DNA from: Maribacter sp.
GTDB lineage: Bacteria; Bacteroidota; Bacteroidia; Flavobacteriales; Flavobacteriaceae
DNA: 64,000 bases
Reading direction: 5' to 3'
NCBI GenBank assembly: GCA_029287355.1
Contig: JARFRH010000120.1
Coordinates: 1 to 64,000, forward strand
Below, piece after piece: positions 1 to 64,000 of the stretch; within the stretch, counting starts at the first letter, position 1; every line of letters starts with the position of its first letter. The notes below the pieces were generated by a model. It did not search any database, had not been told where the DNA came from, and saw only the letters and a program-made list of their open reading frames with translations. The position numbers and the translations under genes are program-made.

Positions 1-2
1 AT

Positions 3-245
3 TGGAGTGGACTATTTCTGGATTTTTCTGTAGAAGAGAAAAGTTTCGAGAACTTTGTTTTAACTTATTCTAATGAGTTGCTTGAGATTTACTGGACTGG
101 AACTTATCCTGAATCTATGAAAAGATACAGGAGAAATAAGCTAAGGAGAGATGGAATAATAGATATTAACAAAGGACAAACGACAGACTTTGTATACCTT
201 ACTGATAAAACCTGTGAACTTCTAAAAAAATACAAAATACTATAA
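3..245 (+). CDS. 3' end of an unidentified protein (partial, cut by window edge)
   Basis: An open frame runs from the window edge to a TAA at 243-245 and encodes about 80 residues, ending in CELLKKYKIL. It was not in the ORF track because no start codon is inside the window. The visible part is soluble and rich in charged and aromatic residues (SNELLEIYWTGTYPESMKRY), with no signal peptide, membrane segment or motif I recognise. The uninterrupted frame right up to the stop is the only evidence that it is coding. Function unknown; it may be the C-terminus of a larger gene. Confidence 0.5.
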   Translation, partial: WSGLFLDFSVEEKSFENFVLTYSNELLEIYWTGTYPESMKRYRRNKLRRDGIIDINKGQTTDFVYLTDKTCELLKKYKIL

Positions 246-484
246 ATCGCATATATCGTTTGGACTATCAACTTTGACCTTGGGAAGTACAACAAGATAT
301 TGAATTTCTTAATATCATATAAGGGCAGAAATACTCATAACTAAAACTTCCGAAAAACCGGTTTAAAACATGTTGAAACAACAGCGCTTTAAGATTACTG
401 CCAATTTTATTAAATTATCAGGTTGAATATGTAACATTTTCAATTTTTTGTAACTAACAAGAGGTATTGAACTAAACTACCTAT

Positions 485-1240
485 ATGATCCAAATAGAAA
501 AGCTCACAAAATCTTTCACCACTAAAACAGGAAAAGGGTTTAAAAAGGAAACCGTTACCGTCAACGCGGTCAATGAAGTTTCTTTCGAATGCAAACCGGG
601 AAGAATCTTTTCATTGCTTGGACCTAACGGGGCAGGCAAGACGACTGCCCTACGCATGATCGCCGGAATCATCAACCCCACTTCAGGTACGGCCATTGTT
701 GATGGTGTAGATATCTCACAGGGCAATGATGAGGTCAAAAAACGCATTGGCTTCTTGACCGGCTCCACCGGCCTATATGAGCGCTTAAATCCAGACGAAA
801 CGCTTGATTTTTTTGGACAAATTTACCGTCTTCCTGAAAAGAAACTAAAAGAAAGAAAAGAATATCTCTTCGAAAAATTGGGTATCAACGAGTTTCGAAA
901 AAAACGCATGGGGCAAATGAGTACAGGTATGAAACAAAAAGTCTCGATTGCCCGTACGCTGATTCATGATCCCGAGGTTTTGATCTTCGACGAACCAACT
1001 TCAGGGCTCGATGTGATTACTGCTGACAGCATTATTGACTTGATTCGTGAATCGAAAAATGACAACAAAACGGTCATTTTTTCATCACATATTATGAGTG
1101 AAGTTGACCTGCTCTGTGATGATCTTGCAATAATCAACAAAGGGTCCATCATCTACAACGATTCTTTTGAGAATTTCAAGAAAGAGATGAAAGCCGACAA
1201 CCTTACCCAAGAATTCATTAACCGTGTAAAAGAGGCATAA
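485..1240 (+). CDS. natA: ABC transporter ATP-binding protein, NatA-like
   Basis: This is the ATPase subunit of an ABC-2 type exporter, 251 aa, cytoplasmic and membrane-associated through its partner permease. Visible motifs in order are Walker A GPNGAGKTT (residues 46-54), the signature MSTGMKQK (145-152), Walker B VLIFDEP (165-171) and the H-loop SSH (200-202). The Q-loop region reads GFLTGSTGLYERL without the usual Gln, and the signature is STGMKQ instead of LSGGQ; both are hallmarks of the NatA sodium-efflux branch. The permease gene starts one base after this stop, so the two form an operon. In Bacillus NatAB exports Na+, but the substrate here is inferred from subfamily likeness only and could be another small cation or compound. 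Confidence 0.85.
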   Translation: MIQIEKLTKSFTTKTGKGFKKETVTVNAVNEVSFECKPGRIFSLLGPNGAGKTTALRMIAGIINPTSGTAIVDGVDISQGNDEVKKRIGFLTGSTGLYERLNPDETLDFFGQIYRLPEKKLKERKEYLFEKLGINEFRKKRMGQMSTGMKQKVSIARTLIHDPEVLIFDEPTSGLDVITADSIIDLIRESKNDNKTVIFSSHIMSEVDLLCDDLAIINKGSIIYNDSFENFKKEMKADNLTQEFINRVKEA

Positions 1241-1241
1241 G

Positions 1242-2420
1242 ATGAGAGATTTAATCATAATCGTAAAAAAAGAACTGACCGAGCTTCTAAGGGATAAGAA
1301 AACCATTATCAATTCTATTGTGCTACCCACCTTGTTGATTCCGATTCTGATGTTCGGCGGCATCAAAGTGAGTCAAATGATCAGCGAAAGCAACCAACAA
1401 AAAACGGTCCAAATCGGTTTGGTGAACGCACCGGAAGATTTTATGAAGTTGGTCAAAGGTGATAGTTTAAATGAAATCACGAACTATACGGAATCTATAG
1501 ACTTCAAAACATTGATAGAGGATGGCACCATACAAACGGCTTTGGTTTTTTCTTCGGATTGGCAAACCCATATGGATAGTTTGACAAGCAGTCAAATACA
1601 AATTTATCGCAACGGAACCAAAGACAATGTCAACGGTCGGGTTTCAAAAATGCTGGAAACTTATAGTACTGAACTCAAAAAACAGCGTATTGCGCAATTA
1701 CGGATTCCCGTTGCGAAAATGACTCCTTTTAGTGAAAACTATATTGAAATAGGCGAACAAAAAGAATTGATTGGAAAACGAGTCGGTGGTTTTATTCCCT
1801 ATATTTTCATCTTGACCATGTGGGGTGGTTGTCTCTTGGCAGCGATAGATTTGGTTACTGGAGAAAAAGAACGAAAGACCATTGAAACGACCCTGTCCTT
1901 ACCTATTTCAAAATTCAATGTGTTACTGGGAAAGTCAATTGTGGCTTCTTTACTAGGATTTCTTCCTGCTCTTTTAAATCTAATTGGTCTTATAATCGGA
2001 CTCAACTTTATTGACGGAATACCAGATGAATTTAAATTGGCTATTAATGAAATGCTGAACTTTCAGTCTATTTCTATGATTTTACTATTACTTATTCCAT
2101 TCTCCTTATTCTTAGCCGGATTTATCATTGCCCTGGTCGCTGGGGCAACTACTTTCAAGGAAGCACAAAGCAAAGCTTCTCCACTCATTATTGTTATTAT
2201 CATCCCTTTGGTAATGGCCTTGCTACCAGGTATTGAATTTACTTGGTCTACAGTTTTTGTGCCCGTCCTTAATATCGGTTTAGGGGTAAAGGAAATCATG
2301 GCCGGAACCATTGATATGGGTATGTATGCAGCGATGTTATTCTCATTAATTGCTTTTGCAGTAGCAGCGATTTATTTCAGCTATAAGAAGTTCTCTGACG
2401 AGAATGCGATTTTAAAATAG
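1242..2420 (+). CDS. natB: ABC-2 type permease, NatB-like
   Basis: This is the membrane subunit partnering the upstream ATPase, 392 aa. It has one N-terminal membrane span (about residues 20-45), then a roughly 140-residue extracytoplasmic domain, and a C-terminal bundle of about five spans beginning near residue 180. Between the first two C-terminal spans is the motif DLVTGEKERKTIETTLSLPI, the coupling-helix region characteristic of the NatB/YhaP branch of ABC-2 permeases (ABC2_membrane_3). It is separated from natA by a single base and almost certainly cotranscribed and translationally coupled. The gene ends in TAG. The substrate cannot be read from sequence; sodium efflux is inferred from the NatA-type ATPase. 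Confidence 0.8.
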   Translation: MRDLIIIVKKELTELLRDKKTIINSIVLPTLLIPILMFGGIKVSQMISESNQQKTVQIGLVNAPEDFMKLVKGDSLNEITNYTESIDFKTLIEDGTIQTALVFSSDWQTHMDSLTSSQIQIYRNGTKDNVNGRVSKMLETYSTELKKQRIAQLRIPVAKMTPFSENYIEIGEQKELIGKRVGGFIPYIFILTMWGGCLLAAIDLVTGEKERKTIETTLSLPISKFNVLLGKSIVASLLGFLPALLNLIGLIIGLNFIDGIPDEFKLAINEMLNFQSISMILLLLIPFSLFLAGFIIALVAGATTFKEAQSKASPLIIVIIIPLVMALLPGIEFTWSTVFVPVLNIGLGVKEIMAGTIDMGMYAAMLFSLIAFAVAAIYFSYKKFSDENAILK

Positions 2421-2441
2421 ATTCAGTGGTGAATTGTGAAG

Positions 2442-2477
2442 AGGGTGAAACTATTTTAAACTGGTTCGCCCTTTTTT
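2442..2477 (+). terminator. Intrinsic terminator of natAB, embedded in the 3' end of the P450 gene
   Basis: Arms AGGGTGAAAC (2442-2451) and GTTCGCCCT (2464-2472) pair with one G-U wobble and one bulged A, followed by a T-run (2472-2477). It lies 22 nt after the natB stop. It overlaps the last codons of the convergent P450 gene, so the same bases are coding on the other strand. Confidence 0.5.
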
Positions 2478-3799
2478 CTTGGAACAAATTTTAAAACCAC
2501 CTCTTTTGGTTTCAATGTGATTAGTGGATTGATTTCCACATTATCCGTGACGGCCTTTATTTCGTGTTTTTTAAGAATTTCGGCCACGACCAAAGTCATC
2601 TCATACATCGCAAAGTTATTACCCACACACATACGGGGGCCAGCACCAAATGGATAGTAATATTCCTGAAAATCCTTCTTATTCGCTGCGTCAAAACGCT
2701 CAGGTCGAAATTCCTCTGGCGCGTTCCAAAACCGGATATCGCGGTGCAATTCATACATCGCCAAAAGTATCATGGTATCTTTCGGTATGCTATGATTCCC
2801 CCATTGATCCCTTTCGATGGATACGCGATCGACATAGTAAGCAGGGGGGTATAATCGCATCCCTTCCTCAACACATTGCTTGACATAAGTAAGTTTTGAA
2901 AGCGTTTCCATTGGATTATCCCCTTCCAAATCAACTTGGGAAATACTTTCAAAAGCGTTTTGCTGAGCATCTGGATTTTTAGCCAGCAGAAAAAGCGTAA
3001 AACTCAAGGCATTCGCTGTAGTCTCATGACCCGCCGTAAACAATATGAGTACCTCATCGATCAACTGCGCTCGTGACATTGGGGTACCATCGTCATAACG
3101 TGCCTTCAAAAGCATATCAAGTAAATCATCTTTTTCCGTTCCGGAATCTATGCGCTCTTGAATGATACCATCAAGTATGGTACGAGCTTGTTCAGAATAA
3201 CTCAGGTGACGTTTTATCTCACCACTTAATTTGAACCACCAATTCATAAAAGGCTGACGCATCTCACGAATTAACATTTTCTGATTGGTTTCGGAAATTT
3301 CTTTAAGTTGAGCCATCTGGCCTTGAATATCATCTCTACTAAAAAGTGATTTTGCGACGACTTGAAATGCCAAATCACCCATTAGGGGATATATGTTCTG
3401 CACTTCATCAGGTTTAATTCTTTCAAGTTCCTCGACAATGGCAGCATGCATGATACCTAGAAGGCCTTCTAATTTTTTTTTGTGAAATGCAGGTTGTACC
3501 ATTCTACGATGCGTACGCCAATGTTCTCCATTTGAAGTCAAAAGACCTTTACCAATATATTTGGCCAGGTCTCGTGTCTGTAAAGTGGATTTATGGTAAC
3601 TTTTGTGCTGTTTCTGCAATACTCGCCGAATATATTCCGGACTTCTAGTGAAGAGGATAGTGCCGCTCGGGCCGATTTTCACTTTAAAAGTATCGCCTAA
3701 TTTTTCAAAGTTGTAGTGGTGGAAGGGTAATGGGTTTTTCAGGATGCTTTTCCTGTTCTTGAGCACTTGATACCAAGAAACGGTGGGGAAGTCTTTCAT
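2456..3799 (-). CDS. Cytochrome P450
   Basis: This is a soluble bacterial cytochrome P450 monooxygenase of 447 aa, a normal length for the family. All diagnostic elements are present: the I-helix oxygen-activation motif AGHETTANAL, the K-helix ExxR (EEGMRLYPP), the PERF-type motif FRPERF, and the heme-binding loop FGAGPRMCVG with the proximal Cys at about residue 391. There is no fused reductase, so it needs separate electron donors, and none is visible nearby. Its ATG directly abuts the ruvB stop (TAAATG), so it is the second gene of a ruvB-P450 transcript and probably translationally coupled. The CYP4/CYP102-like heme region suggests a fatty-acid or other hydrophobic substrate, but this is inference and the true substrate is unknown. 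Confidence 0.9.
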   Translation of the reverse strand: MKDFPTVSWYQVLKNRKSILKNPLPFHHYNFEKLGDTFKVKIGPSGTILFTRSPEYIRRVLQKQHKSYHKSTLQTRDLAKYIGKGLLTSNGEHWRTHRRMVQPAFHKKKLEGLLGIMHAAIVEELERIKPDEVQNIYPLMGDLAFQVVAKSLFSRDDIQGQMAQLKEISETNQKMLIREMRQPFMNWWFKLSGEIKRHLSYSEQARTILDGIIQERIDSGTEKDDLLDMLLKARYDDGTPMSRAQLIDEVLILFTAGHETTANALSFTLFLLAKNPDAQQNAFESISQVDLEGDNPMETLSKLTYVKQCVEEGMRLYPPAYYVDRVSIERDQWGNHSIPKDTMILLAMYELHRDIRFWNAPEEFRPERFDAANKKDFQEYYYPFGAGPRMCVGNNFAMYEMTLVVAEILKKHEIKAVTDNVEINPLITLKPKEVVLKFVPRKKGEPV

Positions 3800-4822
3800 T
3801 TAAAATAGACCTGGTTGGATCTCTCCTTTTATTCTTCCCAAGTGTTTGTAGGCCAATTCCGTAACTTCCCTTCCTCTTGGGGTACGCATGATAAAGCCTT
3901 GCTGAATTAAGAAAGGTTCATATACCTCTTCAATAGTTTCGGCACTATCTGAAACCGCTGTCGCCAAGGTGGTAATACCCACAGGGCCGCCTTTGAATTT
4001 ATCGATGATAGTGGTCAGTATTTTATTGTCCATTTCATCCAACCCGTGGGCATCTACATTCAGTGCCTTTAAACTGAATTTCGATATTTCCATATCAATG
4101 CTTCCGTTGCCCTTAATTTGGGCGAAGTCACGAACACGTCGTAAAAGCGCATTACAGATTCTTGGTGTGCCTCGACTCCTGCCGGCAATTTCAATACAGG
4201 CATCATGCATGATGGGTACTTTTAAGATATCCGCACTACGCTGTACAATGGTAGAAAGCAACTCTGTATTATAATACTGTAGTCTACTCTGAATTCCGAA
4301 TCTCGCACGCATGGGTGCGGTTAACAATCCTGAACGGGTGGTCGCCCCTATCAACGTAAAGGGACTCAAATTGATTTGCACCGACCGTGCGTTGGGCCCG
4401 GTCTCAATCATGATATCTATTCTATAATCCTCCATGGCGGAATATAAATATTCCTCCACAATAGGGCTCAAACGATGTATTTCATCAATGAACAAGACAT
4501 CGCGTTCATCGAGATTGGTCAATAAGCCGGCCAAATCTCCCGGCTTATCCAATACTGGGCCGGATGTTATTTTGATACCCACCCCTAATTCGTTCGCCAG
4601 TATATGTGCAAGGGTTGTTTTCCCTAATCCTGGAGGACCATGAAATAAGGTGTGATCCAGGGCCTCTCCCCTTTGATTCGCAGCTTCAACAAAAACTTTT
4701 AGATTTTCCAAAACCTGCTCCTGTCCCGTAAAATCATCGAAGCTTATCGGGCGTAAAGCCCTTTCGATATCGAGTTCTTCATTGGAATAGCCTTCAGTGG
4801 AAGGGTCTAGGTATTCGTTCAT
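3800..4822 (-). CDS. ruvB: Holliday junction branch migration DNA helicase RuvB
   Basis: RuvB is the hexameric AAA+ motor that with RuvA drives branch migration of Holliday junctions in recombinational repair. I start it at MNEYLDPS (340 aa), the standard family N-terminus and length; the ORF-track start 18 codons upstream would include the promoter element. Visible features are the N-terminal [11 protein letters not shown], Walker [11 protein letters not shown] (residues 61-70), Walker B FIDEIHR, sensor 1 GATTRSG, and a C-terminal winged helix with [17 protein letters not shown], used for DNA contact. The downstream P450 gene begins at the base after this stop. A -7 promoter element sits 5 nt upstream of the ATG, so the mRNA is probably leaderless. 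Confidence 0.97.
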
Positions 4823-4827
4823 ATGTC

Positions 4828-4857
4828 CAAAGATAGCAAAAACAATGCCCCTAACAT
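4828..4857 (-). promoter_or_regulatory. Promoter of ruvB-P450, -7 element 5 nt from the ATG
   Basis: On the minus strand, TATCTTTG (4835-4828) is a perfect match to the Bacteroidota -7 consensus TANNTTTG. Nineteen bases further upstream is ATG (4857-4855) in place of TTG, a one-base mismatch. Only 5 nt separate the -7 element from the ruvB ATG, putting the likely transcription start at or next to the start codon. Confidence 0.6.
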
Positions 4858-4942
4858 AGATGAAAAAAATGGTCAAAATGGAAAATAGGATTAGGAATCA
4901 AACAATATGACATTTGTCATCTTTTTTAGACAGTGGATTCCC

Positions 4943-4950
4943 AATCTTTG
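4943..4950 (+). promoter_or_regulatory. Possible -7 element for pckA
   Basis: AATCTTTG matches TANNTTTG at seven of eight positions and lies about 41 nt upstream of the pckA ATG. A clear TTG at -33 is lacking, only a T-rich stretch. It also lies inside the longer ORF-track version of the gene, which supports the later start. Confidence 0.35.
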
Positions 4951-4991
4951 TATTTCTTTATGAAAGAAGAAATAATCCTAAACTAAATACT

Positions 4992-6581
4992 ATGGCAGAA
5001 ACATTCAATCTTAAACAATACGGAATAGAAACCGAAACGATCTACAGAAATAGTAGTGTGCCCGTATTATACGAACTTGGTCTTCGTTTAGAAAAAGGAA
5101 CGGCGATTTCCGATGTGGGCGCTTTGATGACCTATTCAGGTGAAAAAACGGGCAGAAGTCCTAAAGACAAAAGAATTGTACGCCATCCTGATTCCGAAAA
5201 GAACATTGACTGGGGTGATATCAATATTGGTTTGGACGAACATACTTTTATGGTCAACCATGAACGTGCACTGGACTATCTGAACATCTGCGACCACCTC
5301 TTCGTTGTTGATGCCTATGCAGGCTGGGACCCCAAGTATCGCATCAAGACAAGAATTGTGTGTACTAGAGCCTATCATGCCCTTTTTATGCAGAACATGT
5401 TGATCATGCCTACTGAAGAAGAATTAGCCAATTTTGGAGAACCGGATTATATCGTTTTTAACGGGGGACAATTTCCTGCGAATCGATATACTTCTGAAAT
5501 GACTTCAAAAACCAGTGTGGATGTCAACTTAGAACGAAAGGAAATCGTCATTCTAGGTACAGAATATGCGGGTGAAATGAAAAAAGGAATTTTTGGGGTC
5601 ATGAACTATCTGATGCCTTTGGAAAATGTGATGCCCATGCACTGTTCTGCCAATGTGGGTGAAAAAGGGGATGTGAGTATTCTTTTCGGACTTTCAGGAA
5701 CTGGCAAAACGACTTTGAGCGCTGATCCGAAGCGTAAACTAATTGGTGATGATGAACACTGTTGGACAGATGAAGGCACTTTTAATATCGAAGGCGGTTG
5801 TTACGCTAAGGCCATTGATCTTTCTGCCGAGAACGAACCCGATATTTTCAACGCCATCCGTTTTGGAACCGTGCTTGAAAACGTGGTGTACGATGAAAAG
5901 ACGCGAAAAGTGGACTATAGTGATGTGTCAATTACACAAAACACTAGAGCCTCTTACCCCATTGAATTCATAGATAATGTTCAAATACCCTGCATTGCTG
6001 GTCATCCTGAGAACATTATTTTCTTGACCTGTGATGCCTTCGGTGTATTACCTCCTGTTAGTAAGCTCACGCCTGAACAAGCGAGTTATCATTTTATATC
6101 TGGCTATACCGCCAAGGTCGCTGGAACAGAAATGGGAGTTACAGAACCGCAGGCAACTTTTAGTGCCTGTTTTGGAGCCGCCTTTATGATGTGGCATCCT
6201 AACAAATACGCCGAATTGTTAGCGGAAAAAATTAAAACACATAAAGCAACAGCCTGGTTGGTAAACACGGGGTGGAACGGTAGCGGCTCTCGTATGAAAC
6301 TAAAATACACCAGAGCGATGATCGATGCCATACACCGTCATGATTTTGACAATGTCGAATATGTTACGGACGAAGAATTTGGTTTTCAGATTCCGACAAC
6401 TTGCCCAAATGTGCCCAAAGAGGTATTGATACCAAAGAATACCTGGGAAGACAAAGCCAAATACGCAGTCGTAAAGAACAAATTGGTGACCCTTTTCAAT
6501 GAAAATTTTGAAAAGTTCAAGGCTAATGTAAATCCAGAGATCATCGCAGCAGGACCCAAAGATCTTTCACTTCAATCATAG
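4992..6581 (+). CDS. pckA: Phosphoenolpyruvate carboxykinase (ATP)
   Basis: PckA interconverts oxaloacetate plus ATP with phosphoenolpyruvate, CO2 and ADP in the cytoplasm, controlling gluconeogenesis and anaplerotic flux. I start at MAETFNLKQYG (529 aa), the normal size; the track start 26 codons upstream adds an unrelated hydrophobic stretch. Visible motifs are the substrate region TGRSPKDKR near the N-terminus, the kinase-1a P-loop FGLSGTGKTTLSADPKR (around residues 231-247), kinase-2/metal region GDDEHCW, and the adenine-binding C-terminal part with WLVNTGWNGSG. The P-loop type and length identify the ATP-dependent enzyme, not the GTP-dependent one. It is monocistronic, with an intrinsic terminator about 25 nt downstream. 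Confidence 0.97.
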   Translation: MAETFNLKQYGIETETIYRNSSVPVLYELGLRLEKGTAISDVGALMTYSGEKTGRSPKDKRIVRHPDSEKNIDWGDINIGLDEHTFMVNHERALDYLNICDHLFVVDAYAGWDPKYRIKTRIVCTRAYHALFMQNMLIMPTEEELANFGEPDYIVFNGGQFPANRYTSEMTSKTSVDVNLERKEIVILGTEYAGEMKKGIFGVMNYLMPLENVMPMHCSANVGEKGDVSILFGLSGTGKTTLSADPKRKLIGDDEHCWTDEGTFNIEGGCYAKAIDLSAENEPDIFNAIRFGTVLENVVYDEKTRKVDYSDVSITQNTRASYPIEFIDNVQIPCIAGHPENIIFLTCDAFGVLPPVSKLTPEQASYHFISGYTAKVAGTEMGVTEPQATFSACFGAAFMMWHPNKYAELLAEKIKTHKATAWLVNTGWNGSGSRMKLKYTRAMIDAIHRHDFDNVEYVTDEEFGFQIPTTCPNVPKEVLIPKNTWEDKAKYAVVKNKLVTLFNENFEKFKANVNPEIIAAGPKDLSLQS

Positions 6582-6606
6582 TAAACACTTAAGCTTTGTT
6601 TTAAGT

Positions 6607-6637
6607 CCTCATTGCACTCAGCAATGGGGGCTTTTTG
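6607..6637 (+). terminator. Intrinsic terminator after pckA
   Basis: CCTCATTGC (6607-6615) pairs with GCAATGGGG (6621-6629), eight Watson-Crick pairs and one wobble with a five-base loop, followed by CTTTTTG. Confidence 0.75.
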
Positions 6638-6683
6638 CATGTCACCTTTTTTTACATTGTCATTTAAGTCGTATTTTCAATGT

Positions 6684-8957
6684 ATGAAGAAGAACAATTA
6701 CTCCCCTAGTATTTTACAATACATTCCTTTCTTTTATGTGATTTGGTCCGATGATTTGGTGACCGTATCAGAACTCAATGTTGTTCAAATGGCGATCGAT
6801 GAAGATGAAAGTCTCTCAAAGAATGAGAGGGAGCATTTAAAATCTCGGTTAAATCCTAAGCAGCCCCCAAAGGACAATGAGTTAAAGCATTGGAAACAAA
6901 TCGTTTCCAATTCAGGGGTCAAATTAATTGAAAGCGAAACCTATCCCTTAGCCACTTTTAGTCAAAAAGTGGTATGTGAATACCATGAAGTCTGTCCGTT
7001 CAATGAAAGCCTCAAGCATATTGAACTGAATTTGGGCATTCAGCCTAATCACTATAATCACCTTTTCGACGTTGAAGTGGTTCATGAAATCACTTCTGAT
7101 TATTATGACGCAACGGCCATAGATAAGCTCTTAAAAGGAAAGCACGCTAAAGTTGTAGATGGATTTAGGACGGTTTTGGAAGACGCTATTTTTAAGTGGG
7201 ATATCCATCGGACAAAAGAGGGGTTTCGAGAAATTGTTTTGAATCAAGTTAAATTCTTGGCAAAAAAAGGATATGGAGCAATGGCTTACCCAAAAGCGTA
7301 TGGCGGTGGCGGAGATATGGAAGGATACGCTCACATGTTCGAAAATATGATGTTTGTAGATGGAAGCCTGACTATCAAATTTGGTGTACAAGTTGGATTA
7401 TTCGGTGGTAGCATCCAAAAACTAGGAACCAAAAAACATCATGATCAATATTTATCCGATGCAGGTACTGCACAACTCCTAGGTTGCTTTGCCATGACAG
7501 AAACAGGTCACGGCTCAAATGTAAGAGGCATCAAGACGACGGCTACCTATGATAAGGAATCCGATAGCATCGTTATACATACTCCTGGCAAAAATGATAA
7601 TAAGGAATACATTGGCAACGCCCTTCACTCCACGATGGCATCCGTATTTGCCCAATTGATTGTCAATGGCAAGAACGAAGGCGTTCATGCCATTTTAGTC
7701 CCCTTAAGAGATCATAACCATAACGTACTTTCCGGAATCACTGTGGAGGACAATGGGTATAAATTGGGATTGAATGGCGTGGATAATGGAAAAATTTGGT
7801 TTAATCAAGTCTCCGTACCCCGAGAAAACCTCTTGAATAAATATGGCACCATCACCGATAATGGCAGGTATCATTCCGATGTCAAAAACCCGAGCAAACG
7901 CTTTTTCACCATGCTGGGAACGCTAGTAGGTGGCCGTATTTGTGTCGCACGTGCAGGATTGGGAGGAGCAAAAATGGCGCTTGCGATCGCCATAAAACAT
8001 GCCCTTCAGCGAAGGCAATTCAATGATAGTATCAAGGTTCAGGAAGATTTATTGATGGATTATCCTTCGCATCAACTTAGATTGACCCCTTTGGTAGCCA
8101 GTGCTTATGTATATCATATCACTTTAGACAAAATGATGGAAATCTATTGTGATGAAAGCCGACCAGACAAGCGAAAGGTAGAAACTCAGGTTGCTGGACT
8201 TAAATCAATCATTACCTGGTATGCCAATGATACTATTCAAGAATGCCGGGAAGCATGTGGCGGCAAAGGGTATTTAATAGAAAACAGAATCGCCGATCTA
8301 AAAGGTGATGTAGACATCTTTACAACCTTCGAAGGGGACAATACCGTACTGTTACAATTGGCTGCGAAAGGAGTACTCTCTGATTTTAAGGCAGAGTTTA
8401 ATAGCGCCGGTTTTACTGCTGTACTGAAAATTTTGGGTATGCAAATAAATGATACTTTGAAGACCATTAATCCTGTTTATTCGAATAAGGTGGATAAGGA
8501 CCACTTATACAATCCAAAGTTTCACAAACATGCTTTTGAATATAGAAGACGCCGTTTGACGTATACCCTTGCTATGCGTATACGGGACTATATTAAAAAA
8601 GGCATCCCTTCATATCAAGCTTTTCTAAAAGTACAAACGCACCTACTAGCTTTGGGAAAAGCGTATAGCATCGAATTGGCCTATACGACCTTTACTGATT
8701 TTACGGCGGGAATCACGGATGATAAGACCCGAGAACTTTTTCAAAAGTTGGGTACATTGTATGCCTTGCATCATATACGTGAGGATGCGGCTTGGTACTT
8801 GGAACAAGGTTATATTGGAAGTGTGAAATCAAAAGCGATACGACAACGTGTGGAGCGCTTATGTACAGAACTACGCCCTCATATTGGCGTCTTAGTAGAT
8901 GGTTTTGGAATACCAGAGCATTGTATGAGTGCTCCTATTAGTGCAGTATCGATATAG
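6684..8957 (+). CDS. Acyl-CoA oxidase/dehydrogenase family flavoenzyme
   Basis: This is a 757-aa FAD enzyme that probably introduces the first double bond into acyl-CoA in fatty-acid beta-oxidation. The length and motif set match the long acyl-CoA oxidase (ACOX/ACX) branch, not the 380-aa dehydrogenases. Visible features are the flavin/substrate motif CFAMTETGHGSNVRGIKTTA (from about residue 267), GRICVARAGLGGAKMALAIA, the CGGKGYL loop (about 524) and FEGDNTVLLQLAAKGVL, with the presumed catalytic Glu near residue 548. I start at MKKNNYSPS; the track start 24 codons earlier begins inside the pckA terminator. The roughly 200 residues before the recognisable domain are typical of the bacterial members. 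Whether it passes electrons to O2 or to ETF cannot be told from sequence. Confidence 0.85.
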   Translation: MKKNNYSPSILQYIPFFYVIWSDDLVTVSELNVVQMAIDEDESLSKNEREHLKSRLNPKQPPKDNELKHWKQIVSNSGVKLIESETYPLATFSQKVVCEYHEVCPFNESLKHIELNLGIQPNHYNHLFDVEVVHEITSDYYDATAIDKLLKGKHAKVVDGFRTVLEDAIFKWDIHRTKEGFREIVLNQVKFLAKKGYGAMAYPKAYGGGGDMEGYAHMFENMMFVDGSLTIKFGVQVGLFGGSIQKLGTKKHHDQYLSDAGTAQLLGCFAMTETGHGSNVRGIKTTATYDKESDSIVIHTPGKNDNKEYIGNALHSTMASVFAQLIVNGKNEGVHAILVPLRDHNHNVLSGITVEDNGYKLGLNGVDNGKIWFNQVSVPRENLLNKYGTITDNGRYHSDVKNPSKRFFTMLGTLVGGRICVARAGLGGAKMALAIAIKHALQRRQFNDSIKVQEDLLMDYPSHQLRLTPLVASAYVYHITLDKMMEIYCDESRPDKRKVETQVAGLKSIITWYANDTIQECREACGGKGYLIENRIADLKGDVDIFTTFEGDNTVLLQLAAKGVLSDFKAEFNSAGFTAVLKILGMQINDTLKTINPVYSNKVDKDHLYNPKFHKHAFEYRRRRLTYTLAMRIRDYIKKGIPSYQAFLKVQTHLLALGKAYSIELAYTTFTDFTAGITDDKTRELFQKLGTLYALHHIREDAAWYLEQGYIGSVKSKAIRQRVERLCTELRPHIGVLVDGFGIPEHCMSAPISAVSI

Positions 8958-9028
8958 GGTAAACTTACTTTATTGATGGTCAGTCCAATTATGGAAGCTT
9001 GCAACCTTTAAATAGATTTACAGTTGGA

Positions 9029-10513
9029 TTAATTATTTCGTCCGGTTTCTACCTTCGTTGCGGTTTCTGTGTAACCCTTTGGTAAGCTGAAACCGCAATT
9101 GATAAGTTTATTATTGGTTCCTTTAGCATCAAGGGCAAATCCTGTTCGGCCATCAATTGAACTTCTTTTGTACCATTTGATATCCTTTAAAACACAATTG
9201 GTAAGTTCAATGTTTATGGCATCATGGTAGTCCATAAAAAGAAAGCCATAATTATCGAAAGTACAGTTTTGGAACTTTATGCTTCTTGCTGTTGGTGAAG
9301 CAGTTTCTTCATGCCATTTTGTAATAAAATTGATAGCAGCAATATCAGCAGATGGTTTTTTGATGATTTCACCTGTAATATTATTGAAAACAATATCTTC
9401 ACCCGAACCAACTACATCTCCCGAAAGACCATCCGATTGGTCTTTAATCCAGATTGCCGTATTGACCAAATGAATATTTTCAAATGTCAAGAGATTCGCT
9501 TGGTTCTTGATATTGATACCGCCCTGATGGTTGTTGTTTACCGCTGACGTCTCCCTAATTAAAAGCCCGTTTTTGGCTGTATTGTTTTGAACCAGTGGAT
9601 AACTATATTCCAAGTAGGTATTCCAAATCTCAAATTCGTTTAAGCTATTAAAATTAGAGGGCATATTACCATGATATACTATTCCTCTGCTTTCATGTGC
9701 TGCTCCTACTTCTCTATGAGCATATATGTTTCTATCATTTCTATTAGTGACCCCATTTGCGATTAGATACATGTAGTCGGTGGGGTTGACATCATTTAAA
9801 TTATAGCAGCGATTTCCCCAGCCCACCTGTGAATCCCCAAATTGGAACTTCATCGAATGCACCCCTGATTTTATTGTAGTACAGTTGATTGTCTTATGCC
9901 TGTCGCCCGTTACAACAAAGCCCTGCCCTTGAGCCTTACCTGTCAGGCCGACACCAAATTCATCGGACCCCCATACCGAAGGATTATAAATTCCACTCTC
10001 AAAAGTCAGCACATTTTTGGTTACATTGTCAGTACCATTTACAACAACAGCATCTCTAAAGTATTTCACTTGAAAATTCTCGAGTTGAACGAAAGAACCT
10101 GATATACGTATGCCTTCACCTGACCCAACATCGTTGACCCTAGCTTCTACGATCAAAGGCATTAACGATGAATTAGTAGGGTCAGTTTGGGAATTGACCG
10201 CATAGACTATGCTACCGCCTTGCCCATCAACTGTTGTGATGTCATAAGGTGTATTTTGGTAGCCCTTAAAGACAATTGGGTTACCAGAAGTTCCCGAAAC
10301 TTTTATTTCGTACTGTTGGTCTCCATAATTACCCGCTTTTACATGAACTATATCACCTGCTCTAGCGTTTTTGAAGGCGTGGGTCAACGACCATGCCGAG
10401 GCTTCACTTTCACCGTTATTAGAAGAGTTACCAGTTGTAGTGACATACTTTATTTGACTATTTGCGCTTACAAAGGAAATTAACAACAAAAGGAATATAT
10501 ATTTTCTCTTCAT
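9029..10513 (-). CDS. Secreted right-handed beta-helix protein, unknown substrate
   Basis: A 494-aa protein with a clear signal peptide (MKRKYIFLLLLISFVSANS, cleavage before Q). The mature N-terminus carries the YVTTTGNSSNNGES...W.LTHAFKNARAGDIVHVKAG pattern seen in DUF1565/pectate-lyase-like beta-helix proteins. The rest shows the irregular 20-25 residue V/I/N-rich strand periodicity of a beta-helix (LTFENIHLVNTAIWI, IEITNC-like turns). Such folds are common in polysaccharide lyases and binding proteins, so a role at a cell-surface glycan is inferred, but I see no catalytic signature that assigns a PL or GH family. There is no C-terminal T9SS sorting domain, so it is probably periplasmic. 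It is monocistronic, with a perfect inverted repeat just upstream of the ATG. Confidence 0.65.
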   Translation of the reverse strand: MKRKYIFLLLLISFVSANSQIKYVTTTGNSSNNGESEASAWSLTHAFKNARAGDIVHVKAGNYGDQQYEIKVSGTSGNPIVFKGYQNTPYDITTVDGQGGSIVYAVNSQTDPTNSSLMPLIVEARVNDVGSGEGIRISGSFVQLENFQVKYFRDAVVVNGTDNVTKNVLTFESGIYNPSVWGSDEFGVGLTGKAQGQGFVVTGDRHKTINCTTIKSGVHSMKFQFGDSQVGWGNRCYNLNDVNPTDYMYLIANGVTNRNDRNIYAHREVGAAHESRGIVYHGNMPSNFNSLNEFEIWNTYLEYSYPLVQNNTAKNGLLIRETSAVNNNHQGGINIKNQANLLTFENIHLVNTAIWIKDQSDGLSGDVVGSGEDIVFNNITGEIIKKPSADIAAINFITKWHEETASPTARSIKFQNCTFDNYGFLFMDYHDAINIELTNCVLKDIKWYKRSSIDGRTGFALDAKGTNNKLINCGFSLPKGYTETATKVETGRNN

Positions 10514-10529
10514 TATTGTATTGTTCTAA

Positions 10530-10546
10530 TGAAATCATCGATTTCA
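10530..10546. promoter_or_regulatory. Perfect 7-bp inverted repeat upstream of the beta-helix gene
   Basis: TGAAATC-ATC-GATTTCA is a perfect palindrome with a 3-nt spacer, 16 nt before the ATG at 10513. It has no T-run, so it looks like a protein-binding site or 5'UTR hairpin. The rest of the 10514-10787 gap is AT-rich and shows nothing else I can support. Confidence 0.35.
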
Positions 10547-10787
10547 ATATTTTACTATTATATGATTCAAATAATTTTAAAAGTTATTCATTGAAAACCT
10601 ATAGTACCTAAGAGACACCATTTTATTTTTGTCTAAAAACGTCATTCTATTGAAACGCTAAAAGGTTACGGAACGCTCCTCATTCTCCATTTTATTTAGT
10701 ACCGGATTGAAATTAGAAAACAGTCGCTTTAAATAGATGGATTCTTATGTTTAATAAGATAAATCGCTCTTAAATTCGAGGATGTTT

Positions 10788-11612
10788 TTAATTCTTTTCC
10801 TTATGTAATTGCGACGTATCCAAGAAATCCAAAATCTCTATTTTGGCATCGCCACTTAAATAAGTCTTCGAAGCACCTGTGGATGAAAGCTCAAGACTTT
10901 CATTGGCATATATCCTTGCAGAAGATGAACCCTCCAAATTTGCACTTATTAAGTCAGCCTGTAGCTTTTGCGCCCTTAAATTGGAGTTTCCAGTAAGGTT
11001 GACCTGCATATTGATACTCGAACCGTCCATCTTCGCCGAGGCATTATCCTGCATGGTAACGATATTGGCTTCACTAACTGCATAGACACGCAAATCAATA
11101 CGATCATTTAAGCTAATATTCAAAGAGTCGCCCTCCAGATTAAAATCTCCAGAACTATTTCCATCCATAACAATATCCATGACAGAGGCATTTGCATTCA
11201 ATTGCAGTTTTGCATTGCCCGCAGTATGTACAGCCAATTCATCCGTATCGATCATATCCTGCATTTTAATCATCCCGTCGTTCAGGGTTATAGCATTAAG
11301 CTCGTAATAATTGATGGTAATATCCAATTTCCTCTTGCCTGTTATCTTATAAAAAGCACTAATCACCAAGGTGCTATCGACCACCCTTAATTTAAGGACA
11401 TCGATGAGATTGTCATCAGCAATTATTTGGTATCCTTCCGTATTGGCCTTTTGTAAAAAGATATCCAGATCATCATTGAGTTCTATAGCATTAAAAGCTG
11501 GCAGAGCCTCATTTACCTCAATAACATTTTTGTTCCCTTTGATTTTAGGCTTTCGTTGGGCCTGAACAATACAAGTCGAAAATATGATGAAGAGCAAAAT
11601 GAGTTTTTTCAT
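10788..11612 (-). CDS. DUF2807 (head GIN domain) secreted protein
   Basis: A 274-aa exported protein. I start at MKKLILLFIIFS, which gives a proper signal peptide ending in VQAQ; the track start adds eight residues in front of it. The mature part is an uninterrupted beta-solenoid-like series (FNAIELNDDLDIFLQKANTE, YYELNAITLNDG, LNLEGDSLNISLNDR-type strands) with many G-N-S turns, which is the DUF2807 putative autotransporter-adhesin head fold common in Bacteroidota. Proteins of this family are often encoded beside envelope stress regulators; here it stands alone between a beta-helix gene and the respiratory operon. Precise function is unknown. A T9SS tail and lipobox are both absent, so a periplasmic or loosely surface-exposed location is inferred. 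Confidence 0.75.
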   Translation of the reverse strand: MKKLILLFIIFSTCIVQAQRKPKIKGNKNVIEVNEALPAFNAIELNDDLDIFLQKANTEGYQIIADDNLIDVLKLRVVDSTLVISAFYKITGKRKLDITINYYELNAITLNDGMIKMQDMIDTDELAVHTAGNAKLQLNANASVMDIVMDGNSSGDFNLEGDSLNISLNDRIDLRVYAVSEANIVTMQDNASAKMDGSSINMQVNLTGNSNLRAQKLQADLISANLEGSSSARIYANESLELSSTGASKTYLSGDAKIEILDFLDTSQLHKEKN

Positions 11613-11717
11613 TTGTTTTGCGTTTAAGGGAGTCATTATTGTATATCAATTGCCAGATCACAAACGTTACATTTGCCTCAGCAGCAAGAAATTGAATAAC
11701 TTCCAAACTAATATATC

Positions 11718-11750
11718 AAAAAAAATGCCCAACTTGATAAGTTGGGCATT
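11718..11750 (-). terminator. Terminator of the act-cox operon
   Basis: A perfect 12-bp stem, AATGCCCAACTT (11724-11735) with AAGTTGGGCATT (11739-11750) and a 3-nt loop, is followed on the minus strand by eight U residues. It sits 21 nt past the coxA stop. Confidence 0.9.
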
Positions 11751-11771
11751 TTATATGGTTTGGCGATGATA

Positions 11772-13601
11772 TTAATGGTTCAATTCCTCTTCGTCATTCT
11801 GTAAAGGAACGGTTTGTGGCACGAAATCTTGGCCAGGAATAATATACTCTCCATTTTCATCCACTTTACTGTAATCATAGGCCCAACGATGCACTTCAGG
11901 AATCGGCCCATCCCAGTTGCCGTGAATGTGTTTCATTTCAGCTGTCCACTCCAAGGTGTTTGATTTCCAAGGATTTTTCGGGCCTTTTTTCCCGTAGAAT
12001 ATACTACTGATAAAATTGTACAAGAAAACTAATTGAGCAGCTCCCGCTATCAGAGCAAAAACGGTCATCAATACCTGTACATCCGTCAATTCATCAAACA
12101 TTGGGAAATTAGTATTCTGATAGTAACGCCTTGGAACACCTGCCATACCGACAAAATGCATAGGGAAAAAGACACCATAAGCACACACAGCGGTTATCCA
12201 GAAATGTACATAACCTAAATTTTTATTCATCATCTTGCCTTCGAACATCTTCGGAAACCAGTGATACACCCCTGCAAATAGGCCATATAAAGCCGAAATC
12301 CCCATCACCAAGTGAAAGTGGGCCACGACGAAATAGGTGTCATGAACATTAATATCCAAAGTGCTATCGCCCAGAATGATTCCGGTCAAACCGCCAGTAA
12401 TGAAAGTAGATACCAATGCTATTGAAAAAAGCATTGCAGGATTCAATTGTAAGTTTCCTTTCCATAAAGTGGTTATATAGTTAAAGGCCTTTACCGCTGA
12501 TGGAATCGCAATAAGTAGTGTCGTAAAGGTAAAAACCGAACCTAAAAATGGGTTCATTCCTGAAATGAACATGTGGTGACCCCATACAATAGTGGACAAA
12601 AACGCGATTGCCAGTATCGAAGCAATCATTGCGCGGTATCCAAAAATAGGCTTGCGTGCATTCGTGGACATCACTTCGGAAGTGATTCCTAATGCGGGTA
12701 ATAACACAATATAAACTTCCGGGTGCCCCAAGAACCAAAAAAGATGTTCATAGAGTACCGGTGACCCTCCTTGGTAATGCAATACTTCTCCCTGTATGAA
12801 GATATCAGAAAGGAAAAATGAAGTACCAAAACTTCTGTCCATAATAAGTAATAAGGCTGCCGAAAGTAATACGGGAAAGGAAATCACACCGATAATAGCC
12901 GTTACAAAAAAGGCCCAGATAGTCAATGGCAATCTCGTCATCGACATTCCCTTCGTACGCAAGTTCAATACTGTTACGATATAGTTCAATGAACCAAGTA
13001 GTGATGAGGCTATGAATATTGCCATAGAAACCAACCATAGGGTCATTCCCATACCAGAACCTGATTGCGCCATTGGTAGGGCACTCAACGGAGGGTAAAT
13101 CGTCCAACCTGCCGCTGCAGGACCAGCTTCAACAAAGAGTGAAATTACCATGATTACACTAGAGGTAAAGAACATCCAATACGACAACATATTCAAAAAG
13201 CCAGATGCCATATCCCTTGCTCCAATTTGCAATGGGATCAGAAGATTACTGAAGGTACCACTTAAACCCGCCGTTAAAACAAAGAAGACCATAATAGTAC
13301 CATGAATCGTAACCAATGCCAGGTACATATCCGCATCCATAACACCGTCAGGGGCCCATTTGCCGAGCACTGCTTCAAAAATCGGGAAAGATTCTCCAGG
13401 CCATGCCAATTGCATTCTGAATAGCAATGACATTGCTATACCAATAGTACCCATAATCAAACCAGTAATCAGATACTGCTTCGCGATCATTTTATGATCT
13501 TGACTAAATATGTATTTGGTTACAAAAGTCTCTTTGTGGTGATGATGTCCATGATCATCATGTGCGTGATCATCTACATGTGCTACCGCTGTTGCTGACA
13601 T
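11772..13601 (-). CDS. coxA: Cytochrome c oxidase subunit I (heme-copper oxidase, A family)
   Basis: This is the catalytic subunit of an aa3/caa3-type terminal oxidase reducing O2 to water and pumping protons, 609 aa with about 12 to 13 membrane spans. The CuB/active-site helix FWFLGHPEVYIVLLP (about residue 290) has the GHPEVY motif, with the Tyr that cross-links to a CuB His in A-family enzymes. HDTYFVVAHFHLVMG (about 417-431) supplies the heme a3 and heme a ligands. The N-terminus is unusual: within the first 22 residues there is a His/Asp-rich stretch (HVDDHAHDDHGHHHH). It is the last gene of the alternative complex III operon, after coxB. Subunits III and IV and heme/copper assembly factors are not in this locus and must be elsewhere. 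Confidence 0.97.
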   Translation of the reverse strand: MSATAVAHVDDHAHDDHGHHHHKETFVTKYIFSQDHKMIAKQYLITGLIMGTIGIAMSLLFRMQLAWPGESFPIFEAVLGKWAPDGVMDADMYLALVTIHGTIMVFFVLTAGLSGTFSNLLIPLQIGARDMASGFLNMLSYWMFFTSSVIMVISLFVEAGPAAAGWTIYPPLSALPMAQSGSGMGMTLWLVSMAIFIASSLLGSLNYIVTVLNLRTKGMSMTRLPLTIWAFFVTAIIGVISFPVLLSAALLLIMDRSFGTSFFLSDIFIQGEVLHYQGGSPVLYEHLFWFLGHPEVYIVLLPALGITSEVMSTNARKPIFGYRAMIASILAIAFLSTIVWGHHMFISGMNPFLGSVFTFTTLLIAIPSAVKAFNYITTLWKGNLQLNPAMLFSIALVSTFITGGLTGIILGDSTLDINVHDTYFVVAHFHLVMGISALYGLFAGVYHWFPKMFEGKMMNKNLGYVHFWITAVCAYGVFFPMHFVGMAGVPRRYYQNTNFPMFDELTDVQVLMTVFALIAGAAQLVFLYNFISSIFYGKKGPKNPWKSNTLEWTAEMKHIHGNWDGPIPEVHRWAYDYSKVDENGEYIIPGQDFVPQTVPLQNDEEELNH

Positions 13602-13641
13602 AATCGAATTCTTTTTATATTAATTTTCTATTATAGCCTAT

Positions 13642-14700
13642 TTATTGCATCGAAGCCATTGTCTGACCAAAGGTCTGCTGCGTCTTCAACCATGCTTCAT
13701 ACTCTTCTTGTGTCTCCACAATAATCTTCATTTGCATGTTGTAGTGTGATTTACCACATATTTTATTACAAAGTAACACATAGTCGAACTCCCACGGATC
13801 GGAATTGTCTTCGCCATTAGCAGCGCGTTCCGCACGAATTGCGTTGGTGCGTTTTACTTTATCATTTACATCCGGTTCCAATCTTACCTCTGCTGTGGTC
13901 TTGATAGGGGTAAAGGAAAACTCGGTGGTCATACCTGGCACACAGTTCATTTGAGCTCTAAAGTGGGGCATGTATGCCGAGTGCAGCACATCTTGTGAGC
14001 GCATTTTAAAGTTCACCTTTCGGCCCACCGGCAAGTGTAACTCTTTGACGATTACATCATCCGTTGCGTAGGTATCCGACTCATCCAAGCCCAATATATT
14101 TGCTCTGTCGATATCAATCATTCTTACATTTGCGCCACCAAGTACATTATCGGTACCACCATATCTGGCCGTCCAATTGAATTGTTGCGCATAGAGCTCT
14201 ACAATTAAGGGGTCATCCTCGTCGTTGATATCCATAATATTAGTCCAGGTATACAAGCCCCATAAGATAAGACCTGCCAAGACTATTACCGGAATGATTG
14301 TCCAAATGAACTCCAAACGATCGTTGTCGGCATAAAACAAGGCCTTATTACCTTCTTTTCCCCTATATCTATAGCCGAAATAATGCAATAATACTTGTGT
14401 TATCGATTGAACGATAAAAATAATTATAAAGGAAACCAACATCAAATAATCATATTCCTCCCCGTGTGCAGATGAAGCCTCAGGCAATAGAAATTTAGAA
14501 TACTTCCAGAAACTAAAAATAGTTATCGCATAAATAAATATCAGAAATGCGAATAACAGATAACCTTGTGTTTTATTATCAGAATCATTTGCGATTTGTG
14601 AATTTTCAGTTTTAACCTGAGAAAGCTCAAAAATCTTGGTCATTTGCCAAATAGCAATTCCCACTAGTACTAAAACAATTAATGTCAATGCTGTACTCAT
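13642..14700 (-). CDS. coxB: Cytochrome c oxidase subunit II
   Basis: This 352-aa subunit carries the CuA centre that takes electrons from cytochrome c (here from ActE or ActA). The C-terminal cupredoxin domain shows the upstream His in DVLHSAYMPHFRAQMN and the cluster CNKICGKSHYNMQM (from about residue 306), which supplies two Cys, His and Met. The N-terminus has two extra hydrophobic spans (residues 1-20 and about 47-65) before the usual two, a feature I associate with Bacteroidota subunit II. No fused heme c domain is present. It lies between actF and coxA with short gaps, in one operon. The first Cys motif is CNKIC in place of the common CAELC; the ligands are conserved. Confidence 0.95.
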   Translation of the reverse strand: MSTALTLIVLVLVGIAIWQMTKIFELSQVKTENSQIANDSDNKTQGYLLFAFLIFIYAITIFSFWKYSKFLLPEASSAHGEEYDYLMLVSFIIIFIVQSITQVLLHYFGYRYRGKEGNKALFYADNDRLEFIWTIIPVIVLAGLILWGLYTWTNIMDINDEDDPLIVELYAQQFNWTARYGGTDNVLGGANVRMIDIDRANILGLDESDTYATDDVIVKELHLPVGRKVNFKMRSQDVLHSAYMPHFRAQMNCVPGMTTEFSFTPIKTTAEVRLEPDVNDKVKRTNAIRAERAANGEDNSDPWEFDYVLLCNKICGKSHYNMQMKIIVETQEEYEAWLKTQQTFGQTMASMQ

Positions 14701-14726
14701 TGTATACTGTTATACTTATACTTCCG

Positions 14727-16040
14727 TTAATAATGAAAATGCTTACTTTCCTCAATAAATGGATTTCTAGTTGGCTGCAATGGTGCTGAAGCCAATGCTC
14801 TGAAAACCCAGAAAATAAACAAGCCTGCAAAAAATAAAACTGCTCCTATTTCAGGAATACCTATATACCATTGATCCCCTACGGTAGAAGGCATGATCAT
14901 GTTGAACACATCCATATAATGTCCTGCTAAAATCACCAACCCCGCCATGATAACGAACCAGTTGATACGTTTGTAATCACTGTTCATCAATAACAACACG
15001 GGAAATAGGAAATTCATGGCGACCATGGCAAAAAATGGAAGGTTGTAATCTTCTATTCTTGTCACGTAATACGTTACTTCTTCAGGAATATTGGCGTACC
15101 AAATCAACATGAACTGAGAGAACCACAGGTAGGTCCAGAAAATACTGATCCCAAACATGAACTTCGCCAAATCGTGAATATGGCTATCGTTTACTTGCTC
15201 CAAATATCCTTTAGACTTCAAATAAATGGTCACCATAGCAATGACCGTAATACCGGATACGAACATGCTGGCGAAAACATACCAACCAAATAAGGTACTG
15301 AACCAATGTGGGTCGACACTCATAATCCAATCCCAAGACATCACAGACTCGGAGATGAGATAAAAGACCAAGAAAGCAGCTGATATTTTAAAATTCATTT
15401 TAAAATTGGAATCGTCGTTAGCCTCATCTTGTGCTAAAGATAATTTTCTTGAATACTCCCTATACCCGATCCAACCTGCCAAGAAAATAGCCGCTCGAAT
15501 CAAAAAGAAGGTAGGATTCAGATACCCTGATTTACCCTGCAATAGTGCATCGTGTGCAACAACATCGGCATCCATCCAAACGAAGAGATGGTTCATATGC
15601 ATTACAGATAGTACTAAGATTGCGAATACGATAATTCCGCCTGGTACGATATAAGAGGTAATTCCCTCCATTACCCTAAATAATAGTGGTGACCAGCCTG
15701 CCTGGGCAGCACGTTGGATCGCGTAGAATGCCAAGGCGCCTAGCGCAATCATAAAAAAGAAAAATGCACCCACATACAAAGCGGCCCATGGTTTGTTCTG
15801 TAATTGGTGTAAAACATGCTCATCATGCGCAGCATCGTGGTCTTCACCATGTTCTGACGAAACGGCTGGGGAAGCCTCTTCACCATGACCACCTCCGTGA
15901 CCATCATCATGACCTGCTACTATTTCCTTAGCCTCAGCCACCGTACTTGGAGCGGCTAAAAAACCGTAACCTATACCTAACAGTCCAACGACCATTAAAA
16001 TAATGGAGCCCATTTTCAATCTGTTCGAAATTGTATACAT
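14727..16040 (-). CDS. actF: Alternative complex III subunit ActF (NrfD-like quinol subunit)
   Basis: A 437-aa integral membrane protein with about ten helices, a homologue of ActC in the NrfD/PsrC-like family. In alternative complex III the two form the membrane core that oxidises menaquinol. After the first span there is a His/Asp/Gly-rich periplasmic stretch (GHDDGHGGGHGEE...EHGEDHDAAHDEH, residues 43-75) that is not part of the core fold. Helix segments such as SESVMSWDWIMSVDPHWFSTLFG and FWTYLWFSQFMLIWYANIPEE are typical of ActF. Order actA-B-C-D-E-F-coxB-coxA and intergenic gaps of 2 to 40 nt show one operon. ActF in known structures lacks a bound heme; no CxxCH is present here. Confidence 0.9.
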   Translation of the reverse strand: MYTISNRLKMGSIILMVVGLLGIGYGFLAAPSTVAEAKEIVAGHDDGHGGGHGEEASPAVSSEHGEDHDAAHDEHVLHQLQNKPWAALYVGAFFFFMIALGALAFYAIQRAAQAGWSPLLFRVMEGITSYIVPGGIIVFAILVLSVMHMNHLFVWMDADVVAHDALLQGKSGYLNPTFFLIRAAIFLAGWIGYREYSRKLSLAQDEANDDSNFKMNFKISAAFLVFYLISESVMSWDWIMSVDPHWFSTLFGWYVFASMFVSGITVIAMVTIYLKSKGYLEQVNDSHIHDLAKFMFGISIFWTYLWFSQFMLIWYANIPEEVTYYVTRIEDYNLPFFAMVAMNFLFPVLLLMNSDYKRINWFVIMAGLVILAGHYMDVFNMIMPSTVGDQWYIGIPEIGAVLFFAGLFIFWVFRALASAPLQPTRNPFIEESKHFHY

Positions 16041-16057
16041 ATCCGTGTGCTACTATA

Positions 16058-16618
16058 TTATTTTGTTAAGTCTTGTTTCAATTGCATCACATACTCTGAA
16101 ACTTGCCACATTTCTTTAGTGTTCATTTGTGAAGCATAAGAACCCATAGAGTTCAAACCATATTGAATAGTATGATAGGTGGTTCCTACAGTAATATTCC
16201 TTGCGGCATCGGCATAACTGGGAACGCCCAATATCTTTTCTCGTTTCACCAAAGTACCTTGGCCCTTTCCAGCGTTGCCATGACATATGGCACAATAAAT
16301 AGTATATAACTCTTTTCCTACTGCCAAATTACGCTCTGAATTCAACGAATCTAAGGGGCTTGCCATCAATCTTGCCAATTCTTTGCCTTCTATAGTATTA
16401 TCGTATTCATAAGGCAACCAACCCCGATTTATAGTACCTTCAACTGGCGTCATCGCTTCTGAACCATTTGGAAGAAAATCAACCTGCCCATAGGTTTCAT
16501 AACCTACCGGCTCGTACATATTTGGCATGTACTGATAGTTGGGCTTGCTCTTGTCTTGACATGCACTAACAAGAATAACTAAAGCCAAAACAACTCCTAT
16601 TTTTCTAAAACTATTCAT
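16058..16618 (-). CDS. actE: Alternative complex III subunit ActE, monoheme cytochrome c lipoprotein
   Basis: A 186-aa periplasmic cytochrome c anchored by a lipid: the signal peptide ends in the lipobox LVSACQ with Cys20. The single heme site is CAICH (residues 109-113), followed by GNAGKGQG and a Met-rich region (GLNSMGSYASQM) that probably supplies the axial ligand. Fifteen residues before the heme, the pattern YEYDNTIEGKELARLMASPL is the conserved ActE lead-in. In alternative complex III this subunit receives electrons from ActA/ActB and can pass them to the oxidase. It starts 2 nt after the actD stop and is followed by actF after 17 nt. Confidence 0.93.
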   Translation of the reverse strand: MNSFRKIGVVLALVILVSACQDKSKPNYQYMPNMYEPVGYETYGQVDFLPNGSEAMTPVEGTINRGWLPYEYDNTIEGKELARLMASPLDSLNSERNLAVGKELYTIYCAICHGNAGKGQGTLVKREKILGVPSYADAARNITVGTTYHTIQYGLNSMGSYASQMNTKEMWQVSEYVMQLKQDLTK

Positions 16619-16620
16619 AG

Positions 16621-17151
16621 TTAATGAAGGTTTTTTTCTGCAATATTTATTTCCACCGCACCAGTATCCGAAAGCAAATCCTTCAATTCGCTTTCATTGT
16701 CATGAATCTCAATTTCCATAACAAAATGATCATCAGTAGTTCGTACATCAGGGTTCTCCGCTTTTTTAAATGGCCATAGTCTACTTCTCAAATAAAAAGT
16801 GATTACCATCAGGTGAGCCGCGAAATACACCGTTAATTCAAACATAATCGGAACAAAAGCCGGCATGTTCTCTATATAACTGAAACTAGGTTTTCCACCA
16901 ATATCTTGAGGCCAAGCATCAATCATCATATAATTCATCATCACAATTGACACTATCAAACCAACACAGCCATACATAAATGAAGTAATGGCAATTCGTG
17001 TAGGGGCTAAGCCCATGGCTTTATCCAATCCGTGAACAGGAAATGGACAATACACCTCTTCAATATGATGCTTGGCGGCCTTTACTTTCTTAACGGCATG
17101 CATCAAGATGTCGTCATCATTATAATATGCCTGTATCACTTTGGATGCCAT
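16621..17151 (-). CDS. actD: Alternative complex III subunit ActD (DUF3341)
   Basis: A 176-aa membrane protein with two transmembrane helices (about residues 55-76 and 102-123) and cytoplasmic tails, belonging to the DUF3341/ActD family. The N-terminal half contains the family pattern HHIEEVYCPFPVHGLDKAMGLAPTRI. It packs on ActC/ActF and stabilises the membrane core of alternative complex III; it binds no cofactor. The C-terminal tail is acidic (DNESELKDLLSDTGAVEINIAEK). It lies 4 nt after actC and 2 nt before actE, so it is translationally linked to both. Confidence 0.92.
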   Translation of the reverse strand: MASKVIQAYYNDDDILMHAVKKVKAAKHHIEEVYCPFPVHGLDKAMGLAPTRIAITSFMYGCVGLIVSIVMMNYMMIDAWPQDIGGKPSFSYIENMPAFVPIMFELTVYFAAHLMVITFYLRSRLWPFKKAENPDVRTTDDHFVMEIEIHDNESELKDLLSDTGAVEINIAEKNLH

Positions 17152-17155
17152 AGTG

Positions 17156-18895
17156 CTATTTGTTGTTTAGTTTTTGTGCTTGACTTGCCCAATCATCACG
17201 CTGTGCTCTTCCTGGAAAGGCACCTGTCAAGCCATCTAGCAAGTCATATTCTTTACTCGTCATTTTGCTAACCTGGGCAAAAGTAAAAATTCCGATTTGG
17301 TTCAAAGTCATTTCCATTTTCGGACCAATACCCTTGACTAATTTCAAATCGTCAGCTGTTTCTTTCGAAGCATCAAAAGTACCTATAGTAGCGAGAAGGT
17401 CTGAAGCATCGTTCTTTACCTCCATTTCTGGATCTTTAGTTTCTTCAGTTATCGCTGTAGCGCCTTCCTTGACTTCAACTTTGGCTGATTTGTCAATTTG
17501 ATATAAGGGCTGACCTGCTTCTCTTAATTTCTTATATCGCTCACCCGATGACTTCAAAATTGATTTCACCTCCGCCTGAGCTATCACAGGGAAGGTTCTG
17601 GCATACAACAAGAACAAAACAAAGAAGAATCCTATGGTACCGATAAAGATCCCAATATCAACAAATGTTGGCGAGAACATGGTCCATGAAGATGGAAGGT
17701 AATCTCTGTGGAGGGAAGTCACGATAATTACAAATCGCTCGAACCACATACCGATGTTTACTACAATGGAAATAAAGAAAGAAAACATAATGCTGGTACG
17801 CAATTTCTTGAACCACATAAACTGTGGGGAGAAAACATTGCAAATCATCATTGACCAATAGGCCCACCAATAAGGACCGGTTGCTCTATTTAAGAATGCA
17901 TATTGTTCATATTCAACTCCCGAATACCAGGCCATAAAGAGCTCCGTGATGTAGGCACAACCTACAATAGAACCAGTCAACATGATAACGATATTCATCA
18001 GCTCGATATGTTGCACGGTAATATAATCTTCTAGATGACATACTTTACGCATGATAATCAAGAGGGTGTTTACCATGGCAAAACCCGAGAAAACCGCCCC
18101 TGCAACAAAGTAGGGCGGAAAGATGGTCGTGTGCCATCCTGGAATAACCGAGGTCGCAAAGTCAAAAGATACGATTGTGTGTACTGAGAGTACCAGCGGT
18201 GTTGCCAAACCAGCCAAAACCAATGAGACTTCTTCAAAACGTTGCCAGTCTTTTGCACGTCCACTCCATCCAAAACTTAATAAACCATATATTTTCTTTT
18301 GGAATGGAAGAATCGCCCTATCTCGTAACATGGCGAAATCAGGAAGCAATCCTGTCCACCAGAATACCAAAGAAACGGATAGATACGTTGATATCGCAAA
18401 TACATCCCAAAGTAATGGCGAGTTAAAGTTCACCCATAAGGAACCGAATTGGTTCGGAATTGGCAAAACCCAATAAGCCAACCATGGACGTCCCATGTGT
18501 ATGATCGGAAACAAACCTGCTTGAATTACCGAGAAAATGGTCATCGCTTCCGCAGAACGGTTAATCGCCATTCTCCATTTCTGACGGAACAATAATAGTA
18601 CCGCCGAAATCAACGTACCCGCGTGACCGATACCTACCCACCAAACAAAGTTGGTAATATCCCAGGCCCAGTTTACAGTCTTGTTCAGACCCCAAGTACC
18701 AATACCAGTAGAAATGGTATAGATAATACAACCTACTCCCCAAAGGAATGCTGCCAAGGCAATGGAAAATACTATCCACCACTGCTTATCGGCCCTACCC
18801 TCGACCGGAGCTGCTATATCCACAGTTACATCGTGGTAGCTTTTGTCTCCCGTTACTAAGGGTTTTCTTATAGGTGCTTCGTAATGCGACGCCAT
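17156..18895 (-). CDS. actC: Alternative complex III subunit ActC (NrfD/PsrC family) with HhH tail
   Basis: A 579-aa integral membrane subunit with about ten helices in residues 45-450, the NrfD/PsrC fold that binds menaquinol near the ActB iron-sulfur relay. Recognisable segments are VNWAWDITNFVWWVGIGHAGT and WYSGVEYEQYAFLNRATGPY. The membrane part is of normal length. Beyond it is a roughly 120-residue cytoplasmic extension: a charged linker, then a helix-hairpin-helix unit at residues 515-579 (DDLKLVKGIGPKMEMTLNQIG). This tail is not part of the characterised ActC core and resembles the tail on ribosomal protein S2 in this window. Operon position is third, between actB and actD. Confidence 0.93.
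   Translation of the reverse strand: MASHYEAPIRKPLVTGDKSYHDVTVDIAAPVEGRADKQWWIVFSIALAAFLWGVGCIIYTISTGIGTWGLNKTVNWAWDITNFVWWVGIGHAGTLISAVLLLFRQKWRMAINRSAEAMTIFSVIQAGLFPIIHMGRPWLAYWVLPIPNQFGSLWVNFNSPLLWDVFAISTYLSVSLVFWWTGLLPDFAMLRDRAILPFQKKIYGLLSFGWSGRAKDWQRFEEVSLVLAGLATPLVLSVHTIVSFDFATSVIPGWHTTIFPPYFVAGAVFSGFAMVNTLLIIMRKVCHLEDYITVQHIELMNIVIMLTGSIVGCAYITELFMAWYSGVEYEQYAFLNRATGPYWWAYWSMMICNVFSPQFMWFKKLRTSIMFSFFISIVVNIGMWFERFVIIVTSLHRDYLPSSWTMFSPTFVDIGIFIGTIGFFFVLFLLYARTFPVIAQAEVKSILKSSGERYKKLREAGQPLYQIDKSAKVEVKEGATAITEETKDPEMEVKNDASDLLATIGTFDASKETADDLKLVKGIGPKMEMTLNQIGIFTFAQVSKMTSKEYDLLDGLTGAFPGRAQRDDWASQAQKLNNK
17159..17353 (-). other. Helix-hairpin-helix domain fused to ActC C-terminus
   Basis: Residues 515-579 read DDLKLVKGIGPKMEMTLNQIG and then a helical region ending DDWASQAQKLNNK. 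The hydrophobic-KGIGPK-hydrophobic turn is the HhH signature, and the trailing W..QA/QAQ segment matches the H3TH/COG3743-like arrangement. The predicted topology puts it in the cytoplasm. Confidence 0.75.
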
Positions 18896-18929
18896 AAATT
18901 ATTATTATAGTTACTTATTGTATCCGTTG

Positions 18930-21900
18930 TTATGCTTCGTTGGTATTTCTTACTTTCACATGATAGAACACATTGGGTTTTGTACCCACACTCTCTAATA
19001 AATGGTACATTCTATCACTCTCTTTCAATTCTGAAATTTTACTTTCTTTATCATTGATATCCCCAAAAACAATTGCTCCGTTGCTACAAGCTGACGAACA
19101 CGCTGTTTGGAATTCTCCATCTTCGATTAAACGACCATCTCGTTTTGCATCTAAAATCGTTTTTTGTGTTTTTTGGATACACATTGAGCATTTTTCGATA
19201 ACCCCTCGCGAACGAACGTTTACATCAGGATTCACGACCATCTTGCCCAAATCATTGTTCATATAGAAATCAAACTCATCATTATTGTTGTACAAGAACC
19301 AGTTGAATCGACGCACTTTATACGGACAGTTGTTCGCGCAATATCTCGTACCTACACAACGATTATAAGCCATTTGGTTTTGACCTTGGCGACCGTGTGA
19401 TGTTGCCGCAACTGGACAAACTGTTTCACAAGGTGCATGATTACAGTGCTGACACATTACGGGCTGAAAAGCCACTTGTGGATTGGCTGATGGGTCTTCC
19501 AACTCTCCAAAACCACCTAATGAACCTCTATCGCCAGAGAGACCATCAAATTCGACTTTTTTGGTATTATCACCTTCAAAAGAATCTTCAGAAGAATAAT
19601 ACCTATCGATGCGTAACCAATGCATATCCCTTGACATGCGAACTTCGGCTTTACCAACTACTGGCACATTATTTTCAGCATGACAAGCAATCACACAAGC
19701 CCCACAACCTGTACAAGCGTTCAGGTCGATAGACATGTTGAAATGGTGCCCAATGGAACGGTCAAAATCATCCCAAAGACTTACCGAAGTTGCCGGCACC
19801 TCTTGATGATCTAAAGATACCTGTGGAACGTGGTTCCACTCTGCATGGTCTTTTGTATTGAAGATTTCCAAGGTAGTCTCCTTGATGATATCTCCTCTGC
19901 CCATCATGGTCTTATGCAGTTGAACACAGGCAAACTCATGCTCTCCTGCGGCTTTCTCTATAGAAACAGATTGCACATTATTGAAATCCTGATATAATGG
20001 ATATGCATTTACACCTGTCTGCATTTCAGATTTCATACCGACCGTTTTTCCATAACCCAAGGATAAACCAATTGAGCCGACAGCCTGACCAGGCTGAACA
20101 ATAACGGGCACCTTATCGATAGAAACTCCGTTTACGGTCAATTTTGCATAGCTACCGTTCATGCCACCGTTGGCGACATTCCAGTTTTTCATATCCAAGT
20201 TCTCAGCATCCTTTTTCGAAATCGTAATATAGTTATCCCAAGAAACTCTTGTTATTGGATCTGGGAACTCTTGCAACCAAGGGTTACTTGCTTGCTGCCC
20301 GTCTCCCATGCCCACTTTTGAATACAACACCAACTCCATTCCATCCCCACTTGATGCTCCTGCCAAACTTCTTACAGCAGCATCAATAGAAACAGCCGCT
20401 GAGGTCGACATTGTTTCGTCATCCATTGCTTCAGTAGCAACCTCCTTATCATCCGACTGCAACATCATCCGTGGATCGGCATCATTTGATGCTTCCATCA
20501 TCATTTTTGCCGCAGTCGCATCGAAAACCCCATCTTGTAATGTTTTGTTCCAACTACTTCCATTGAGAACAAATGTGCTCCATGTCTCCTTTATATAATC
20601 GTAATAGCTTTTATCACTGCCCATCCATTGTAAAAGCGCTCCTTGAAACTGTCTTGTATCAAAAAGCTCTTTAATGGTTGGCTGCATCAAGCTAAAATGT
20701 CCTTTCTTAATTTCTAGATCACCCCAAGACTCCAAATAATGATTTGATGCCGCAGCATAATTCGTAACTGCTGTAGTTTCATTCCAATTGGTCGAAAAAG
20801 TTACGGACATATCCACTTTTTCCATGCCAGACTTAAAATCTGCTGCATTCGGTAGCGTGAACATCGGATTCACACCATCCATGAGCAAAACACCGACTTT
20901 TCCGGCATTCATATCAGCAACAAGCGCATTAACCGCTTTTGCATTTCCCTGTCTTATATATCGAGGTGCTTTTGCATCAAAAGCCTCGCTACCCAACATT
21001 TCGTTGATAGCTAAAACAATCGTCTGAACATTGACATCATCAATTCCGGAAACGACGACAGCTTTACTTTGGTTTTTCCTTATCTGAGCAACAACCCCAT
21101 CTAATGTCCGCTGTGCTTCGCCCAACAATTCACCACCAACGGAAGAACCATTTAAAGCCGCATATAATTTAGCAATCGCGATTTTTTGGAACATTGGCGT
21201 TAAGGGCACGCGCTTATCCGCATTGGAACCGGTCAAAGACATATTTGCCTCAAACTGCACATGGCGTGACATTTTTCCATTTTTAGGAACACGTCCTTTT
21301 GAATATCCACTATCGTATCCACCGCCTTGCCAGTCCGCAAGAAAATCAGCACCGAAGGAAACAATCAAATCGGCTTTTTCAAAATCATAATCAGGTAAAG
21401 CGCGCTCGCCATACTTATTCTCATAAGCGGTTGCCGCAGCGTCTTCCGAAATAGCATCGTATGTAACATGATTTACATTACCATAAGCCGCCTTGAACTC
21501 CTCGATTAATCTCGTGGTCGAAGGACTAGCATAGGTTTGAGTCAACAAAGCAATTTGCTTTCCTGAACCCTTTAAAGAATTTAATTTTGCTTTTGCAGCT
21601 CCATCCAATGCATCCCAATCGATATTCTCCCCATTGGCCATTGGCCCCTGCAATCGCGTACTGTCATATAAAGAGAGTACCGAAGCCTGAACACGCGCAT
21701 TTGCGCCTCCACCGGTTTTTGCATAGCTATTGTTCTCTACTTTGATAGGGCGGCCCTCTCGGGTCTTAATCAATATACTGGCAAAATCAAATCCGTTGGC
21801 AATAGTAGTGGCATAGAAATTAGCGACTCCAGGAACAACATTCTCAGGAGCCACTACGTAAGGAATCGATTTAATCACCGGCCCCTCACAAGCGGCCAAT

Positions 21901-22100
21901 GAAGCTGCAGCGGTACTAAAGCCCACATATTTTAAAAAGTCCCTTCTATTGGTACTCGTGGCTTCCAAATTTTCTTTGTCGCCCAAGAAGTCATCCACAG
22001 GAATTTCCTCAACAAACTCATTCTGCCGTAGCGTCTCAACAATGGAATCGTTAGGATTTAACTCCGCTTCGCTTTTCCAATATTTTTTATTCGATGCCAT
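18930..22100 (-). CDS. actB: Alternative complex III subunit ActB (molybdopterin-like plus iron-sulfur protein)
   Basis: A 1056-aa fusion typical of Bacteroidota ActB. Residues 1 to about 760 are a CISM-type molybdopterin oxidoreductase domain (ActB1) that in this family binds no molybdenum cofactor. The C-terminal part (ActB2, from about 790) holds ferredoxin-like cluster motifs CTGCGACVIACH, CQHCNHAPCETVCP, CVGTRYCANNCPY and CSMC...CSSACSNGA. Near residue 53 is a twin-arginine motif, RRDFLKYVGFS, followed by a hydrophobic stretch; in this family it lies internally instead of at the extreme N-terminus (annotated as a Tat-variant signal). The protein is peripheral, attached to ActC, and relays electrons from menaquinol to the ActA hemes. 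It lies 35 nt after actA. Confidence 0.95.
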   Translation of the reverse strand: MASNKKYWKSEAELNPNDSIVETLRQNEFVEEIPVDDFLGDKENLEATSTNRRDFLKYVGFSTAAASLAACEGPVIKSIPYVVAPENVVPGVANFYATTIANGFDFASILIKTREGRPIKVENNSYAKTGGGANARVQASVLSLYDSTRLQGPMANGENIDWDALDGAAKAKLNSLKGSGKQIALLTQTYASPSTTRLIEEFKAAYGNVNHVTYDAISEDAAATAYENKYGERALPDYDFEKADLIVSFGADFLADWQGGGYDSGYSKGRVPKNGKMSRHVQFEANMSLTGSNADKRVPLTPMFQKIAIAKLYAALNGSSVGGELLGEAQRTLDGVVAQIRKNQSKAVVVSGIDDVNVQTIVLAINEMLGSEAFDAKAPRYIRQGNAKAVNALVADMNAGKVGVLLMDGVNPMFTLPNAADFKSGMEKVDMSVTFSTNWNETTAVTNYAAASNHYLESWGDLEIKKGHFSLMQPTIKELFDTRQFQGALLQWMGSDKSYYDYIKETWSTFVLNGSSWNKTLQDGVFDATAAKMMMEASNDADPRMMLQSDDKEVATEAMDDETMSTSAAVSIDAAVRSLAGASSGDGMELVLYSKVGMGDGQQASNPWLQEFPDPITRVSWDNYITISKKDAENLDMKNWNVANGGMNGSYAKLTVNGVSIDKVPVIVQPGQAVGSIGLSLGYGKTVGMKSEMQTGVNAYPLYQDFNNVQSVSIEKAAGEHEFACVQLHKTMMGRGDIIKETTLEIFNTKDHAEWNHVPQVSLDHQEVPATSVSLWDDFDRSIGHHFNMSIDLNACTGCGACVIACHAENNVPVVGKAEVRMSRDMHWLRIDRYYSSEDSFEGDNTKKVEFDGLSGDRGSLGGFGELEDPSANPQVAFQPVMCQHCNHAPCETVCPVAATSHGRQGQNQMAYNRCVGTRYCANNCPYKVRRFNWFLYNNNDEFDFYMNNDLGKMVVNPDVNVRSRGVIEKCSMCIQKTQKTILDAKRDGRLIEDGEFQTACSSACSNGAIVFGDINDKESKISELKESDRMYHLLESVGTKPNVFYHVKVRNTNEA

Positions 22101-22135
22101 ACGTTATATCTGTAATTAGCTACTTTTCTTGTAAA

Positions 22136-23500
22136 TTAATAGTGACACTTTCCACATTCCAACCCACCCATTTGAGCCGCTGTCAAATTCTCAACTCCAT
22201 ATTTCTTTGAAAGTTCCGCATGTATTTTTTCGTAATATTCATTGCCTTCGACCTGAATATTGGTCTCGCGGTGACAATTGATACACCAGCCCATGGTCAA
22301 TGGGGAATACTGGTACATAATCTCCATTTCCTCTACAGGACCGTGACATGTCTGACATTCAATCTTACCAACCTCGACATGCTGTGAGTGATTGAAATAA
22401 GCAAAATCAGGCAAGTTGTGTATTCTTACCCACTCCACTGGTTTTGATTCACCCGTATAGTTCTGATTTTCTTCGTCCCAACCAACGGCAGCGTACAATT
22501 TTTTTATTTCACCGGTATAGAATTCATTGGTGTACCCATTTGCAAGATCTTCTTGTGAAGGCCCTTCGGGGTTTCCTTTATATTCGTAAATCGATTTATG
22601 ACAGTTCATACAAACATTTAAGGAAGGAATACCGGAATGCTTCGATTTTCTTGCGGAAGAGTGACAATACTTACACTCAATCTTGTTTGCTCCGGCGTGA
22701 ATCTTGTGTGAATAGTGTATCGGTTGAATAGGGGCATAGCCCTGATCAACACCCACCTGCATCATCCATCCATAGGCGAAATAAGCACTCCCTAATAGAA
22801 GGAAAATAACCGTAACAAGAACTAAGAATTGGTTTTTAACAAAGGCTTTCCAAATTGGCGGTCTTTTCCGTTCTTCACTTTCCAACACCACCCCATTCGC
22901 GACCATCACCCTTTTCAAGGTGGCATTCACCGAATACAACATGAAAATCAATATCGCGAAAACCAAGGCAAGAGCACCTAAGATAAGTTCGTTTGAAATA
23001 CCAGAACTAGACGCACCGGAAGCAACAGCGACATCACCAAGATCTGCAGTCACAGGAGCTGGTGGCGGTGCGGCATTATAGGCTAGAATATCATCAATGT
23101 CTTCATTTGAAAGTGTTGGAAAAGCGGTCATTGCCGCCTGATTGTATTCGTTGTAGATCTTGACCGCGTAGGCATCCCCGGATTTAATCATCCCCGGACT
23201 ATTCTTTATCCAAGAATAAAGCCATTCTTTATCAAGACCTTCGTCCTCTGCCAACCGAGCTTCAACATTTCGAAGCGCAGGACCCGTCATTTTACGATCT
23301 AAAGCATGGCAAGCCGCACAATTTTGATTGAATAATGATTTACCCTTTACAGGGTCACCACCCGAAGAAGTTTCAGCCTCAACTGCAACTTCAGCGACTT
23401 CATCTTGTTGTGCAATAAGCGAAATGGAAAAGAGTAGAAAAAATACGAGACTGATACCTAATACTTTAGAAATTTGATCGCGGTATGTAACCTTTTTCAT
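22136..23500 (-). CDS. actA: Alternative complex III subunit ActA, pentaheme cytochrome fused to a monoheme domain
   Basis: A 454-aa multiheme cytochrome c. After a signal peptide there is a monoheme domain with CAACH (61-65) followed by MTGPALRNVEARLA. Then comes a Pro/Ala linker, a transmembrane helix (about 168-192), a second span (about 218-238), and a pentaheme region with CKYCH, CMNCH, CQTCH, CINCH and CGKCH, the last at the extreme C-terminus. That is six CxxCH sites in total. The pentaheme part is canonical ActA, which transfers electrons from ActB toward soluble or ActE cytochrome. The N-terminal monoheme fusion provides an additional electron exit. It is the promoter-proximal gene of the operon. 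Confidence 0.94.
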   Translation of the reverse strand: MKKVTYRDQISKVLGISLVFFLLFSISLIAQQDEVAEVAVEAETSSGGDPVKGKSLFNQNCAACHALDRKMTGPALRNVEARLAEDEGLDKEWLYSWIKNSPGMIKSGDAYAVKIYNEYNQAAMTAFPTLSNEDIDDILAYNAAPPPAPVTADLGDVAVASGASSSGISNELILGALALVFAILIFMLYSVNATLKRVMVANGVVLESEERKRPPIWKAFVKNQFLVLVTVIFLLLGSAYFAYGWMMQVGVDQGYAPIQPIHYSHKIHAGANKIECKYCHSSARKSKHSGIPSLNVCMNCHKSIYEYKGNPEGPSQEDLANGYTNEFYTGEIKKLYAAVGWDEENQNYTGESKPVEWVRIHNLPDFAYFNHSQHVEVGKIECQTCHGPVEEMEIMYQYSPLTMGWCINCHRETNIQVEGNEYYEKIHAELSKKYGVENLTAAQMGGLECGKCHY

Positions 23501-23585
23501 ATATAAAATATTTCAATCAAGATTTGGCACGGTAATTTCATTTGAACCAAGAAAAACCTAAAATTATCACGACCTAAATCGATGG

Positions 23586-23615
23586 CAAAAATACGACATA
23601 GACTTTATTTGGAAA
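23586..23615 (-). promoter_or_regulatory. Promoter of the actABCDEF-coxBA operon
   Basis: TATTTTTG (minus strand, 23593-23586) fits TANNTTTG. Nineteen bases upstream is a T-rich TTT in place of TTG. The predicted 5'UTR is about 80 nt. The intervening sequence to 23732 is otherwise AT-rich and carries the divergent SPOR-gene promoter. Confidence 0.55.
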
Positions 23616-23672
23616 ATCTTAACGTATTGATAATTTATAATTTATAATTATTCTAAATAAATGGGATTTGTT

Positions 23673-23700
23673 TTGTTTGACCTTCAAAGAATTACCTTTG
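23673..23700 (+). promoter_or_regulatory. Promoter of the SPOR-domain gene
   Basis: TTG (23673-23675), 17 nt, TACCTTTG (23693-23700): a good Bacteroidota promoter 32 nt before the ATG, divergent from the act operon promoter. Confidence 0.65.
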
Positions 23701-23732
23701 CAGAAGCAGGCAACACATCTATCTAATAAAGT

Positions 23733-24104
23733 ATGAAAACAGTTTATTACATGATGATTTTGGCGTTTTCCGTCACTTTTGCATCAGCGCAGCAAGGCGA
23801 TATCAAAATTGAACAGGATGATAAAATCGTTGATTTACTAGACATCTATAAAACGTATAACGAGAGTTCCGAATATTACAGAATTCAAGTGGGTTTTGGA
23901 TCCTATGACAAGGCCGAACGTATAAAATCGGAGGTAGAAATCGATTTTCCCGACATGGCTTCCAAAATTGATTTTGACTCCCCCACCTATCGGGTTCGCT
24001 TGGGACGATTCAAGACCAAACTCGAAGCTGAACGGAAGTTCAAAGAAGTCCGTTCAAAGTATCCGGACGCGATGTTATTGAAACCAAAAAAATCGACCAA
24101 ATAG
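23733..24104 (+). CDS. Small exported SPOR-domain protein
   Basis: A 123-aa protein with a signal peptide (MKTVYYMMILAFSVTFASAQ) followed by a short acidic linker and one SPOR domain covering residues 47-117 (YRIQVGFGSYDKAERIKSEVE... YRVRLGRFKTKLEAERKFKEV). SPOR domains bind denuded glycan strands of peptidoglycan, often at division sites, so a periplasmic cell-wall role is expected. It is a minimal, stand-alone SPOR protein without an enzyme or membrane anchor. The stop codon lies in the loop of the terminator hairpin. It is divergent from actA and convergent with infB. Confidence 0.85.
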   Translation: MKTVYYMMILAFSVTFASAQQGDIKIEQDDKIVDLLDIYKTYNESSEYYRIQVGFGSYDKAERIKSEVEIDFPDMASKIDFDSPTYRVRLGRFKTKLEAERKFKEVRSKYPDAMLLKPKKSTK

Positions 24105-24118
24105 GTCGATTTTTTTTG
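24085..24118. terminator. Bidirectional terminator between the SPOR gene and infB
   Basis: AATCGACC (24091-24098) pairs with GGTCGATT (24104-24111), with an A-run before and a T-run after, so it can act on both strands. It overlaps the last codons and stop of the SPOR gene. Confidence 0.8.
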
Positions 24119-24169
24119 CTTTGTATTAAAAAGATTCACGCCTTCACGGGAATGAAAATAATGTTCTAT

Positions 24170-26941
24170 TTACTTTAACTTCTTGGCAACAGCGACTTCC
24201 TGAAAAGCTTCTACGATATCACCTTCTCTAATATCATTGTAGTTTTTGACTTGCAATCCACAATCATAACCTTTGGCAACCTCCTTGACGTCATCTTTGA
24301 ATCGCTTCAGAGAAGATAGCTCACCCGTAAAGACCACAACACCATCTCGTATCAATCGGATACCAGAATTCCTGAAGATTTTTCCAGAGGTAACCATACA
24401 ACCTGCAATGGTACCTATTTTTGAAATCTTGAATGTTTCACGAATTTCGGCGTTACCGGTAATCTCTTCTTTGATTTCCGGAGAAAGCATTCCCTCCATG
24501 GCATCTTTCAAATCATTGATAGCATCATAGATAATGGAATACATACGGATATCGATTTCCTCCTTATCAGCGATATCCCTTGCATTACCCATAGGTCGAA
24601 CGTTAAATCCAATTACTATGGCATCTGATGCAGAGGCCAATAAGACATCCGATTCGGTAATTGCTCCGACTCCTTTATGAATGATATTTATTTGAATCTC
24701 ATCGGTAGAAAGTTTCTGGAAAGAATCTGTTAATGCCTCCACAGAACCATCAACATCTCCCTTAAGGATGATGTTCAATTCTTTAAAGTCGCCTAATGCG
24801 ATACGTCTTCCGATTTCATCTAATGTAATGTGACGTTGTGTACGGACTGATTGTTCACGTTGCAATTGTGATCTTTTGGTAGCGATTTGTTTTGCTTCCC
24901 GCTCATCTTCCATGACATTGAAACGGTCACCCGCCTGTGGCGCTCCATCCAGACCCAATATCGAGATAGGGGTTGCCGGGCCTGCTTCTTGAACTTCATT
25001 TCCACGTTCATCTTGCATCGCCTTTATCTTACCACTATTGGTACCCGCTAAAACATAGTCACCTATTTTTAAAGTACCATTTTGCACTAAAATTGTGGAT
25101 ACATAACCACGGCCTTTATCCAAGAACGCTTCAACTACGGCGCCATTAGCTCCTCTATCAGGATTTGCCTTTAGCTCTAACAATTCAGCCTCCAATAAAA
25201 CCTTTTCCAATAATTCCTTTACACCTTCTCCGGTTTTAGCGGAAATATCATGTGATTGAATTTTACCCCCCCAATCTTCGACCAATAAATTCATCGCGGC
25301 CAAGCCTTCTTTGATTTTATCAGGATTCGCAGTGGGTCTATCTATTTTGTTAATAGCAAAAACGATTGGAACATTAGCTGCCTGTGCATGGGCAATTGCT
25401 TCTTTCGTTTGCGGCATGATGTCATCATCCGCAGCAATAACGATTACGGCGATATCCGTAATTTGGGCACCCCTTGCCCGCATGGCCGTAAAGGCTTCGT
25501 GACCGGGTGTATCCAAGAATGTGATTTTTTGTCCATCTTCCAATTGTACGGCATACGCACCTATATGTTGCGTAATTCCACCGCTTTCTCCGGCAATAAC
25601 ATTGGCTTCGCGAACATAATCCAATAACGAAGTCTTACCATGGTCGACGTGACCCATTACCGTAACGATTGGAGCTCGAGGTTTTAAATCTTCAGCCGAA
25701 TCCTGGATTTCCTCAATAGCTTCTTCTATTTCAGCCGTAACAAATTCCACTTCATACCCGAATTCTTCAGCCACAATCGAAAGTGTTTCGGCATCTAGTC
25801 GCTGGTTCATCGTGACCATCATACCCAATGACATACACGCCGAGATAATCTCGGTTGTAGAAACGTTCATCATGGTCGCTACCTCATTTGCAGTTACGAA
25901 CTCTGTAACTTTCAAGGTCTTACTTTCTATTTCTTGTATTTCAATATCGGCCTCCGTTTGCATACGGTGCTGATCTCTTTTATCCCTTCTATATTTGGCA
26001 CCTTTTCCTTTCTTGGATTTCCCCTGTAATTTTTCTAGGGTTTCACGTACTTGTTTTTGTACATCTTCCTCAGTAGGCTCAACCTTATTTACAGTTGCAA
26101 AACGTGGTCCTTTTCTTGCTCCTGGGCCATTATTTCTAGCACCTGCTCCTCTCGCACCAGCCTTATTACTGACAATACGTTTTCGTTTCCTCTTTCTATC
26201 GGTGCTATCGGCTTTCTTTGGTTCTTCCTTCTTTTTCTTCGGCTTCTGAAATTTCGTAAGGTCGATCTTATCGCCTAATATCTTAGGTCCGGTAAGCTTT
26301 TGATACTGAGTCGTTAGTTTTTCATCAGCTCCCTTTTCATCAGCTACCTTTTTGTCAGCTCCCTTTTCTTCAACTACCTTTTTGTCAGCTACCTTCTCAT
26401 CAACAACCTTTTCATCAACTACCTTTTCGTCGCTTTCAACAGGCTTCTTTATCTCAACTTCCTCAACAGTGGGAGATACCGGTTCTACAGGCGGAGAAAC
26501 TGGTTCTACAGCCTTGCTTTCTTCAACAACTGCTGTTTTGACCTCTTCTTTGACTACTTCTTTTTCTTTTTTCTTAGGAGTTAAATCAATTTTACCAACT
26601 GTCTTCGGTCCGGCAAGTTCAGCTCTGGCTTTAATGACTTCAGTTTTACCTTGACGTCGTTCTCGAGCCAATCTTCTTTCCTCTTGCTCCTGTTCTAATT
26701 GGATTCTTATCGCTTCCTTTTCCTTGCGTTTCTCCTCACCGACTTCCTTCGACGCAACTTTCTTGCTCATGTCTGTCTGGAACTCATCCAAAAGCACTTG
26801 GTGTATATCCTCAGATATTTTTGTGGTAGGTCGCGCCTCGATATCATGCCCTTTAGAAGCAAGATAATCTACCGCCCTATCCAAAGAAATATTAAGTTCC
26901 CTGAGAACTTTATTAAGCCTTATTGTTGCATTTTCTGCCAT
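24170..26941 (-). CDS. infB: Translation initiation factor IF-2
   Basis: A 923-aa GTPase that places fMet-tRNA on the 30S subunit and promotes subunit joining. The N-terminal IF2_N helix domain (residues 1-55, [19 protein letters not shown]) is followed by about 280 residues of charged low-complexity linker, then the G domain with G1 GHVDHGKT (about 431), G3 DTPGHEAF and G4 NKID. Domains II-IV follow, including [10 protein letters not shown] and the C-terminal [19 protein letters not shown]. The linker contains a 5-residue tandem repeat (see separate entry). It is the third gene of rimP-nusA-infB, 52 nt after nusA. Confidence 0.98.
26318..26431 (-). repeat. 15-bp tandem repeat in the infB linker
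   Basis: Residues 171-208 of IF-2 are about seven imperfect copies of the unit [V/G][V/A][D/E][E/K]K ([19 protein letters not shown] and so on). At DNA level these are 15-bp units alternating forms like TCATCAACTACCTTT and TTGTCAGCTACCTTT. The repeats stay in frame and lengthen the flexible linker only. Confidence 0.85.
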
Positions 26942-26993
26942 AAATACTGATTCCTGTTCTTCGCAATAGCTATAAACTACTGCTAATATATAG

Positions 26994-28226
26994 TTATTCT
27001 TCTAATTCTGCTTTTAGTATACGTACAACTTCCGAAATTGTCTCCTCTTCCAAATCTGTTCTTTTTACCAAATCGTTCACATCTTGTTCCAAGACACTTC
27101 TTGCGGTATCCATCCCTATTTTCTTGAATTCTTCGATAATCCATGCATCGATTTCATCAGAGAATTCGGTCAACTCGACATCCTCTTCAACACCTTCACG
27201 GAACACATCAATTTCATACCCAGTTAATTGACCTGCCAATCTGATATTATGACCTCCCCTTCCAATTGCTTTCGAAACCTCTTCAGGCTTCAAATAAACT
27301 TGAGCGGTCATTTTCTCATCGTTCAATTTTACAGATGAAACCCTAGCAGGACTCAATGCGCGGGTTACCATCAATTGTGGATTGGCTGTCCAGTTGATTA
27401 CATCTATATTTTCATTTCCCAATTCACGAACAATACCGTGAATACGAGATCCTTTCATCCCCACACAGGCACCAACTGGGTCGATACGGTCATCGTATGA
27501 ATCCACAGCAACTTTTGCTTTTTCACCTGGAATTCGCACCACTTTTTTGACCGAAATCAGACCGTCAAAAACCTCTGGAATCTCTTGAAAAAACAACTGT
27601 TCCAAAAATTTAGGTGAACTTCTCGACATAATAATGGCCGGCTTGTTCCCCTTTAATTCTACACTTTCGATAATACCTCGAACGTTATCTCCTTTTCTGA
27701 AGAAATCAGAAGGTATCTGTCTGTCTTTTGGCAAGATAATTTCGTTTCCTTCGTCATCTAAAAGAATAATCGCTTTGTGTCTAATATGATGTACTTCAGC
27801 GGTATATATCTCACCTTCAAGATCTTTAAACTGCTTATAAATAGTAGTATTATCATGCTCATGAATTTTAGAAATCAGATTTTGACGCAAGGCCAAAATC
27901 GCTCTTCTACCTAAATCCATTAATTTCACTTCCTCGGATACATCCTCACCAACCTCAAAATCAGGCTCTATTTTGCGCGCCTCTGTTAGTGATATTTCTT
28001 CATTGGGCTCCTCTACTTCCCCATCTTCAACAACAATACGGTTTCTCCATATTTCTAAATCGCCCTTATCCGGGTTGATTATGATATCGAAGTTGTCATC
28101 CGAACCAAATTTCTTCTTGAGGGCGTTTCTAAAAACGTCTTCCAAAATTGCCATCAAGGTTACTCTATCAATGAATTTATCGTCTTTGAATTCTGAGAAT
28201 GATTCGATCAACGCAATATTTTCCAT
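26994..28226 (-). CDS. nusA: Transcription termination/antitermination factor NusA
   Basis: A 410-aa RNA polymerase-binding factor that modulates pausing, termination and antitermination. Domain order is the N-terminal RNAP-binding domain (residues 1-130, [21 protein letters not shown]), the S1 domain (about 135-205, [20 protein letters not shown]), then two KH domains ([21 protein letters not shown] and [19 protein letters not shown]). It lacks the two acidic C-terminal repeats of the E. coli protein, as is normal in this phylum, and ends with a short helical tail. It lies 13 nt downstream of rimP and upstream of infB, the classic conserved operon. Confidence 0.97.
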
Positions 28227-28239
28227 GAGTCTACTACCG

Positions 28240-28701
28240 TTAAAATTTTAATATAACTTTTGCTTCTTTTATATCAGAAAAATCGATTTCCTGTTTTTTC
28301 TGAACTGTTACTTTCCCTTTTCCAATGGGTTTGGGTTCCCGTGCTTTCCATTCTAAAATAATTCCATCGTCCGTAGCGGCTGTTAGGTTTCCCTCTATTG
28401 TTGCTTCTGAAGTTTTCACTTCCAATTTTCTTCCGACATTCTTTTTATATTGCCTTGGCAGTGCCAGTGGCGCCGTCGCACCTGCTGAAGCTACTTCCAA
28501 AGCAAAATCAACCTCATCCCTATCTAGATTATGCTCAATAGCCCTACTTATCTTCATACAATCCTGAACGGTAACGCCATCATCTCCGTCGATAACCACT
28601 TTTATTTTATTATCTGTTGAAATCGAAAAATCAATCAAAAACAAAGAACTGTCTTCTTCTAAAGCATCGTTCAATAAAGTGGTTACTTGATCCTTCAACA
28701 T
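28240..28701 (-). CDS. rimP: Ribosome maturation factor RimP
   Basis: A 153-aa protein (start at MLKDQVTTLLND; the track version adds ten codons) that assists late maturation of the 30S subunit. The N-terminal alpha/beta domain shows the family motifs LFLIDFSISTDNKIKVVIDG and CMKISRAIEHNLD, with the strongly conserved VASAG (residues 83-87, ALEVASAGATAPL). The second, Sm-like domain covers the C-terminal half (GRKLEVKTSEATIEGNLTAATDDGIILEW). It is the first gene of rimP-nusA-infB. Its about 155-nt leader carries a terminator-like hairpin (see separate entry). Confidence 0.95.
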   Translation of the reverse strand: MLKDQVTTLLNDALEEDSSLFLIDFSISTDNKIKVVIDGDDGVTVQDCMKISRAIEHNLDRDEVDFALEVASAGATAPLALPRQYKKNVGRKLEVKTSEATIEGNLTAATDDGIILEWKAREPKPIGKGKVTVQKKQEIDFSDIKEAKVILKF

Positions 28702-28804
28702 AACTATAATACAAGTTTCAAAAGATACCACTCTGCAGCGGTATTAGTTCGATTTGCCCGTTCCACGTGGCACTATGCGCACTAAGAACGAAAATCCCAC
28801 AAAC

Positions 28805-28834
28805 AAAAAAGAGGACTTAAAAAGGTCCCCTCAT
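28805..28834 (-). promoter_or_regulatory. Terminator-like leader hairpin overlapped by a five-codon ORF, rimP operon
   Basis: On the minus strand, GGGGAC (28830-28825), an 8-nt loop and GTCCTC (28816-28811) form a 6-bp stem with one G-U pair, followed by UUUUUU (28810-28805). It starts about 27 nt after the predicted transcription start and more than 100 nt before rimP. An ATG at 28834-28832 opens the ORF Met-Arg-Gly-Pro-Phe-stop; the TAA falls in the hairpin loop. An attenuator is inferred. Confidence 0.55.
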
Positions 28835-28861
28835 GAATACTATTATATCCGTTCAGTGGTG

Positions 28862-28891
28862 CAAAGATACAACTTTTCTATTATTTCACAA
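28862..28891 (-). promoter_or_regulatory. Consensus promoter of rimP-nusA-infB
   Basis: TTG (minus strand, 28891-28889), exactly 19 nt, TATCTTTG (28869-28862): a full match to the Bacteroidota sigma-A consensus. The gap 28702-29038 holds this promoter, the leader hairpin and, in 28900-29038, only AT-rich sequence upstream of the divergent antiporter gene. There a possible -7-like TACTTTTA is too weak to call. Confidence 0.85.
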
Positions 28892-29038
28892 TAGTAATAA
28901 TGACACGAAAATTTCGTTTTAAGCATGCCTTGCTATCGGAATCAAAATGTGTGCGAGGGGTATAGAATACAGCTTGGGAAAAGCCGATGTGTTCCAATTA
29001 AACAGTACTTTTAATTAAAATCAACCCACACGACCGCC

Positions 29039-30394
29039 ATGGAAATTTTTACTTCGTATAATCTGATCATAGAAGCATCAGTAATTGTAGTTCTTTCTTT
29101 TTGGTTCAATGGTATATCCAAAAAAACCAATATACCGTCTGTACTAATGCTAATCGTTTTAGGTGTTATTATCAAGATACTCCTTGATATTTTCGCTCCA
29201 AGTGTTCCAGATTTTGAGGGCTCGCTTGAAATTCTAGGCACCGTTGGATTAATTATGATTGTGCTCGAAGCCGCTTTGGAATTAGAACTGAAAAAGGAAA
29301 AACTCATCCCAATCCTTAAATCAATGGCCATTGCCTTAATCGAACTAGTAGGTTCGGCATGGGTAGCGGCATTGATTTTATATCAATTCATAGACGGTAT
29401 GACCATGCAATCGGCATGGCTATACGCTACCCCATTATCGATTTTATCAAGCGCTATAATCATACCAAGTGTAGGCGGTTTGGCCGAAGCTAAAAAGGAA
29501 TTCCATATCTACGAGAGTACCTTTTCCGATATTTTCGGAATTATGATGTTCTATTTTTTAACCGGAGGGTTAAACCCCGCCGAAGATGGAGGTGTGGTTG
29601 GTTTTTCAATCAATTTATTGATTACGATCGTTATTGCAGTAGTCGCGAGTTACGCCATAATATTGATTTTTCAGCGTATTAAAAGCCAAGCAAAACTTTT
29701 CTTATTGATCGCGGTCTTGTTGCTCCTTTATGCAATTGGAAAGAAAATGCATCTTTCATCATTGATCATTATTTTGATTTTCGGACTCATCGTCAAGAAC
29801 ATCAAATTGTTCTTCCCAGGAAAAACAGCCGTGTTCTTAGAAGAAGATCGTATGCATCAAATTTATCATGAGCTTCATATCATAACTTTAGAAACAGCCT
29901 TCATTGTGCGCACCTTTTTCTTTGTGATATTCGGTATCACTATCGTGCTATCTTCTTTGCTCAGCTTCAAGGTGACACTCATCAGTATTTTGATTATCGC
30001 CTCGATATATGCAATACGATGGGTGGTTTTAAGGGTTTTTGTGGGAAACGATATTTTACCACAACTTTTTATTGCCCCTAGAGGTTTGATAACCGTTCTA
30101 CTTTTTTATGCCATACCCAATCAGGCAAAAATCGAAGGTTTTGAATCAGGAATTCTACTCTTTGTTATAATCGCAACAAGTTTGATCATGACTTGGGCCA
30201 TGATCAAAGACAAACACAAAATGGGAACTTTACTCGATGAAATCGATGGGGAGGTTTTAGCGAGAAATAAGGCTGAGGATGCTTTGAATGAGCAAATGGA
30301 AGCCCTTGGGACTTTTGAGCCGGAAGCGGCGGAGAATCCTCAAAAGAATGGTGGTATGCAGATGAATGATATGGATAAAGAACCTCCAGAGTAA
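29039..30394 (+). CDS. Monovalent cation:proton antiporter (CPA family)
   Basis: A 451-aa inner-membrane protein with about twelve hydrophobic segments between residues 10 and 395, and a 50-residue acidic cytoplasmic tail (EALGTFEPEAAENPQ). The arrangement and segments such as IPSVLMLIVLGVIIKILLD, SAIIIPSVGGLAEAKKEFHIYESTFSDIFGIM-type helix breaks and IAPRGLITVLLFYAIP belong to the CPA1/CPA2 Na+(K+)/H+ exchangers. The PRGL pattern near the end is typical of the family. The role is pH and sodium homeostasis; cation preference cannot be determined. It is monocistronic, followed on the other strand by a tRNA gene and its terminator. Confidence 0.8.
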   Translation: MEIFTSYNLIIEASVIVVLSFWFNGISKKTNIPSVLMLIVLGVIIKILLDIFAPSVPDFEGSLEILGTVGLIMIVLEAALELELKKEKLIPILKSMAIALIELVGSAWVAALILYQFIDGMTMQSAWLYATPLSILSSAIIIPSVGGLAEAKKEFHIYESTFSDIFGIMMFYFLTGGLNPAEDGGVVGFSINLLITIVIAVVASYAIILIFQRIKSQAKLFLLIAVLLLLYAIGKKMHLSSLIIILIFGLIVKNIKLFFPGKTAVFLEEDRMHQIYHELHIITLETAFIVRTFFFVIFGITIVLSSLLSFKVTLISILIIASIYAIRWVVLRVFVGNDILPQLFIAPRGLITVLLFYAIPNQAKIEGFESGILLFVIIATSLIMTWAMIKDKHKMGTLLDEIDGEVLARNKAEDALNEQMEALGTFEPEAAENPQKNGGMQMNDMDKEPPE

Positions 30395-30403
30395 TATCCG
30401 GGT

Positions 30404-30434
30404 AAAAAAAATCCCGATACTTTCGAATCGGGAA
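30404..30434 (-). terminator. Terminator of tRNA-Gln
   Basis: TCCCGAT (30412-30418) pairs with ATCGGGA (30427-30433). On the minus strand the stem is followed by eight U residues, a strong terminator just past the tRNA 3' end. In the plus direction only TTTAAG follows, so termination of the antiporter transcript would be weak. Confidence 0.75.
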
Positions 30435-30440
30435 TTTAAG

Positions 30441-30512
30441 TTGGCCCACAAGGACTCGAACCTTGAATGTCGGTACCAAAAACCGGTGTGTTACCAATTA
30501 CACCATGGGCCA
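30441..30512 (-). tRNA. tRNA-Gln (anticodon UUG)
   Basis: A complete 72-nt cloverleaf: acceptor TGGCCCA/TGGGCCA with discriminator A, D stem GTGT/ACAC, anticodon loop TTTTGGT with anticodon TTG, a 4-nt variable region, and T arm CAAGG-TTCGAGT-CCTTG. No CCA is encoded. The weak U1-A72 end and the UUG anticodon match glutamine tRNA identity. The anticodon stem is CCGGT/ACCGA, so the 27-43 pair is a C-A mismatch, leaving four pairs. A terminator follows directly. Confidence 0.95.
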
Positions 30513-30706
30513 AAACTACTCTATATACCGAATCCAGTTCAGCATTCGAGCGTGCAAATTTAATACAAACTTTGGTACACACAAACATTTTTCAAAACAA
30601 TAATATTAAAAAATGAATCCCGCTACTTGTTAAAGGTTTATCAAAAACATATTCCTATATCTGTTATAATTAGTAATTTCGCCCCATCCGTTAAATCAAA
30701 ACGTAC

Positions 30707-33700
30707 ATGTTTTCAAAGAACTTCGAAAAATGGGATGCCATCATAGGATGGGTTGTTTTTTTTATAGCCTTCATTACTTATTTCATTACAGTTGAACCCA
30801 CAAGTAGTTTTTGGGATGCGGGCGAATACATCGCCACTTCAGCCAAGCTACAAGTTGGTCACCCGCCAGGAGCACCACTTCTGCAAATGATAGGTGCTTT
30901 TTTCGCCATGTTTGCCTTTGGTGATGATCAAGTGGCGCGAATGGTGAATTTTGTTTCAGGCGCCTCAAGTGCGTTTACCATCTTGTTCATGTTTTGGACA
31001 ATTACCAATCTTACCCGAAAACTCATTACAAAAAAAGAACAATTGACCAACAGCAAAGCCATGGCCGTTCTCGGTAGTGGGCTTGTTGGCAGTTTGGCTT
31101 TTACCTTTTCCGATAGTTTTTGGTTCAATGCCGGAGAAACAGAAGTATACGCCATGGCCAGTTTTATCATGGCCTTATTGTTATGGTTGGGGCTTAAATG
31201 GACGGATAATTTAGACCACCCAAGAGGCAATCGCTGGCTAGTATTGATTTCTTATGTAGTGGGCCTGACCTTCGGCATTCAATTCATGGGCTTTTTGGCG
31301 ATACCATCCATCGGGTTGCTCTATTATTTTAAAACTTACGAGAAAACAACAGTCAAGAATTTCTTACTCGCCAATATTGCGGTTGTTGCCATTCTGATGT
31401 TGGTCTATAAATTTTCATTGACCTATGTGCTTCAATTTTTCGGGTGGGGCGAGGTATTTTTCGTCAATAATATCGGACTACCTTTCAATTCAGGATCTAT
31501 TATTATCGGACTTCTGTTCATCGCTGCCTTTTACTTTGGACTCAATTATACTAGAAAAAACAACTATAGAATAGCCAATACTATTGTATTGTGTTTAATG
31601 TTCTTGTTCTTGGGCTTTTCTTCATGGATAATGCTTCCTATACGGGCCAATGCACAGGTCGTCATCAATGAAAACAATCCGGCAGATGCAAGGGCGCTTT
31701 TGGCCTATTACAATCGTGAACAATATCCGGGGGTTGATAGCCCTGTTTATGGTGCATATTACTCGGATGCTTTTGCCCCGGCAGGAAAGGAAAAAGATGA
31801 GAAGCCCAAGTACGAGCGCGACGAAAAGTTAGGCAAATACGTAATTGTCAACCTCTACAAAGATGCCTTGCAAGAGGCGCACGAAGACCATGTTGGTATT
31901 CTCCCGCGAATGTGGAGCACCCAGCATGCTGAGAATTATATGCGTTATTTTGGACCACTTGATTTCAAAATGAAACAATCAAACGAGGAGCTTCGTGCCG
32001 CTGTAAAACAGGTAAAAGATGGTTTTGCGACGGGTGAAATAGATGCTGAGCAATATATCAGTTTCCTAAAACGCTTCAGTGAGTACATTGAAGTTGAACC
32101 TCCATCGGTTTGGGATAATGTGAAGTACATGTTCGAATTTCAGTTCGGTTATATGTATTGGCGTTATTTTATGTGGAATTTTACCGGTAAGCAAAATGAC
32201 GTACAAGGGAGATACAACCAAAACGGAAATTGGCTAAGCGGTATCGATTTTATTGATGGTATGAGGCCGGTTCTTGGCAGTCAAGACAATCTACCAAGTG
32301 ATGTAGAAAACAATAAAGGTCGAAATACCTATTATTTCTTACCGCTAATATTGGGAATCATAGGTTTGGTTTTTCAGATTTCAAAAAACCCTAAACAATT
32401 CTGGGTGCTCTTCGTATTCTTTATGTTTACGGGTATTGCCATTCAGTTTTACACGAACCCTTATATATTTCAACCGCGAGAACGTGACTATTCTTTGGTA
32501 GGATCTTTCTACATCTTTGCCTTATGGATAGGCTTAGGCGTATACGGACTATTCGATGAATTCCGAAAATTTGTGACTCCAAAAATATTGGCGCCGGCCA
32601 TTACGATTGTTTGCCTGCTGGCCGTGCCCACCGTTATGGCCTATCAAAACTGGGACGATCATGACCGCTCGAATCGCTTTACGGCCAACTCGACCGCAAA
32701 AGCCTATTTGGATTCCTGTCAAAAAGATGCCGGGGCAATATTGTTTACGATAGGCGATAATGACACCTTTCCGCTGTGGTATGCCCAAGAAATAGAAGGT
32801 TATAGAACAGATGTCCGCGTGGTTTGTACAAGCCTCTTTGAAACGGATTGGTATATTGACCAAATGAAACGCCAAGCCTATGAGAGTGATCCGATTCCTT
32901 CTCAAATCAGCCATGAAAAATACCGCTGGGGATCTCGCGATGTCCTTTACCACCAAAATGCGGATGCACTTTTCAACAAACAAGTATCGGAAAGTAGATG
33001 GACCGTTCAGGCCTTTATCGATTGGGTCGATGGCGATAAACCAGAGACCAAATTAAAATATTATTTCGAAAAGGCTGGTGCAGATCCTGATGCCTATTCC
33101 GAAAATGTACAAAATATCGTGTACTACCCTACTACCAAAATTAGGGTCCCCGTAAATAGAAAGAACGTTTTGGAAAGCGGATTGGTCAAACAAAAAGACT
33201 CCGCTTTAATCGTTGATTTTATCGATATCGAATTGCCGTCTAGTGCCATTACGAAAAAGAGTATGATGATGTTGGATATTTTGGCCAATAATGATTGGAA
33301 AAGACCCATTTACTTTTCCGGAGGAAGCTTCGACGATGCCGAATTTATATGGATGAAAGATTACTTACAATTAGAAGGTCTTGCCTACAAGCTTGTTCCC
33401 ATAAAAACGGAACGAAAAAATGGTTTTGAAATGGGACGGATTGATAGTGATCATATGTATGATATTGTTAAAAATTGGGAATGGGGTAATTCTGGAGACC
33501 CAGATATCTATCACGATACCCAAACAAGAATACAAGGAGTTACCTTCCGTAGTAATTTAGCCCGCCTAACCGAGACCTTACTCGAAGAAAACAAAATAGA
33601 AAAGGCAAAGGATGTTATCGATATGGCCATGACCAATATGCCCTTAGACCAGTACGGTTATTACACCTTGATTGAACCATTCATTGATGGGTACTATAAA

Positions 33701-34072
33701 ACAGGGGAGACTTCAAAAGCACATGATCTTTTCGAAAGACTTAAAACCAAATATCAAGAGCGTCTGAATTACTATTCGTTGCTGCCAGTAGATCAAAAAA
33801 TAAGTCATGGCGAGGATATATTAGGAGATATGGAGGCGTACAATCGTATCGTTGATATTTTGGTTATCAACAATGACCGCGATAAAGCGGAAAAAGAAAC
33901 GCTTATTTTCAATGAATACTTTGACAAGTTCTATGGAGATCAATTCGAAAACCCGAGGGATACCCATAGAACCGAAGATCCTGACATGCAGGATTCTGGA
34001 GAAGTCAATTCAGACTCAACACAATTAGATACATTAAGCGAAAAACCAGCAGATACTATTGCCGTGGAATAA
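30707..34072 (+). CDS. DUF2723 polytopic membrane protein, probable GT-C type glycosyltransferase
   Basis: A 1121-aa protein with about twelve to thirteen membrane spans in the first 320 and around residues 540-660, and a large soluble C-terminal part. The first periplasmic loop, SSFWDAGEYIATSAKLQVGHPPGAP, is the DUF2723 hallmark; its Asp/Glu resembles the catalytic acidic motif of GT-C enzymes such as protein O-mannosyltransferases. The family is near-universal and often essential-looking in Bacteroidota and is assigned to glycosyltransferase family GT117. A role in transferring a lipid-linked sugar in the envelope, possibly protein O-glycosylation, is inferred. The C-terminus has helical TPR-like stretches (EENKIEKAKDVIDMAMTNM) and an acidic Ser/Asp-rich tail. 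It is convergent with the next gene, 8 nt apart. Confidence 0.8.
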   Translation: MFSKNFEKWDAIIGWVVFFIAFITYFITVEPTSSFWDAGEYIATSAKLQVGHPPGAPLLQMIGAFFAMFAFGDDQVARMVNFVSGASSAFTILFMFWTITNLTRKLITKKEQLTNSKAMAVLGSGLVGSLAFTFSDSFWFNAGETEVYAMASFIMALLLWLGLKWTDNLDHPRGNRWLVLISYVVGLTFGIQFMGFLAIPSIGLLYYFKTYEKTTVKNFLLANIAVVAILMLVYKFSLTYVLQFFGWGEVFFVNNIGLPFNSGSIIIGLLFIAAFYFGLNYTRKNNYRIANTIVLCLMFLFLGFSSWIMLPIRANAQVVINENNPADARALLAYYNREQYPGVDSPVYGAYYSDAFAPAGKEKDEKPKYERDEKLGKYVIVNLYKDALQEAHEDHVGILPRMWSTQHAENYMRYFGPLDFKMKQSNEELRAAVKQVKDGFATGEIDAEQYISFLKRFSEYIEVEPPSVWDNVKYMFEFQFGYMYWRYFMWNFTGKQNDVQGRYNQNGNWLSGIDFIDGMRPVLGSQDNLPSDVENNKGRNTYYFLPLILGIIGLVFQISKNPKQFWVLFVFFMFTGIAIQFYTNPYIFQPRERDYSLVGSFYIFALWIGLGVYGLFDEFRKFVTPKILAPAITIVCLLAVPTVMAYQNWDDHDRSNRFTANSTAKAYLDSCQKDAGAILFTIGDNDTFPLWYAQEIEGYRTDVRVVCTSLFETDWYIDQMKRQAYESDPIPSQISHEKYRWGSRDVLYHQNADALFNKQVSESRWTVQAFIDWVDGDKPETKLKYYFEKAGADPDAYSENVQNIVYYPTTKIRVPVNRKNVLESGLVKQKDSALIVDFIDIELPSSAITKKSMMMLDILANNDWKRPIYFSGGSFDDAEFIWMKDYLQLEGLAYKLVPIKTERKNGFEMGRIDSDHMYDIVKNWEWGNSGDPDIYHDTQTRIQGVTFRSNLARLTETLLEENKIEKAKDVIDMAMTNMPLDQYGYYTLIEPFIDGYYKTGETSKAHDLFERLKTKYQERLNYYSLLPVDQKISHGEDILGDMEAYNRIVDILVINNDRDKAEKETLIFNEYFDKFYGDQFENPRDTHRTEDPDMQDSGEVNSDSTQLDTLSEKPADTIAVE

Positions 34073-34080
34073 ATCGGGGT

Positions 34081-34377
34081 TTAAACGTACTCTTTTAAAA
34101 TTCCAATAAGGGTATTAGCATCTTGCTCGCCACTTTGGCGCCACACCATTTCCCCTTTCTTGTAGATCATCAATGTTGGGAGGCCCTTTACACGAAGTGC
34201 CTGTGAAAGCTCTTTATTCTTGTCCACATCTATTTTTATCACCTTGCCCTTATCGCCCAAGGCAGCGGCTACATCCCTTAAAACAGGATGCATAGCAGTA
34301 GATTGATCGTTCCATTCTGCATAGAAATCTAACAGTACCGGAACGGTTAAATCTATAAGTTCCCCAAATTTTGACAT
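34081..34377 (-). CDS. Thioredoxin-fold protein lacking the CXXC active site
   Basis: A 98-aa cytoplasmic protein covering a whole thioredoxin domain. The fold landmarks are intact: LLDFYAEW before the active-site position, IKIDVDKNKEL, the cis-Pro loop KGLPTLMIYKKGE, and WRQSGEQD. The active site that normally reads WCGPC is WNDQST, and there is no cysteine anywhere in the protein. It therefore cannot act as a thiol-disulfide oxidoreductase and may be a binding or scaffolding module. The degree of conservation around the lost site argues for a real protein and not a decaying gene. A perfect -7 element, TACATTTG, lies 24 nt upstream. Confidence 0.85.
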   Translation of the reverse strand: MSKFGELIDLTVPVLLDFYAEWNDQSTAMHPVLRDVAAALGDKGKVIKIDVDKNKELSQALRVKGLPTLMIYKKGEMVWRQSGEQDANTLIGILKEYV

Positions 34378-34400
34378 AGCTAAATCATTGATTTAATATC

Positions 34401-34408
34401 CAAATGTA
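34401..34408 (-). promoter_or_regulatory. -7 promoter element of the thioredoxin-fold gene
   Basis: TACATTTG on the minus strand matches TANNTTTG exactly, 23 nt before the ATG. No TTG is present at the usual spacing. Confidence 0.5.
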
Positions 34409-34469
34409 ATAAAAAATGTTAAATCTATAGCTAAACCCTAGGGTACATGGTCTTTTCACGAGGTTAAAT

Positions 34470-35699
34470 CTATGTTAAGGGTTTTTTCTTTAAGGTAATC
34501 ACGGTTATTTCGGGCCATATACCTACCCTGCCCGGATACCCTAAAAAACCGAAACCTCTATTGACATTTATGAATTGCCCTAACTCTTCATAGATACCTG
34601 CCCATTGCTTGTAACGCCATTTTACAGGGCTCCACTTGATCCAACCCGGAATCTCAATTCCAAATTGCATGCCATGCGTATGACCGCTTAGTGTTAGATG
34701 ATAGTGGTAATCATCGGGGACCACCTCTTCTTCCCAATGACTGGGGTCATGGCTCATTAAGATCTTGAAATCACGCTTATCGACCGCTGATTTGGCTTTT
34801 TTTAGATCACCCGCCTTTTTGAAGCCCCCTTTGCCCCAATTTTCTACGCCTATAAGTGCAATGCGATCCTTACCTATTTGTAGAAAGCGGCTTTCATTCA
34901 ACAACAAGTCAAAACCGATTTCTTGTTGTAATTTTTTCAGGTCTTCGAGATTGGCTTTTTTTGCTTCCGGAGTTTCCCAATCCACATAATCGCCATAGTC
35001 ATGGTTTCCCAAAACGGAAAACTTACCATCTTTTGCTTCGAGTTTGGCAAAAAGATCTTTCCATGGGTACATTTCCTCAGCCTTGTTATTGACCATATCC
35101 CCGGTAAAAAGCAAAACGTCACTTTTTTGTCGATTGACCAGATCGATTGCATACTCGATTTTTTCGCGATTATCGAAACTACCGCTATGTACATCAGAAA
35201 TTTGAGTGATCTGATAACCATCGAACGCAACGGGCAGATCATCAAATTCCATGGTATACTTCAGAACCTTGAAATTATATTTACCCTTGTACATCCCATA
35301 AAGCAAGGCTCCAAAAGGAACAGAGGCGACCCCCATGGCAATTAGGCTTAGAAAGCGTCTGCGTTGTGGTAAGGTAAAATCTTTCGTGCTTCCCGATAAT
35401 TTCTGGTATATGCCGGTTATGAGTCGGAATATATCCTCAGAAAAAAGAAAAATAACGGTAATCAATTTAAAGGTAATCATGGTCAATAAAAACCCGAAAG
35501 CATAACTCTTGGCCCTACTGAGAACCCGGCCCTGCTCCTCTCCCAAAGTGAATTGGAACACGAAATTACCCAATACGAGTAATGAAAGAGCAATGAAAAC
35601 ATAATACACCCAAGGATATCTAGATCCTGTTTTTAAAGCCTGTAGCGCGTAAAAACCCAAGAAGAGATAAAAGGCAATAAATAAAATCCAACGGAGCAT
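34470..35699 (-). CDS. Membrane-anchored metallophosphoesterase
   Basis: A 409-aa protein with four to five N-terminal transmembrane helices (residues 1-145) followed by a calcineurin-like phosphoesterase domain. Metal and catalytic motifs appear in order: ISDVHSG (DxH), FTGDMVNN (GD), LGNHDYGDY (GNHD), MSHDPSHW and SGHTHGMQFG (GHTH). This makes it a YaeI/YkuE-type dinuclear metal phosphoesterase. Related enzymes hydrolyse UDP-diacylglucosamine or other lipid phosphates, so a role at the membrane is plausible, but the substrate is not readable from sequence. It starts 57 nt after the cutC stop on the same strand, so the two may be cotranscribed. Confidence 0.85.
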   Translation of the reverse strand: MLRWILFIAFYLFLGFYALQALKTGSRYPWVYYVFIALSLLVLGNFVFQFTLGEEQGRVLSRAKSYAFGFLLTMITFKLITVIFLFSEDIFRLITGIYQKLSGSTKDFTLPQRRRFLSLIAMGVASVPFGALLYGMYKGKYNFKVLKYTMEFDDLPVAFDGYQITQISDVHSGSFDNREKIEYAIDLVNRQKSDVLLFTGDMVNNKAEEMYPWKDLFAKLEAKDGKFSVLGNHDYGDYVDWETPEAKKANLEDLKKLQQEIGFDLLLNESRFLQIGKDRIALIGVENWGKGGFKKAGDLKKAKSAVDKRDFKILMSHDPSHWEEEVVPDDYHYHLTLSGHTHGMQFGIEIPGWIKWSPVKWRYKQWAGIYEELGQFINVNRGFGFLGYPGRVGIWPEITVITLKKKPLT

Positions 35700-35756
35700 G
35701 GCTATTTTTTTTTGTAAAGGTATTTTGAAACTATGGGCTAGAAGGGATTTTACCTT

Positions 35757-36479
35757 TTATTTAACGCTTCTAACAACTTCCTGTAATCTTTCGAAATTGG
35801 ATATTGGTATGGAATCATCGGATAACATCTTTGGAGCGTTCATGGGCACCTTTGGATCTTTATCTAATTTTTGGTGCATTTTAACACCCGATAAATGAAT
35901 CGCTTTAAATCCCTTTTCCTTAAACAAGTGGGCATTGGATACGTTTATACCAGACCCAGGCATGATGGTACAGAGCAACGCTTTTTTTTGAAGTTCTGAA
36001 AGCAAATCTATTCCTTCCTGTGCCGTTTTTTGTTGCCCTGAAGTCAAAATGGCATCTACACCCATTCTCTCGAGCCATTCCAATCCCAGAAAAGGATCTG
36101 GGACCCAATCAAAAGCACGATGGAATGTCGTTTTAAGGCCGTGGTTCATTTCCTCCAACTCCCGAAATCTGATTTCGTCAAAATCAAAATTCGCATGTAG
36201 CATTCCAATTGCAATACCTTCAATACCCATTTCGGAACAAAGTTTGATATCGCTTTTCATGATTTCAAATTCGTCATCAGAATAGGTAAAGTCACCACTT
36301 CGCGGTCGAATAAGCACCCTTACAGGAATGGATATCTTCTCACTTACTGCTTTCAATAGGCCATATGAGGGTGTAATTCCTCCGACCGCGAGTTCCGAAC
36401 AAAGTTCGATTCTATCCGCTCCCGCTTTTTCTGCATTCAATGCGGATTGCAATGAATTAGCACACACTTCTACTAGCAT
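35757..36479 (-). CDS. cutC: CutC family protein (TIM barrel, copper homeostasis-associated)
   Basis: A 240-aa cytoplasmic TIM-barrel protein. The N-terminus MLVEVCANSLQSALNAEKAGADRIELCSEL...GGITPSYGLL and the central VRVLIRPRSGDFTYSDDE are signature CutC sequences. It has also been called a putative copper-handling protein; in E. coli its phenotype has been attributed to a neighbouring small RNA, so a direct role in copper tolerance is uncertain. Its family length is normal. It is divergent from the glycosylasparaginase gene with only 41 nt between starts, so promoters must overlap. Confidence 0.88.
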   Translation of the reverse strand: MLVEVCANSLQSALNAEKAGADRIELCSELAVGGITPSYGLLKAVSEKISIPVRVLIRPRSGDFTYSDDEFEIMKSDIKLCSEMGIEGIAIGMLHANFDFDEIRFRELEEMNHGLKTTFHRAFDWVPDPFLGLEWLERMGVDAILTSGQQKTAQEGIDLLSELQKKALLCTIMPGSGINVSNAHLFKEKGFKAIHLSGVKMHQKLDKDPKVPMNAPKMLSDDSIPISNFERLQEVVRSVK

Positions 36480-36520
36480 TTCCTTATATTTATTCGCTTA
36501 AAAATAATCAACCCGAACCG

Positions 36521-37510
36521 ATGCAAAGAAGAAACTTCCTAAAAAATTCAAGTGCCGCTGCCGCGGGATTGATTTCCACACCTTTGATTACCTCTTGTAA
36601 GGATCAGGCGGCGGCGAAAATCGTTGAAACCGAAACTACAAAGACCTTACATCCGATTACCATTTGCACATGGAATTTTGAAAACGCTACGGCAAAGGCT
36701 TGGGAAGTTTTGGCTGCCGGTGGCAGTTCATTGGATGCCGTACAACAGGGGGCCATGGTCGAAGAAGCCGATGTCAACAATCAAACCGTAGGCGTGGGTG
36801 GTAGACCAGACCGCAATGGAAATGTGACGTTGGACGCCTGTATCATGGACAAGGACGGTAATTGTGGTGCAGTACTTTGTATGCAGCATATTGCCAGTCC
36901 GGTTTCCGTAGCCAGAAAGGTGATGGAAGATACTCCACATGTAATGCTTGCTGGCAGAGGTGCGGAACAGTTCGCTTATGAAAAAGGATTTAAAAAAGTG
37001 AATCTGCTTACCGAGCAATCAAAAAAAGAGTGGCTCGAATGGAAGAAAACATCTGAATACAAACCTATTATCAATATCGAAAACCATGACACCATTGGCA
37101 TTCTAGCTATTGACAAAAACGGAGCTATTTCAGGGGCTTGTACCACAAGTGGGATGGCTTATAAATATGCGGGTCGCGTAGGTGATTCACCCATTATTGG
37201 TGCAGGACTATTCGTCGACAATGAAATTGGTGCTGCCACTGCAACTGGAGTTGGTGAAGAAGTAGTGCGAACCGTTGGCAGCTTCTTGATTGTGGAATTG
37301 ATGCGCCAAGGTAAATCACCGCAAGAAGCGTGCGAGGAAGGTGTGAAACGCATAATGGCCAAAAACAAGGACCGAACCGATTTTCAAATCGGCTTTATCG
37401 CTATCAATAAAAAAGGGGAAACCGGTGGGTACTGTATTCAACCCGGGTTTACTTATCGCACGTATTCGGAAGATGGGCATGTAAATAATCCTTCTAAGAG
37501 TTTTCTCTAG
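36521..37510 (+). CDS. N4-(beta-N-acetylglucosaminyl)-L-asparaginase (glycosylasparaginase), exported
   Basis: A 329-aa N-terminal nucleophile hydrolase that cleaves the GlcNAc-Asn linkage left after glycoprotein breakdown. The precursor is expected to autoprocess before Thr191 in the motif ENHDTIGILAIDKNG, which matches the HDTIG site of characterised enzymes. Substrate-side residues GVGGRPDRNG and later TATGVGEEVVR are conserved. The N-terminus has a twin-arginine signal (QRRNFLKNSS) with a lipobox-like LITSC (Cys26), so it is probably a Tat-exported lipoprotein. Scavenging of host or algal N-glycans is a reasonable inference. It is monocistronic and divergent from cutC. Confidence 0.9.
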   Translation: MQRRNFLKNSSAAAAGLISTPLITSCKDQAAAKIVETETTKTLHPITICTWNFENATAKAWEVLAAGGSSLDAVQQGAMVEEADVNNQTVGVGGRPDRNGNVTLDACIMDKDGNCGAVLCMQHIASPVSVARKVMEDTPHVMLAGRGAEQFAYEKGFKKVNLLTEQSKKEWLEWKKTSEYKPIINIENHDTIGILAIDKNGAISGACTTSGMAYKYAGRVGDSPIIGAGLFVDNEIGAATATGVGEEVVRTVGSFLIVELMRQGKSPQEACEEGVKRIMAKNKDRTDFQIGFIAINKKGETGGYCIQPGFTYRTYSEDGHVNNPSKSFL

Positions 37511-37640
37511 ACCTGAGATCTCTTTGATTCAAGATGCAAGAACTTCGATAAGACTTTTAAAACTCTTTGTCCAATCACCATTTTCTAGACACTTTTTTCT
37601 ACTTTTAGAAACTCATTAATCGTCACTTTCATAAAATCCG

Positions 37641-40478
37641 ATGGCAGAACAAAAACGACTTTTTTTACTAGATGCATTCGCTTTGATTTTTCGTGGGTAT
37701 TATGCCCTGATCAAAAAACCGAGAATCAACTCCAAAGGAATGGATACCTCAGCTATTATGGGCTTTATGAATTCGCTTTTCGATGTCATTAAGCGCGAAA
37801 AGCCGGATCATTTGGCGGTTTGTTTTGACAAGGGGGGCAGTACCGAGCGTACCGAGCTATTTCCAGAATACAAAGCCAATCGAGATGAAACTCCGGATGC
37901 CATAAAAATTGCGGTACCCTATATACAAGATATTCTAAAGGCCATGCATATTCCGGTTGTGGTGAAGGAAGGTTGGGAGGCAGACGATATTATCGGCACA
38001 TTGGCCAAACAGGCTGAGAAGGAAGAATACAAAGTTTTTATGGTCACCCCGGATAAAGATTTTGGACAATTGGTTTCCGAAAATATATTTATGTATCGTC
38101 CCGCACGAATGGGCAACGGTATTGAAATTTGGGGAATTCCTGAAATTCAAGCACGTTTCGGAGTAGAACGCCCCGAACAAGTCATCGATTATTTGGGCAT
38201 GATGGGTGACGCCAGTGACAATATTCCAGGACTTCCTGGGGTGGGGGACAAAACCGCAAAAAAGTTCATAGAAGAATTTGGGTCCATGGAAAATCTTTTA
38301 GCAAATACTGACCAGCTAAAAGGTAAAATGAAGGAGAAAGTTGAAGCCAATGGTGAGCTAGGATTACTTTCAAAGCGGTTGGCCACGATAAGTCTTGATG
38401 TCGATGTAACGTTTAATGCCAAGGATTATGAGATGTCAGATCCTGATAATGCTAAAGTTCAAACCATATTTGAGGAACTTGAATTTAGAAGGCTAAAAGA
38501 TCAGTTCATCAAAATATTTTCAGGTGAAGTAGAAGAATCCAAAACCGATACGGCCAACGCTCCCGCGAAAAAGGCAAAACCACAGGAAGCTGGAGGTGGA
38601 CAATTTTCCTTATTCGGAGCAGACCCTTCCGAAGCGGGTGGTACGATAAAAGACTTAAATAGCCGTCGCACCATTGCCGATGTTCCGCATGTATATCAAA
38701 GCATTGCTCCTGGGATGGCCATGAAGCTTTTTGTTCAGAATTTGATGAAACAGACTTCCGTTTGTTTTGATACGGAGACGACCGGACTCAATCCTTTGAC
38801 GGCCGAATTGGTAGGTATTGCTTTTTCTTGGGAGGCGACAAAAGGGTTTTACGTTCCCTTTCCGGAGGATAAAGACAAAGCTCAAGAAATCATCGAGCAG
38901 CTACGTCCTTTTTTCGAATCCGAGGAGATTGAAAAAATAGGTCAGAATTTGAAGTATGATATTAAAGTTTTGCATAAATATAACCTGAAGGTCAAAGGAA
39001 AATTCTTTGATACCATGTTGGCGCACTATCTCATCAATCCTGATATGCGCCATAATATGGATGTGCTTTCAGAAGCCTATTTGAATTACACACCCGTTTC
39101 AATTACAGAACTTATTGGCAAAAAAGGGAAAAATCAACTCTCAATGAGAGATGTTCCTTTGGAAAAGCAGACCGAGTATGCCGTTGAAGATGCCGATATC
39201 ACGTTTCAATTGGCACAACACTTTAGACCTGAATTGGCTGAAGCCAAGACAGAAGATTTATTCAATGAGATCGAAATTCCGCTCTTGCATGTTTTAGCGG
39301 ATATGGAGTTGGAGGGTATTAATTTGGATAAAACCTTTCTAAACTCGCTTTCAGAAGACCTCACCAATGATATCGCATCTTTAGAAAAGAAAATCTACAA
39401 AGCTGCTGGAGTTGAATTCAATATCGGATCACCAAAGCAATTGGGTGAAATTCTTTTTGATAAGATGAAGTTGGTCGACAAACCCAAAAAGACCAAAACC
39501 GGACAGTATTCAACGGCAGAAGATGTACTTTCTTATTTAGCCAAAGACCATGAAATCATTCAACATGTATTAGACTACAGGGGCCTAGCGAAACTGAAAA
39601 GCACCTATGTAGATGCCCTTCCTTTACAAGTAGACGAAAGCACAGGTAGAGTGCACACCGATTATATGCAAACTGTTGCCGCAACCGGAAGATTGAGTAG
39701 CAACAATCCCAATTTACAGAACATTCCGATTCGAACCGAACGCGGACGTCAGGTTCGAAAAGCGTTCATTCCACGGGATGAAAATTATACTTTGCTTGCT
39801 GCGGATTACTCCCAAATAGAACTAAGAATCATCGCTGCTTTGAGTGAGGAAACTACAATGATCGAGGCGTTCAAAAATGGCGAAGACATTCATGCCTCAA
39901 CTGCAGCACGTGTATTTAATGTTCCGCTGGAAGAGGTTACTCGTGAGCAACGTAGCAATGCCAAAACCGTCAACTTCGGTATCATCTACGGCGTTTCTGC
40001 ATTTGGATTGAGCAATCAAACCGACCTCTCTCGTTCAGAAGCCAAAGAATTGATCGAAACCTATTACAAGACCTACCCTAAACTCAGAAACTATATGGCT
40101 GAGCAGGTCGATTTCGCAAGAGATAATGGCTATGTCCAAACTGTTTTAGGAAGACGTAGGTACTTAAAAAACATCAATGGCAGTAATGCCATTGTGCGCG
40201 GAGCAGCAGAACGAAATGCGGTGAATGCACCCATTCAAGGGAGTGCGGCTGATATCATAAAAATCGCCATGATCAATATTCATCAAAAACTAACCGAAGA
40301 AAATTACAAGTCCAAAATGTTGCTTCAAGTGCATGATGAATTGGTGTTCGATGTCTACAATCCTGAAATGGATAAGCTCAAGAACATGGTCAAGTCTGAA
40401 ATGGAAAATGCTTATACATTAGTAGTACCCTTGGATGTCGAACTAGGAGTTGGGGCGAATTGGTTAGAGGCGCATTAA
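37641..40478 (+). CDS. polA: DNA polymerase I
   Basis: A 945-aa replication/repair polymerase that removes RNA primers and fills gaps. It has the 5'-3' exonuclease domain (residues 1 to about 290: FLLDAFALIFRGYYAL, WEADDIIGTLA, GDASDNIPGLPGVGDKTA), a 3'-5' exonuclease domain starting near 370 with intact catalytic residues (CFDTETTGLNPL, AHYLINPDMRHNMD), and the polymerase domain with motif A DYSQIELRIIAALS (about 721), motif B RSNAKTVNFGIIYG and motif C QVHDELVFDV (about 895). The proofreading site is complete, unlike in some thermophile enzymes. A low-complexity linker after the 5' nuclease holds GGGQFSLFG. It is monocistronic; a small hairpin (GTTCTT/AAGAAC) lies downstream without a T-run. 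Confidence 0.97.
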   Translation: MAEQKRLFLLDAFALIFRGYYALIKKPRINSKGMDTSAIMGFMNSLFDVIKREKPDHLAVCFDKGGSTERTELFPEYKANRDETPDAIKIAVPYIQDILKAMHIPVVVKEGWEADDIIGTLAKQAEKEEYKVFMVTPDKDFGQLVSENIFMYRPARMGNGIEIWGIPEIQARFGVERPEQVIDYLGMMGDASDNIPGLPGVGDKTAKKFIEEFGSMENLLANTDQLKGKMKEKVEANGELGLLSKRLATISLDVDVTFNAKDYEMSDPDNAKVQTIFEELEFRRLKDQFIKIFSGEVEESKTDTANAPAKKAKPQEAGGGQFSLFGADPSEAGGTIKDLNSRRTIADVPHVYQSIAPGMAMKLFVQNLMKQTSVCFDTETTGLNPLTAELVGIAFSWEATKGFYVPFPEDKDKAQEIIEQLRPFFESEEIEKIGQNLKYDIKVLHKYNLKVKGKFFDTMLAHYLINPDMRHNMDVLSEAYLNYTPVSITELIGKKGKNQLSMRDVPLEKQTEYAVEDADITFQLAQHFRPELAEAKTEDLFNEIEIPLLHVLADMELEGINLDKTFLNSLSEDLTNDIASLEKKIYKAAGVEFNIGSPKQLGEILFDKMKLVDKPKKTKTGQYSTAEDVLSYLAKDHEIIQHVLDYRGLAKLKSTYVDALPLQVDESTGRVHTDYMQTVAATGRLSSNNPNLQNIPIRTERGRQVRKAFIPRDENYTLLAADYSQIELRIIAALSEETTMIEAFKNGEDIHASTAARVFNVPLEEVTREQRSNAKTVNFGIIYGVSAFGLSNQTDLSRSEAKELIETYYKTYPKLRNYMAEQVDFARDNGYVQTVLGRRRYLKNINGSNAIVRGAAERNAVNAPIQGSAADIIKIAMINIHQKLTEENYKSKMLLQVHDELVFDVYNPEMDKLKNMVKSEMENAYTLVVPLDVELGVGANWLEAH

Positions 40479-40578
40479 AGATTACTGTTAAGCTTTTCAA
40501 AAAGACATACGAATGATCGATGAAATGCGTTCTTGTTGAAGAACCTCATATGAAGCTGAATCTATAAAAACCACTGTA

Positions 40579-40926
40579 GTGAAAAAGCTTCTTATCATCA
40601 TTTCAATATTCGTTTTAGGACTTCAATGTGCTATTGCTCAATTTAGCGATACCCCCGAAACCACCACCACAAATCAGACCAAGGTCCAAAAGGTAAAAGT
40701 ATTCCCTAATCCCGCCACGAACGTGGTCAATATCTTAGGGCTTCAAAACAGTAATCGGGCTGCTATTTTGATTACGGATGCTTACGGTAATGCGGTGTTA
40801 GAACACCATTGGGAAATCAAAAACAAGGCTTTGAACATTCCGGTAACTTCTTTGAATCCTGGAATTTACATAGTTACCATTCGTTCGATGGAACAGCAAG
40901 TGCAGACAAAATTCTACAAGCAATAA
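40579..40926 (+). CDS. Tiny T9SS type A sorting domain protein
   Basis: A 115-aa protein starting with GTG. It consists of a signal peptide (about residues 1-21, ending in AIAQ), roughly 15 residues of Thr/Asn-rich linker, and a complete type A T9SS C-terminal domain (VKVFPNPATNVVNI...GNAVLEHHW...IPVTSLNPGIYIVTI...TKFYKQ). No passenger domain is present. The sorting domain normally routes a large cargo through the type IX secretion system and is cleaved during surface attachment. Either the mature product is a very short peptide, or this is a remnant of a larger gene. The reading frame, signal and domain are intact. Confidence 0.85.
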   Translation: MKKLLIIISIFVLGLQCAIAQFSDTPETTTTNQTKVQKVKVFPNPATNVVNILGLQNSNRAAILITDAYGNAVLEHHWEIKNKALNIPVTSLNPGIYIVTIRSMEQQVQTKFYKQ

Positions 40927-40933
40927 TGCACCA

Positions 40934-43384
40934 CTAGTCAAAAACAAAATTATAGGTCAAAGCGAATAATGGGCTGTTCATAATGGAAAGCTCATAAGTA
41001 CCCAAAGGACTTCCAAGAAAAACATCGGTGTCAACCCCAGGTTGTCTTTGTGTGTAATATACATTGAAAGGATTCCTTCTTCCATAGACATTGTAAATGG
41101 TAAATGTCCAATCTCCTATCCATCTGCGATTCAACTTTTTACCGTATTTGATTTTCCATGAGAAATCCAAGCGATGATACGGCCGTAATCTCGCATTGTT
41201 ACGTTCAATAAAAATGGGCACGTCGATATTTTCGAGTCGAAAAACACTATTGGCTACAGTATAAGGTCTACCCGTTTGTCCAGTGAAATTAAAACTCCAT
41301 GTATTAAATTTATCTCCTTCGAAATTGATTGTAGCATTTACTACATGTGGCCTATCAAAATCGGATGGGAACCAATTATTATTGTTCACTCTATCGGCAA
41401 GATTTTCACTTTGAACACGCAATAGACTTCTTGACCAGGTATAATTAAGCCACCCATTTATTTTACCCCGTGGCTTTCTAATACTAAATTCAACGCCATA
41501 AGCTTCACCTTCGCCCTGAATCACATCGCGTACTAAGAACTCTTCTAAAAAAAAGTCTGCCCCTGGCTTATACGTTAAATTGTTTTTGGTATCACGATAA
41601 TAGCCTTCCAGTCCAATTTCCACCTCATTATTAGCAAGATTTTTATATATGCCCAAGCCATAGGTATCACTCACCTGTGGTTTGATGGAAGGATCGGCTG
41701 TTTTCCAACGTGAAGTAGGTAACGGAGTTGTCGAATTATATACGTTTTGCAAATACTGATTCAATCGGGCGTAACTAGCTTTAACCGATGTATTCTCATT
41801 GAGTTTTATATTGGCCCCAAGTCGAGGCTCCAAGCCATTATAGGTTTTTACCCCCGCTCCCTTTTCAAATATTGTCTTCCCCAATAAAACTTCCGTCTCG
41901 GCATCAAAATTCCCTTGTGTAAAAGGCCCTACGAGGACGTAATGATTAAATCGTAAACCGGCAGACAATGAGACATTCTCAATGGGATCAAAATTGACAT
42001 TCGCATATCCTCCAAATTCATAACTATCTTCCCTCGCCAACGAAACGGGCTGTATACTATTGGTATTACCGGGGATCAACTCTCCTGGGCTTATTCGGTA
42101 TCGAATGGCCTGACCCCCCACATAATAATTTAGAGTTTCTGTAACATCTTTTGAAAATTCAGATATAAAACTTAAATAATTTATTTTCGAATCAAAAACA
42201 ATCTCATTTTCACTATCGATTTCAGGAAAAATGGTCTTTGGCGTGTAGTTGCTCATCACCAAAAGCGTTCTTAAATTACTTTCATCATTAAAACTATGCC
42301 TCCAGTTCAGCGTTCCATTTAAGCTATTAAAATCATACTGATTATTTTCAGCATTGATGTTCTGTATTTTGGTAATGAGATCTAGTTGGTAAAAATCTTT
42401 GCTATAAAAACCTGTAAATGTGATTTGATCATCATCAGTGGGCAAATACAATAATTTAATTGTACTATCATAGAAATTTGCCTTCGTATTTTTCAACCGC
42501 TCAGAAACCAAGGGCAACAAAAAGTCTGTAAAACCAGCCCTAAGGCCCATGGTCATCATCAGTTTATCTTTAACTATAGGTGTTTCTATAGACAATCTAC
42601 TGGAAACCAAACCAATACCGCCACTTAATTTAAATTTGTCCACATAGGGGTTTTTCACTTTAATATCAAGAACCGAAGTGATTCTTCCACCATACCGAGC
42701 AGGAATATTTGCGCGATATAAATCAACACTTCCCAACACATCCGGAGTGAAAACAGAGAATAACCCAAAAAGGTGTGTGGGATTAAATACTGGAGCATAA
42801 TCGAATAATAACAAATTCTGATCCAATGCCCCGCCCCTTACGGAAAGCCCGTTACTAATCTCACCAGCATTGTTCACACCGGCTAAAAGGGTCATACCTC
42901 TCAACACATCCACTTCTCCCAAACCAGCTGGAATCTTCTTGATTTCTTGCGTTCCTAATTGCAAAGCACCCATTTGCGGAAGTTCTACGTTGTCATTTAT
43001 TCTTTTTGCCCTGACAATGACTTCTGAAAGTTGTTCCTGTGCTTCCAGTAATTCTATTTTCAAAAATTGGCTGCTATTAAGCTCCAATTCGCGCACCTCA
43101 CTTCGATACCCGATATAGGATATTGTAATCGTATATTTATCTTGGGGCAAGATAATATTAAACCGCCCGGAAGAATTGGTAATACCACCACAGGCACAAG
43201 GTTGTATGACAACCTCGGCACTTTCTAGAGGCAGACCAGTAACATTGTCCAGTATTTGAAATGACAGCGTATTTTCTTGTCCATATAATGTATTCCCAAA
43301 ACATACTGTCATGGTCATGCATAAAAAGAATTTAATTAGATTCTTCTTTGAATGATGGTGACCAGAAAACTTTAGTCTACCCAT
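40934..43384 (-). CDS. TonB-dependent outer-membrane receptor
   Basis: An 816-aa outer-membrane transporter. After the signal peptide there is a carboxypeptidase-regulatory-like domain (FQILDNVTGLPLESAEVVIQP ... YTITISYIGYRSEV), then the plug domain (IKKIPAGLGEVDVLRGMTLLAGV, ISNGLSVRGGALDQNLLLFD), and a 22-strand-type barrel (GGRITSVLDIKVKNPY) ending in FALTYNFVFD with a terminal aromatic. It is not a SusC protein. It overlaps the start of the DUF4249 lipoprotein gene by 13 nt and is the second gene of that transcript. Such DUF4249-TonB receptor pairs are common in Bacteroidota, but the substrate is not known. Confidence 0.88.
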   Translation of the reverse strand: MGRLKFSGHHHSKKNLIKFFLCMTMTVCFGNTLYGQENTLSFQILDNVTGLPLESAEVVIQPCACGGITNSSGRFNIILPQDKYTITISYIGYRSEVRELELNSSQFLKIELLEAQEQLSEVIVRAKRINDNVELPQMGALQLGTQEIKKIPAGLGEVDVLRGMTLLAGVNNAGEISNGLSVRGGALDQNLLLFDYAPVFNPTHLFGLFSVFTPDVLGSVDLYRANIPARYGGRITSVLDIKVKNPYVDKFKLSGGIGLVSSRLSIETPIVKDKLMMTMGLRAGFTDFLLPLVSERLKNTKANFYDSTIKLLYLPTDDDQITFTGFYSKDFYQLDLITKIQNINAENNQYDFNSLNGTLNWRHSFNDESNLRTLLVMSNYTPKTIFPEIDSENEIVFDSKINYLSFISEFSKDVTETLNYYVGGQAIRYRISPGELIPGNTNSIQPVSLAREDSYEFGGYANVNFDPIENVSLSAGLRFNHYVLVGPFTQGNFDAETEVLLGKTIFEKGAGVKTYNGLEPRLGANIKLNENTSVKASYARLNQYLQNVYNSTTPLPTSRWKTADPSIKPQVSDTYGLGIYKNLANNEVEIGLEGYYRDTKNNLTYKPGADFFLEEFLVRDVIQGEGEAYGVEFSIRKPRGKINGWLNYTWSRSLLRVQSENLADRVNNNNWFPSDFDRPHVVNATINFEGDKFNTWSFNFTGQTGRPYTVANSVFRLENIDVPIFIERNNARLRPYHRLDFSWKIKYGKKLNRRWIGDWTFTIYNVYGRRNPFNVYYTQRQPGVDTDVFLGSPLGTYELSIMNSPLFALTYNFVFD

Positions 43385-44496
43385 TTTTCAGGTTGTATTG
43401 AGGTTCTAAAACGTGTTTCCGTACAAGGAACAGTTGTTGTAGCTGGCGGTGGATAAGGCGATAATAACGTAGGCTCAAGTTGCACGGATATTATTGGCTC
43501 TATCGAGTTTTCCGCTATGGCACTGCGATTTATAAAAACCGAAGCTACTGAAACAGGTGCCGCAGTGAATCTACCAAAAACGAAATCTTCACTATCGCTG
43601 ACATTGGTCATATTGCCTATTAAGGCCGCTGGTGGTGGTGCGTTGAAGCCAGAATTATTGTCAACAATATCTTTTAGAATTTTATAATAGTCATAAGCTG
43701 CCGGGGTCAAGGTGAACTGTTGAATTTCGACAACGACATTTTCTTTTGTATACAAAGGGATGTTCGCAACTGGAAGATTCGATGTGCGCTTTCCATTTGA
43801 AAAACCATCATCGAAAATACTAATGCGCTCTGGAAAACGTATTTTCCAGCATGCCGTCTCACACAAATAATTGAAGAAATCGGGGGTGGGCACATCGGTA
43901 CTTGTACACTCCCCATTTCTGAAAATTGAATCCAGGCAAGTTTCGCAAATATCAAGATTTTCAAAGGATCGAAATGTCCAATAATAGAAATTTTCCTGGC
44001 TTTCAGGATCATCAAAGGTAACTGAGATTAAATGCCCGGGCTGAAACTCGCCAGTGCCCTCATCAAATTGCAATTCAGGATTATAGTCTGCATTGATGTC
44101 GGATATCGGTACGGGCTCTAGAATGGTTTCAGATGAAGATTGATATTGGGTACCATCGATTAAAATGATAGACAATTGCCACCTATCTCCAATCTGTGCC
44201 TTAAAATCTGGCGGAGGCACATAAACACCCTCCTCTTCAGTTAAGAATATGGTTTGACCTGAATCAGCGTTTTTAAAAGAAACCGTCGCTCCTTTTTCGA
44301 AAACCGTAGTATTGACTCCGAATTCAGTAACGGACTTATTAATAATAACATAAGAAGCACCTTCCAATGTAGAAGCAAAACCTTCTACAAAAACCAGCCC
44401 AGCTTTAAATTCAAATTCAGGCGCTACGGGGTCAATGCAACCTAAAAGCAACATAGAAAAGAAAAGAAAAATTTGATAAAAAAATCGTGTTGTCAT
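43372..44496 (-). CDS. DUF4249 lipoprotein, partner of the TonB receptor
   Basis: A 374-aa lipoprotein; the signal ends in the lipobox MLLLGC with Cys20. The N-terminal FVEGFASTLEGASYVIINKS and the middle segment HLISVTFDDPESQENFYYWTF are DUF4249 features, and the body is all-beta with several Cys pairs (CETCLDSI, CETACW). In this family the protein is encoded directly before a TonB receptor and probably sits on the outer surface as a SusD-like or lid partner. The receptor gene start overlaps this gene's end by 13 nt. A TTG-N19-TATCTTTA promoter lies upstream. Confidence 0.85.
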   Translation of the reverse strand: MTTRFFYQIFLFFSMLLLGCIDPVAPEFEFKAGLVFVEGFASTLEGASYVIINKSVTEFGVNTTVFEKGATVSFKNADSGQTIFLTEEEGVYVPPPDFKAQIGDRWQLSIILIDGTQYQSSSETILEPVPISDINADYNPELQFDEGTGEFQPGHLISVTFDDPESQENFYYWTFRSFENLDICETCLDSIFRNGECTSTDVPTPDFFNYLCETACWKIRFPERISIFDDGFSNGKRTSNLPVANIPLYTKENVVVEIQQFTLTPAAYDYYKILKDIVDNNSGFNAPPPAALIGNMTNVSDSEDFVFGRFTAAPVSVASVFINRSAIAENSIEPIISVQLEPTLLSPYPPPATTTVPCTETRFRTSIQPEKWVD

Positions 44497-44521
44497 ACTT
44501 AGGCCAAAAAATCTGTCGCCC

Positions 44522-44551
44522 TAAAGATAACCGTATTTGTGTAACGAACAA
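44522..44551 (-). promoter_or_regulatory. Promoter of the DUF4249-TonB receptor pair
   Basis: On the minus strand: TTG (44551-44549), exactly 19 nt, TATCTTTA (44529-44522), one mismatch from TANNTTTG, 25 nt before the ATG. Confidence 0.7.
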
Positions 44552-44561
44552 TCTATCTAAT

Positions 44562-44599
44562 GAAAAACAAAAAGCCCTTCCGATTTACGAAAAGGCTTT
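44562..44599 (-). terminator. Terminator of the lipocalin-like gene
   Basis: AAAGCC (44571-44576) pairs with GGCTTT (44594-44599), with additional pairs inside (CCG/CG). On the minus strand it is followed by U-rich GTTTTT. It lies 24 nt past the stop at 44623. Confidence 0.65.
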
Positions 44600-44622
44600 A
44601 ATTTTTTAAAGGGTAATCCTAA

Positions 44623-45123
44623 CTATATCTTTTTGAAGATCAATTGTCCTTCATCATTGAAATTGTCAATATCCAAATCAGAGGCATCTACGGTCATCGT
44701 ATCACCGTTAATAGTGACATCAACCATAATAGTTTGTCCATTTTCATCAATTGTTGTTAAAACCGAACCATCATACGTATAGGTGCTCGCATCCGTATCG
44801 GACTCCGTTGGGCACGGAACATCCAAGCCAGTTGGAGTTGCGTTTATGGAAAGGTAGTCGGCCGAATTTTCGGCTGTCACAGTTAAATCAGCTTTGAAAT
44901 CAAAGGTCAAGATAACGCATTCCCTTTCCGTTAGGAAATCCAATATCTGCTTACCAAATTTTGCGTCATCACTAGCGGTTGCATTGTCTATTTGCAACTC
45001 GGTTGCCTGCCACTGACCAACAATGGCATTTTGTCCCGTTTCAGTCTCATCGTTGTTATCATCCTTGGAGCATGAAAACATCAATCCAGATGCTAAAAAC
45101 AAGAAAAGAATATTACGTTTCAT
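44623..45123 (-). CDS. Small lipocalin-like lipoprotein
   Basis: A 166-aa lipoprotein: signal MKRNILFLFLASGLMFSC with lipid Cys18, then an acidic Asp/Asn/Glu stretch, and a beta-rich domain opening with IVGQWQATELQIDN and ending QLIFKKI. The G-x-W near the start and the TFDFKADLTV/YDGSVLTTIDENGQ strand pattern fit the lipocalin-like families (lipocalin_4/DUF4923-like) abundant in Flavobacteriia. Two cysteines (ECVILTF and VPCPTE) may form a disulfide. The binding partner is unknown. It is monocistronic. Confidence 0.75.
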   Translation of the reverse strand: MKRNILFLFLASGLMFSCSKDDNNDETETGQNAIVGQWQATELQIDNATASDDAKFGKQILDFLTERECVILTFDFKADLTVTAENSADYLSINATPTGLDVPCPTESDTDASTYTYDGSVLTTIDENGQTIMVDVTINGDTMTVDASDLDIDNFNDEGQLIFKKI

Positions 45124-45198
45124 AGGTATCTATTTTAGTATGTTGATAACCGAAAAACGCAGAATTGTACTATATATTTCAATCATCCGAAACTTTAA

Positions 45199-46292
45199 TT
45201 ACAAAATGAATCGGTATGTCGCCTTGATTAAAAAAGTAGTATTCATTTTTTGATCTAGAATCTGGCCATCAAGACTTCTTCCTAAAGAGTCCATAGAATC
45301 GCCCAGGCCCTCGACACCCTGTGACCAGACCAGGAAAATCTCGGATCCTGGAATATACTCCCATCGCAACACCAGGTTCGAACGGAATTGCACAAAGGAA
45401 AAATCGGGGTCACTTATCTGATAGTCGATAGTCTCATAGAGGTTTTCATCGATCAGAAAAGGGCCTGTGCCGTCTGGTCTTGAGATTTGGTCCATGTTGA
45501 AAAGGGACACCCTTTCGTTTATGTCTTCAGCAATGCGATTATTTACAAAATTGAAATCAGAATATATACCCTGGCAATAAAGGGCTGCCCTTAGAACTGA
45601 ATGGAAAGGTTAGGATTGAGACTTTAATTGAAGCGGATGGAAGTGCTCCATGTTTTTTGATCGATTGCAGAGGTGATATACCGCGGAGACCCATCAAAAT
45701 CTACCTCGGTTACATATTGGGCCCTACTCGGATTTACCGCATACTCCGTATTCAGCGAAAGGCTAAAGGCATCGAAAGGTTAGCAATTCAACTCCGCAAA
45801 ATAATTTATAAAGGAAAAATCATCCTGTTTTGCTTGACTATTCAAATAGCCAAGGGTAAAATTGAACTTTTTACGTTGGTCGCTCTGCAGCACTAAAAAA
45901 GCAGAACGTATGTCATTATAACTATCAATATGTATCTCCGCATTCATCGTCAGCAAAACCATCAAGACGTGACAATCGTTTTTCGATCTTTCAAGGTTCC
46001 GGATCATAAAAACGTACACCTACATATAAATTTTTGGCATCATAAAGAATCTTGAACTTTGACTGGTAGGCCGGAGGTGTGTTCTCGTCAGGTCTTAACT
46101 CTATAAAATCCCACGTCCATTCGACACTATTCCAGCTATTATCATCCAAAACACCATCAATTTCAGGAGCAGTAGCATTCGCCACTGACATAATCACATA
46201 AGTACGCTTAGCCAAGACAGCGACAGAATCTTCCGCGCAAAGAAATTGGGTACAACAAAAATTAAAGAAATCGTGATGAGTAGATTTCGCAT
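45199..46292 (-). pseudogene. Decayed DUF5916/CBM9-like protein gene
   Basis: Minus-strand remnants of one gene of a family normally about 700-850 aa. The signal peptide MRNLLITISLIFVVPNFFA (start 46292) is followed by a frameshift. The CBM9-like N-terminal part (IDGVLDDNSWNSVEW, KILYDAKNLYVGVRFYDPEP) is then interrupted by a TGA at about 45998. Residues KIEKRLSRLDGFADDE continue, another frameshift leads to IDSYNDIRSAF, then there is a large internal deletion. C-terminal DUF5916 segments (NTEYAVNPSRAQY; then SLFNMDQISRPDG and FVQFRSNLVLRWEY) follow with further stops. ORF-track lines 45199, 45780 and 45991 are fragments of it. Confidence 0.9.
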
Positions 46293-46472
46293 AATAAAGG
46301 AGTGGTCGTTTTAGCTTCGCATAAAAATGCTAGATTAATCAGGTACTAACAGTTCGGTTTACTTTTAAACTTTATTTAATACCAAACTTGTCTAAGATAG
46401 GTAGCGCCAAACCACTATTTTATAGTGGGAATTGGACCATGAGAAAATTTAAAAAATAATCGGAAAATGGCA

Positions 46473-46503
46473 TTTGTATTTCAACTTAATAATTGTACAT
46501 TTG
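46473..46503 (+). promoter_or_regulatory. Consensus promoter of rplM-rpsI
   Basis: TTTG (46473-46476), exactly 19 nt, TACATTTG (46496-46503): a perfect Bacteroidota promoter 47 nt before the rplM start. It lies inside the long ORF-track version of rplM, proving the later start. Confidence 0.9.
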
Positions 46504-46550
46504 CAGCCCGTTTGCAGGGATTGAAGTGTTTAATAGATAAAGAAAGCGCC

Positions 46551-47006
46551 GTGGATACATTAAGTTACAAAACTATTTCAGCCAACAGAAAGACCGTTGA
46601 TAAGCAGTGGTTATTGGTTGATGCAGAAGGTCAAACATTGGGCCGTCTTGCTTCTAAGGTAGCAAAATTGCTTAGGGGAAAGCATAAACCAAACTTTACT
46701 CCACATGTTGATTGTGGTGATAACGTGGTTATTGTAAATGCAGAAAAAATAGTTCTTTCCGGAAATAAATGGGATAGCAAAGTTTACCAACGCTATACTG
46801 GATACCCAGGAGGTCAACGTGAAACTTCAGTAAAGGAGTTGTTAGCCAAGGATCCGGGTCGCATTGTAGAGAAAGCTGTTAAAGGCATGCTTCCTAAAAC
46901 TAGATTAGGTGCGGATTTGTTCCGAAACCTAAAGGTAAATGTCGGAACTGAGCACGGACAAGAAGCGCAAAAACCAACTGTAATCAACATAAACGACTTT
47001 AAGTAA
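46551..47006 (+). CDS. rplM: 50S ribosomal protein L13
   Basis: L13 (uL13), an early-assembling 23S rRNA-binding protein, 151 aa. I start at the GTG at 46551, which encodes the family N-terminus MDTLSYKTISANRKTV; the track's 28-residue extension contains the promoter. Family motifs are WLLVDAEGQTLGRLASKVAKLLRGKHKP, HVDCGDNVVIVNAEKI and RYTGYPGGQRE. Its stop shares one base with the rpsI start (TAATG), so the pair is translationally coupled, as in most bacteria. Confidence 0.97.
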   Translation: MDTLSYKTISANRKTVDKQWLLVDAEGQTLGRLASKVAKLLRGKHKPNFTPHVDCGDNVVIVNAEKIVLSGNKWDSKVYQRYTGYPGGQRETSVKELLAKDPGRIVEKAVKGMLPKTRLGADLFRNLKVNVGTEHGQEAQKPTVININDFK

Positions 47007-47392
47007 TGGAGACGATTCATAAAATAGGAAGAAGAAAAACTGCTGTTGCACGTGTTTATCTTTCCAAAGGAAAAGGAAAAATCACCATTAACAATCGTGA
47101 TTTGAAAATATATTTTCCAACGGCTACATTGCAGTATAAGGTAAATCAGCCCTTCGCACTTACCAATACCGAGGGTGACTATGATGTTAAGGTAAATGTT
47201 TATGGTGGTGGAATCACTGGTCAGGCAGAAGCGGTACGTTTGGCATTGTCAAGAATCATGTGTGAGATAGATGAAGAAAACAGATTGGTATTGAAACCGG
47301 AAGGTTTATTGACAAGAGATCCCCGTATGGTAGAACGCAAGAAATTCGGTCAGAAGAAAGCCCGTAAAAAATTCCAGTTCTCTAAACGTTAA
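47006..47392 (+). CDS. rpsI: 30S ribosomal protein S9
   Basis: S9 (uS9), 128 aa, a 30S head protein whose C-terminal tail reaches into the P site. The N-terminus IHKIGRRKTAVARVYLSKGKG and the C-terminal KKARKKFQFSKR, with its terminal KR contacting tRNA, are diagnostic. NVYGGGITGQAEAVRLALSR is the conserved core. It overlaps rplM by 1 nt and is followed by a strong UUCG-loop terminator. Confidence 0.98.
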   Translation: METIHKIGRRKTAVARVYLSKGKGKITINNRDLKIYFPTATLQYKVNQPFALTNTEGDYDVKVNVYGGGITGQAEAVRLALSRIMCEIDEENRLVLKPEGLLTRDPRMVERKKFGQKKARKKFQFSKR

Positions 47393-47404
47393 TACAAAAT
47401 TATC

Positions 47405-47428
47405 AGGTGTCTCTTCGGAGACACCTTT
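47405..47428 (+). terminator. Intrinsic terminator after rpsI
   Basis: AGGTGTCTC, a TTCG tetraloop, GAGACACCT, then TTTATTTA; 9-bp perfect stem 13 nt after the stop. Confidence 0.9.
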
Positions 47429-47457
47429 ATTTATATTCATTAACAAGTTCATTGAAA

Positions 47458-47572
47458 GTTTTCTGCATATCAGAAAACAATTAGAAATCCTTACCTCCAT
47501 ATACAGAGGAAAGGTAAATTAGTTTAGCATCTAAATGATAGAGGCTTCCGCAGTATGACGGATACCACTCTA
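47458..47572 (+). promoter_or_regulatory. Three stem-loops upstream of rpsB (candidate leader)
   Basis: Hairpin 1: GTTTTCTG/CAGAAAAC, 5-nt loop (47458-47478), perfect. Hairpin 2: CCTTACCTC/GAGGAAAGG with one A-A mismatch (47489-47514). Hairpin 3: TAGAG/CTCTA enclosing CCG/CGG (47539-47572). None has a T-run. The region is between the rpsI terminator and rpsB, and no consensus promoter is visible. It could be an S2 autoregulatory leader or an operator region. Confidence 0.35.
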
Positions 47573-47609
47573 GCATTGCTAATTCAAAAGAACGTAAACT
47601 AAATTCAAA

Positions 47610-48755
47610 ATGGCGAAAGTCGAAGTAAATCAATTATTGGAAGCAGGTGTGCATTTTGGACACCTTACAAGAAAGTGGAATCCGAATATGGCTCCTTATA
47701 TCTACATGGAGCGCAACGGCATTCACGTCATCAACCTTTACAAAACAGTTGCAAAATTAGATGAGGCCAACGAAGCACTCAGCAAGATTGCTGCTTCTGG
47801 TCGAAAAATTCTTTTCGTAGCCACTAAAAAACAAGCAAAAGACATTGTTGCGGAAAAAGTAGCAAGTGTAAACATGCCTTACATCACTGAAAGGTGGCCA
47901 GGTGGTATGCTGACCAACTTTGTAACTATTCGTAAAGCCGTTAAGAAAATGGCGATGATCGATAGAATGAAAAAGGATGGTACATTTTTAACACTTTCTA
48001 AAAAAGAACGCCTTCAAGTCGATCGTTTACGTGCTAAATTGGAAAAGAACCTTGGTTCTATCTCTGAAATGACACGTTTGCCAGGCGCTCTTTTTGTTGT
48101 TGATACGATGCGTGAGCACATTGCCGTTAAGGAAGCTCAGAAATTGAACATTCCTATTTTTGCAATGGTCGATACCAATTCAGACCCGAGAGCTATTGAT
48201 TATGTTGTGCCATCCAATGATGATGCTTCAAAATCAATTGAGATCATTATGACTCAAGTTACCGATGCCATTGCAGAAGGTTTAGCAGAGCGTAAAACTG
48301 AAAAGCAGTCTAGTCAAGAAGGTGCAGAGGCTACGAAAACCGAGAAAAAAGAGGAGGTGAAAGCTGAGCCTATAGCTGAAGCAGCACCAGCAGTTGAAAA
48401 AGCTGTTGCCGCGGCAAAGGAGGAAGTTAAGGAAGAAGCTCCAAAAGTAGCGGAGAAGAAAGAGAAAGCCCCTAAGAAAGCCGCCAAAGCAAAAGCTTCT
48501 AAAGGCGATGATTTGACTAAAATAGAAGGTGTGGGCCCGAAAGCAGCAGAAGCTTTGACCAATGCCGGATTGGAAACTTTTGCAAAAGTTGCCAAAGCCA
48601 AAGCAGACAAGATGAAAGAAATCTTAACTGAAGCCAGTTCTCGATTAGCGCATTTAGATACTACATCTTGGCCAAAGCAAGCAAAAATGGCTGCCGACGA
48701 AAAGTGGGATGAATTGAAAACTTGGCAAGAAAGTGCTAAAGGTGGGGTTGAATAA
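47610..48755 (+). CDS. rpsB: 30S ribosomal protein S2 with C-terminal linker and HhH domain
   Basis: S2 (uS2), essential for 30S function, here 381 aa against the usual 230-260. Residues 1 to about 230 are canonical: VNQLLEAGVHFGHLTRKWNP, ITERWPGGMLTNF, LPGALFVVDTMREHIAVKEA and IPIFAMVDTNSDP. Next comes a 70-residue Lys/Glu/Ala-rich linker (about 230-299) and then an HhH domain at 300-381 (LTKIEGVGPKAAEALTNAG, ending WPKQAKMAADEKWDELK). The reading frame is clean and codon use does not change, so the tail is part of the gene. It precedes tsf with a hairpin between them. Confidence 0.97.
   Translation: MAKVEVNQLLEAGVHFGHLTRKWNPNMAPYIYMERNGIHVINLYKTVAKLDEANEALSKIAASGRKILFVATKKQAKDIVAEKVASVNMPYITERWPGGMLTNFVTIRKAVKKMAMIDRMKKDGTFLTLSKKERLQVDRLRAKLEKNLGSISEMTRLPGALFVVDTMREHIAVKEAQKLNIPIFAMVDTNSDPRAIDYVVPSNDDASKSIEIIMTQVTDAIAEGLAERKTEKQSSQEGAEATKTEKKEEVKAEPIAEAAPAVEKAVAAAKEEVKEEAPKVAEKKEKAPKKAAKAKASKGDDLTKIEGVGPKAAEALTNAGLETFAKVAKAKADKMKEILTEASSRLAHLDTTSWPKQAKMAADEKWDELKTWQESAKGGVE
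48507..48752 (+). other. Helix-hairpin-helix domain fused to ribosomal protein S2
   Basis: Residues 300-381 contain KIEGVGPKAAEAL (HhH turn GVGPK) plus a second helical part with the TSWPKQAKMAADEKWDEL pattern. HhH modules bind DNA or RNA without sequence preference or mediate protein contacts. A similar module ends ActC in this window. Confidence 0.8.
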
Positions 48756-48793
48756 CTTACTCTAAAACAAAAAATCAACAATAATAATATAGA

Positions 48794-48811
48794 TTTCCGC
48801 CTGCGCGGAAA
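48794..48811 (+). promoter_or_regulatory. Perfect hairpin between rpsB and tsf
   Basis: TTTCCGC-CTGC-GCGGAAA, a 7-bp stem with a 4-nt loop, 20 nt before the tsf ATG and without a T-run. It may modulate the rpsB:tsf expression ratio (processing or partial attenuation). Confidence 0.5.
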
Positions 48812-48831
48812 CAATAATAAATGCTTAAATT

Positions 48832-49797
48832 ATGGTGAAAATTACCGCCGCAGAAGTAAACAAATTAAGAAAAGCGACAGGTGCAGGAATGATGGACTGC
48901 AAAAATGCTTTGGTAGAAGCTGAAGGAGATTTCGACAAGGCTATTGAAGTTCTTCGTAAAAAAGGACAAAAAGTAGCTGCCAAAAGAGCCGACAGAGATT
49001 CTTCTGAAGGTGCTGCAATTTCAAAACTAAACGCTGATCATACAGCTGGTGTTGCTATCGTTTTAGGTTGTGAAACTGATTTCGTTGGAAAAAACGAAAA
49101 CTTTATTGCTCTGGCAAATCAACTTGCTGAGTTAGCATTAAACTATGACTCCAAAGAAGCGTTTTTAGCTGCTGATTTCGGTGGAATGACCGTTGCCGAG
49201 AAATTGATTGAGCAAACCGGAGTTATCGGTGAGAAGTTAGAAATCACTGCTTTCGAAAAATTAGAAGCACCATATGTTGGCACTTATGTTCATATCAACA
49301 AAATTGCCGCTTTGGTAGGTTTATCATCAAAAGTAGCTACGGCCGAAGTTTTGGCAAAAGATGTTTCAATGCAAGTGGCTTCAATGGGAGCGACTACATT
49401 GTCTTACAAAGATTTCGACCCAGCATTCGTTGCTGCGGAAACCGAAGCTAGAATCGCCGTTATTGAAAAAGACAATGTAGAACTTGGTCGTTTGGGTAAA
49501 ACGCTCAAAAACGTTCCACAATACATTTCAATGGCACAATTAACCGATGAAGTTATTGCAAAAGCTGAAGAAGATGCCAAAGCACAATTGAAAGCGGAAG
49601 GCAAGCCTGAGCAAATTTGGGATAAAATCCTTCCAGGTAAAATGGAAAGGTTCATTTCAGACAACACAACTTTAGATCAAGAACAGTGTTTGTTAGATCA
49701 GAATTTCATCAAGGATGAAAAAATCAATGTTGCTCAATACGTTGAATCACATGGAGATGTTTCGGTAACAGATTTTAAACGTGTGACCGTAGGTTAA
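48832..49797 (+). CDS. tsf: Elongation factor Ts
   Basis: EF-Ts, 321 aa, the nucleotide exchange factor for EF-Tu. The UBA-like N-terminal domain has the signature LRKATGAGMMDCKNALVEAEGDFDKAIEVLRKKG, the core domain contains ALVLGCETDFVGKN-type sequence (VLGCETDFVGKNENF), and the C-terminal motif LLDQNFIKDEKINVAQYV is typical. It lies 76 nt downstream of rpsB in the conserved rpsB-tsf order and is followed by a perfect terminator. Confidence 0.98.
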   Translation: MVKITAAEVNKLRKATGAGMMDCKNALVEAEGDFDKAIEVLRKKGQKVAAKRADRDSSEGAAISKLNADHTAGVAIVLGCETDFVGKNENFIALANQLAELALNYDSKEAFLAADFGGMTVAEKLIEQTGVIGEKLEITAFEKLEAPYVGTYVHINKIAALVGLSSKVATAEVLAKDVSMQVASMGATTLSYKDFDPAFVAAETEARIAVIEKDNVELGRLGKTLKNVPQYISMAQLTDEVIAKAEEDAKAQLKAEGKPEQIWDKILPGKMERFISDNTTLDQEQCLLDQNFIKDEKINVAQYVESHGDVSVTDFKRVTVG

Positions 49798-49825
49798 ACT
49801 AACTATCAGACTAACTCAAAATGAA

Positions 49826-49862
49826 GACCGCCTTGACAAATTTGTCAAGGCGGTTCTTTTTT
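49826..49862. terminator. Terminator after tsf
   Basis: A perfect 14-bp inverted repeat, ACCGCCTTGACAAA/TTTGTCAAGGCGGT (49827-49854), followed by TCTTTTTT. On the minus strand no T-run of note follows, so it mainly serves tsf. Confidence 0.9.
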
Positions 49863-49887
49863 ATAGAAATTAGACTTCAACCATGAG

Positions 49888-50703
49888 CTAATTCGCTCTA
49901 ATAATGATGTCGCCATTATAGGTCTTGAGCATCATTTCAGGGCCACCACCATTGATTTTACCACTCACCCACTGCTCTATTTCCACCTTATAGGTGCTGG
50001 AAGATCTATCGGTCTTGGCTACCGCTTTTTGCTGGTCGACCGCCATTTCAAAATCGGTGAAAATATCCCCTTGTTCCGACTTCAATTTTAAATTCGCCTT
50101 TACCGAATTAGGGAAAGTGACGTCAAGGTCGCCATTAAGACTACTAAAAACCATATTGGCACCGTTTGTTACTGAAATGAAGTTGACCTTGATATCTCCA
50201 TTCACCGTATCAGCAGAGGCAGAACCACTTACATCTTCCATACTAATTTCGCCATTGACATTGCTGATTTCAAGTTCGCCGTTTACTCCTTTCACATTAA
50301 TGTTGCCTTTATTCACTGTAGCAAGTTTCAATGAAAAATTCTTAGGAACCTTAATCTCGAGGTTCGTTACCTTATTCCATTGTTCATTGATAATCTGCAC
50401 CACATTATCTTTTTCTTCAGCAGCTATCTTCAAAGAACTGTTTTGAATACGCTTCAATCCATTCTTTTCGCCCTTATCGTCTTTATAGTGTTCTTTTCTA
50501 TTTCCAAAAGAAGCTTTTACGATAACCTCGCTACCTTCATAGGCCATCACATCTATCGAGCCCGCCAACTGAGATACGATTAGTTTACCAGCCTCATTAG
50601 GGTTACTCAATGGCACTGAAAACAATTCAACGCTTTCTTCTTGAGCATTATTTGTGAATGGTATAAAAAGTAATAGTGCAAATAGTAGTTTTATATTTTT
50701 CAT
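49888..50703 (-). CDS. DUF4097-family beta-repeat protein, second copy
   Basis: A 271-aa exported protein (start at MKNIKLLFALLLFIPFT; the track start adds 34 codons that overlap the upstream gene). After the signal peptide the chain is a series of short beta strands (GKLIVSQLAGSIDVMAYEGSEVIVKA, GNINVKGVNGELEISNVNGEISM, GDIKVNFISVTNGANMVFSSLNGDLDVTF), the DUF4097 solenoid pattern, ending KTYNGDIIIRAN. It is a paralogue of the next upstream gene. Both follow an ECF sigma/anti-sigma pair on one transcript, so they are probably its envelope targets or sensors. No T9SS tail or lipobox. Confidence 0.8.
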   Translation of the reverse strand: MKNIKLLFALLLFIPFTNNAQEESVELFSVPLSNPNEAGKLIVSQLAGSIDVMAYEGSEVIVKASFGNRKEHYKDDKGEKNGLKRIQNSSLKIAAEEKDNVVQIINEQWNKVTNLEIKVPKNFSLKLATVNKGNINVKGVNGELEISNVNGEISMEDVSGSASADTVNGDIKVNFISVTNGANMVFSSLNGDLDVTFPNSVKANLKLKSEQGDIFTDFEMAVDQQKAVAKTDRSSSTYKVEIEQWVSGKINGGGPEMMLKTYNGDIIIRAN

Positions 50704-50776
50704 GATTATTGATTTTATTTTCATTCCCGCCCTTTGTCTATACTGAGGACCATCTGAGGAGTGAATCTGTTCGTAT

Positions 50777-51646
50777 TTATATTTTCTTGATAATAACATC
50801 TCCATTCAAAGTTTCAAAATCGAATGACAAGCCCCCCTTACCAATTTGAACCACGGGTTTTGATTCGTATTTATATTTGGCGTTTTTCTTCTTGCCTGAG
50901 TCGTTCTTGGTGGTTTTAGCAAATTGTTTTTCGATGTCAAAATCAGTGAATAATTCTCCGTTCATACTTTTAAAAGCGATATCCGCGGACAAATCTTTTT
51001 GATAAGTGATGTTGATATCCCCGTTCAAAGAATAATAGGTCGAGTCTAAGGTGGGGTTATCTGCATATGAAATACTAACTGCCCCATTGATACAGCGTAC
51101 TTTGGTCTGCCCAGTAACATTGAGTAGCTCAATGCCTCCATTGATGTTGTTCGCTTCAATAAAACTTCCACGAGTATTCTTTACTAAAAGCTCTCCATTG
51201 TTAATGGCACCAACCTTTATCCTGTTCTTTTTTGGTACTTTAACCCTGAAGTTCAATGTATGCTCATAAGGAGATTCTTCCCATCGGTCACAATTGATAT
51301 TTGTGAAACTCCCGTCTTTATACTGCATATTGGGCACATCGGGATAGACAATAATTTTATCGCCTTGATTGATGACCTTTATACCGATTTCCTTTTTGCC
51401 CAGTTCAAGATTAGTCGTGTTAGAAGCGGTAATAGTTTTCTCAACCGTTACCAAAACAGTAGTCCCATCATAGCCTTCTATAGCAATAGAACCACTTAAA
51501 TTCTGAACTTCTAGCATCTTATCGCTACTTGAATCCTCGTAGGATAGTTCTTTCTTAATTACTTCGTTAAATTCTTTCCGTTGTGCATTTGCACATTGCA
51601 CCGTAAAAGCCCCTGCTAATACGACAAATACTAGTACTCTTTTCAT
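50777..51646 (-). CDS. DUF4097-family beta-repeat protein, first copy
   Basis: A 289-aa exported protein (start at MKRVLVFVVLAGAFTVQ, signal ending in ANAQ). It has the same architecture as its downstream paralogue: LEVQNLSGSIAIEGYDGTTVLV, then GELLVKNTRGSFIEANNINGGIELLNVTG, and a terminal GLSFDFETLNGDVIIKK. The Gly-Asp/Asn-ile periodicity is the DUF4097 solenoid. A Lys-rich insertion (KNDSGKKKNAKYKY) precedes the last strands. It is third in the sigma factor operon, 53 nt after the anti-sigma gene. Confidence 0.8.
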   Translation of the reverse strand: MKRVLVFVVLAGAFTVQCANAQRKEFNEVIKKELSYEDSSSDKMLEVQNLSGSIAIEGYDGTTVLVTVEKTITASNTTNLELGKKEIGIKVINQGDKIIVYPDVPNMQYKDGSFTNINCDRWEESPYEHTLNFRVKVPKKNRIKVGAINNGELLVKNTRGSFIEANNINGGIELLNVTGQTKVRCINGAVSISYADNPTLDSTYYSLNGDINITYQKDLSADIAFKSMNGELFTDFDIEKQFAKTTKNDSGKKKNAKYKYESKPVVQIGKGGLSFDFETLNGDVIIKKI

Positions 51647-51698
51647 TTGATTGTAATTATTGGATTGATGAATAAACTCGCCCAAATGGGCATTCTGA

Positions 51699-52502
51699 TT
51701 ATATAATAGACTTGATCGTAGTTTCCAGTTTTTGCTTAACGGATATCTCCAAATCCTTGGTACGCATCAAAGTCTTGAATGGTTCTATGGACTTCTTTTC
51801 TTGCAGTGCGACCATAAGGTTCGCCAAAGTCACCTGAACAATAGGAGAATCTTGTTTTACAATAGATTGCACCAAGCCCTCACGCACTATAGGATTATCA
51901 AGGTAGTTCGTCAAAGACTCAATGGCGGACAACCTCACATTTACATTCGTATCATTATTCAAGGTCTGGAGCAGTGCGCTAATCACCTTTTCGTCTACCT
52001 TCTGAATTTTATTTGCTTCGCTAATACCCTGTAATCGTTTATTCGCCGAAGGCTGTTCTAACAAGGTCAAAACTAGTTGTTCCCTAACATTCTCTGTGTC
52101 AGGATTACTGAAAACAGTAGTTTCAACTGGTGTGTTTATGGCATCGGTTTTCAAAATATACCCCAAACTCAATCCCATTACCAATAGTAATATTCCGTAG
52201 GCCATTTGTGGTTTCCAAAAGATTTCTCCAACGAAAGCCAACCAACTTCTGGAGCTGACTTTGGTCGCTTTAGATTTTGCGATTTCACCATGCAGCATAT
52301 CGAAAAAAAGATCGTCCATTTTCTCTGAGGGTTTGGGTATTACTATTTTTTCCAAATCATGCCATGTTCCGTTGAGCTTTTCAAACTTTTCTTGATACTC
52401 AGGAGTACCGCTAAGAAATGCCTCAAATTCTTTTCTTGCCTCTTCCTCTAAACCATCAGAGAGATACTCCATCATCCATATGTCAAACTTTTCTTGTTCC
52501 AT
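51699..52502 (-). CDS. Membrane anti-sigma factor with HEAT repeats
   Basis: A 267-aa membrane protein. The N-terminal cytoplasmic part (residues 1-95: MEQEKFDIWMMEYLSDGLEEEARKEFEAFL) resembles the zinc-less anti-sigma zinc-finger-like domain, though no HxxxCxxC motif is present. One transmembrane helix follows (about 101-118). The periplasmic part contains HEAT-like helical repeats (VREQLVLTLLEQPSANKRLQGIS, VRLSAIESLTNYLDNPIVREGL, VQVTLANLMVALQEK). The sigma gene ends 3 nt before its start, and such sigma/HEAT-protein pairs are frequent in Flavobacteriia. HEAT repeats likely act as the signal-sensing or binding side. Confidence 0.8.
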   Translation of the reverse strand: MEQEKFDIWMMEYLSDGLEEEARKEFEAFLSGTPEYQEKFEKLNGTWHDLEKIVIPKPSEKMDDLFFDMLHGEIAKSKATKVSSRSWLAFVGEIFWKPQMAYGILLLVMGLSLGYILKTDAINTPVETTVFSNPDTENVREQLVLTLLEQPSANKRLQGISEANKIQKVDEKVISALLQTLNNDTNVNVRLSAIESLTNYLDNPIVREGLVQSIVKQDSPIVQVTLANLMVALQEKKSIEPFKTLMRTKDLEISVKQKLETTIKSII

Positions 52503-52505
52503 AAT

Positions 52506-53060
52506 CTATTTGGTTTCCAACTGTAGAAAAATATTCCGCAAATCATTCAGGGCTCTATGGGCTTTCACTTTGGCGGCCCCTTCACTACACCCCAGTATTT
52601 CCCCTATTTCACTAAATTTTATTCCTTTGTACTTACTCAAAATCAAAACTTCCCTCTTTTCGGGCGGCAATTGCCTCAAGGCTCGACCTAATTGAGCGAC
52701 CTCCTCATTTTTATCCATTTTTGTATCCAGTCCCGAATCTTCGTCTAACTTATACGCTACTGATGAAAGCTCCGCTTGGTATGCTTCCTTCTTATACTTT
52801 TTGTAATGGTCATAATTCACGTTTCTCGCCGTTCTAAACATCCAAGCAGTAAACGAACCTTCACCAGTGAATGTATGTTTGTATTTCAACATTCTAACAA
52901 AAACATTTTGTACCAAATCTTCACTGACAGAGGCATTACCGTTCATATTGTAAAAAAAACCGAACAACCTTTTTTTATGGCGTTCGTACAACAGACCTAA
53001 TTTATCAAGGTCTCCTGATTTTACATTTAGCATTAATGCATTGTCGGTAAGTTGGTGCAT
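52506..53060 (-). CDS. ECF-type RNA polymerase sigma factor
   Basis: A 184-aa sigma-70 family extracytoplasmic-function sigma factor. Region 2 is at residues 20-90 (LYERHKKRLFGFFYNM, DLVQNVFVRMLKYKHTF, FTAWMFRTARNVNYDHYKK) and region 4 at about 125-175 (ALRQLPPEKREVLILSKYKGIKFSEIGEILGCSEGAAKVKAHRAL), a clear helix-turn-helix. It lacks region 1.1 and region 3. It heads an operon with its anti-sigma and two DUF4097 proteins, so it probably drives this operon in response to an envelope signal. No strong housekeeping promoter is visible upstream. Confidence 0.93.
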   Translation of the reverse strand: MHQLTDNALMLNVKSGDLDKLGLLYERHKKRLFGFFYNMNGNASVSEDLVQNVFVRMLKYKHTFTGEGSFTAWMFRTARNVNYDHYKKYKKEAYQAELSSVAYKLDEDSGLDTKMDKNEEVAQLGRALRQLPPEKREVLILSKYKGIKFSEIGEILGCSEGAAKVKAHRALNDLRNIFLQLETK

Positions 53061-53143
53061 GCTTATTACTAGATCTACAAAAGGGAAAACTGAAGATTTT
53101 GGAAAAGGTTACAAAAAAAATTGAATTTTATTTTAAGGTAAAT

Positions 53144-53172
53144 AAAAAACGCCACCCATTGGGGCAGCGTTT
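53144..53172 (-). terminator. Terminator after the M61 peptidase gene
   Basis: AAACGC-TG-CCC / GGG-TG-GCGTTT (with a 4-nt loop) on the minus strand, followed by UUUUUAUUU. It lies about 22 nt beyond the stop. Confidence 0.8.
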
Positions 53173-53193
53173 AGTTTCTTAAGAGCTCTTAAA

Positions 53194-55065
53194 TCAACCT
53201 TTCATCCAAACCTCACGCAATTTTAATTGCGCTTCACTAACATTCTCCTTAGGAACAATATTTTGCGCATGCAAGATGGGCGCGCCAACTTTTCCAACTA
53301 CCACTATTTCTTCCTCGCCACGTTGCAGAACCATGTTAATTTCAGTTTCAGGTGTCCACCCAAAGCTTTGTCCGATAATTGGTCGAATAGACTCTAAATT
53401 GATAGCCGTTCCATTTATGGATTTGACCACATCACCACCTTGAATTCCTAATTCTTTGAAAAAACTATTCAACTCAATACCCTTTCTTATAAAAATCGCA
53501 TTGTTGTTAGACTGATCAACATCTATAAAAGGTACCTCACCATCCAGAAAATAGCCTGTCTGCTTTTCAATCGCCTTTGACTCAAGACCAACCTTGGCCA
53601 AATAGTGATCGTATTCGATCGGGGCATCACCAATGACATGTGCATCAAAAAAGGTTCTTACTTCCGGATAGGTCATCGCGACAATTTCATCAATCAACTT
53701 ATCATCTTTAAAGGGCGTCATGTCACCATACTTTTTTGATAGTTCTTTCATCAACCAAAGCACTCCTTTTTCACCATTGCTCAATTCGCGTATGGTCAAG
53801 TCTAAAGCCATATTGATCAGTGCCCCTTTTTCATATACGTTAGCATAGTTCTCTTTGTAGGGGGCTACCAATATGTTTTGGCTCATCGTGGTAAATGACA
53901 TCTTATCATCATAACTTTTGGCATTAGTGATTTTACCCATGACCCGCTCATAAAATTCGGCTTCGTCAATCAGGCCTTGCTGAATTTGGAAGAGGTTCGC
54001 GAAGTACTCTGTTGTTCCTTCATACATCCAAAGATGCTGCGACATCTTCGGGTCATTGAAATCAAAATACTGAACTTCTTCGGAATGAACATTCAAGGGC
54101 GTCACAATATGAAAGAATTCATGCGAGACAACATCAACCATAGCCTGCTCTAGCGCTTCTTTCTGCATTACCTCTGGCAAAACAACTACTGTGGAGGTGT
54201 GATGCTCTAAGGCACCAAAACCATTAGCATCAGTCTCCCCCATCTCTGATAGATATAATAAAATATTGTATTCCTTCGTACCGTCGATATCACCCATGAA
54301 CGTTTTTTGAGCTCCCATCATTTTCTCCATGCGCGCCCTAAGACCAGCAGCAGTATAGGTTCCATTTGGTGAATACACGCTTAAGGTTACTGAAATATCC
54401 TTTATCTGAAAGGTTTCCCCTTCCGTTTTAGCATAAAAGATAGGGTTATCAATGATTTCGAAATAACGGTTCGCCAAAAAGGTTTCCGAGGTCTCATTGA
54501 CGTCTTCCATTGTCTTTTCCTTTAAAGATGTGGTTGACTTCAAAGCTGCAGGTTTGGCAATGGTCAGTTCGTAAGGTACTTCCTTTAATCCCTTAAAATA
54601 GCCCACAAATCCATGCAGGTTCAAAACAAAATTTTCACCTGCCAAAATATTTGTCCCGGCTGGAGAAAAAACAGCCTCTTTCTGCTGCCCTTCACTATCG
54701 TAGGTATCATTGACCCAATAGGTAACCTTATCAAGTTTTTTTCCATTGGATATGTTCCAAGTATTAGCATCAGTTTTGGTGACAACCAGCTCCTCGCCAT
54801 CTTTATCCAGCGCCTTCAACCCTTCAATATACTTTCCGTAATCATCAGTACTATAGGTGCCAGGAACAGTTTTGGGAATGAAGAACGAAATTTCATCCGA
54901 AGTAAAAGCACCGGGATCAACACTAACCATCACCCTATCATCATTCACATTCACCAAATCAATCTCGACCAATACGGGAGATTTGTCAGCAGTCAATAAG
55001 GCCTTACTTGACCCACAGCTATACAAAAAGATTCCCGAAAGAAATACTATCGCTATTTTTTTCAT
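53194..55065 (-). CDS. M61-family metallopeptidase lipoprotein with PDZ domain
   Basis: A 623-aa lipoprotein; I start at MKKIAIVFLSGIFLYSC (lipobox Cys17), dropping 18 track residues. The N-terminal beta domain (residues 30-200) is the M61 N-domain. The zinc site HEFFH is near residue 314, with the downstream glutamate in MYEGTTEYFANLF (about 347). A PDZ-like domain is near the C-terminus (GIELNSFFKELGIQGGDVVKSING). M61 (glycyl aminopeptidase) enzymes act on peptides in the periplasm or at the outer membrane. No partner gene adjoins it; it is divergent from pyrH. Confidence 0.9.
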   Translation of the reverse strand: MKKIAIVFLSGIFLYSCGSSKALLTADKSPVLVEIDLVNVNDDRVMVSVDPGAFTSDEISFFIPKTVPGTYSTDDYGKYIEGLKALDKDGEELVVTKTDANTWNISNGKKLDKVTYWVNDTYDSEGQQKEAVFSPAGTNILAGENFVLNLHGFVGYFKGLKEVPYELTIAKPAALKSTTSLKEKTMEDVNETSETFLANRYFEIIDNPIFYAKTEGETFQIKDISVTLSVYSPNGTYTAAGLRARMEKMMGAQKTFMGDIDGTKEYNILLYLSEMGETDANGFGALEHHTSTVVVLPEVMQKEALEQAMVDVVSHEFFHIVTPLNVHSEEVQYFDFNDPKMSQHLWMYEGTTEYFANLFQIQQGLIDEAEFYERVMGKITNAKSYDDKMSFTTMSQNILVAPYKENYANVYEKGALINMALDLTIRELSNGEKGVLWLMKELSKKYGDMTPFKDDKLIDEIVAMTYPEVRTFFDAHVIGDAPIEYDHYLAKVGLESKAIEKQTGYFLDGEVPFIDVDQSNNNAIFIRKGIELNSFFKELGIQGGDVVKSINGTAINLESIRPIIGQSFGWTPETEINMVLQRGEEEIVVVGKVGAPILHAQNIVPKENVSEAQLKLREVWMKG

Positions 55066-55116
55066 TATGGATTTTTTAATTTCAGAATTTAGTACTCCGT
55101 TTTTATTGAAGCCTTG

Positions 55117-55124
55117 CAAGATTA
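55117..55124 (-). promoter_or_regulatory. Possible -7 element for the M61 peptidase gene
   Basis: TAATCTTG on the minus strand, one mismatch from TANNTTTG, with CTG 19 nt upstream. It is 51 nt before the ATG. Confidence 0.35.
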
Positions 55125-55214
55125 TAAAATATTGAGAAGACCCCAGTGCTTGTTAGGAAAAAATTAAGGCTTGACACCCTAAAAAATGAAAAGTGAATGC
55201 TAACAATTTTTGAT

Positions 55215-55222
55215 TATTTTTG
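55215..55222 (+). promoter_or_regulatory. -7 promoter element of pyrH-frr
   Basis: TATTTTTG matches TANNTTTG, with GTG (one mismatch to TTG) 19 nt upstream. It lies 20 nt before the pyrH ATG and inside the longer track ORF, which supports the later start. Confidence 0.55.
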
Positions 55223-55242
55223 CCTCAAACAATAGCACAAGC

Positions 55243-55950
55243 ATGCAATACAATCGAATACTCCTGAAACTCAGTGGCGAAGCTCTTATGGGTGAAAAGC
55301 AATACGGAATCGACTCGAATAGGCTTTCAGAATATGCAGAGGAAATCAAAGTGGTCGTAGATAAGGGAATTCAAGTTGCTATCGTAATCGGAGGTGGAAA
55401 TATCTATCGTGGAATGTCTGGAGTAGAAACAGGGGTAGATCGTGTACAAGGTGATCATATGGGTATGCTTGCCACCGTAATTAATGGTTTAGCATTGCAA
55501 AGCGCATTGGAATTAAAAGGCGTTCAAACCCGATTGCAGTCGGCTATAAAAATTAATGAGGTTGCTGAACCTTTTATCAGAAGACGCGCCATTCGGCATC
55601 TGGAAAAGGGAAGAGTTGTTATCTTTGGAGGAGGTACAGGAAACCCTTATTTCACAACTGATTCGGCCGCGGTGCTTCGAGCAATTGAAATAGAGGCGGA
55701 TGTTATTCTTAAAGGTACTAGAGTTGATGGTATATATACTTCAGATCCGGAGAAGGATTCAAATGCCACAAAATTTGATACCATTTCTTTTCAAGAAGTC
55801 TTGACAAAAGGACTGAAAGTGATGGATACTACGGCCTTTACGTTAAGCCAGGAAAACCAATTACCGATCGTGGTTTTCGATATGAACAAAAAAGGAAATC
55901 TATTGAAAATAGTAGATGGACAAAATATTGGTACGGTGGTAAATCTATAA
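55243..55950 (+). CDS. pyrH: Uridylate kinase
   Basis: UMP kinase of the amino-acid kinase family, 235 aa, converting UMP to UDP. Start at [17 protein letters not shown]; the track version begins 11 codons earlier over the promoter. Motifs are [33 protein letters not shown] and a C-terminal [27 protein letters not shown] kinase is a hexamer allosterically inhibited by UTP. It precedes frr by 62 nt, the usual pyrH-frr order. Confidence 0.97.
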
Positions 55951-56012
55951 ACCGCTTACCTACGGATAAATTTTTGGTATAATTTGTGTTTGAATTGATA
56001 TAAATTAAAATT

Positions 56013-56567
56013 ATGAACGAAGAAATAAAATTTCTGCTGGATGCTGCAAAGGAAAGCATGGACGCCGCTATTGTTCACTTGGAAAAAGAATTCTTGAAAA
56101 TACGGGCCGGCAAAGCAAGTCCGGCTATGCTTTCAAATGTCAAGGTTGATTATTATGGCTCTCAAACCCCCTTGTCACAAGTGGCCAATATCAACACACC
56201 CGATGCACGTACCATTTCGGTGCAACCCTGGGAGAAGAACATGCTTCAAGAAATCGAAAAAGCTATTATGCAGGCCAACCTTGGTTTCAACCCCATGAAT
56301 AATGGTGATTATGTAATTATCAATGTTCCTCCATTGACAGAAGAGCGAAGAAGAGATTTGGTCAAGCAAGCCAAAGGCGAGGCAGAGGATGCCAAAGTAA
56401 GTGTACGTACAGCGCGCCAAGATGCCAATAAAGAAATTCGAGATCTTGATATTTCAGAAGATCTGCAAAAAAATGCAGAGACCGATGTTCAAGAACTGAC
56501 CGATACCTATACCCAAAGAATTGACACCTTTTTAGATAATAAAGAAGTAGAGATTATGAAGGTATAA
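56013..56567 (+). CDS. frr: Ribosome recycling factor
   Basis: RRF, 184 aa, which splits post-termination ribosomes together with EF-G. The tRNA-like shape comes from a three-helix bundle with signature segments LEKEFLKIRAGKASPAMLSNVKVDYYGSQTPL, INVPPLTEERRRDLVKQAKGEAEDAKVSVR and the C-terminal helix ELTDTYTQRIDTFLDNKEVEIMKV. Conserved KIRAG (Arg) is present. It follows pyrH and ends with an intrinsic terminator. Confidence 0.98.
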   Translation: MNEEIKFLLDAAKESMDAAIVHLEKEFLKIRAGKASPAMLSNVKVDYYGSQTPLSQVANINTPDARTISVQPWEKNMLQEIEKAIMQANLGFNPMNNGDYVIINVPPLTEERRRDLVKQAKGEAEDAKVSVRTARQDANKEIRDLDISEDLQKNAETDVQELTDTYTQRIDTFLDNKEVEIMKV

Positions 56568-56585
56568 TATTGCTTGAACCCATTT

Positions 56586-56613
56586 AAAAAGCGACCGAAA
56601 TGGTCGCTTTTTA
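56586..56613 (+). terminator. Terminator after frr
   Basis: AAAAAGCGACC, a 5-nt loop, GGTCGCTTTTT: an 11-bp perfect stem that includes the A/T run, so it could act on both strands. Confidence 0.85.
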
Positions 56614-56687
56614 TTTGCAAATATTTTCCGCTTAGGTAAAACATATATTTCAATACTTCAATTTTAGGAACACAAATGATCATTCAA

Positions 56688-56695
56688 TACCTTTG
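56688..56695 (+). promoter_or_regulatory. -7 promoter element of the MMPL transporter gene
   Basis: TACCTTTG is an exact TANNTTTG match; upstream there is only TTTT at about 22 nt spacing. The predicted start lies before the leader hairpin at 56721. Confidence 0.5.
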
Positions 56696-56720
56696 CATCT
56701 ATTAATACAAACTAAAAAAG

Positions 56721-56742
56721 ACCCCGCACTACTGCGGGGTTT
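56721..56742 (+). terminator. Leader hairpin, terminator-like, before the MMPL gene
   Basis: ACCCCGCA-CTAC-TGCGGGGT, an 8-bp GC-rich perfect stem. On the plus strand TTTAATT follows (a weak U-tract); on the minus strand CTTTTTTAG follows (a strong one). It is about 20 nt after the predicted start and 61 nt before the ATG, so it could be an attenuator. Confidence 0.55.
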
Positions 56743-56802
56743 AATTCGAACTAACCGATACCGAAAACTGGAAAAGTTTTTGGGCACGGAAGTCTCTGTA
56801 AA

Positions 56803-59208
56803 ATGGCGAAAAAATTACCACAAGGATTTTGGGCAAGAACGGCACGGATCATACTCCGAAATCGCATCCTTATTTTAGTAATCCTCGCTGCGTTTACCGT
56901 ATTCTTGGCGCTTCAATGGGAAAATATGCGATTTTCAAATTCGCAAGCCAATTTACTTCCTGATGAGCACCCCATCAATCTGGAGTATCAAGCGTTCTTA
57001 AAACAATTTGGGGAAGAAGGTAATGCAGTGGTCTTTGCGATTAAAGACTCTTCCTTATTCACTCCCGAAAAACTAAATCGTTGGAACAAATTCAGTAAGC
57101 AATTGGTCGCTTTTCCAGAAGTTGATTTCGTGCTTTCCTTAGAAAACCTACTAGAGCTTGAAAAGGATACCGAAAAACAGGAGTTTGTGCTCAAACCACT
57201 CATTCAATCGGAATTAAAGACCAAGGAGCAAGTCGATAGTTTAACCCATCATTTGTTCAATGATTTACCATTTTACGAAGATTTACTCTTTAATGCCGAA
57301 ACTGGAACAATACGCACAGTTGCCAACTTGGACAAGGATATTGTAAATACCTCCGTACGAAAAGATTTCATTCTGAAAGACCTTAGCAATCTGGTCGAAA
57401 GTTTCGAAGAAGAGACAGGGCTTGATGTAAGGGTTTCAGGAATGCCGTACATACGAACGATGAACTCGCAAAATATTATTGACGAAATAGGCAAGTTCAT
57501 TTTGGCGGCTCTCGGGGTAACCTCCCTTTTATTTTTCTTTTTCTTTCGCAGTTTCAGAGCCACTTTAATATCAATGTTCGTAGTCATTATCGGGGTCATG
57601 TGGGCTTTTGGAATTCTTGGGCTTTTGCAATACGAAATAACGGTTTTGACGGCTTTGATTCCTCCTTTGATTATCGTTATCGGAATTCCCAACTGTATCT
57701 TCTTGATTAATAAATACCAACAAGAAGTGAAAAAACATGGTAATCAAGCTCTTTCGCTACAGCGTGTGATTTCAAAAATCGGCAATGCCACTTTGATGAC
57801 CAATGTTACCACAGCATCAGGGTTTGCGACCTTCATCGTTACCGATAGTAAACTTTTGAAAGAATTCGGCATCGTTGCCTCCATCAATATCATCGGAATT
57901 TTTATTCTTTCACTTTTGATTATCCCCATAGTCTATAGTTTTTTATCAATGCCCAAAACCAGGCATTTAAAACATTTGAATAAACGATGGATCGATGCTT
58001 TCGTAAATTGGATGGAGCATATTGTCCGCAATAAACGTATTACAGTGTACGTCACATCAATTGCGCTACTGGTCATGAGTATCATCGGCATCTATCAAAT
58101 TAATATTTCAGGAAGCCCTATTGAGGACATGCCAAAAAACGAACAGTTTTTTAAAGACATCCGATTCTTTGAAGAAGAATTTGACGGCATCATGCCTGTT
58201 GAAATTGTGGTGGATACAAAACGCCCCAAAGGAGTATTAAAACCCGCTACTTTAAAACGCATGGATCAACTGGGCATGGCCATCGAAGAAATTCCTGAAC
58301 TATCCAAACCGGTTTCCGCGGTCAATCTAATAAAGTATTCAAAACAAGCATTTTACAACGGTATTCCAAAATACTATCAGCTACCTACTGCCCAAGAGAA
58401 TAATTTTATCATGAGCATGGCCAGTAAATCTTCAGAAGACGGAAACCTACTAAAGAGTTTTGTAGATAGCACTGGGCAAACCGCTCGAATATCTACCTTT
58501 ATGAAAGACGTGAAAACCTCACGTATGGAAGAAATTGAGACCAAACTTCAGGAAAATATTGACAAATTGTTCCCTTCAGATCGCTATAATGTATATATGA
58601 CGGGTAGTGCACTTTTGTTTCTTAAGGGCACCAAGTACCTGGTAAAGAACTTGATTCTTTCCTTGACCCTAGCCATAGGACTCATCGCTTTATTCATGGC
58701 CTATTTATTTCGTTCCTTTCGGATGATATTGATTTCACTTATTCCAAATTTATTGCCCTTGTTAATTACGGCTGGTATTATGGGGTTTGTAGGAGTCCCT
58801 ATCAAGCCATCCACTATTTTGGTATTCAGTATCGCTTTTGGTATATCCGTTGATGACACCATTCACTTTTTGGCAAAATACCGACAAGAGCTCATTACCA
58901 ATAAATGGCGGATTCAGATATCTGTTTATGCGGCATTGAGAGAGACCGGTGTGAGTATGTTCTACACTTCAATCGTTTTATTCTTTGGTTTTTCTGTCTT
59001 CATTATCTCCAATTTTGGCGGCACGGTGGCCTTAGGCGCATTGGTTTCGGCCACCTTAATGTTCGCCATGTTGGCCAACCTAATACTGTTACCATCTCTT
59101 CTTCTCTCGCTTGAAAGAAGTATCGCCAATAAGGAAGTATTGAAAAAACCTCAAATAGACATCCTTCCAAAAGAAGAAATCAATATAGAAAACAACCCAG
59201 ATTTATAG
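56803..59208 (+). CDS. RND/MMPL-superfamily transporter
   Basis: An 801-aa inner-membrane protein with the duplicated RND arrangement: one N-terminal span, a periplasmic domain of about 190 residues, five spans (about 230-390), then a second span-loop-bundle half (from about 410 and 610-780). Segments VLTALIPPLIIVIGIPNCIFLINKYQQE and SIAFGISVDDTIHFLAKYRQEL are the paired helix-4 regions carrying the Asp/Asn relay residues; the second half has GISVDDTIHF, the first lacks the Asp. It belongs to the MMPL/predicted-exporter (COG1033) group. The substrate, possibly lipid- or hopanoid-like, is not inferable. It is followed by asnS after 84 nt. Confidence 0.85.
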   Translation: MAKKLPQGFWARTARIILRNRILILVILAAFTVFLALQWENMRFSNSQANLLPDEHPINLEYQAFLKQFGEEGNAVVFAIKDSSLFTPEKLNRWNKFSKQLVAFPEVDFVLSLENLLELEKDTEKQEFVLKPLIQSELKTKEQVDSLTHHLFNDLPFYEDLLFNAETGTIRTVANLDKDIVNTSVRKDFILKDLSNLVESFEEETGLDVRVSGMPYIRTMNSQNIIDEIGKFILAALGVTSLLFFFFFRSFRATLISMFVVIIGVMWAFGILGLLQYEITVLTALIPPLIIVIGIPNCIFLINKYQQEVKKHGNQALSLQRVISKIGNATLMTNVTTASGFATFIVTDSKLLKEFGIVASINIIGIFILSLLIIPIVYSFLSMPKTRHLKHLNKRWIDAFVNWMEHIVRNKRITVYVTSIALLVMSIIGIYQINISGSPIEDMPKNEQFFKDIRFFEEEFDGIMPVEIVVDTKRPKGVLKPATLKRMDQLGMAIEEIPELSKPVSAVNLIKYSKQAFYNGIPKYYQLPTAQENNFIMSMASKSSEDGNLLKSFVDSTGQTARISTFMKDVKTSRMEEIETKLQENIDKLFPSDRYNVYMTGSALLFLKGTKYLVKNLILSLTLAIGLIALFMAYLFRSFRMILISLIPNLLPLLITAGIMGFVGVPIKPSTILVFSIAFGISVDDTIHFLAKYRQELITNKWRIQISVYAALRETGVSMFYTSIVLFFGFSVFIISNFGGTVALGALVSATLMFAMLANLILLPSLLLSLERSIANKEVLKKPQIDILPKEEINIENNPDL

Positions 59209-59267
59209 TTGTTTTTTCAAAAGACGGTTTTGTGTTCTTTCGGCGTGTCTACTTTTTTTCAAAAGGC

Positions 59268-59275
59268 TATCTTTG
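59268..59275 (+). promoter_or_regulatory. -7 promoter element of asnS
   Basis: TATCTTTG, an exact TANNTTTG match 17 nt before the asnS ATG. No TTG at the expected spacing. Confidence 0.5.
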
Positions 59276-59292
59276 GGGTTTAATTTTTTCAT

Positions 59293-60726
59293 ATGAAATC
59301 CACTAGCGTAAAAGAGCTCCTTTCCACTATTCCTACTTCTCAAGAAGTTGTGGTCAATGGGTGGGTAAAAAGTTTCAGAAGCAATCGCTTTATCGCTCTA
59401 AACGACGGTTCTACTATCAACAATATTCAATGCGTAGTAGACTTCGAACAACTAGATGAATCCTTATTAAAGCAGATAAATACTGGCGCTGCACTGAAAA
59501 TTACCGGTGCTTTGGTCGAAAGCCAAGGAAGAGGACAAAGTGTAGAAATTCAGGCAACTGATGTTTTCATACATGGCGGTGCAGATCCGGAGGCCTATCC
59601 TATTCAGCCTAAAAAGCATTCTATGGAGTTTTTGCGAGAGCAGGCGCACTTAAGGATACGCACAAATACCTTTAGTGCCGTGATGCGAGTTCGCTCTGCT
59701 TTGGCTTTTGCCATACACCATTATTTTAGGGAAAACGGATTCTATTACTTCCATGCACCGATCATTACCGGATCTGATGCCGAAGGAGCTGGTGAGATGT
59801 TTCGTGTAAGCACTTTGGATGAAATAAATCCGCCACTAAATGAAGATGGAAGTGTAAACCACAAAGAAGATTTTTTCGGAAAGGAGACCAATTTGACGGT
59901 ATCGGGCCAGTTGGAAGCCGAAGCATACGCCATGGGCCTTGGCAAAGTATATACTTTCGGCCCTACATTTCGAGCTGAAAATTCGAATACTTCTAGGCAC
60001 CTTTCCGAATTCTGGATGATTGAACCTGAAGTTGCCTTCAATGATCTTGATGACAATATGGATTTGGCGGAAGATTTTATAAAAAATGTCATTCAATACG
60101 TTTTGGAGCATTGCCTAGAAGATCTTGAATTTCTAGAAAACCGCTTATTACAAGAAGAAAAAACAAAACCTCAAGCAGAGCGCAGCGAAATGGCCTTAAT
60201 TGAAAAACTGAAATTCGTGGCCGACAATACCTTTAAACGAGTGACGTATACTGAGGCAATCGATATCTTAAGAAATAGCAAACCTAACAAAAAGAAATAG
60301 TTTCAATACCCCATTCACGAGTGGGGTGCCGATTTACAAAGCGAACATGAGCGCTTCTTAGTCGAAAAGCACTTTAAATGCCCTGTTATCCTTTTTGACT
60401 ACCCCGCAAAAATAAAGGCATTTTATATGCGTTTAAATGAAGATGAAAAAACCGTTCGCGCTATGGATATTCTTTTCCCAGGTATAGGCGAAATAGTAGG
60501 TGGCTCACAACGGGAAGAACGCTTAGATGTTTTGAAAGAGAAAATGTCGGCCTTGAATATCCCCGAAGAAGAGCTTTGGTGGTATTTGGATTTGCGAAAA
60601 TTCGGAACTGCAATTCATAGTGGTTTCGGCCTTGGTTTTGAACGCCTTGTATTGTTCGCAACGGGTATGGGTAATATCAGGGATGTTATTCCATTTCCTA
60701 GAACCCCTCAAAATGCAGAGTTTTAA
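59293..60726 (+). pseudogene. asnS: Asparaginyl-tRNA synthetase interrupted by an in-frame TAG
   Basis: AsnRS charges tRNA-Asn and is normally essential. The frame spans 478 codons (477 residues, the family length) with a single in-frame TAG at 60298-60300, codon 336. N-terminal of it lie the OB-fold anticodon-binding domain (VNGWVKSFRSNRFIALNDGS), catalytic motif 1 and motif 2 (TFRAENSNTSRHLSEFWMIEPE). Immediately after the stop the sequence resumes as [19 protein letters not shown] and continues to motif 3 ([12 protein letters not shown]) and the C-terminus [12 protein letters not shown]. The stop replaces a residue in a lysine run (NKKK-stop-F), consistent with AAG to TAG. The 335-aa N-terminal product lacks motif 3 and would be inactive. 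Track lines 59293 and 60427 are its two halves. It could be a true lesion, a sequencing error, readthrough or a split enzyme. Confidence 0.92.
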
Positions 60727-60769
60727 ATTGAATTCTTTAACTTTATAGGAAAGGTAGAAAATAGCCCCA

Positions 60770-62227
60770 ATGCTAAAACAGTACTTACAATTTAAACTAT
60801 CACAGAAGCTTTCTCCGCAGCAGATTCAATTGATGAAATTGATTCAGCTACCCACTCAGGCTTTTGAGCAACGATTAAAACAGGAGTTGGAAGAAAACCC
60901 AGCACTAGAGGGAGGTAAAGAAGAACCGGAAAATATAGATGACGAATTTGAAGATGACTATGAAGCCGAAGATGATAACGAAACTATCAACGCCGACGAC
61001 ATCAACATCGACGATTATCTCAGTGATGATGAAACGCCCGACTATCGCACCAAAGCAAACAACTATAGTGCTGACGATCAAGATAAAAGCGTACCATATG
61101 CTGCCGGTATTTCCTTTAATCAATACTTGCTCAGCCAATTGAACACCTCATACTTAAACGATGAGGAGTGGACCATTGCCGAATTTTTAGTAGGTAGCAT
61201 TGATGAAAGTGGATATATCAGAAGGCCGATTGCGGATATTCTGGATGATCTTGCGTTTACACAAAATACCTATACTGATGAAGAGACGATCAAAAAAGTT
61301 TTAAAAGTTGTTCATGAATTAGACCCACCTGGGGTAGGAGCTCGGTCATTGGAAGAATGTTTGATTATCCAATTAAAGCGAAAAGAAGCTACCCCGAATA
61401 TCATATTGGCAATTGCGATTTTGGAAAAATCCTTTGAACAATTTACCAAGAAGCACTATAAAAAACTGCTTCAGAAACATGGTATTTCCAAGGAAGAATT
61501 AAAAGATGCCATTTCTGAGATTGAAAAACTGAATCCGAAACCTGGGGGTTCCTACGCTGGAAATAATCGAATTGTAGAACATGTGGTTCCAGATTTTTCC
61601 ATAAGAATCGTAGAAGGGGAGTTAGAACTTTCGCTCAACGGAAGAAATGCCCCTGAACTCCATGTTTCTAGGGAGTATAATAATATGCTAAAGGGGTACA
61701 AAGATTCCAAAGAAAAGTCGAAATCACAAAAAGACACCATCATGTTCATCAAGCAAAAGTTAGATGCGGCAAAATGGTTTATCGACGCCGTTCGACAACG
61801 ACAGCAGACTTTGTTCATTACCATGAATTCAATAATGAATTACCAAAAAGAATATTTTCTAACCGGTGATGAGCGCAATCTACGCCCTATGATATTGAAA
61901 GATATTGCGGACGAAATTGACATGGACGTATCTACGGTTTCGCGAGTTGCCAATAGTAAATATGTGGATACCCCATACGGAACAAGACTCATTAAGGACT
62001 ATTTTTCGGAGTCAATGAAAAACGATCAGGGAGAGGACGTTTCCACCAAGGAAATCAAAAAGATCTTGGAGACCGTTATTCGAGAGGAAGAAAAGAAAAA
62101 ACCATTAACAGATGATAAGCTGGCCGCAATATTAAAGGAAAAAGGGTATCCTATTGCCCGCAGAACAGTGGCTAAATATAGAGAACAGTTGGATATTCCT
62201 GTAGCGCGATTGCGAAAACAAATATGA
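60770..62227 (+). CDS. rpoN: RNA polymerase sigma-54 factor
   Basis: Sigma-54, 485 aa, directing transcription from -24/-12 promoters with an enhancer-binding activator. Region I is at the N-terminus (LSQKLSPQQIQLMKLIQLPTQAFEQRL), region II is acidic (residues 50-95, EEPENIDDEFEDDYEAEDDNE), and region III contains the core-binding and DNA-binding parts with an HTH (ISMDVSTVSRVANSKYV-like, DEIDMDVSTVSRVANSKYV). The RpoN box is ARRTVAKYRE (residues 463-472). It follows asnS by 43 nt with no terminator between, so it may depend on asnS transcription. The last 4 nt overlap the next gene. Confidence 0.97.
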   Translation: MLKQYLQFKLSQKLSPQQIQLMKLIQLPTQAFEQRLKQELEENPALEGGKEEPENIDDEFEDDYEAEDDNETINADDINIDDYLSDDETPDYRTKANNYSADDQDKSVPYAAGISFNQYLLSQLNTSYLNDEEWTIAEFLVGSIDESGYIRRPIADILDDLAFTQNTYTDEETIKKVLKVVHELDPPGVGARSLEECLIIQLKRKEATPNIILAIAILEKSFEQFTKKHYKKLLQKHGISKEELKDAISEIEKLNPKPGGSYAGNNRIVEHVVPDFSIRIVEGELELSLNGRNAPELHVSREYNNMLKGYKDSKEKSKSQKDTIMFIKQKLDAAKWFIDAVRQRQQTLFITMNSIMNYQKEYFLTGDERNLRPMILKDIADEIDMDVSTVSRVANSKYVDTPYGTRLIKDYFSESMKNDQGEDVSTKEIKKILETVIREEEKKKPLTDDKLAAILKEKGYPIARRTVAKYREQLDIPVARLRKQI

Positions 62228-62832
62228 TGAAATTATTTCTACTAGTAATTTCTTATATTTTTCATCCATTGTTCATTCCCGTCGCTGGTACCATTTCTTA
62301 TTTCGCAATCACACCAAAATATACTCCCATCGAGGAGCAAAGCGGCAATATTCTACCCATTTTTATCTTAACGGTCATTATTCCGATTATAACCTATTTG
62401 ATATTAAAGAATGTAGGGCTCATTCAATCCGTTTTTATGCCCACTTTAAAAGAGAGACGCTACCCCCTCTACATAAGCATTCTTTTACTTTTAATGGTAG
62501 TCTACAAAGTTATACCGAACAACTATACGGCTGAACTCCATTATTACTTTTTAGGGCTAATCGCGGCTACTATGGCATCCTTACTCCTGCTGTTCCTCAA
62601 TTTCAAGAGCAGTATGCATCTTATGGGCATGGGCAGTATATTCATGTACCTAATATGTCTTAGCGTGCACTTCGAAATAAATATCACCTTGGCTTTAAGT
62701 GTATTGATTTTGCTTATAGGCTTAGTAGCCACATCTAGACTTTATCTGAAGGCTCACTCAAAGGCCGAGTTAGTTATTGGTTTTTTTATTGGGTTGGTTT
62801 CTCAATTACTCACCATTAAGTTTTGGCTCTAG
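62224..62832 (+). CDS. Polytopic membrane protein of unknown function
   Basis: A 202-aa protein with about six hydrophobic segments spanning almost the whole length (starting MMKLFLLVISYIFHPLFIPVAG). A short polar loop contains KERRYPLYISILLL. The pattern of HPLFIP near the N-terminus and a late histidine (SVHFEINI) recalls PAP2-like phosphatase membrane proteins found next to rpoN in Flavobacteriia, but the catalytic KX6RP and SRXXXXXH motifs are absent, so an enzyme role is not supported. It overlaps the rpoN stop by 4 nt (ATGA), indicating translational coupling. Confidence 0.7.
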   Translation: MMKLFLLVISYIFHPLFIPVAGTISYFAITPKYTPIEEQSGNILPIFILTVIIPIITYLILKNVGLIQSVFMPTLKERRYPLYISILLLLMVVYKVIPNNYTAELHYYFLGLIAATMASLLLLFLNFKSSMHLMGMGSIFMYLICLSVHFEINITLALSVLILLIGLVATSRLYLKAHSKAELVIGFFIGLVSQLLTIKFWL

Positions 62833-62856
62833 ATGCTAAAACTTCAACGGCAGTTA

Positions 62857-63177
62857 TCAGAATTTCAAAAATGCATTCCCTTCCACAGTAGTGTCATTCA
62901 CTTTAATGGCATTTACTTTGTTGCGTAACGTTTCTTTCACATCACATATAACGCCCCTAGAGACCGTTTTAGCTTCTTTTAGAAATAGGGCTTCAAACGG
63001 CCTAGTATCTGCTGACATCTGCGCAATGCGCCCTAAAACACATGGCCACACATCAGAAATCTTGGTAAAATTGTAGTTAACTTCAATTTTGGGATCTTCG
63101 CCGATATTTAGGTTATAGTAATAGCCCGGTAAAGCAGTAAATAGTTCAAAATAGGGAAGGTTGGTAGCTTTGAACAA
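62857..63177 (-). pseudogene. Gene remnant without a start codon
   Basis: An open frame (from about 63273 down to 62857) encodes a coherent protein-like sequence (FGASLNSLFGSFVLFKAT, LPYFELFTALPGYYYNLNIG, FTKISDVWPCVLGRI) ending NAFLKF. Only a TTG at 63177 could serve as start, and coding-like sequence continues upstream of it until a TGA at 63274 with no ATG or GTG. The simplest reading is the C-terminal part of a gene whose 5' end has been lost, now lying against the porT 3' end. I do not recognise the family. Confidence 0.45.
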
Positions 63178-63256
63178 AACAAAACTCCCGAATAAGCTAT
63201 TAAGGGAAGCACCAAATCTTAAAAAGTGTTTAGAAAAATCAATTACGGTCGAAGAC

Positions 63257-63955
63257 TTAAAGAATATAGAAAATCAGCCCTACACGGAGTGGCTTCATGT
63301 TAATACTTTCTTCACCAATTTCAATATTATCATTTAGAAGATTAGTAAGCGAATAATAAATATGGGCATTAAAAGTATTGTACCCAAAATTAAAAGTAAG
63401 ACCATATTGTATTTTTCGGACATCAGTGCTACTAAAAGAAGCTTTTACTTCATTCGAATCAGCATCAGGAACAAACTTGTACCTAGTATCGTAAACATAT
63501 GCGAATTTTATTCCTGCGTAAATACGCCAGAATTTATATTCTTCAGCGGTGGAATTCCGCCACCTAAATTCTATGGGCAATTCTACCGAATGCGTCTCAA
63601 TTTTGCTTCTTTTGTACGACTCGTTTTCATCAATTATAGCATACTGAACTCCATCTGCCTCTTGCGTTGCTCGTATATTGGAGTAATAGGTATTCAATCC
63701 TAAACCCAATCCCATACCCAAACCTATGGTTCGGTCATTATTCAATGGAATGTCCTTAATAAAACCCCCTTGCAAACCGTAAGACAAATTTTGTTGGTTT
63801 ACGCCTTCAGGTTGACTTAATAAAAAATTATAGGTAATGCCTAAGTAGAACTGGTCTTCAAAATAGCGGGGATTTACTTGATTTGAATCACTTGTTATTT
63901 GTGCTTTCATGCCAAGTGGTATGCATACCAAAATTAAAAGTACAAGTCGACACAT
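63257..63955 (-). CDS. porT: T9SS outer-membrane biogenesis protein PorT
   Basis: A 232-aa outer-membrane beta-barrel protein (start at MCRLVLLILVCIPLG; the track start, a TTG six codons upstream, overlaps the promoter). The signal ends in MKAQ. The barrel has alternating strands (FYLGITYNFLLSQPEGV, SYGLQGGFIKDIPLNNDRTIGLGMGLGLG, ELPIEFRWRNSTAEEYKFWRIYAGIKFAYVYDTRYKF) and a terminal aromatic-rich strand (LRVGLIFYIL). PorT is required for type IX secretion in Bacteroidota, which fits the T9SS-sorted protein elsewhere in this window. The mRNA is probably leaderless. Confidence 0.88.
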   Translation of the reverse strand: MCRLVLLILVCIPLGMKAQITSDSNQVNPRYFEDQFYLGITYNFLLSQPEGVNQQNLSYGLQGGFIKDIPLNNDRTIGLGMGLGLGLNTYYSNIRATQEADGVQYAIIDENESYKRSKIETHSVELPIEFRWRNSTAEEYKFWRIYAGIKFAYVYDTRYKFVPDADSNEVKASFSSTDVRKIQYGLTFNFGYNTFNAHIYYSLTNLLNDNIEIGEESINMKPLRVGLIFYIL

Positions 63956-63960
63956 CAAAT

Positions 63961-63990
63961 CAAAGTTACACAAATAAAAAAAGCTCCAAA
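63961..63990 (-). promoter_or_regulatory. Promoter of porT, 5 nt from the ATG
   Basis: TTTG (63990-63987), 18 nt, TAACTTTG (63968-63961) on the minus strand, then 5 nt to the ATG. The element overlaps the track's TTG start, ruling it out. The predicted transcription start coincides with the ATG. Confidence 0.75.
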
Positions 63991-64000
63991 TATGAATCTG

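Follow-up and report, generated by a model that had tools for sequence, protein, structure and literature searches.

How transcription enters the rimP-nusA-infB operon is a question raised by a short leader in Maribacter sp., in which a hairpin with a U-run and a five-codon open reading frame (ORF) lie between a promoter and rimP. We analyzed this leader within a stretch of 64,000 nucleotides, referred to here as the window, and in the corresponding regions of related genomes. A first-pass annotation of the window had read the leader as an attenuator in front of rimP-nusA-infB, operated by a ribosome that translates the five-codon ORF. The questions were therefore whether the hairpin is a genuine element of this operon, whether the ORF controls it, and, if not, what does.

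The hairpin upstream of rimP and its conservation

Direct reading of the minus strand from 28891 to 28805 confirmed that the promoter, hairpin, U-run, and ATG...TAA frame are all present as the first-pass annotation had described them (Table 1). The leader is followed by rimP, with its start at 28701, then by nusA and then by infB, and the identity of these genes was confirmed with Pfam.

Table 1. Features of the rimP leader and neighboring genes in the window
Feature	Position	Strand	Basis
Promoter: TTG (28891-28889), 19-nt spacer, TATCTTTG (28869-28862)	28862..28891	-	Direct reading
Five-codon ORF: ATG (28834-28832), in-frame TAA within the loop (28819-28817)	28834-28817	-	Direct reading
Hairpin 5' arm, GAGGGGAC	28832-28825	-	Direct reading
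Hairpin loop, CTTTTTAA, 8 nt	28824-28817	-	Direct reading
Hairpin 3' arm, GTCCTCTT	28816-28809	-	Direct reading
Predicted terminator hairpin, 8-bp stem	28809..28832	-	Reading, terminator scan, fold, conservation in Flavobacteriales/Bacteroidota
T-run overlapping the stem end (U6 in RNA), predicted 3' end of the short transcript	28805..28810	-	Direct reading
Terminator-to-rimP spacer, about 103 nt; structure predicted, sequence not conserved	28702..28804	-	Fold of long leader
rimP	28240..28701	-	Pfam PF02576, PF17384
nusA	26994..28226	-	Pfam PF08529, PF13184
infB	24170..26941	-	Pfam PF11987, PF00009, PF04760
Sodium/hydrogen exchanger homologue (antiporter), divergent, upstream neighbor of the rimP leader	29039-30394	+	

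Of 4 sites that a terminator scan found in 2.5 kb, where 2.1 ± 1.5 were expected, the hairpin ranked first; taken alone, this is weak support. Fold prediction for the leader to 28801 gave -13.4 kcal/mol (z = -1.6), a value unremarkable by itself, and in the window's clade the stem is less stable than the consensus stem (-9.9 versus -15.6 kcal/mol). The full hairpin pattern matched once in the window compared with no match in 100 shuffles. An Rfam scan, which the first-pass annotation had proposed as a check, was run against 4227 families: no family matched the leader at its gathering threshold and none was credible below it, the best subthreshold match being L20_leader (18.4 bits, threshold of 58.7). 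It is by conservation, and not by these single-sequence scores, that the predicted hairpin is beyond chance.

Upstream regions (150 in number) were collected from related genomes and from a phylum-wide sample; among the 150 related genomes, rimP was found in 127. The motif GAGGG(G/A)(G/A)C, a loop of 2 to 12 nt, a complementary arm, and a T-run were present in 80 of the first 90 leaders. The arms GAGGGGAC/GTCCCCTC are almost invariant in Flavobacteriales, and in nearly all relatives the U-run takes the form T4 to T5 followed by AT. The loop and the 5' part of the short RNA are variable across relatives. The other 10 of the 90 leaders carry other hairpins, among them L043, in which GAGCGGAC/GTCCGCTC reflects a two-sided compensatory change, and L077-L081, which have a different stem. 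In the 80 leaders that share this stem, a TAnnTTTG box lies 11 to 31 nt ahead of the hairpin, and 74 of these boxes read TATATTTG; the length of the spacer from TTG peaks at 19 and 21 nt. The hairpin usually lies 5 to 20 nt from rimP (median, 11 nt), the distance being at most 20 nt in 72 of the 80 leaders and 65 to 176 nt in 8. The long spacers are those of the window and seven close relatives, in one of which the spacer reaches 176 nt; the extra sequence is predicted to fold well but lacks conservation between close relatives.

The signature GAGGGGAC-loop-GTCCYCTY-T4+ gave 91 matches in 90 of the 150 related genomes, and the reversed control pattern gave none. Of the 90 carrier genomes, 89 had the exact pattern once only, upstream of rimP; no copy at other genes, as a regulon would have, was found among the 150 relatives. 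One extra exact copy (G009:C266:77-101) sits at a contig end and probably reflects duplication of the rimP leader during assembly.

Beyond Flavobacteriales, a terminator-like hairpin was found just 5' of rimP in nearly every Bacteroidota lineage sampled. Other Bacteroidia and distant families (f24-f47) have other stems, such as GAAGGGAACG/CGTTCCCTTC, AAGTGGGG/CCCCACTT, AATCGCCCC/GGGGCGATT, and ATAGCCCG/CGGGCTAT. Some families outside Bacteroidia have an inverted stem with a C-rich 5' arm, and outside Bacteroidia the stem sequence changes freely. The lineage stems differ yet are complementary, with two-sided changes at 8 of 8 pairs; these stems were registered by hand and extracted because they pair, so that their 100% pairing is by construction and information comes solely from the variety of pair types. 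Broader hairpin counts across the phylum favor hairpins with a promoter and are descriptive; in the like-for-like comparison, made under the same rule, the promoter-hairpin-gene order was found in 78 of 90 rimP leaders versus 2 of 185 other genes, and those 2 were rimP itself (L199) and infB (L220). Among GTDB representatives, at least 80 loci matched; among the matches listed, 71 were from Bacteroidota, with rimP directly downstream in 69 of the 71, and 9 were from other phyla, with rimP downstream in none. In some MAGs (L201, L206, L216, L228, and L230) the hairpin and its flanking A and T runs are symmetrical and match the pattern on both strands, and termination could occur in both directions.

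A hairpin at this position might instead end an upstream transcript, or its product, a terminated RNA of about 50 nt that would indeed arise, might act in trans as a small RNA. The upstream gene in the window is divergent, the conserved promoter stands between that gene and the hairpin, and the variable loop and 5' part are unlike a seed region, all of which makes either possibility scarcely credible.

The five-codon reading frame

According to the first-pass annotation, a ribosome on the five-codon ORF would cover the 5' arm and block termination, so that the operon would be tuned to initiation capacity. The annotation staked this model on conservation of the hairpin and the ORF in the rimP leaders of relatives. 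That comparison divided the proposal: the hairpin is conserved, and with it the terminator part of the attenuator is upheld, whereas the ORF is not conserved and its role in control is not borne out. An ATG at the base of the stem was found in 23 of 23 close relatives versus 21 of the 57 other Flavobacteriales with this stem (44 of 80 overall) and is thus absent from 36 of 80 leaders. A stop codon no later than the loop is found in 9 of the 23 close relatives and in 1 of the 57 others, or 10 of 80 leaders; other frames extend over 11 to 23 codons or reach into rimP.

The close relatives provide what support there is for the ORF, since in all 23 the ATG is invariant together with a TATTC flank, and 9 of them combine the ATG with the early stop. 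The same flank could form a weak stem with an upstream GRATA. The start context of these 23 leaders is unfavorable: every one has T at -3 and either G or T at -6, and the A that is favorable at both positions by the rule established for Flavobacterium johnsoniae (PMC6847099) is absent from both. Geometry also argues against control by the ORF. In L084 and L086 the stem begins 11 nt past the -7 box, which leaves no room for a leader ORF. From the A of the ATG to the predicted RNA end at the U-run there are just 30 nt, so that polymerase would presumably still lie over most of the RNA needed by an initiating ribosome. Because the frame and its stop are unconserved, the start context is poor, and two genomes have no room for it, control by the ORF is not a general mechanism and is unlikely here; as an account of this leader we regard it as very improbable. 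Conservation, start context, and geometry together led us to discard the ORF as a control element.

The two features expected of a leader-peptide attenuator, a conserved short ORF overlapping the terminator and an alternative antiterminator fold through pairing of the 5' arm, were both lacking. The leader resembles the trp and his attenuators in that a short ORF adjoins the terminator; unlike them, it has no regulatory codons, no conserved ORF, and no alternative fold.

Linkage to nusA and candidate sensors

Ten genomes from five families (G018; G095, G108, G119, G127, G142, and G149; G099; G101; and G132) contain nusA and have no RimP match even at E = 10. These genomes are 79 to 99% complete, and the absence of RimP was consistent in all six genomes examined from family f6. 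All ten have a terminator-like hairpin before nusA with no rimP between, for example GAAGGGGGACATTGTCCCCTTCTTTATT in G018 and AAGAGGGGCGAGCCCCTCTTTTTTTT in G119, and usually a -7 box ahead of it. In the six rimP-less genomes whose downstream region was read, infB follows nusA. Since the hairpin lies before nusA in genomes without rimP, the element stays with nusA, and RimP is excluded as a general sensor. No hairpin was found before nusA in two strongly reduced genomes, G105 (by the finder) and G116 (by eye).

In L220 (Crocinitomicaceae bacterium MAG Ww76, JAHEMP010000075.1), infB is split off from the operon, and the gap between nusA and infB is 402 nt compared with the usual 40 to 60 nt. A terminator-like hairpin follows nusA in this genome and is succeeded by a new TAATTTTG promoter and by a second hairpin, GAAGGGGGCCGATGTCCCCTCTTTT, about 121 nt upstream of infB. 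Inspection by eye of 158 genomes of the phylum showed no further separation of infB from nusA, infB lying near nusA apart from a few contig breaks. Taken together, the rimP-less genomes and the second copy before infB point to feedback on nusA and infB, probably through NusA-stimulated termination as in Bacillus subtilis.

In the mechanism that we propose, polymerase would either halt at the U-run and release a short, roughly 50-nt RNA or read on into the operon. Apparently the choice depends on no ribosome and on no competing RNA fold. The leader did not pair with the 5' arm, as an antiterminator would, more than shuffles did; for the 3' arm, pairing of at least 5 was seen in 21% of leaders versus 4% in shuffles when all clades were pooled. 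A 5-nt match seen by eye in the window's clade, AGGAU with GUCCU of the 3' arm, was rejected as too weak against the 8-bp stem. With no antiterminator, sensor domain, or conserved ORF in the leader, what is left is termination that is either protein controlled or constitutive. NusA stimulates hairpin terminators, is encoded in the operon, and has precedents in B. subtilis and Escherichia coli, which together make it the economical candidate. In B. subtilis, autoregulation of NusA works through NusA-stimulated termination in the nusA leader (Mondal et al., 2016, as cited in PMC12288461), and in E. coli transcripts of the rimP-nusA-infB operon rise in nusA termination mutants (PMC6511841). We infer that in Bacteroidota, too, NusA would stimulate termination at the hairpin, leading to less NusA, RimP, and IF-2. 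An intrinsic terminator between the promoter and rimP-nusA-infB, with NusA as the likeliest sensor limiting its own synthesis, is thus the reading we favor and consider probable.

The constitutive possibility is a fixed partial terminator that sets a constant low read-through, or gain, for a strong promoter with no sensing at all. Conservation does not extend to any antiterminator, sensor domain, or leader ORF, and a strong promoter and a terminator would suffice for such an arrangement. However, retention across the phylum, near-invariant arms, and persistence at nusA after the loss of rimP suggest selection for regulation, and NusA-controlled leaders are known from B. subtilis and E. coli; we consider a fixed terminator unlikely. 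A protein-controlled alternative is that the hairpin is bound sequence specifically by another protein, such as RimP, IF-2, a ribosomal protein, or an unknown factor, with effects on termination, mRNA stability, or translation. This would account for the near-identity of the arms throughout Flavobacteriales and for their restriction to this operon, but the hairpin persists where RimP is not detectable, the stem is free to change outside Bacteroidia, and the retained U-run fits termination rather than binding alone, and such binding seems to us decidedly unlikely.

Some observations temper the case for NusA. The near-invariant arms exceed the needs of a generic terminator, and another, sequence-reading factor could be conceived. 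The genes nusA and infB are hardly ever parted, so that feedback by IF-2 is not separable from feedback by NusA. The stem is weaker in the window's clade, and no hairpin was seen before nusA in the two reduced genomes. A more specific conjecture, doubtful in our judgment, is that GAGGGGAC/GTCCCCTC constitutes a dedicated, sequence-read control of NusA/IF-2 in Bacteroidia, exerted by NusA or another factor, which accompanies nusA or infB wherever the operon is split.

Relation to known leaders

The closest known counterpart is the rimP-leader class of Naville and Gautheret (2010; PMC2965389), which they describe from Firmicutes and Gammaproteobacteria, with the stem GGGc(...)gCCC and with NusA as the favored sensor. 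As described there, and as here, a short terminator with a G-rich 5' arm and a C-rich 3' arm lies between a promoter and rimP-nusA-infB, the stem is unusually conserved, there is no antiterminator, and the distance to the gene is variable and short. The leader studied here has that position, a GC stem and U-run in sequence form, and no larger conserved sensor or antiterminator; the distance from terminator to gene, 4 to 130 nt in that class, is 103 nt in the window and 176 nt in one relative. The stem differs: here it is GAGGGGAC/GTCCYCTY, and its core GGGGAC/GTCCCC (GGGGGC/GCCCCC in f8) has G-rich and C-rich arms but is not exactly GGGc. Bacteroidetes are not mentioned in the accessible text of that report, nor are rimP-less genomes pointing to nusA. 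Judged by these sequence features, the element belongs with the rimP-leader class. Like the B. subtilis nusA leader (PMC12288461), it carries a terminator ahead of an operon in which NusA is encoded; there, NusA-stimulated termination is known to control entry into the genes, and the Bacteroidota hairpin is a candidate for the same control.

A structured, expressed 5' region upstream of rimP was noted in Flavobacterium psychrophilum in 2021, with conservation in other Flavobacteriaceae genera and no Rfam match (PMC9723704, main text). It is very likely the same hairpin; the main text gives no sequence, extent, or mechanism. The rimP-leader class and a structured rimP 5' element in Flavobacteriaceae are thus already known. 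What is new here is the motif signature, its near-uniqueness per genome, and its phylum-wide presence with changing stems, together with the finding that the hairpin stays at nusA where rimP is missing and the dismissal of the leader ORF. The rimP-less genomes set nusA apart from rimP as the controlled gene, a step absent from the accessible portions of the literature above. If the same logic operates in Bacteroidota, a phylum with few studied regulators, self-control of transcription-termination capacity would be a very old and widespread circuit. The presence of a single motif per genome in nearly all carriers, mostly 5 to 20 nt from the gene, makes the element an easy test case for intrinsic termination.

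The architecture is also shared with the E. coli metY-rimP-nusA-infB leader (t1, t2). The E. coli leader (L270) differs in having two tandem terminators, AAAGCCCCGATTTATCGGGGTTTTTT and CTGGGCTTTAGGCCCTTTTTTT, upstream of rimP, a tRNA within the leader, and other stem sequences. In the window, a tRNA-Gln gene (30440-30512, minus strand) is parted from rimP by the divergent antiporter gene. In many Flavobacteriales, rimP or, in rimP-less genomes, nusA is preceded by the end of a tRNA-like gene, the sequence of which is conserved among them (L038, L062, L068, L089, L090, L271, L274-L278, and L298), an arrangement that recalls metY before rimP in E. coli.
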